From a virus: DNA of 24,351 bases. Below are positions 1-24,351 of this stretch, piece by piece; the stretch's first letter is position 1; the number at the start of each line of letters is the position of its first letter. The stretch is taken from positions 1 through 24,351 of the IMG/VR virus record IMGVR_UViG_3300010883_000450. One strand, 5' to 3'. The position numbers were made by a program, and so were the translations under genes. The notes under the pieces are model-generated. The model searched no databases. It worked only from the letters and a program-made list of their open reading frames with translations, and was not told the origin of the DNA.

Positions 1-2775
1 ATCTAGATAGAATTTGTAAGTACTACCTGCACTAAATGAAACAGTATCAAAATCTAATACAGTTGCTCCACCATCTTGAGTAAACTTAATTGCACCACCA
101 TTATCTACAAGTGTAAATTCATCACCAGCTAAATCAGCTAAGACGTTTACAGTTATAGTTCCAGATACAGAACCAAAAGAATTTGCTTTGGTTACATTTA
201 TTGTATGAGAAACAGATTGACCATAACCATTACTTATATCTTCAACCGTACCTATAATAGAATAACCATTGTCAGAGTAAGGATTGTTTGATAAAGTATA
301 AGTTGAAGTGTCTCCTGCTGGCTTGTATTGTATATTCAACACGCTACCTTCTTGAACACTATATGTAGCGTTAGTAAAGGATGGTAAGTAATTAGAATCA
401 ACATCAGTAGCTTGAATATTCCAAACTACACTTTCATGATTAGACCAGAGACCATTCAGTGGAGCACTACTTCCTGACATTACACCATTTGTATTTGGCA
501 TATACCAAGTAGTATTAGTTAGATCGTCTACATACGTGTGTGCATGAGCAGATCCACTTCCACCTTCAGTTGTATCAACTAAGTTAGCATCAGATTCGGA
601 CTTGAATAAAGGGTAATGAAATACTCCATCAGGACTTTCTACGTAATAGAATGCAGCAGTCAATCCACTAGGGATGTCTACATTAGCATCAATACCTACT
701 TCACTTTCTAAGAAGGTCTTATACTGTACTAGATTCATTGCAAATGCAGAGTTGATCGTGTCATTCATTGTAGCTAAATTACTTCCAGCTACTACTCCAT
801 CCACATATACATTTCCTAGCGTAAGACCTCTTAACTGGATCTTGTCACTATTTCTTTGTATAATATCTACTTTACTTCCGTTTATAATAGATTGCAATTC
901 ATTAACACTGTATACATTTATTACGTTTCCAGTTAAATGCTCCTTAAGAGATATGGATTTCTTTAATGTATCAAGTACTATGTTTACAGAAGGTACAGAC
1001 ATAACGTGATTACTAAAAGGTAGCTCACTGTAGTTACCAGCTAAAGGAGACTTTACAGCACCTAAAGCAACAGACTGATAAGAGTTATCTCCAAGAGATA
1101 GCCTTAAGTTAGTCACGTCTACTTCTGACAAGTCTATAGCATAATCCTGCCCAATAAATCCAACATCATCAACTTTGATAATATTCTTATCGTTGTCAGC
1201 TAACTGTCCTACAGCACTACTAATTAAGAATCCAATCTTTTCAGTATTAGAGCCTAATCCAGTGTAGTGAACTTGAGTATCTAAAACCTCAGCTATAAAT
1301 CTAAACGCAGGGTTTACAGTTATTTGAGTATTTAGTAAGCTATATGCTTCATTGATCTGTATAGACGCTTTAGCATCACCAGTATTACCGATACCATTAT
1401 ATTGAGATCTGTTATTGTCGTAAAGACCACAATCTCTTAATGTAGTGTTAGCAGAACCCCATGCACAAAAACCAGCATTCCAGTTTCCATTCACTTCGTT
1501 TTGACTAAACTTATTGTTAATACCACCAATAACTAGTAATCCGTTATTAGCATTGTATCCTGACACGTTCATTGTAACAGTTACGTTTTGACATCCACCT
1601 AAAGAACCTACAGATAAGTATATACCTGACTCTATATTTTGAGTAGACTGGTTACGAGATATAACACCCCCACCATTAACACCACAATCAGATACACGAA
1701 GACCTCTAAGGTTATTAGTAACTGTATTACCAGTAATTAATAATTGAGTAGCCTCTTCTATTCTAGTAGCACCTCCATTGGAAGCGTTAGGACCAGCATA
1801 GAAAGCCTGTAATGATGTATTAGTAGAATCATATCCAAGAAGTCCTGAAACTGAACTAGGAAGCACCGTATGAAGTCCTAATCCATTCCATCCATTGTTC
1901 TTTATAGTACAATCAGATATAGTAACTTTAGCTGTTTTCTTTATATGTAGAGCGTATCCTCCAGCATTCTTAAATATGATATTGTCAAATTTAAAGCTTT
2001 GTGTGTTATCTCCATTATAGTAAAATATATCACCATTACTAGTTTGGTATGTTGCGTATTTAATCTCAGAACCTTCAGATCCGTAGAAATAAAGGGAGTG
2101 AGGTAAAGTTATTGCACCACTTACGATTGTTTGACCTTTAACAAGTATAGAGTTCCCTTCACTTGAAGCAGCAATAGCTATAGCTAAATCATTGTAAGGA
2201 TATATAGAACTACCATTTCTTATAGTTCCAGTGTATCCGCCATCAACGTGAATGTCGTATTGATCCAGAGCAGAGTCTTCTAACTCTTGAACGGTAGCAT
2301 TCTTATTTTGAATACGTTCCCATACTGTATTAGTTTCTGAATATTTTATAATATCATTAACCTTATACTCTACAGAATTTATAGTTCCCTCAGTACCAAT
2401 ATAGTACCAGTCACCATTAGCAGGTCCTACATAAGCAGGATCTAGTTCTATAGAAGCATCGAATACACCCTTGTATCCTACATTAATGTCATCAGGAGCA
2501 GCTACGTTACCTTTAAGGGTTATGTAATCAGCAGTAGCTTGAGCAGTAGCAAAAGCAACTCCATCTTCATCTCTAAACTCAGTAAAAGGTATTCTAAAGA
2601 ACTCATATTTATTGACACCAGACTGAGCAGTCTTAATATCATTTATGACATTTACTGCACTGGAATCTATAGGATCTACTTGACCACTTAGACATGAGTT
2701 CCAATATACTGGGTTAGAACTTCCTTGAAATTCGATACAATTCCCAGCTTCATTTCTTTTTATAGTAATTGCCAT
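1..2775 (-). CDS. Large tail fibre or tailspike with beta-helix domain (C-terminus cut off by window edge)
   Basis: An open frame starts at the ATG at 2775 and runs without a stop to base 1, giving at least 925 residues; the C-terminus lies outside the window. The N-terminus (MAITIKRNEAGN) carries a VDPIDSS segment that resembles the STDPIDS segment of the next gene upstream. About residues 175-505 are rich in short turns with N, G and hydrophobic spacing (for example LLITGNTVTNN, GLRVSDCGVNGGG), typical of a right-handed parallel beta-helix as found in pectate-lyase-like tailspikes. Residues 740-762 hold an H-x-H pair (H744, H746) followed by WYMPN, like the tip regions of some marine phage fibres. 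About 795-880 looks cadherin/Ig-like (TYSVQEGS at its start). The gene follows 2780-3688 by 4 bp. Expected role: host surface binding, possibly with polysaccharide cleavage; no catalytic residues could be assigned. Confidence 0.75.
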   Translation of the reverse strand, partial: MAITIKRNEAGNCIEFQGSSNPVYWNSCLSGQVDPIDSSAVNVINDIKTAQSGVNKYEFFRIPFTEFRDEDGVAFATAQATADYITLKGNVAAPDDINVGYKGVFDASIELDPAYVGPANGDWYYIGTEGTINSVEYKVNDIIKYSETNTVWERIQNKNATVQELEDSALDQYDIHVDGGYTGTIRNGSSIYPYNDLAIAIAASSEGNSILVKGQTIVSGAITLPHSLYFYGSEGSEIKYATYQTSNGDIFYYNGDNTQSFKFDNIIFKNAGGYALHIKKTAKVTISDCTIKNNGWNGLGLHTVLPSSVSGLLGYDSTNTSLQAFYAGPNASNGGATRIEEATQLLITGNTVTNNLRGLRVSDCGVNGGGVISRNQSTQNIESGIYLSVGSLGGCQNVTVTMNVSGYNANNGLLVIGGINNKFSQNEVNGNWNAGFCAWGSANTTLRDCGLYDNNRSQYNGIGNTGDAKASIQINEAYSLLNTQITVNPAFRFIAEVLDTQVHYTGLGSNTEKIGFLISSAVGQLADNDKNIIKVDDVGFIGQDYAIDLSEVDVTNLRLSLGDNSYQSVALGAVKSPLAGNYSELPFSNHVMSVPSVNIVLDTLKKSISLKEHLTGNVINVYSVNELQSIINGSKVDIIQRNSDKIQLRGLTLGNVYVDGVVAGSNLATMNDTINSAFAMNLVQYKTFLESEVGIDANVDIPSGLTAAFYYVESPDGVFHYPLFKSESDANLVDTTEGGSGSAHAHTYVDDLTNTTWYMPNTNGVMSGSSAPLNGLWSNHESVVWNIQATDVDSNYLPSFTNATYSVQEGSVLNIQYKPAGDTSTYTLSNNPYSDNGYSIIGTVEDISNGYGQSVSHTINVTKANSFGSVSGTITVNVLADLAGDEFTLVDNGGAIKFTQDGGATVLDFDTVSFSAGSTYKFYLD

Positions 2776-2779
2776 CTTG

Positions 2780-3688
2780 TTATCTTATTATTGTTATTAA
2801 TAAACCTAAAGGTTGAATTATAACTTGGTTATCACTTTTAATAGCTGGTAACGTTAAAGCGTTAACATCCTCGTTAGAAGTAATCCAAGCTGAAATTTCA
2901 ACTCTATTTAAGTATGTGTTACCAACAGTACCTGTTCCGTAGAATATAGGTTGAGTGGTTAGTGGAAACGTAGAAGTAATATCGTTATTAGCATTTCTAT
3001 TTGAATACCAAAGAGCAGGCTCAACAGTAGTGTTGGCTATCTGAGGTATAATATTAAAATCAAAACGTACTCTTAGTTGATCACCATATCTACAATCACT
3101 TAAATCTATACGACCAGTACTACCTTCAAATCCAGTAGAACCATTAGCATCATAATTGTCATTGTACACGTAGTTGTAATCTACTAAAGAATCAACTCCT
3201 TCGGGTAGGTTAGCACCTTGAAATAAACCTATACCAGCGTTACCAGTTGGAGTAGGTACTGTCCAATAAGGATTATCTACGGCAGTATGAACTGTAGGAT
3301 CTAATGATAGAACCTTAAAGTTTCCAGCAGCAACATCAGTAGTTGAGTATACAATACCACCAGAAGCTTCCCAGTTGTAGTTGTTAGATGCAGGCTTACC
3401 AGCAAAAGCACTAGTACGACTATATCCAGACTCACCATCTTTAGGTACTGTGTCAAGTGTTAAGAAATCTCCTTGTATAGCGTCTGTAATGTTTACAAAA
3501 TTAGAATCCGCTACACCACCTTGCAGTATAAAAACCTTTTGTTCAGATACAACGTATGTTTGTAGTCCCTCATAACGAGCAGCAGCAGGTATAGCATTTC
3601 TAGTAGCTAGATCAGCACATACGAGTCTTGAGTCGATAGGGTCTGTTGACTGGACTCTAAATCCAGATAGTATATCATTGTATGCCAT
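2780..3688 (-). CDS. Tail fibre / receptor-binding type structural protein
   Basis: A 302-residue protein. Residues 15-50 (STDPIDSRLVCADLATRNAI and the RYEGLQTYVV segment after it) match a short module common at the start of phage fibre proteins, in which a shaft attachment piece is followed by a small beta-domain (VFILQGG). The rest is beta-rich, and the C-terminal third (LRVRFDFNIIPQI, then LNRVEISAWIT and LLITIIR at the end) looks like a compact beta-sandwich such as a fibre head. There is no signal peptide and no catalytic motif. The gene sits between the putative glycosyltransferase (6 bp upstream) and the large beta-helix fibre (4 bp downstream), so all three are probably translated from one message. 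Role as a minor adhesin is inferred from composition and position. Confidence 0.6.
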   Translation of the reverse strand: MAYNDILSGFRVQSTDPIDSRLVCADLATRNAIPAAARYEGLQTYVVSEQKVFILQGGVADSNFVNITDAIQGDFLTLDTVPKDGESGYSRTSAFAGKPASNNYNWEASGGIVYSTTDVAAGNFKVLSLDPTVHTAVDNPYWTVPTPTGNAGIGLFQGANLPEGVDSLVDYNYVYNDNYDANGSTGFEGSTGRIDLSDCRYGDQLRVRFDFNIIPQIANTTVEPALWYSNRNANNDITSTFPLTTQPIFYGTGTVGNTYLNRVEISAWITSNEDVNALTLPAIKSDNQVIIQPLGLLITIIR

Positions 3689-3694
3689 AATTAA

Positions 3695-4597
3695 TTATTT
3701 TTTATAATGTCGATACATACCTGCAAAGTGATCTCTCCTCTCTTCGATATAATCTAGATACATAGTCATCTTTGACTTCCAGTCTTTATCGACTCTAGGG
3801 TTAAACACTCCACTATGGAATGAACTTAAAATTTTATTCAATTGAGGTATTCTAGCCTCTTTAGGTGTTCTTAGGATATGACTGTTATAATGCCAGAATC
3901 CAGCTTTATAATGCTGACCTAACTTATCTATAACATCTATGTCTTTTCCTAGCATAGCTGCATAAAGCATAGACTCACTATAATGAGTACTATATACTTT
4001 TTTACATCCAGATAGGAACTGATATAAATCATCATCTCTATCCAATACATTCACTTCTCCGCACTTGTCTTTAAGCATACCTACATATTCGTGAGTAGTT
4101 AAAGGATGTGGTTTTATAAATGCATTCTCAGTCTCACATATCTCGATCATCTTTTGTATATCTAAAACTTGTAAGAATTTATTAGTTCCTACAGGTACTA
4201 GTAATGAATCTCTAACCTTTTTACGTGAACTTTTTCTATCTGAATACTTGTTAGCTTGTTTATTTAATACGATCTGTTGATAGTACTTATCCCATGCCAT
4301 AGAAGGTTCAGGACTAAGTAAGCTATCCATAATCATATCTCTTCTTAAATCATTATTCAAGGGAGCTACGATAAAGTTAGTTGCGTATTCGGTATAACCT
4401 AACGTCTCCCATTCAGGATACTGAGACGCTGTAACGTCATAAGAGTGATCAATACCTCTCTTAATACATTCGTCTACAAAGAACTCCTCTACTGGCTTTA
4501 AATCGCCTAAGAACTTATTCTTTTGTAGTGTTGGACCTATTCTTTTTATCTGTTCCTTAATGTTGAACATCTCTAAGCGTTCTTTCTTTGTATCCAT
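3695..4597 (-). CDS. Putative GT-B-like glycosyltransferase (capsule/polysaccharide type) within the fibre module
   Basis: A 300-residue soluble protein that is not Thr-rich, beta-repeat or fibre-like, unlike its neighbours. The C-terminal half resembles the nucleotide-sugar-binding half of capsule-type transferases (Kdo-, sialic-acid- or polyol-phosphate-transferring GT-B families). A strand LLVPVG is at 132-137, IKPHP at 161-165 matches the characteristic K-P-H-P loop, and STHYSESMLYAAMLGKDI (203-220) matches the usual Ser-rich loop, helix and G-K segment. The acidic residue normally found in that helix (EA) is replaced by YA, a deviation that lowers confidence. The N-terminal 100 residues are not recognised. 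The start is 4 bp after the stop of the Thr-rich gene, suggesting coupled translation. It could glycosylate a virion protein or act on host surface sugars; a non-enzymatic relative is possible. Confidence 0.45.
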   Translation of the reverse strand: MDTKKERLEMFNIKEQIKRIGPTLQKNKFLGDLKPVEEFFVDECIKRGIDHSYDVTASQYPEWETLGYTEYATNFIVAPLNNDLRRDMIMDSLLSPEPSMAWDKYYQQIVLNKQANKYSDRKSSRKKVRDSLLVPVGTNKFLQVLDIQKMIEICETENAFIKPHPLTTHEYVGMLKDKCGEVNVLDRDDDLYQFLSGCKKVYSTHYSESMLYAAMLGKDIDVIDKLGQHYKAGFWHYNSHILRTPKEARIPQLNKILSSFHSGVFNPRVDKDWKSKMTMYLDYIEERRDHFAGMYRHYKK

Positions 4598-4601
4598 TTC
4601 T

Positions 4602-5216
4602 TTATATAGTTGTATAAAAGCTTTTAGAAATCATAGTAACCCATGATGTCGGATAAGCTGTGTTAGTATTAAAAGTTGTGTTCTTTAATGTGTCCTTCAA
4701 TGTAGTAGTTCCGTATGCAGTCAAAAAGTCAGTGTTTATGGATGCAAGCGTATCAAAGCTAGTACTGTATTGAGTTACTTTTGTTGTATTAGTGCTTATA
4801 GTAGATGTTGTATCGAAAGCAGTATTAGTCAAAGTACTTGTTACGTTACTAGTATTAAATGAACTTGTAGTAGCATAAACAGTTTGAAATAATGTATTTG
4901 TATCGTATACTGTACTCTGAGTTGTATCTACTGAAAGCGATGTATTGTAAGAAGTTGTAAATGGACTACTAGTTGCATGACTAGTTACTCCACTGTAATA
5001 CGTTCCAAAATACGAATAGTAAGCCGTACCGAAAGCTGTAGTATAACTTACAGCAGTTGCGTAGGATGTACTATAACTAGCAGAAGTAACATGACTAGTA
5101 TTCCGAGAGCCTGCCGTATCGTACGTCGTATTGAAAGTAGTACTAAAAGTAGTTATGTGACTAGTATTCGCATTCTCTAAAGTACTCCTTGAGGTTGATC
5201 TATTAGTAAATCCCAT
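4602..5216 (-). CDS. Thr-rich decapeptide-repeat protein, copy A
   Basis: A 204-residue low-complexity protein with about 60 Thr and 33 Ser, so nearly half the residues carry a hydroxyl group. Residues 91-190 form ten decapeptides in exact register: Thr is at repeat position 2 in nine of ten and at position 6 in eight of ten, with an aromatic residue often at position 4. The core is [N/S]-T-x-[F/Y]-x-T plus four variable residues (examples NTAFDT, STSFDT, NTDFLT). Three more units in another register occupy 39-68 (NTSHVT, STSYAT, TTAFGT). There is no signal peptide, Cys or membrane segment. It lies 21 bp after the paralogous gene 5238-5885 and 4 bp before the putative glycosyltransferase. I infer an elongated beta-structured fibre or decoration protein. 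Function is unknown; similar Thr-rich repeats occur in other marine phage virion proteins, to my knowledge without an assigned role. Confidence 0.7.
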   Translation of the reverse strand: MGFTNRSTSRSTLENANTSHITTFSTTFNTTYDTAGSRNTSHVTSASYSTSYATAVSYTTAFGTAYYSYFGTYYSGVTSHATSSPFTTSYNTSLSVDTTQSTVYDTNTLFQTVYATTSSFNTSNVTSTLTNTAFDTTSTISTNTTKVTQYSTSFDTLASINTDFLTAYGTTTLKDTLKNTTFNTNTAYPTSWVTMISKSFYTTI

Positions 5217-5237
5217 GTCTGTTTATTTTAATTGTTA

Positions 5238-5885
5238 TTAGAACATTCCTCCTCCACCACCACTAAACCAGTACGTAAGAAAAGTAGTGCTAGTAGAATG
5301 TCCAGTAGGGTAATAAGTAGAGTACGCTCCTCCTTGAGTAGTTGAACGAGACGTGCTATTAGATATTGCCGTAGAATATGATGTAGTTACACTAGCAGAC
5401 GTCGCATGACTTGTAGTTTGACTTCCAGAAGTAGAACGACTAGTGTTCTTAGATGTGTATACGTAAGTTGTGTGACCTTTAGCTGTGTAATAAGCTGTAG
5501 TGTAAGCTGTGCTTGTTGCGTGAGAAGTACCGAAAGTTGTAGTGTAAGCTACATCTGTCAAGTTACTAGTGGATAGTATACTTGCAGTTTCGTGATTCGT
5601 ATTGAAACTAGAACTAGTTAGGTACGTAGTATCGTAACTTGTTAATGTGTTATCGGAAGTACCAAAGGTCGTTAAAGTATCAAAAGCGGTTAAAGTGTTC
5701 ACGTCATATAAAGAGCTTGTCGATATAGTTGTGTCAACACTAAGGTTTGTAGATACGTCGTAAGTAGTACTAGCTAGCGTAGACTTTAAAGTATTATAAC
5801 TATAACTTGTAGACACAAGATTAGTAGTGTTAATAGTTAAAGCTGACAGCCATGAGTAAACCTTTGCAAATCCTGGATTTTTCAT
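5238..5885 (-). CDS. Thr-rich decapeptide-repeat protein with Gly-rich C-terminus, copy B
   Basis: A 215-residue paralogue of the next gene (4602-5216), with about 56 Thr. Residues 21-120 are ten decapeptides in perfect register: Thr occupies repeat position 6 in all ten, and position 10 in the six units of 61-120 (for example LTSYDT, LTTFGT). The register then shifts, and residues 147-182 hold another run of decapeptides (NTSRSTSGSQ, TTSHATSASV). The protein ends in FSGGGGGMF, a glycine run closed by an aromatic residue, which copy A lacks. The N-terminus (MKNPGFAKVYSWL) is the only non-repetitive part and may be the virion anchor. The stop of the upstream gene at 5887 lies one base before this start (TAATATG on the minus strand), pointing to coupled translation. 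Role as a fibre or surface decoration is inferred. Confidence 0.7.
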   Translation of the reverse strand: MKNPGFAKVYSWLSALTINTTNLVSTSYSYNTLKSTLASTTYDVSTNLSVDTTISTSSLYDVNTLTAFDTLTTFGTSDNTLTSYDTTYLTSSSFNTNHETASILSTSNLTDVAYTTTFGTSHATSTAYTTAYYTAKGHTTYVYTSKNTSRSTSGSQTTSHATSASVTTSYSTAISNSTSRSTTQGGAYSTYYPTGHSTSTTFLTYWFSGGGGGMF

Positions 5886-5886
5886 A

Positions 5887-6249
5887 TTAGGTAAAGTTTC
5901 CTATGTAGTTAGTTAATATCGTTGTGCTGTTTACTATGTAGTAAGACATCATTGCTGTATTTCCAGAAGTGTTATTCCAGATAGCTGTATCGCCATTAGG
6001 AGTCTTAAACTCACTAGGCATTGTTGGTGTTGAGGTTGTTCCTGAATTAGTAATAACTAATACTCCAGACTTACCTTCGTTACCAGATATGTTTGACAAG
6101 GATAAGCTCCATGCTCCAGTAACTGATAAGTGATGGTTGACTGCAGCAGAGAAGTCAATAGAACCTGTTGTAATAGATTCCACACCCATAGAAGTTGCAT
6201 CTACATCTTCTTGAGTAACCTTTGGAAATATGTCTAATATATTTGGCAT
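5887..6249 (-). CDS. Small virion-associated protein with MPN-x3-IFP N-terminus
   Basis: A 120-residue protein whose first 16 residues (MPNILDIFPKVTQEDV) match the N-terminus of the upstream gene product (MPNLKTIFPGLDPNDF), with MPN, IFP and an Asp in the same places. The remainder (about 25-120) is beta-rich with Ser/Thr/Asn and ends YIVNSTTILTNYIGNFT; the segment LSVTGAWSLSLSNISG suggests a small surface domain like those at the ends of phage tail proteins. It follows a UUCG terminator-like hairpin, so it is either read through at a lower level or driven by an unrecognised promoter. No enzyme motif is visible. I infer a small attachment or decoration protein that docks through the shared N-terminal peptide. 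Confidence 0.5.
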   Translation of the reverse strand: MPNILDIFPKVTQEDVDATSMGVESITTGSIDFSAAVNHHLSVTGAWSLSLSNISGNEGKSGVLVITNSGTTSTPTMPSEFKTPNGDTAIWNNTSGNTAMMSYYIVNSTTILTNYIGNFT

Positions 6250-6268
6250 AATATTTTATTTAATTGTT

Positions 6269-6311
6269 AATAATATAGCCCCCTCCGAAGAGGGAGCATA
6301 TATATAAGTTT
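6269..6311 (-). repeat. Intergenic direct repeat, copy 1 (carries a terminator hairpin)
   Basis: This 43-nt block between two structural genes is identical to 9484-9524 except for one extra TA pair in the A/T-rich flank. It includes the whole hairpin at 6278-6297 and its flanks. Such a close copy in non-coding DNA indicates a recent duplication or strong conservation of the regulatory element. Confidence 0.85.
6278..6297 (-). terminator. Hairpin with cUUCGg tetraloop, terminator-like
   Basis: Read on the minus strand this is GCTCCCTC-TTCG-GAGGGGGC: an 8-bp stem with one U-G wobble and a UUCG loop closed by C-G. On the plus strand the wobble becomes an A-C mismatch and the loop is CGAA, so the structure is built for minus-strand RNA. 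It lies 18 bp after the stop of 6315-7163 and is followed by TATATTATTATTAA instead of a clean U run, so termination may be partial. Confidence 0.75.
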
Positions 6312-6314
6312 GGA

Positions 6315-7163
6315 TTAGTTGATACCCATAAGAGCCCATCCAGTAGTACCATCAATGTAAATTAGTTCGAAGTTTGCAGTTGCATCGTTCAATACTAAAT
6401 CACTTGTAGAACCTTGAATTGGTTGTGCATTACGAGCAATAATTGTATCAGTTCTACCTGACAAGTTTACTAGTTTTACCCAGTCTCCAACAGAAGGAGA
6501 AGCAGGCAAAGTGTAAGTTACAGTCAATGTAGCTCCAGGAATAACACGTACAGCGTTAGCAACTAGAGTTTGAGAAGTATCAGCAGCAGAAGTTGCAGTT
6601 ACATTATAAGCAACAGGAGCATGAACAGCAGCAGAGATATTAATCTGGTCACTATCAGTTCCATCAGCAGAAATGCTAAAGTCATCAGAGAAGTTCAAAG
6701 TTCCCATTAGTCCACCTGAACTAGGTACAGATACACCAGCTACTTCAATAGCAAGATCATTGTTAATAGTACCACCAGTCATAGAGATACCAGTACCACC
6801 TACAACGTTTACAGAACCTATTTGTCTCCAGTCACCAGCAACAGATACGCCAGCAGAAGCTTGGTTAGTTCCAACATAGATAAGAGACATAGTACTTGGA
6901 GTACCATCAGCATCAGAAGTAACGATAGCGATATCCCCTTTGTTGTACTGGTTTACACTTACAGCATAAAATTCAGTTAAAGAAAGAGCTTCAGTATCCT
7001 CGTCAGAAGAGAAAGCAAATGTGTTACCGATCTCAATAGCAGGAAGCTTTGAAGATGGAATTAGAGATGTGTCATCTCCTTTAGCCCAAGATGATACTTG
7101 TGCAGCTCCAGAACCGAAATCGTTAGGATCTAATCCTGGGAAAATTGTTTTTAAATTTGGCAT
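6315..7163 (-). CDS. Structural protein with MPN-x3-IFP N-terminus and C-terminal GW-type virion module
   Basis: A 282-residue protein in three visible parts. Residues 1-16 (MPNLKTIFPGLDPNDF) are shared with the next gene. The middle, about 45-190, contains a small beta-domain (IAIVTSDADGTPSTM, SLIYVG, DWRQIGSV) typical of phage fibre shafts, then Gly-rich beta segments (NVVGGTGISMTGGTI). The last 80 residues match the C-terminus of the tail terminator fusion at 7183-8595: both have VIP, LP-x2-P-x2-GD-x-V, NLS, QG, a D-x-L-x-L-[ND]-DA block, F-x-LI, and T-x-GW-x-L-x-G near the end. There is no signal peptide. The gene follows 7183-8595 by 19 bp and is closed by a strong hairpin, which fits a high-copy virion protein. 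A fibre, neck whisker or decoration role is inferred from the modules. Confidence 0.6.
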   Translation of the reverse strand: MPNLKTIFPGLDPNDFGSGAAQVSSWAKGDDTSLIPSSKLPAIEIGNTFAFSSDEDTEALSLTEFYAVSVNQYNKGDIAIVTSDADGTPSTMSLIYVGTNQASAGVSVAGDWRQIGSVNVVGGTGISMTGGTINNDLAIEVAGVSVPSSGGLMGTLNFSDDFSISADGTDSDQINISAAVHAPVAYNVTATSAADTSQTLVANAVRVIPGATLTVTYTLPASPSVGDWVKLVNLSGRTDTIIARNAQPIQGSTSDLVLNDATANFELIYIDGTTGWALMGIN

Positions 7164-7182
7164 AGTAATTTGTTTTTGTTGG

Positions 7183-8595
7183 CTATTGTCCTATAAGAGT
7201 CCAGCCGAGGGTTAAATTAACGAATATTAAACTAAATGATGCATTTGCATCGTCAAGTATTAGGTTGTCAGAATATCTACCTTGCAGTATATTACCATTA
7301 AGATTAATCTCATTAGTAAAATCTTCAGATAAGTTTGATACATGAACTACATCTCCTGGTCGAGGACCTGAAGGTAAGCTCATTGTAAGTCCAACAGTAT
7401 TGTCAGGTATTACATTTATAGCATCACTTAATAGAGAAGCATTGATAGCGGATATTATGTTTACATTTACAGACGTATCTATAGCACTATCGGAAGCAGC
7501 AGTAACTCCTTCAATTAATGTATATTCAAACGTAGCATTGTCAAATACTAAAGCAGTATCTAATCTGTAAACTTTTAATCCATTCTGAGTAGAGACATTA
7601 TATTCATCTATGTCTTCTAGTCCTAGATCATTCTTTATACCAGTTAAGGTATAGTCTGCACTTGTAACTATATAAATATAGTCATTTGAATTTCCTGTTA
7701 TTTCAAGACTAATTCTATTAGGCTCTAAAGCTGGAAACGAGCTCGTCCATAAAGACAAGTCATCAAGCTGTATATCCGTAAGAACACTATCCGTAAAGTT
7801 ACCTATACGAGGTGACCTAATACCAGTGAACACAGTTCTATCGAACACAGTAGTTTGTATCGTAGAATCTAGTGGTGATTCAAAAGTAACTACACTAACG
7901 ATGGATATTAAATCATCTCCAGCACTAGTAGTAACTACATTACCTGCAATAGAACCATCAGAGTCAGAACCTAAGCTATATGTTACACTATTAAATAACC
8001 ATCCATTAGATAGAGGGAAAGAAGTAGGTAAAGTTATAGTTCCTGAATCTCCTAATTCATACTTAGCAGATATTGGATTGTTGTTGTAACCAGCATAAAC
8101 AAAGTTAATGTCAGCTTCGGGTTTTGTTTGAGATCCAGTAGACTCCATTCTTACCTTTAGAGTTACATCTCCAGTATAAAAATCAGTTCCAGACTCATTA
8201 TTTTCTGCTAAGTCAATAGACTCTACAGTTTGTATGTATATATTAAATCCATTACTATCCAAGTTTAAATACTTGTCATAGTCAACATCTAATATACGTT
8301 GTATTTCAGCAATCATAGCATCTCTAGTTATCCTAGTGTCAGCATTAACTTCTGAACGTGTAACTACTTTGATACTTACAAAATAATCGTAAGAACTTCC
8401 AGTAGCAGTAACAGCAACTTCCTCTATATCGTTCGATTGTATCTGAACACATATGTATGGGTAAGGTGTATTACTAGTTGGATTACTCTGTATAATAGTA
8501 TTCCAAGTGTTTGGTATGTAAGCTACAGCAGAATTTTTAAATTGAGCTCGTAATCTTCTTACAATAGCGGTTTTAAGTTGTGCAGTTCCTAACAT
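7183..8595 (-). CDS. Tail terminator/completion protein fused to C-terminal surface-type modules
   Basis: A 470-residue protein; tail terminators are usually only about 110-160 residues. Residues 1-155 look like one: a helical start (MLGTAQLKTAIVRRLRAQF), a strand with PYPYICVQIQSND, a helix-containing segment DTRITRDAMIAEIQRILD, and a final strand GDVTLKVRMES. The middle, roughly 165-385, is beta-rich and includes NDYIYIVTSADY followed by a YNVSTQNGLKVYRLD segment, a module seen in other phage tail proteins. The last 80 residues match the end of 6315-7163. Placement directly after the connector and head-closure genes is exactly where a tail terminator is expected. Its ATG overlaps the upstream stop by one base (TAATG). 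The N-terminal call rests on position plus fold-like sequence, and the fusion is visible as one uninterrupted frame. Confidence 0.6.
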   Translation of the reverse strand: MLGTAQLKTAIVRRLRAQFKNSAVAYIPNTWNTIIQSNPTSNTPYPYICVQIQSNDIEEVAVTATGSSYDYFVSIKVVTRSEVNADTRITRDAMIAEIQRILDVDYDKYLNLDSNGFNIYIQTVESIDLAENNESGTDFYTGDVTLKVRMESTGSQTKPEADINFVYAGYNNNPISAKYELGDSGTITLPTSFPLSNGWLFNSVTYSLGSDSDGSIAGNVVTTSAGDDLISIVSVVTFESPLDSTIQTTVFDRTVFTGIRSPRIGNFTDSVLTDIQLDDLSLWTSSFPALEPNRISLEITGNSNDYIYIVTSADYTLTGIKNDLGLEDIDEYNVSTQNGLKVYRLDTALVFDNATFEYTLIEGVTAASDSAIDTSVNVNIISAINASLLSDAINVIPDNTVGLTMSLPSGPRPGDVVHVSNLSEDFTNEINLNGNILQGRYSDNLILDDANASFSLIFVNLTLGWTLIGQ

Positions 8596-8948
8596 TATAT
8601 AATTCTTTCTATGATTAGTTCAGCAGTAAATTTAAAGTGACTTTGTACTATGTCAACTATTTTATATTTAACTTCATCTGAATCACGCTCTACAGTATGA
8701 TCTTCAGTTAGATCTTCAATATCTCTTGCATCGCATATTATTTGTTTTACGTTTACAGTACGGTATCTTCCTTGATATTCCTCTCGAACACTAGGCAAGT
8801 CCCTTACAGAGCCCCAAAATTCTACTGTTGCTTGAGGTGTATATACTGGTAATCCATCGTCGTCATAGGCTTGATCTCCTTGAGACCTGTTAGAGGAGCA
8901 TACAAAATACTCGTCTCTAAGACCTATATTTACTTTATCGAATCCCAT
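8595..8948 (-). CDS. Head closure / head-tail joining protein
   Basis: A 117-residue protein with the features of head-tail adaptors of the SPP1 gp16 / Phage_H_T_join group. There is an N-terminal D-x-V strand, a loop introducing the modification of a reagent-like strand (TVEFWGSVRDLPSVREEYQG), and a C-terminal VKYKIVDIVQ strand followed by FKFTAELIIERI, close to the usual pattern in which a Y-K-I-x-x-I strand precedes the last helix or strand. Length is typical. The start at 8948 lies inside the end of the connector gene (14-nt overlap), indicating coupled translation. It probably sits under the connector ring and closes the DNA channel before tail attachment. Family assignment is by pattern and by place in the operon, so the exact subfamily is uncertain. 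Confidence 0.6.
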   Translation of the reverse strand: MGFDKVNIGLRDEYFVCSSNRSQGDQAYDDDGLPVYTPQATVEFWGSVRDLPSVREEYQGRYRTVNVKQIICDARDIEDLTEDHTVERDSDEVKYKIVDIVQSHFKFTAELIIERII

Positions 8949-9444
8949 AGTAACCGAATACTTTAAATGGTGATAAGAAGCTTCTCCAGTTCGTAGTAAC
9001 CTTCTCAGTTCTAGAATGATAGAGTTCAGCTACTAATGCCAATATTCCTGGTTTAACTAATGAAGAGTCTAATCCACTAGTAGTATAAGTTATAGAAACT
9101 TTACTAGCAGAAGATTGTTCGAGTTTAAAGAGGGGATTATCTAGCCCCTCTACAGTGTAATCTGTATCTACAATCATAGTTACACCTTCAATAGTAACAG
9201 CGTCAACTGTACTGATAGGTGAATAGCGAAAGTTAATAGGCTCGCAAATCTCTGCGAAATACTCTCGTCTTTGTTTTGATAAGATGTCACTGTTAAGATA
9301 CTTTTCCGCACGTATTCTAGCGTTTGGAATAATGCTGTTAATATAGTCATCATCTCTAGTGTTAGTTATACGTAGATAGTTTTTAACTTCTACTAACGTA
9401 ACAGGTTCTGTGATACCTATAGTACTTATAATTTGATTGTCCAT
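8935..9444 (-). CDS. Head-tail connector protein (HK97 gp6-like)
   Basis: A 169-residue protein with the standard gp6-like opening: a strand EPVTLVEVKNYLRI, the helix-turn RDDDYINSIIPNARIRAEKYLN, and the strand with a Y-F-x-E segment. These form the helical core that makes a ring below the portal. The middle (YSPISTVDAVTIEG, then a DTDYTVEG turn) and the C-terminal helix (ILALVAELYHSRTE) also match the family, where the last helix usually carries a conserved R or H before the tail. It is the first gene after the capsid gene and its terminator-like hairpin; the 84-bp gap contains that hairpin and an A/T-rich leader. Downstream it overlaps the head-closure gene. The call is well supported by sequence and by synteny. 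Confidence 0.8.
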   Translation of the reverse strand: MDNQIISTIGITEPVTLVEVKNYLRITNTRDDDYINSIIPNARIRAEKYLNSDILSKQRREYFAEICEPINFRYSPISTVDAVTIEGVTMIVDTDYTVEGLDNPLFKLEQSSASKVSITYTTSGLDSSLVKPGILALVAELYHSRTEKVTTNWRSFLSPFKVFGYYGIR

Positions 9445-9483
9445 TTTCTAAGGTTTTATATCTACCTGGGGAGATTAGTTAAT

Positions 9484-9524
9484 AATAATATAGCCCCCTC
9501 CGAAGAGGGAGCATATATAAGTTT
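9484..9524 (-). repeat. Intergenic direct repeat, copy 2 (carries a terminator hairpin)
   Basis: This 41-nt block matches 6269-6311 base for base apart from a 2-nt TA deletion in the flank. It lies just after the major capsid gene stop and includes the full UUCG hairpin. Confidence 0.85.
9493..9512 (-). terminator. Hairpin with cUUCGg tetraloop after the capsid gene
   Basis: It has the same 20 bases as 6278-6297, an 8-bp stem around UUCG in the minus-strand transcript. It starts 17 bp after the capsid gene stop and is followed by an A/U-rich but interrupted tract. A terminator or 3' stabiliser here would raise capsid mRNA relative to the neck genes downstream. Confidence 0.8.
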
Positions 9525-9528
9525 AGAA

Positions 9529-10767
9529 TTATGCGTTCAATGCAGCAATTGCATGAGCGAAAGTTCCATTTTGGATAGCGTCTACTTTACCAACAACAAG
9601 AGCAAAACGACCATAAACTTTTAAGCTTACGTTGTTTCTTTCCCAGTCATCACCAGTATAACCCATCTCCATTTTCATACCTTCTCTAGTTACGAATTTA
9701 ACTTCGCTTCTATCAAATATGTAAAATTCACCAGCAGCAACAGCAGGTACTTCAATTAGCTCAGCTCCACCTAAGAAAGAACGTACTTTTCCAGTAGCGT
9801 CTACAGTAGATTGTAATTGGTAGTGACCATCAGTTCCTTTGATACCTTGTAATTTAGCGATTAAGCTAGGGTTTACAAATACAACTTTTTCACCAACAAA
9901 GTTAATTCCTTTGAAAGATGCTACAGCAGCATTGATTACATCGATTTCATTAGCAGCAGTTCCGTAAGAATCAGCAAGAGAACCAAAGAAAGTCTCAAGA
10001 GCAGCTTGATCAGAAGCAGCTTTCCAAGTAGAGATACCTTTAAGAGCATCTGCTCCACCAGCACCACCAAGAATTTGGCTATTGATAGTATCAACTAGGT
10101 AACCTCTCATATCTTCTCTGAAGTAGTTTTCTAAAGCAACAGTATCAGCTAACTCTTCACGTGGCACAGTAAGGATGTGTCCCATTGTGATGTAAGGAGT
10201 TTGTTGATCAGCTACAGAAAGACTAGACTTTCCGAAAGCAGCACCTTTAAGTTTACCAGCACTGTTATCAGTTGCAGCACCTGCAGAGTTGAAACGGTAA
10301 GAAGTACCAGTTCCAGTTTTAGCTGAAAGAAATGCAGCAACAGTAGATTGGTGAGGGTTAAATTCGATATCTGATTGACGATCTTCTTTAGAAGGAGTCG
10401 ATACACCTGCAGCAGCAGAAAGAGATACAGTAGATGCATTCTTTACTTCGAAAGTAGCAGTTGCGTTTTTAGATTCCATAACTTCTTTAGAAGCTGTATC
10501 TAACCAAGATTTTAATTCGTTTGTGTTCATAGGTTCAGTAATTGTGTTGATGTTTTTAACCTCGTTTGCAAGGTCATCGATTGATTTTTGTACTAGTTCA
10601 AGAGCAGCAGTATCTACTTTTCCTTCAAGTACTTCGTTAATTTGTGCAGACTTAGCTTCTAATTCGCTAGTAAAGTCTACAGTTTTTGCTTCGATAGCTG
10701 CGTTAGCAGTTTCGATAGCTTTAGCTTCTAAGTTAGCTACTACTTCTTTTGGATCTAAGTTTTCCAT
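9529..10767 (-). CDS. Major capsid protein, HK97 fold, with N-terminal scaffold-like coiled coil
   Basis: A 412-residue protein. Residues 1-85 are a charged, Ala/Glu/Lys-rich helix (KEVVANLEAKAIETANAAIE and on), the scaffolding delta domain expected in HK97-type capsid proteins that lack a separate scaffold and are trimmed by the prohead protease. Around 115-150 a linker leads into the capsid domain. This contains ITMGHILTVPREELADT, the long spine-helix region LENYFREDMRGYLVDTINSQ, the Gly-rich loop ILGGAGGADALKGI, a P-domain with VFVNPSLIAKLQGIKG, and a C-terminal strand FVTREGMKMEMGYTGDDWE, all in family order. The gene follows the protease by 8 bp and is followed by a strong hairpin, consistent with the highest expression of the operon. 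The cleavage site was not pinned down. Confidence 0.9.
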   Translation of the reverse strand: MENLDPKEVVANLEAKAIETANAAIEAKTVDFTSELEAKSAQINEVLEGKVDTAALELVQKSIDDLANEVKNINTITEPMNTNELKSWLDTASKEVMESKNATATFEVKNASTVSLSAAAGVSTPSKEDRQSDIEFNPHQSTVAAFLSAKTGTGTSYRFNSAGAATDNSAGKLKGAAFGKSSLSVADQQTPYITMGHILTVPREELADTVALENYFREDMRGYLVDTINSQILGGAGGADALKGISTWKAASDQAALETFFGSLADSYGTAANEIDVINAAVASFKGINFVGEKVVFVNPSLIAKLQGIKGTDGHYQLQSTVDATGKVRSFLGGAELIEVPAVAAGEFYIFDRSEVKFVTREGMKMEMGYTGDDWERNNVSLKVYGRFALVVGKVDAIQNGTFAHAIAALNA

Positions 10768-10775
10768 AATAAAAA

Positions 10776-11459
10776 TTAATTGTTAGTTAGTGCCTCAGTA
10801 AGGGCGATTAAATAGTCTAAGTTAGTTGGATCTTCAGGCTCTTCTATAATCGGCTCAGTGTCGACTTGCAACGGCTGAGTGATAGATTTATAAAGTTCCG
10901 ATAACTTAAGGATTTCAGCCTCATTCTGAAGCTTCATTGATTTCTTGCCAATTGTCTTAGCAAGCACTTCAAAGCGTTCGATGGTTTCCTCTCGGTTGTC
11001 TTCGTTCGCAATATTCTTTACTTCTAAAAGTTTAGCTTCTGGATTCATAGGAATAGCTACAGGGCTGATCTCAAATAATTTAAGTTCAGACAAGTCTCTA
11101 CCACCATGATTATTTCTATCCCCTTTAACTACAGCGTAGCCAATTGAGAAACTATCCACAACACCATCTTTCATAAGCTGCTTATATTCTTGAGCACGCT
11201 CTGTTTTAGCTAGGTATCCTTTGAATAGCAATCCAGTTGCATCTTCTTTCATTTCAGTAACTCTTCCAATAGGTTTATTCTGGTCATGATTTGCTACCAT
11301 AATAACACTACCTCCGTTTTCAGAGATAGTCTTATTGAATGCACCCTTCTTGATTACATCGCCTCCTCGGTCAATGTTGTCAAAGATTGCTCCGTATCCA
11401 GTTATTTCACCTTCTACGTTTAACGTACCTTTGACTTCAAATGTTTTAAATTCTATCAT
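10776..11459 (-). CDS. Prohead maturation protease, HK97 (peptidase S78) family
   Basis: A 227-residue serine protease that trims the capsid delta domain during head maturation. Family features appear in order: GYGAIFDNIDRGGDVIKKGA (21-40), the catalytic His in VANHDQNKPIG (H58), the nucleophile region VVDSFSIGYAV (Ser103/Ser105, most likely Ser105 of SIGY), and LKLFEISPVAIPMNPEA with a candidate third residue Glu130. The C-terminal 60 residues are helical and acidic (EPIIEEPEDP), probably self-cleaved. Its ATG overlaps the portal TGA by four bases (ATGA), typical of coupled translation, and the capsid gene follows. Length is normal for the family. The assignment is secure; which of the two Ser residues is the nucleophile is inferred from the family consensus. 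Confidence 0.9.
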   Translation of the reverse strand: MIEFKTFEVKGTLNVEGEITGYGAIFDNIDRGGDVIKKGAFNKTISENGGSVIMVANHDQNKPIGRVTEMKEDATGLLFKGYLAKTERAQEYKQLMKDGVVDSFSIGYAVVKGDRNNHGGRDLSELKLFEISPVAIPMNPEAKLLEVKNIANEDNREETIERFEVLAKTIGKKSMKLQNEAEILKLSELYKSITQPLQVDTEPIIEEPEDPTNLDYLIALTEALTNN

Positions 11460-12781
11460 TTCTTATCGTCTTTTTTAGGTTTGTCTTTACCTTCTGTTAC
11501 GTTTGCATCCGATTGTCCATTAGACTCACTAATCTCTTCGTTATCTCTAACTACAGCTTGAGTGAAACCTAAGTACATATCTTCTCCTGTAAACTCACCA
11601 AGTTTAGCTACGGGGCTTAAACCTGCCATAGATCTAGCTTCATTGATTGAAACCATACCAGCAGACTGAGCAATAGCTTGGAATCTTACTAGCTTATTCT
11701 CTTGTAAAGCATCTATATGTTGTAGATCGTAATCTATCCATACATCGCCAAACTGAGGAGCTAACCAAGAATTAAATCCATTCTTTAGTTCGTCTAACAT
11801 TGGAGTAACACAGTTTTCCCATAACGCAACCCTAGCTTCTTTACCATTCTGATAAGTTGAATCTTTCAATCCAATTAACTGAGATGGGAAGTTTAATACG
11901 TTACAAATATCCTGTGCGGATTGTTCTAATTGTTCAAATAACATCAAAGCTTCTAAACCACTTGATACGTCAATAGAATCTAGGTTAGCATCAATAATTG
12001 GAATGTTACCAGTATTGTTGTTGCCTTGTGCTTGCTTCTTAAGCTTGTTCTTAAGCTGGTCTAATGCTTCTGGAGAGAACTCAATCTCATTGTCTTTATT
12101 GACAAGGATCTTTTGTGCTCCTTTGTTTTGCTGATACCATAACAAACTCTGTTTTGCATCATTGTAGATCTGTATAGAATCTAATGCAGCTCTAAATGGA
12201 GATTGTCCAAATAGCCAGTTGTCAGATTGATTGTAATCAGGATTAGCAGAACGCATCCATAATACATCACTAGCTGGAATCTCTTGAGCACTGTTATCAG
12301 TATCCATTAAGAATCCAGATATATTACGTCCATTACCAGATACAACTTGTATCTTAGGAGTAGGAAGCATATACATAGTGTTATATTTACTTGAATTAAT
12401 ACCAGAACCATATTCACCAGTAATAAAAGAATTACCTTCTAATAGATAGTGAGTTGTAGCAGCTTCTGTTAAATCGCTCCACTTCTGTAGAGGATTAGGT
12501 TTGTACATTAACTGGTTAAGTAAAGGTATTTGAACCTTTTCTCCCTTAGCGTTATATACACACCATTTAGCTTTAGCTACATTCTTAGCTATCATATTTA
12601 CAATAGAGAATACTACGGGATTCTTTTGATATCCCTTCTCTACGTAAGTAGCTAAATTAGCATCGTAGGAATTAACAGAACCTATACGCTCAAGGAATAA
12701 TCTAGATTGCCTATCTGCAAACTCTAGAGCACCCTTCTTAGGCTTCTGTCTGCCTGTGAAATAATCGAATATACTTGCCAT
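11456..12781 (-). CDS. Portal protein, HK97 family
   Basis: A 441-residue portal, the dodecameric DNA gate at one capsid vertex. It has the usual family layout: a short basic N-terminus; the helix after YQKNPVVFSIVNMIAKNVAK (51-70) leading into a strand KWCVYN; LLNQLMYKPNPLQKWSDLTE (87-106); HYLLEGNSFI (111-120); a wing region with a LPTPKIQVV strand; the LWMRSANPDYN and LFGQSPFRAALDSIQ segments; and a stem containing LMLFEQLEQSAQDICNVLNFP. The C-terminal tail (KDKPKKDDKK) is highly charged. It starts one base after the large terminase gene ends and overlaps the protease by four bases. Size and order match the packaging cassette of HK97-type phages. Confidence 0.9.
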   Translation of the reverse strand: MASIFDYFTGRQKPKKGALEFADRQSRLFLERIGSVNSYDANLATYVEKGYQKNPVVFSIVNMIAKNVAKAKWCVYNAKGEKVQIPLLNQLMYKPNPLQKWSDLTEAATTHYLLEGNSFITGEYGSGINSSKYNTMYMLPTPKIQVVSGNGRNISGFLMDTDNSAQEIPASDVLWMRSANPDYNQSDNWLFGQSPFRAALDSIQIYNDAKQSLLWYQQNKGAQKILVNKDNEIEFSPEALDQLKNKLKKQAQGNNNTGNIPIIDANLDSIDVSSGLEALMLFEQLEQSAQDICNVLNFPSQLIGLKDSTYQNGKEARVALWENCVTPMLDELKNGFNSWLAPQFGDVWIDYDLQHIDALQENKLVRFQAIAQSAGMVSINEARSMAGLSPVAKLGEFTGEDMYLGFTQAVVRDNEEISESNGQSDANVTEGKDKPKKDDKK

Positions 12782-12782
12782 T

Positions 12783-13973
12783 TTAATAAATTTTTACAGT
12801 TCGTTTACCAGTAAATCTAGAGAGGACATAACGGAGACTATCAACTAAATGATCAGGTCCTTCGTATTTGTTATCCATTAGATTACCATCTTTGTCTTGT
12901 TTATATCTGTAAGTAAGAAACTCATTTAATAAGTTCTTAGATCTTTCTGTTATATATAGCGTAGATTCATTGATTATATCAATACCACGTTTAATACTGT
13001 CAGGACCTTTTTTACATTTGAGGATGTTCAATCCTTTACTTCTTAGCTCTCTTATTGTTTGAGGAAAGTTATAATCAGCATAGATCATCGCATCATAGCT
13101 CTTTAGAGAGTCGTAGATGTCTGATATTTCTAAATCTGATAAGTATAGTACCTCATCAACAATAAACTCATTAGAATCGTTCCTATAGAGTGCTACACCT
13201 GCATTAGGATCTACGTTACCAAAATCCAATCCAATACCACATAATTGAAACCCTTCAAATGCTTTGTCATCTTTAACAAAACCATCTTCTGGATTACCTT
13301 GTATTATCTTATAGTCTTTGATACAAGCCCCATGCACCTGTCCCCACTCACCAAGTCCGTAGACTTTCCATTCATTCAACATATAATCTGAACGAGTAGA
13401 TTGTAATTCTAGATCTGCAAAGTATTGTAATTGAACCTCACTAAGAGCTTCGTTATCCTTAAAGTTAACTACTAACACATCATGTATAACATCATCTTGT
13501 AGGTAGTCATTATACCAGAAAGGTCCAGAAGGATTCCATGATAATATCACTTCATTCTCTGTACGTCTCTCTAGCTGTGTATATACTTCAAACGATACTC
13601 GGTTAGCCTCATCAATAAAGAGTCTCTCTCTACGAGGACCTCTAGCCTTAGTTTCATCCTCTAGTCCAATAAACTCAATTATAGAACCATTCTTTAGTTC
13701 ATATATAGATTCACTCTTCTTCCAGCATTCTGGTCTCCAAGCGTCTCTTGATAATAGGATGTTCTTTAAATCACGAACAGCTCCCTTCTTAAGGTTGGCT
13801 AGTGTATTCGAGGCTACAGTAATCCGAGAACCTGGAGTGTCTACTGCATCTTGATATAGTTTTGCCAATACGTTAAATGTCTTGCCAGAGGAAGATCCTC
13901 CATAGATAGCTTTGATTCTCTTGTCGAGATCAATTATCTTATTAAAGCAAGTAGTCGGTTGCCATCCACTCAT
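12783..13973 (-). CDS. terL: Terminase large subunit (ATPase and nuclease)
   Basis: A 396-residue packaging motor and headful/cos nuclease. The ATPase domain has a Walker A loop GGSSSGKT (25-32), Walker B with catalytic Glu in RLFIDEA (117-123), and coupling motif ILSWNPSG (143-150). The nuclease domain has the RNase-H-like acidic residues: D250 in CGIGLDFGNVDPNAG, D300 in MIYADYN, and D374/D378 in GPDHLVDSLRY close to the C-terminus. This layout matches the PBSX/Terminase_3 group. It follows the small subunit by 2 bp and precedes the portal by 1 bp. All expected motifs are present, so it should be active. The packaging strategy (cos or headful) cannot be read from this alone. Confidence 0.93.
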   Translation of the reverse strand: MSGWQPTTCFNKIIDLDKRIKAIYGGSSSGKTFNVLAKLYQDAVDTPGSRITVASNTLANLKKGAVRDLKNILLSRDAWRPECWKKSESIYELKNGSIIEFIGLEDETKARGPRRERLFIDEANRVSFEVYTQLERRTENEVILSWNPSGPFWYNDYLQDDVIHDVLVVNFKDNEALSEVQLQYFADLELQSTRSDYMLNEWKVYGLGEWGQVHGACIKDYKIIQGNPEDGFVKDDKAFEGFQLCGIGLDFGNVDPNAGVALYRNDSNEFIVDEVLYLSDLEISDIYDSLKSYDAMIYADYNFPQTIRELRSKGLNILKCKKGPDSIKRGIDIINESTLYITERSKNLLNEFLTYRYKQDKDGNLMDNKYEGPDHLVDSLRYVLSRFTGKRTVKIY

Positions 13974-13975
13974 AA

Positions 13976-14410
13976 TTATCCTGTTTTATCTTTCTTTTCT
14001 TTATACACAGTAAAGATCGGTCTATCAGCTTCAAACTTATCTGATTCCTCTCTATCTTGTGCTCTAACTTCTAATCCTTCCAATTTAGCTATCATCATTA
14101 ATACTTGTGCAGCAGATTTAGGATCTTCTCCTTTAAGTGCATTATATTGATGTTCTAATTGAATAATTCTTTTTGTACGTCTATCCATGATTTTATCTTC
14201 ACGTAGCTTAGTACATCTTTCCCAGCCTAGCTTCCAATACTTGTGAGCTTGACTATCTGACTTAACATCTGGAAACGTATCTAAAAACCATGTTGTAAAT
14301 TGTTTACGTGTAGGATCATAGTTAAATACATATTCAGCAGAATCAAGTGTACGCTTTTCTATTTGAGCGTCTGTTCCTTTACTATAGGAACTTCTTGGAG
14401 TTCTTTTCAT
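13976..14410 (-). CDS. terS: Probable terminase small subunit
   Basis: A 144-residue basic protein directly upstream of the large terminase. Residues about 25-75 (EYVFNYDPTRKQFTTWFLDT and onward) contain helices that could form a DNA-binding helix-turn-helix, followed by a charged helical stretch (RTKRIIQLEHQYNALKGEDP, then QVLMMIAKLEGLEV) that fits the oligomerisation part of small terminases. The C-terminus (FTVYKEKKDKTG) is a basic tail that could contact the large subunit. The start at 14410 follows the UUCG hairpin that ends the tail operon; the leader is A/T-rich with no Shine-Dalgarno. Assignment is mainly from position, size and helix content. No specific family signature was recognised. 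Confidence 0.65.
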   Translation of the reverse strand: MKRTPRSSYSKGTDAQIEKRTLDSAEYVFNYDPTRKQFTTWFLDTFPDVKSDSQAHKYWKLGWERCTKLREDKIMDRRTKRIIQLEHQYNALKGEDPKSAAQVLMMIAKLEGLEVRAQDREESDKFEADRPIFTVYKEKKDKTG

Positions 14411-14426
14411 ATTTTCTTTTATTAAA

Positions 14427-14446
14427 GACTCCCCCGAAGGAGAGCC
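14427..14446 (-). terminator. UUCG-loop hairpin between the tail and packaging modules
   Basis: On the minus strand this reads GGCTCTCC-TTCG-GGGGAGTC: an 8-bp stem with two G-U wobbles around a UUCG loop, followed by TTTAATAAAAG. As in the other two hairpins, the wobbles are mismatches on the plus strand. It lies 13 bp after the stop of 14460-15983 and 16 bp before the small terminase start, so it is the boundary between modules. Confidence 0.75.
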
Positions 14447-14459
14447 TCATTATTAATAA

Positions 14460-15983
14460 TTAAAATCCACCACCACCTGAACCAGCAGAAGTATTTGTGG
14501 TATCTAAAGTTGTAGATCCACTCTTCAATGATATAGCTGCAGCAGCACTACCAAATCCTGAATAACTTACAGTTACAGTAGCATTACCAGTACCAGAAGT
14601 AGGAGATACGCTAATAGCGGAAGCTCCACTCTTAACTAATTGCCATGTTCCATTACTAGGAGTAACAGTAACACTCATAGCTTGACTCTGAGAACCAGTA
14701 TTTGCAGTGAATGAAATAGCAGAAGGGAACGTACTACCAGAAGTAGCAGCAGTAGAAGTCGAAGGGCAAGCACCACTAATAGTAATAGTATAAGTAGTAT
14801 TAGTAGCTGGATAAGATCCAGTTATCAATCTACTCCACGTATTAAATGTGGTATTTACGCTAGGAGTTCCAGCTCCAAGTCCGCTAGGAGTTATACTAGT
14901 AGTAGCATTACTAGCAGCAGTAAATGCAAATCCAGTAGATCCATTAGCTTGAGCATATAAAGAGAAAGCATCTCCAACAACACCAGTCTTAGGACTAACA
15001 CTACTAACAGTTGCACCACTAATACTATCAACGATATTAAACGTTACAGTACTAGTTACAACAGTTGCAGGTTGTGTTACAGTTCTAGTTATATTCGTAG
15101 TAGTACCAAATCCAGCATACCCAGCAGGTATAGTGACCTGTACAGTTACATCTCTAGACGTGTCAGAAGTTACAGTTCCAAATCCACCAGTTAACATAGT
15201 TACAGGATATCCATTACCAGCAGTAGCTGTAGGATTACCAGAAGCAGGTACATTAACAACACCAGACCAATTAGCATCACCAAAAGCAGGTAATGAAGCA
15301 GGAACGGTTACGTTAACAGATCCACTAAATGTAGTTCCACTATTGAAGTAAGCACTTCCAGGTCTATACGTAAAAGTTATAGTTTCAGTTCTTGCACTAG
15401 ATTGTAATGCGAAAGAAGATGGACTAATACTTAAAGCCTGTATAGTAGCTCCAGAAGCAGTTACCGAAGTAGTACCTACAGAACTACAAGATCCGCTAAA
15501 TGTAGCGTCTCCACTGTAAAATATAGCTCCTCCAGTACCAGTAGCACTTTGAGTTCTATAAAAAGGACCAGCACCTGTAGAGGCTCTAGCAGTTGTAGTT
15601 GTAGAAACATCAGTTCCATCAATAGCATTGGCAGGATTAACACAAGTTCCAGCAACACCGTTTCCAGTTGGGGCTGTTACTAATTCACAAGTCCTAGTAG
15701 TAGTATAAACATAATTACTATAATTAGTCTGTATATAATACGTTTGAGTTTGTGTAAATGCAGTTCCATTTGAATAAGCTCCAGTACTAGGGCTATATAC
15801 GGATACACCATATTCCGAAGTGGATACAGCAGTACCTCCTGTTGTTACAGTAGAACCAGCATTATAAGCAGCAGTTCCATCTACATCAGCTTCACCCCAT
15901 TGTTGTACGCCGCCCTTCCAGCCAGCCATATCTACTCCGCCTCGCCTAAAGGTCATGGATACATTGTTTTTAGTTCCAGCCAT
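14460..15983 (-). CDS. Ser/Thr/Gly-rich virion protein with Ig-like and BACON-like domains
   Basis: A 507-residue protein of almost pure beta and low-complexity composition. Residues 1-30 (MTFRRGGVDMAGWKGGVQQW at 10-29) are distinctive and may anchor it. Cys99, Cys114 and Cys166 could form a disulfide, uncommon in cytoplasm-assembled virions. Residues about 308-405 (TFNIVDSISGATVSSVSP at the start) repeat the Ig-like module found four times in the neighbouring 1376-residue protein. Residues 421-495 look like a BACON domain, with SVTVTPSNGTWQLV, AISVSPTSGTGNATVTVSYS and a final SLKSGSTTL strand. The protein ends GSGGGGF. It is the last gene of the tail operon, 21 bp after the baseplate protein, and its leader is identical to that gene's leader. 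Likely role: a tail-tip or capsid surface protein that binds glycans; the target is unknown. Confidence 0.55.
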   Translation of the reverse strand: MAGTKNNVSMTFRRGGVDMAGWKGGVQQWGEADVDGTAAYNAGSTVTTGGTAVSTSEYGVSVYSPSTGAYSNGTAFTQTQTYYIQTNYSNYVYTTTRTCELVTAPTGNGVAGTCVNPANAIDGTDVSTTTTARASTGAGPFYRTQSATGTGGAIFYSGDATFSGSCSSVGTTSVTASGATIQALSISPSSFALQSSARTETITFTYRPGSAYFNSGTTFSGSVNVTVPASLPAFGDANWSGVVNVPASGNPTATAGNGYPVTMLTGGFGTVTSDTSRDVTVQVTIPAGYAGFGTTTNITRTVTQPATVVTSTVTFNIVDSISGATVSSVSPKTGVVGDAFSLYAQANGSTGFAFTAASNATTSITPSGLGAGTPSVNTTFNTWSRLITGSYPATNTTYTITISGACPSTSTAATSGSTFPSAISFTANTGSQSQAMSVTVTPSNGTWQLVKSGASAISVSPTSGTGNATVTVSYSGFGSAAAAISLKSGSTTLDTTNTSAGSGGGGF

Positions 15984-15999
15984 TCTTTCTATTTTAATT
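15978..15999 (-). repeat. Shared translation-start leader, copy 1
   Basis: 22 bases spanning the ATG of the 507-residue gene are identical to 20130-20151 at the ATG of the 1376-residue gene. On the minus strand the leader reads AATTAAAATAGAAAGA, then ATGGCT. There is no AGGAGG; the purine tract AGAAAGA directly before ATG is too close to be a classic ribosome binding site. A related ATAGAAAGAATT lies just upstream of the start at 8595. Confidence 0.75.
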
Positions 16000-16004
16000 G
16001 TTTA

Positions 16005-19000
16005 TTATATAAGTGGAGTAATATATAGAATACCAGGTTGTTGAGTTGTAGGTAAAGGATCTACAAATACTATCCTTTGACCGAAATCATCTTTCTGATC
16101 TAAATTGACCTGATTAGAATTAGTTCCATCTAAACTCCTCACAACTATACCTATACTTAATACATTGTAGTTATTAGCTAAGTAAGGTGCTTCTACATTT
16201 ATTACACTAGGTCCTGTTCCTGAAGTAGGAGCATAACGCCCTCCACCAGAAAAAGTTCCATTTCCACCAGTTTCCCATGCACCATCTGTATCGACAAAGA
16301 TACTAATAGTTCCACCTGTAGCAGGTAGACCTCCATGAGGCACACTTGTAGTTAAGTAACTACCACTAATACCAGGAGGTTTAATCGCTGATACTATAGA
16401 TACGGGTACGCTTACATCTCCAATAGGATTAGAAGCGTCAAATACTGGTAAAGATACTAATAAATCAAAAGCAACATTACCACTAGAATAACTATAATTA
16501 GAAGCAGTTCCTCCAGTAACAGTAAAAGTAGTTCCTGAAGCATAAGCAGTTCCATCCTCTATAGGTGTAATAACAACTCCACTAAACGATATATTCGTAT
16601 CAGTAGTACCAAATCTTTGTGATAAAGAGTTAGTAGCCAACCTACCATTAGGTAGAGTCTCTGATATGTTTAAAGTCGCTAAATAAGGCTCTGCAGACAC
16701 TGCACCAGTCAATTCGATAGGTATAGTTACGTCACTCGCAGGAGCAGTAATTGAAGATGATACATTTACACTTCCTCCACCAGCATCAGAAGCTGCAAAA
16801 GCAACAACACTACTAGATTCAGTTATAGTTACACCACTAGCATTAATAAACGTACCTCTGCTAGGAGTTATAGTATTAGTATAACTAATCTGTTGACCAG
16901 AGTTTAGTATAAATACTTCCGAAGCATCAGTAAGTGTAGTTCCAGCTATTGAGTTAGTAAAGTTTAAAGTTATAGATACAGTATCCGCTCCACTAGCTTG
17001 TGCAGAACCACTAATAGTAGCAGTACCTGTAGCGTCAGCAGAAGGGAAAGTAATCTCTAATGGAATCAATACAGTTTCACCTCCACCTGTAGCATTACCC
17101 ATGTTTAACCATGATTCAGCTTCAGATATAGAGAAGTTACCAGAATTTAATTCAAATCCATCAGCAGCATAAGCAGTTACGTCATATACAGCAGTAGTAC
17201 CTACAACACCAGTTATTACTAGCTGAGTTCTAGATAGAGATACATTGGATACAGTTTCTGTAAGATTTAAAGTAATAGTAGATAAATCTCCAACAGGTAT
17301 GTCACTAGAAGTAGATCCATTTATAGTTACAGCAGCAACCTCATTGGTTTCCTGAAATAACACTTCAAATTCTATATATACAGAAGTTCCTAATTGCTCT
17401 ACACTATTAACGGTCATGTACGAAGGTACAGTTGCACTAAAAGCACTAGCATCAAATTGCTTACCATCATCAGGAGTTATAATACAATTAATAAATGCAT
17501 TAGTTCCTGGAATACCTCTAAGGTTTCTAGTAGGGTTAACAATAGCTCCACCATAACTGTTAGCTAAAGTAAAAGTCACATCTACCTCTCTATTACTAGC
17601 AAGGAATCCATCAACTTCACCAGCTATTCTAAGTTGTTCAAACTCAGATACATTAGGCAATTCAATATCAAATGTTACTTCTAATTCTTTACCTAAGTCT
17701 CTAAATAGAATATTAGTCACTTGTTCAGCAGTATCTTCACCATCTTCCAACAAAGCCCATATACCAGTACCTTGATTAGTACCATTAAAGTAGTTCATAT
17801 TAGTAGCAGAAGCTTCAAAAGCATCATCTACAGATATTTTAACTACATGGCTACTCATAGTTCCTGGCGATCCGTTTATTTGTAATACTCCATTAGGATA
17901 TTCCTCAATAGTAAGAGGATTTAAAGGAGATAATAGATTACCGAAATCATCTAAACCTTCTGGCACTAAAGCCAAAGAATATGTAACTTTACTACTTAAA
18001 CCTTTAAAGTTATCAGCAACTAAGTCTACATCAAAGTTAAAGAATCCTGGAGTAGTTGTACCATCAGCATTTATAGTACCATCACCTGGAGCTATATCTG
18101 TTGATTGATTAGGAACGTACATTGTTATGTCAAACTTACCTTCCTTTACGTCAAACGTACCACCATTAAATATAAGGTTAGTAGGTTCGTTATAATTGTT
18201 CCAGTTCATGCTCAATTTATGGTGAGGACAAATAGGATCAGAGGATATGTTAATTAATGTACCTTCATAGTACTTAAACTCGTCTCTATAATCATTAAGT
18301 TTTTGTTGAGTAACAATACGCTCTAATGAAGTAGAACTTCCAGCAGCTTGATTCTTTTTCCAGAATCCTTCCTGAGATAGTCTACCATATACAGAAGCAG
18401 GCAAACCATCAGCAAACTTAGGCTTATATACCTCAGTTTTAGTGTAGTCAGCTTGTACTCTTTCGAATACTGCGTTCTTTACATTGTTAGCATACTTATT
18501 CACTACAGAAAAGTTAGTCAATGCAGCACCTACTCTATTAGTATCACTACCTTCCCATCTATCTCTTCCTGGACGCTTACTTTGTGGATACATCCAGTAT
18601 ATAGTAAGTGTACCATCTAATTCAGAGAAGTTTCCAGAACCAGCATCATAGTATTGACCAGCAGTTAATGTATGTTTAACATTAAACCATTCACCAGCAG
18701 TACCAGAAGTCTGTCTACCTTGCCAACGAGTTTTACTCGCAGCTTTCTTGTAGTCAGAGTAGATATTGAATCCATTATCCCATTGATCATCATCAAAGTT
18801 GTAAGTAAAAGTATTAGTTGTACTTGTTTGAGTATATGAAGTAGGATCATTAGAGTAATTACCAGTTACAGTTATCATATTAGTAGTAGTTAACACTACA
18901 GCATAATTTAATGACACTTGTTGGTTACTCAATTGTATAATCTTCCAATCAAAGCCTATATCTATAGGAGCATTAACATCCACAGTTAAGGGATCTGTCA

Positions 19001-20135
19001 TTGCCCATATATCTCCAGCCTGATCAGCTTTAAACACGTTTCTAAGCGTTCCTATGGAAGCTTTAGCTAATGGGTGATCGTATCCTGGATCTCTACGCAA
19101 AGCGTCAGCAGAACTAGGGTGAGCTAGTATTCCAGAAGTACCATCTTGAAGTAATCCGTTAGTCATGTAGTTTTTAGATCTAACATTAGTAGGTCTACAC
19201 TCTACAGAACCAAAAGGTCTTCTTGTATTTAGTTGTAAGTCAGAGTCAGCAACTAACAAGTCAGGATAAGTCCCTCCTACGTTGTATGTTAAATCTAATG
19301 ATTCAGATCCAGCAGCTACATAAACTCCATTTACTACCTCAAATTTACTGAATACAGAAGTTTCATCAGCACCTACACCATTATGTGTAGAAGCGTTTAT
19401 AACAAACCATTTTCCAGCAGATTGAAATATCTTACAGTTGAAAGCACTTAAATAGCCTTCAATTAATTCTTTATTAGTCATTCTCTCTCTCAGTAGCACG
19501 TTTTCCTCTTCAGAGGTGAACAAACTATAAGGATGAGCAGTAGAAGTTGTTAGAGCGTCTCCTAGAGAGCTTCTTATACCAGATTCTACTAATACGTCTA
19601 AATTTAGTCCAGTTTGATAGACAGCTTCTAGCACTTTATCAAATATATTGATTTCAGCAATACTAGTCACGTCTACAGTAACCATTGTATCTTCTAATCC
19701 TGCTAAGTTATCTATAGCAGTAAAAGAAGTTACAGGTGATACATCATTGACAGATTCATTTCCATCAGAAGACTGGATATATCCACACCAGTAATCATTT
19801 AGTGTGGATTCTCCATTACGTCTATACCTAAGTCTGGCTTTATATTCAAACTGACCTGCACTAGTGAATCTAGGCAAAGTAGGTCCAGTAGACAGTCTAT
19901 GTAAGTCTATCCTAGCTTTTGAGCCAAGAATAGGTTTGTACGTGTCACGATCTGACATCCACTCTACCTCAATAGGTGAATTAGATGCAGTAACCTGTAC
20001 AGTAGTATCGAGCGTCCATGAAGGAGCTGCGAAATCATCATCATAGGATCTCAGAAGATCTAACTCCCACTGATAATCTTCACCAGCAAAAGTCCCGAAT
20101 GTCACAGTATGTGTAACTTGAAATTGTAAAGCCAT
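16005..20135 (-). CDS. Baseplate hub / tail-tip protein with Ig-like repeats and C-terminal BACON-like domain
   Basis: A 1376-residue protein following the tape measure gene, where distal tail and tail-associated proteins are encoded. Residues 1-160 match the start of Bacteroidota phage baseplate proteins: short strands, ILGSKARIDL, FEYKARLRYRRNG, then DYWCGYIQSSDG and TSFTAIDNLAGLED, a hub-like domain akin to gp27-type folds. Residues 160-270 (VLEAVYQTGLNLDVLVE, MTNKELIEGYLSAFNCKIFQ, GKWFVINAS) continue the hub. From about 845 to 1260 there are four repeats of about 100 residues beginning near 850, 953, 1051 and 1148, each with a T-x-N-[FIL] strand and often a TP-x3-G-x-x-x-[NA]-[AS] turn. 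Residues about 1265-1355 (GGLPATGGTISIFVDTDGAW at the start, VNLDQ at the end) look like a BACON domain. It is expected to form the tail tip and bind host glycans. Confidence 0.7.
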   Translation of the reverse strand: MALQFQVTHTVTFGTFAGEDYQWELDLLRSYDDDFAAPSWTLDTTVQVTASNSPIEVEWMSDRDTYKPILGSKARIDLHRLSTGPTLPRFTSAGQFEYKARLRYRRNGESTLNDYWCGYIQSSDGNESVNDVSPVTSFTAIDNLAGLEDTMVTVDVTSIAEINIFDKVLEAVYQTGLNLDVLVESGIRSSLGDALTTSTAHPYSLFTSEEENVLLRERMTNKELIEGYLSAFNCKIFQSAGKWFVINASTHNGVGADETSVFSKFEVVNGVYVAAGSESLDLTYNVGGTYPDLLVADSDLQLNTRRPFGSVECRPTNVRSKNYMTNGLLQDGTSGILAHPSSADALRRDPGYDHPLAKASIGTLRNVFKADQAGDIWAMTDPLTVDVNAPIDIGFDWKIIQLSNQQVSLNYAVVLTTTNMITVTGNYSNDPTSYTQTSTTNTFTYNFDDDQWDNGFNIYSDYKKAASKTRWQGRQTSGTAGEWFNVKHTLTAGQYYDAGSGNFSELDGTLTIYWMYPQSKRPGRDRWEGSDTNRVGAALTNFSVVNKYANNVKNAVFERVQADYTKTEVYKPKFADGLPASVYGRLSQEGFWKKNQAAGSSTSLERIVTQQKLNDYRDEFKYYEGTLINISSDPICPHHKLSMNWNNYNEPTNLIFNGGTFDVKEGKFDITMYVPNQSTDIAPGDGTINADGTTTPGFFNFDVDLVADNFKGLSSKVTYSLALVPEGLDDFGNLLSPLNPLTIEEYPNGVLQINGSPGTMSSHVVKISVDDAFEASATNMNYFNGTNQGTGIWALLEDGEDTAEQVTNILFRDLGKELEVTFDIELPNVSEFEQLRIAGEVDGFLASNREVDVTFTLANSYGGAIVNPTRNLRGIPGTNAFINCIITPDDGKQFDASAFSATVPSYMTVNSVEQLGTSVYIEFEVLFQETNEVAAVTINGSTSSDIPVGDLSTITLNLTETVSNVSLSRTQLVITGVVGTTAVYDVTAYAADGFELNSGNFSISEAESWLNMGNATGGGETVLIPLEITFPSADATGTATISGSAQASGADTVSITLNFTNSIAGTTLTDASEVFILNSGQQISYTNTITPSRGTFINASGVTITESSSVVAFAASDAGGGSVNVSSSITAPASDVTIPIELTGAVSAEPYLATLNISETLPNGRLATNSLSQRFGTTDTNISFSGVVITPIEDGTAYASGTTFTVTGGTASNYSYSSGNVAFDLLVSLPVFDASNPIGDVSVPVSIVSAIKPPGISGSYLTTSVPHGGLPATGGTISIFVDTDGAWETGGNGTFSGGGRYAPTSGTGPSVINVEAPYLANNYNVLSIGIVVRSLDGTNSNQVNLDQKDDFGQRIVFVDPLPTTQQPGILYITPLI

Positions 20136-20151
20136 TCTTTCTATTTTAATT
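20130..20151 (-). repeat. Shared translation-start leader, copy 2
   Basis: It is identical to 15978-15999 over 22 bases. Here the leader overlaps the tape measure stop codon at 20150, so the ribosome finishing the tape measure gene terminates inside the start region of the baseplate gene. Confidence 0.75.
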
Positions 20152-22015
20152 AATTAAATCCAGAATAGTTATCATTTGCACCTTGCAAGCCATAACGTAA
20201 TCTTTCCATTGGTATAATAAGATTAGAATCTCTATTCTTAACACCTTGTCTATTTGGGTTAGGTCTAACTACAGCAGTAGAACCTCCTCCACCACTTGAA
20301 CTACGTGAGCCTCCGCCCCCTCCACCAGCTTTACTAGCCATAGATGAGAACATAGCACCAGCAGCAACCATTGCAACACCAGCAGCAATAGCTACAGGAC
20401 CGTTTAAGGTCGCTAGAGCAGTTTTAAAGGCTTCAACACCTAAACCAGTCAATATAAGCATAGAACCTAATTGCATAAGTGTATTACCTATACCTTTAAG
20501 AAGTGCATCACCAATATTCTCTCCAGCACCTGCAGCTTGTGCAAATCCTGTGATTAATCCAGCAATACTAGAAGTAAGTATTTGATCAGCCTCATTTGAC
20601 TTGATAGTAGCCTCAGTTTTCTTATCAAAAGCCTCTGTAAGGGTATCTACACGTTTTATATACTCATCGAAGGATATAATTCCTGCATCAAGCATTACTT
20701 TAACAGAAGCTAGATCGGTCTTGAATTTATTCAAAGCCAAGCTTCCAGCGTCTAAACCTACGAAATTATCCATTAAAGGAGGTAAATTAGCTATTTGAAG
20801 CCCTAATACCTCTATTTTATGCATTAACTCAGCTTTCTCACTTAACTTTATAGTTGTCTGGTCAATAGCCATTAATTGCTCTAATTCAGATCTTAACAGT
20901 GCTCCATTGTCTGCACCAGCAGCTTTCATTACTTCTAAGTTACTTTTAATATCTTTCAAGAAGTTAGAATACACATCAGCACCTACTAAATTAGCTTTCA
21001 TCCCACTTAGGAATGCATGAGAATAAGCAGCACCATCTTCTTTACCTGTATTCTTAGTCTTTTTAGTGCCTTTAGGATCTGTTTTCTTTCTAGTAAATAG
21101 AACTTCAAGTTCAGTTCCACTACTAATAGCTTTCTTGAGCTTTTTATCTACTTCTTCTAAACTTTTGATTGCAGAATCAGCAGCTTGTTGAGTACCAAAG
21201 TAACCAGTCACGTTAGGAGAGTTTGCACCTAAGTTCTTGATCATGTTAGCGTTCTTCTTCTTAGCCTTAGCAGCGTCTTCTTCTGCCTCCATACGTTCTA
21301 CTAACAAAGTCTTGATAGTATCAGCATTAGCCTCCAACTTAGCCTCTAAAAGCATATGTTTAGCTAAAGCCTCTGTATATTGTTCAAGAGACTCCTTAGA
21401 AGCGTCATAACCTTGCTTCTTGAGTATCTGTAGTGATTCTTTGTATGCTATAGATCCTTTTGCAGCAGTCTTAACTACTTCAACGTGTCTAAGCGTTGTA
21501 GCCATTAATCCTTGCTTCTCGCCTAAAGCTTGCTTAAACTTCTTAGCCTCTCTTCTAGCTTTCTCAAATCTCTTAGCTAAAACACCTATACCTACAATAA
21601 GTAAAGTAAGTCCTATAATTAAAGGTCCACTAGCACCTAAAGATACAGCCATTGCTTGAATGTTATTCTGTACTCCTTGAAAACCATATTGCATATCATC
21701 AATAGCATAAGCCCCTTGAGTCATTGCCATGTTGCTACGTTTCTGCTTCTTACCTAACTTCGTTACAGCATTACCTGTCTTCATAGTTTGAAGAGCATAC
21801 TGCTTTAAAGCAATAGTAGACATATTGTACTCATTACGAGCTAATTTAACTTGATTCTTAGCTAAAGAGATCTTGGCAGCCATTTTTTCGTTAGCACCAC
21901 CAGCTTTCAATGCTTCGTTCTCTAATTTCAATAGAGCTTTCTGAGCGTCTAGTAAGTCAGTTTTATACTTACCTACTTTCGCTTCTAGTTCAATGGATAA
22001 TTTTTCTGTTGCCAT
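20150..22015 (-). CDS. Tape measure protein
   Basis: A 621-residue protein that sets tail length and passes into the host membrane during DNA delivery. Residues 1-100 are a charged coiled coil (KVGKYKTDLLDAQKALLKLE). About 122-147 is a hydrophobic segment (GPLIIGLTLLIVGIGVLAKR), and more helix with coiled-coil character follows to about 470. Residues about 480-560 are a second, Gly/Ala-rich hydrophobic stretch (AIAAGVAMVAAGAMF), then a glycine-serine linker near 562-578 and a C-terminal tail. This composition and place, after the chaperone pair and before the baseplate gene, are diagnostic. At the usual 1.5 angstroms per residue it would measure a tail of about 90 nm (inference). The start overlaps the stop of the previous gene by one base (TAATG). 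No lysozyme or peptidase domain is seen. Confidence 0.88.
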   Translation of the reverse strand: MATEKLSIELEAKVGKYKTDLLDAQKALLKLENEALKAGGANEKMAAKISLAKNQVKLARNEYNMSTIALKQYALQTMKTGNAVTKLGKKQKRSNMAMTQGAYAIDDMQYGFQGVQNNIQAMAVSLGASGPLIIGLTLLIVGIGVLAKRFEKARREAKKFKQALGEKQGLMATTLRHVEVVKTAAKGSIAYKESLQILKKQGYDASKESLEQYTEALAKHMLLEAKLEANADTIKTLLVERMEAEEDAAKAKKKNANMIKNLGANSPNVTGYFGTQQAADSAIKSLEEVDKKLKKAISSGTELEVLFTRKKTDPKGTKKTKNTGKEDGAAYSHAFLSGMKANLVGADVYSNFLKDIKSNLEVMKAAGADNGALLRSELEQLMAIDQTTIKLSEKAELMHKIEVLGLQIANLPPLMDNFVGLDAGSLALNKFKTDLASVKVMLDAGIISFDEYIKRVDTLTEAFDKKTEATIKSNEADQILTSSIAGLITGFAQAAGAGENIGDALLKGIGNTLMQLGSMLILTGLGVEAFKTALATLNGPVAIAAGVAMVAAGAMFSSMASKAGGGGGGSRSSSGGGGSTAVVRPNPNRQGVKNRDSNLIIPMERLRYGLQGANDNYSGFN

Positions 22016-22422
22016 TACTTTTTGGAATTACGTATGGCAGCATCTCTCACTGCACTGTTAATAAATTGTACTAATGTACCTAAATTTTGTTTCACTATCT
22101 TGTACCAATAAGGAGTGGTTCTGTATTGACCAGCTCTCCCATGTTCTACAACCCTTCCATATTCGAAGTTAGTCCTTCTAGGATCGGTTTTAGTAGTGTC
22201 TACAAAGATGCGAGCTCTATATTGCCCAACATCTCTGTAAATACTTCTTTTAAGGTTACCAGTAACTATAGGAGCTGCCGCTGTGACATCTCTCTGTATA
22301 TTACTTGATACCTTCTTAATAATCTTTGGAACTGATATATCAGCTACATCAATTAGAGATGCTAGTCTAGAATTTACTGTATCTAGCTCTCCTTTGTTAA
22401 ATCCTTTGTTTCTTCTGCCCAT
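22015..22422 (-). CDS. HK97 gp10-like neck/tail component
   Basis: A 135-residue basic protein with the hallmark APIVTGNLKRSI (50-61), a turn and helix shared by HK97 gp10-like proteins, preceded by a helix (IKKVSSNIQRDVT) and followed by YGRVVEHGRAG (88-98), the strand and loop before the C-terminal helix. In most siphophages this gene is in the neck cluster, between head closure and tail terminator; here it stands between the tail assembly chaperone and the tape measure gene, about 13 kb from the neck genes. It overlaps the chaperone fusion end by 40 nt and the tape measure start by one base. Family membership is secure from the motif, but its exact place in this virion (neck or tail) is unclear. 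Confidence 0.75.
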   Translation of the reverse strand: MGRRNKGFNKGELDTVNSRLASLIDVADISVPKIIKKVSSNIQRDVTAAAPIVTGNLKRSIYRDVGQYRARIFVDTTKTDPRRTNFEYGRVVEHGRAGQYRTTPYWYKIVKQNLGTLVQFINSAVRDAAIRNSKK

Positions 22423-23131
22423 TTGAAATGTTGTTTCATGCGTTCTACGTCTACAGAGGCTATTGTCTTGTCTACTTTAATATTCTTAGGAATATCATTG
22501 AGCAGCGTATACAGGTCTCTAGGACGTTTAATTTTCTTGAATGGATTCTCACCCGACATTCCAGCAAAAGCAGTTTGATAATTAGAGAACTCAATGTTCC
22601 TAGTCATCTCCCATTTGCTATTTTCTACATACCGACTTCTTTGTATTAGGAGCTGTGCTTGTCGAAGCGTAAGCTTCCAAAATATATTTGGATCTACACC
22701 AGCATTAACGACACAAGCATGCTCAAACTCAGAGATATTTGTTACCTCTTCTTCTTCGCTACTTTCATCGGTGTTTGCTTTCCCACTTTATCTATAGCTT
22801 GCGTATTATTAAAGATAACATTAGATAATTCAACGATTCCTTGCTCACCTAACAACATAACGTCATTACGCATTTTAAATCTATTGTAATCAAAGTCCAT
22901 GTCTTCCTCTTGAGCATAAGCTCTAGCAGCAGCTAAACATAAGTCTGTTATTAAATCTAGTAGTATAAACTCATTTTTATCTTCTTTCTGTAATTCAGTG
23001 CCAAATTCATTTAAGAACTGTGCAGAAGTGAGTCCTGTATCTTCCTCAAGGTTAAACCAAGAGTTAATACTGAAATGTAAATTAAGTCCCTCATTAGGGA
23101 ATTGGTAGTATCCTATTTGTTTTGTCTTCAT
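22383..23131 (-). CDS. Tail assembly chaperone long form (G-T fusion by programmed -1 frameshift)
   Basis: Two overlapping frames make one product. The first 118 codons are those of the short form (start 23131). At GGGAAAG (22784-22778) the ribosome can slip back one base and continue from GCA at 22778 to the stop at 22383, giving about 249 residues. The -1 frame is fully open here and encodes a linker rich in Glu (SSEEEEVTNI) and then FWKLTLRQAQLLIQRSRYVE, a pattern typical of tail chaperone T domains with a conserved Trp and helix. A Met codon at 22607 begins the last 74 residues, but the homologous region starts well upstream of it, so it is internal. By analogy with lambda gpGT, the fusion should link the tape measure protein to tail tube subunits during assembly and be absent from the virion. 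Confidence 0.82.
22742..23131 (-). CDS. Tail assembly chaperone short form (lambda gpG-like)
   Basis: A 129-residue, mostly helical, acidic protein (NSWFNLEEDTGLTSAQFLNE, then IVELSNVIFNNTQ) with a basic end KVAKKKR. Place between the tail tube and tape measure genes and the -1 overlapping frame at its end identify it as the G-type chaperone. The unshifted product keeps 11 residues after the slip codon (QTPMKVAKKKR), which the fusion lacks. It follows the tail tube gene by 88 bp, a gap holding an imperfect terminator hairpin, so its level may be lower than the tube protein's. Sequence similarity to lambda G itself is not evident; the call rests on synteny, size and the frameshift. Confidence 0.8.
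   Translation of the reverse strand: MKTKQIGYYQFPNEGLNLHFSINSWFNLEEDTGLTSAQFLNEFGTELQKEDKNEFILLDLITDLCLAAARAYAQEEDMDFDYNRFKMRNDVMLLGEQGIVELSNVIFNNTQAIDKVGKQTPMKVAKKKR
22778..22784 (-). promoter_or_regulatory. -1 ribosomal frameshift slippery site GGGAAAG
   Basis: The heptamer fits X-XXY-YYZ in the correct frame: zero-frame codons GGA and AAG at 22783-22778, slipping to GGG and AAA. It is the same heptamer used in lambda G/GT. The -1 frame opens just upstream, after a stop overlapping the GAT-AAA codons, which leaves a narrow window that contains this site. Confidence 0.85.
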
Positions 23132-23157
23132 TCTATCTGTCTTTATTGGTTAGTTGA

Positions 23158-23189
23158 GGTAAGAGTCTTAATAAGCCTCCTCTCTTACC
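23158..23189 (-). terminator. Imperfect hairpin after the tail tube gene (attenuator or terminator)
   Basis: Perfect 8-bp arms GGTAAGAG (23158-23165) and CTCTTACC (23182-23189) flank a 16-nt loop that can itself form a small stem. It lies about 31 bp after the tail tube stop and 26 bp before the chaperone start. No U run follows, so partial termination or mRNA 3'-end protection is as likely as full termination. Confidence 0.5.
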
Positions 23190-23219
23190 CCTATTTAAAT
23201 AACTATGAATTATTTAGTA

Positions 23220-23660
23220 TTAAGCCATTACTACTTTAGTAAGCTCTCCAGTTCCTTTAAGAGAACAAGAGTAAGTAATGTTATCATCTGAGCTACGAGC
23301 TACCTCGAAAGACTCAATGAAAGCAGATCCACTCCAACCAAGAAGGTCACCAGTAGATAATCCTGCTTCAGGACGTGTGAACATAAAAGCAATCTTAGTT
23401 CCAGCTAATGCTAGGTCAGAGAATTGCTCAGTAGATTTACTTGAAGCCACATCATCAAAGTCAGCAAGACCATCAGTAGAGATACTGAAAGTTTTACGAC
23501 CAGAAATCATTTCCTCGAAAGAGTTACTATCTACAGAAGTAACATCAATAAGAGAGTTGTTTACACTTAAAGAAGCAGACATAGAGTGAGCGAACTTTTG
23601 TTCAGATCCAGCAGTGCTGTCAATTGCCAGTGTTAAGGCATTTCCATTTAATAAAGCCAT
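23220..23660 (-). CDS. Major tail tube protein (TP901-1 family)
   Basis: A 146-residue protein with the TP901-1-type tail tube pattern: a starting strand GNALTLAID, AHSMSASLSVNNSLIDVTSVDSN (near 25-47), FEEMISGRKTFSISTDGLADFDD, a central helix region, and a final WSGSAFIESFEV, SCSLKGTGELT segment. Many copies stack as hexameric rings around the tape measure protein to build the tail. Length is typical for the family, though on the short side. It is followed by a hairpin and preceded 12 bp upstream by a small unknown gene; its A-rich leader (ACAAAACAAAATGG) suits strong initiation in Bacteroidota. This is the first recognisable structural gene of the tail operon. Confidence 0.85.
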   Translation of the reverse strand: MALLNGNALTLAIDSTAGSEQKFAHSMSASLSVNNSLIDVTSVDSNSFEEMISGRKTFSISTDGLADFDDVASSKSTEQFSDLALAGTKIAFMFTRPEAGLSTGDLLGWSGSAFIESFEVARSSDDNITYSCSLKGTGELTKVVMA

Positions 23661-23672
23661 TTTGTTTTGTTT

Positions 23673-23885
23673 TTAGTTATTTGTTTTCTTTTTCTTTACT
23701 TTCTTAGGTGCAGCAGGTCTTTCCTCTACTTCCTCATATAATACTGTAATATCAGCTGTTGTGTCTACAGAAGGTTGTTTAGTGAAAACTATATACTTTC
23801 CGTTTACCTCTTCTAAATACATACCAGTTAGTTCAGCGTGCTTCTGAGCATACGCTTCACAGTTAAATACTTTCTTGATTCCCAT
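23673..23885 (-). CDS. Small unknown protein with Lys-rich C-terminus
   Basis: A 70-residue protein I do not recognise. Residues 1-50 look like a small alpha/beta domain (EAYAQKHAELTG helix, then YLEEVNGKYIVFTKQ strands). The end is acidic then strongly basic (YEEVEERPAAPKKVKKKKTNN), suggesting a flexible nucleic-acid or protein contact tail. It starts 3 bp after the previous gene ends and ends 12 bp before the tail tube start, so it is co-transcribed with the tail operon. A minor neck or tail protein is possible, but nothing in the sequence proves it. Confidence 0.55.
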   Translation of the reverse strand: MGIKKVFNCEAYAQKHAELTGMYLEEVNGKYIVFTKQPSVDTTADITVLYEEVEERPAAPKKVKKKKTNN

Positions 23886-23888
23886 AAT

Positions 23889-24107
23889 CTATATCTTATT
23901 AATTTGTCTATGCTTATCCAAAGTGATAGGGTTGTTTACCACACTCTGATTAAGACGTTTCATTTTAATACTTAACTCCTCCATACTGGAGATAAGGCTA
24001 GTCTCAGCTCCTATGAACTGATTATAACCATTAGACCCAATTCTTTTATTGAGTTCCTTTACTTCACTTACTAAGTCCTTTAAGACCACTTCCAACGATG
24101 TCATCAT
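23889..24107 (-). CDS. Small coiled-coil protein of unknown function
   Basis: A 72-residue protein dominated by helix with heptad-like spacing (LEVVLKDLVSEVKELNKRIG, and MEELSIKMKRLNQSV). Either Met1 (24107) or Met2 (24104) could be the start. Its first 44 nt overlap the end of the preceding gene in another frame, a longer overlap than any other in this window. It is tightly followed (3 bp) by the next small gene. An oligomeric accessory protein is likely from the heptads; no family was recognised. Confidence 0.5.
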   Translation of the reverse strand: MMTSLEVVLKDLVSEVKELNKRIGSNGYNQFIGAETSLISSMEELSIKMKRLNQSVVNNPITLDKHRQINKI

Positions 24108-24264
24108 TCTTTACATTCTTTATTGTTAATCCCAGATAATCTATTCTAATCATCATACCAGACCCATCCGAGTTAAGGTCGTACAGTATAATACTCTTGT
24201 CTTCATTCAACGCCTCTACTATGTCACCAGGAGTGTCATCATCAAAGCTATAATAATATTGCAT
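24064..24264 (-). CDS. Small acidic unknown protein, first gene of the visible operon
   Basis: A 66-residue acidic protein, beta-strand rich (QYYYSFDDDTPGDIVEALNE, then KSIILYDL and MIRIDYLGLTI), with no recognisable motif. It is the first complete gene reading from the right edge and is separated from that edge by an 87-bp leader. Its 3' end carries the start of the next gene. Without a homologue I can only say that it is probably translated, because it shares the tight spacing of the operon. Confidence 0.45.
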   Translation of the reverse strand: MQYYYSFDDDTPGDIVEALNEDKSIILYDLNSDGSGMMIRIDYLGLTIKNVKNDDIVGSGLKGLSK

Positions 24265-24351
24265 AAGCCTGTTTTAAAAATCTACTATATTTACAAGGTG
24301 GAATATCAGACACCTATCCACCTACTCAATCACTTTAATACGGGGGGGTGC
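24265..24351 (-). other. Non-coding leader with 7-bp inverted repeat and G/C-rich end
   Basis: All three minus-strand frames reading in from the right edge hit stops within about 30 nt (TAA, TGA, TAG), so any upstream gene ends at once here. The stretch holds a perfect inverted repeat, AGGTGGA at 24296-24302 and TCCACCT at 24317-24323, with a 14-nt spacer. This could be an operator, a weak hairpin terminator of an upstream gene, or chance. The last 11 bases (CGGGGGGGTGC) are unlike the A/T-rich surroundings. I could not identify a Bacteroidota-type promoter with confidence. Confidence 0.4.

Follow-up and report, generated by a model that had tools for sequence, protein, structure and literature searches.

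A threonine-rich repeat gene linked to a Kdo-transferase-fold enzyme gene across tailed phages: a candidate fibre-glycosylation cassette

The window analysed here, a complete IMG/VR virus record of 24,351 bases that is probably a fragment, carries on its minus strand a compact run of genes that encode, in transcription order, a 120-aa protein, two threonine-rich repeat proteins (A and B), a 300-aa protein, a 302-aa tail-type protein, and a beta-helix fibre. The remaining genes include those for the terminase, portal, head protease, major head protein, head-tail adaptor, and major tail protein; the best matches of the terminase are from Bacteroides and Flavobacterium phages (33-36% identity), and a megablast search of the window against phages yielded no match. 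The gene for the 120-aa protein (5887..6249) lies one base upstream of repeat A, the place that is occupied by a tail-fibre gene in Caulobacter phages Lullwater and Cr30. The fibres of these two phages are related to each other at their C-termini (1e-13), and sequence similarity between them and the 120-aa protein is undetectable. Repeat A (5238..5885; 215 aa) and repeat B (4602..5216; 204 aa) are followed by the gene for the 300-aa protein (3695..4597). Six bases further downstream lies the gene for the 302-aa protein (2780..3688), a tail or virion protein judging by the match of its N-terminal 64 aa to phrog_25379 ('tail protein', 5.2e-7), and then, a beta-helix fibre or tailspike-type protein (1..2775; PF13229 Beta_helix, 9.6e-12) that runs off the contig. 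By their coordinates, the stop codon of repeat B and the ATG of the 300-aa protein are separated by only 4 bases (4598..4601), so that the two genes are likely to be co-expressed; in Lullwater, Cr30, and loci L111 and L094, the spacing is comparably tight, or the genes overlap. A GC-rich hairpin, GCTCCCTCTTCGGAGGGGGC, is located at 6278-6297 on the minus strand, just ahead of the cassette's first gene, that of the 120-aa protein, and may separate the cassette from the upstream genes.

The original prediction, made from the sequence of the window, of two paralogous Thr-rich proteins followed after 4 bases by a 300-residue protein proved correct to the residue. Threonine makes up 26.0% of repeat A and 29.4% of repeat B, with serine contributing another 18.6% and 16.2%, respectively, and the two proteins align with 41% identity. 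In both, threonines recur at distances of 4, 10, 14, and 20 in excess of composition-preserving shuffles (z 2.8-5.8; 3.6-5.8 at distances 4 and 10), and therefore, the regular decapeptide that had been noticed earlier is real and represents an alternation of 4 and 6 residues. The residue two positions before the threonine is most often Phe or Tyr, and the numbers of N-x-S/T sequons in repeats A and B do not differ notably from those in shuffles (9 vs 6.7; 5 vs 5.3). In other phages, the period varies. L111 and L094 have a decapeptide unit, for example STTTTYQTSH (at spacing 10, z is 8.6 and 13.7), a period of 4 characterises the repeats of Lullwater, BL199, KVP40, and L014, and further metagenomic repeats show periods of 6, 10, 16, or 22. 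The dominant spacings across the family are mostly even, but even spacing was rejected as a family-wide rule, since the parity test exceeded z 3 in fewer than half of the cases (14 of 31). The notion of a 'mucin-like' fibre is supported only in part, given that AlphaFold yields no confident fold for repeat A (pLDDT 28).

The N-terminal domains of the repeat proteins differ among phage groups: most metagenomic loci have 'MAIYVNDSGT...', KVP40-like phages 'GAISL..LRG', and L108 'PISFADVV', and none is obvious in the window. Such diversity is to be expected if one kind of repeat fibre sits on different virion sockets and, together with the gene context, it suggests that the repeat proteins are displayed on the virion as fibres. 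Repeat B is the presumed glycosylation acceptor, on account of its composition, T-T autocorrelation, and the linkage of repeat and enzyme genes in relatives that is described below; repeat A, similar to it in composition and periodicity, is the presumed second acceptor. The glycine-rich C-terminus of repeat A (GGGGGMF) resembles that of a 507-aa protein encoded at 14460-15983 (GSGGGGF), a different protein of virion type.

The 300-aa protein belongs to a family of 'unknown function' (phrog_26179/phrog_30602) and matches the phrog_26179 profile with 6.9e-29 over residues 13-289 of 300. A Pfam scan with this protein alone produced no match, and some members of the family show weak matches to Capsule_synth and Glyco_transf_52 (5e-4 to 6e-3, with Glyco_transf_52 at 5e-4) as well as a weak sequence match to KpsC over the region from the HP to the S/E motif. 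In an alignment of the window protein with 38 relatives that are 19-36% identical to it (n=39), D54, K117, Y118, G137, K162, H164, P165, T167, and G263 are invariant, so that the HP motif (H164, P165) is kept in 39/39 sequences; S207 is present in 38/39, and position 70 is acidic (Asp or Glu) in 35/39. The motif IKPHP at 161-165 and the Ser-rich loop at 203-218 (STHYSESMLYAAMLGK) lie exactly where they had been placed. The acidic residue that had been reported missing after this loop is, however, present: E208 opens the helix that follows, and the position is Glu in 37/39 sequences and Gln in 2/39.

The predicted structure of this enzyme (AlphaFold, pLDDT 89.9, pTM 0.88) contains a pair of Rossmann-like domains of the KpsC/WbbB type, as judged by VIA-align and Foldseek. 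The top Foldseek match in the PDB is WbbB with CMP-Kdo (5.1e-4), and VIA-align ranks 1-15 are all Kdo transferases (KpsC, WbbB, and KrkA; Z 7.9-10.0, with 200-232 residues aligned over model positions 3-290), followed by a polysialyltransferase at Z 7.8. These comparisons, with moderate Z of 8-10, support the assignment of the modelled fold to the Kdo-transferase branch of GT-B-like enzymes, in agreement with the GT-B fold originally anticipated. No Maf entry and no DNA glucosyltransferase appear among the best 50 structural matches listed, nor is there a Pfam match to the Maf family. In polysialyltransferase, the HP motif binds CMP-Neu5Ac (PMC2169525); Kdo transferases use a histidine to protonate the phosphate of CMP (PMC10148158). 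We infer from the modelled fold and the conserved residues that the 300-aa protein works like a CMP-sugar transferase of the Kdo-transferase fold.

The resemblance to the retaining beta-Kdo transferases KpsC (GT107), WbbB (GT99), and KrkA includes the closest PDB fold, the HP motif, and the weak match over the HP-to-S/E region, but identity is only 10-14%, and the phage enzyme lacks the QXXXD nucleophile motif; a Q...D pattern occurs nowhere in the window protein. The probable counterpart loop, matched by sequence and loop position rather than by superposition, reads G-[STH]-N, with position 139 being Asn in 37/39 sequences and Asp in 2/39. The invariant D54 is located in the N-terminal domain and compares with the general base of KpsC, Glu66, by domain only. 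Because QXXXD is absent, we regard the enzyme as a divergent relative that is not to be filed in GT99 or GT107, and to which the activity and stereochemistry of the retaining Kdo transferases are not transferable.

The repeat and the enzyme travel together. A tblastn search of isolated phages identified relatives of the enzyme in the Caulobacter podoviruses Lullwater, BL199, and Quill_5.2, Caulobacter phage Cr30, Vibrio phages of the KVP40 type, and Stenotrophomonas phage DLP_6; with the exception of DLP_6, each group has a Thr-rich ORF immediately upstream of the enzyme gene or one small gene away, and in the Caulobacter phages, a tail-fibre gene is found just upstream of the repeat. A DNA scan for the peptide IKPHP-x-T, with only AAA-coded lysine and blind to the repeat, added at least 93 family members in metagenomic viral contigs; a related-locus search of viral contigs with the window enzyme as the query found none. 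Short-peptide patterns, which reach close kin only, were run in two scans against about 85,000 genomes of bacteria and archaea and recovered no relatives of the enzyme.

An automatic test for a Thr-rich ORF within 1.5 kb was passed by 93 of 104 loci, and the 11 that did not pass all come with under 400 nt of sequence upstream. Among the 92 loci with at least 400 nt upstream, a Thr-rich repeat ORF detected by its Thr fraction (18-42% Thr, up to 1621 aa) adjoins the enzyme in 91, whereas among 267 control genes, all encoding 200 aa or more, 4 have a Thr-rich neighbour; in 90 of the 92, the ORF is no shorter than 100 aa and contains no less than 20% Thr (the repeat of L084 is at 18%). Many of these loci are related to one another, so that the raw counts overstate independence, and the safer figure comes from 18 dissimilar representatives, 17 of which possess the repeat (Fisher p about 1e-22). 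A reverse scan was confined to the main metagenomic repeat type, with its 48 conserved C-terminal residues as the query. It retained 80 of 237 loci and found the enzyme 89-198 nt downstream of the repeat in all 80; the forward and reverse sets share some contigs. In L014, the order is inverted, with the repeat downstream of the enzyme. The true exception is DLP_6 (L004, L011), where the enzyme gene lies near the genome end, no Thr-repeat protein is detectable in 20 kb of adjacent sequence, and which passes the automatic test only through short ORFs in the wrong frame. The co-occurrence in relatives that had been proposed as a check on the original prediction is thus apparent in both directions, and the linkage of the enzyme and the repeat is near-obligate across unrelated phages, recurring in genomes of podo-, myo-, and siphovirus type (Lullwater, Cr30, KVP40, and the window).

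Taken together, these observations make it fairly probable, in our estimation, that this siphovirus-type phage carries a self-contained cassette for fibre glycosylation, in which Thr-repeat virion fibres would be served by a soluble transferase that uses a host CMP-ulosonic sugar. The enzyme would bind the host-made CMP-activated ulosonate at K162-H164-P165, and D54 or a neighbouring acidic residue would activate a Ser/Thr hydroxyl of the repeat, so that the sugar is transferred to the Ser/Thr hydroxyls of the repeats in the cytoplasm of the infected cell, prior to assembly. With many repeat sites filled, the glycosylated fibre would be built into the virion as a densely decorated, negatively charged appendage. 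No CMP-sugar synthetase (PF02348) was detected in the 25 records searched, among which are five complete phages; this implies that the donor would come from the host. Nearly all LPS-bearing hosts make CMP-Kdo, and therefore, CMP-Kdo is the most general candidate; overall, the donor is probably a host CMP-sugar, with CMP-Kdo as the best guess and a CMP-nonulosonate as a possible alternative. The chemistry has a precedent in a Maf flagellin transferase that attaches Kdo to Ser/Thr in the E. coli cytoplasm, each site gaining 220 Da (PMC11339370).

The identity of the sugar is the point on which the most credible alternative diverges. The protein could be a genuine CMP-sugar glycosyltransferase, with the repeat as its partner, that draws on a host nonulosonic acid of the pseudaminic, legionaminic, or sialic type, or on another CMP sugar, rather than on Kdo; we consider this version unlikely, albeit far from negligible. 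The HP motif is shared with sialyltransferases (PMC2169525), a polysialyltransferase is the next fold match, Glyco_transf_52 is among the weak family matches, and in Caulobacter, which both Lullwater and Cr30 infect, flagellin is O-glycosylated by a cytoplasmic pathway (PMC7591256). However, the best 15 structural matches are all Kdo transferases. Moreover, nonulosonates are not universal among hosts, and the near-universal CMP-Kdo of LPS-bearing hosts better suits a family that is spread over many phage types.

The same linkage would be seen if the GT-fold protein were an assembly factor, a chaperone for the repeat fibre that attaches no sugar, and the loss of the retaining nucleophile motif is compatible with such a role. 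Many loci also encode, between the repeat and the enzyme, a coiled-coil ORF of about 45-73 aa, as might be the case for an assembly factor. This ORF is found in the metagenomic 'MAIYVNDSG' group (examples are L031, L017, L130, L032, L023, L036, and L101) and in KVP40-like phages (KVP40.0255, QD01_261; L003:4493-4708), and is possibly a chaperone or trimerisation partner; DLP_6 has a 57-aa coiled-coil-like ORF at the corresponding place, and the window, Lullwater, and Cr30 have none between the repeat and the enzyme. Yet the likely donor-site residues K162, H164, P165, and T167, along with D54, remain invariant down to 19% identity, which would be unusual for a scaffold that does not bind a nucleotide sugar, so that a pure chaperone appears quite improbable. 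Modification of a host surface glycan, as in seroconversion or superinfection exclusion, with the position next to the repeat being incidental, would fit the closest folds, which build capsule and O-antigen; the linkage to the repeat in both directions across phage types and the location within structural gene blocks make this highly improbable. The least credible reading, to which we assign almost no weight, is glycosylation of phage DNA: phage glycosyltransferases often modify DNA (PMC12619734), but here, the top fold matches are CMP-Kdo enzymes, the repeat gene to which the enzyme is linked belongs to the tail region, and the window shows no gene for base modification.

Adhesins paired with a glycosyltransferase of their own are already known from bacteria. 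Gram-positive serine-rich repeat adhesins have dedicated glycosyltransferases, and the phage cassette resembles them in combining a hydroxyl-rich, low-complexity adhesin with an adjoining enzyme; it differs in the fold branch of the enzyme and the donor, in the use of Thr instead of Ser, and in being phage-borne. With the flagellin O-glycosyltransferases Maf and FlmG, which place nonulosonic acids or Kdo on Ser/Thr, the proposed likeness would be the cytoplasmic transfer of a CMP-ulosonate to a filament protein by a dedicated enzyme, but no match of the phage enzyme to Maf was detected in the Pfam scans or among the best 50 structural matches, and the acceptor would be the phage repeat fibre. 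The acceptor of KpsC, WbbB, and KrkA is a glycan, whereas that of the phage enzyme, whose gene adjoins the Thr-repeat gene, would be a protein. Glycosylation of virion proteins as such is already known from mycobacteriophages (Freeman et al. 2023, as cited in PMC12619734); going by that citation, the acceptors there are the C-termini of capsid and tail tube subunits, in contrast to the long Thr-repeat proteins and linked Kdo-fold enzyme found here. Literature searches, to which subscription papers were largely inaccessible, revealed no description of such a phage cassette, in keeping with the earlier statement that no phage case was known. What appears to be new is the branch to which the enzyme belongs, the fibre built of Thr repeats, and their linkage in phages of different types.

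The recurrence of the pair suggests that unrelated tailed phages make and coat their own sugar-covered fibres. If so, phages would produce such fibres from host CMP-Kdo or a similar sugar, with a bearing on adsorption, host-surface binding, and virion recognition, and a protein O-glycosylating enzyme would join a fold that is known in the PDB from glycan-building Kdo transferases. More tentatively, and with considerable doubt, one could envisage a widespread, unrecognised class of phage appendages, namely fibres made of Thr repeats that reach about 1600 residues in length. Each would come with a dedicated, divergent enzyme of the Kdo-transferase fold, which would make an ulosonic-acid O-glycoprotein on the virion by a mechanism unlike the double displacement of the known Kdo transferases, and the cassette would be exchanged among podo-, sipho-, and myoviruses.

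The pair is present in the model phage KVP40 as well as in the metagenomic contigs, and yet, all its annotated members are hypothetical proteins. Caulobacter phage Lullwater and Vibrio phage KVP40 offer cultivable test systems, in which the mass signature would be increments of +220 Da. In KVP40-like phages, the enzyme gene is followed by genes for a conserved 210-aa protein with no significant Pfam match, a QueC-like protein, and a nicotinamide phosphoribosyltransferase, and by radical-SAM genes (L003:5542-10407, that is, KVP40.0257-0262; also L006, L007, and L136). The Thr-rich ORFs of Vibrio phages F86 and D479 (L007:3227-3784 and L136:2948-3460) are absent from the deposited annotation, which has short or antisense ORFs in their place. 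In Quill_5.2 (L009:2899-3453), the repeat ORF loses the Thr-repeat pattern near its C-terminus and stops early relative to Lullwater, in the manner of a frameshift.
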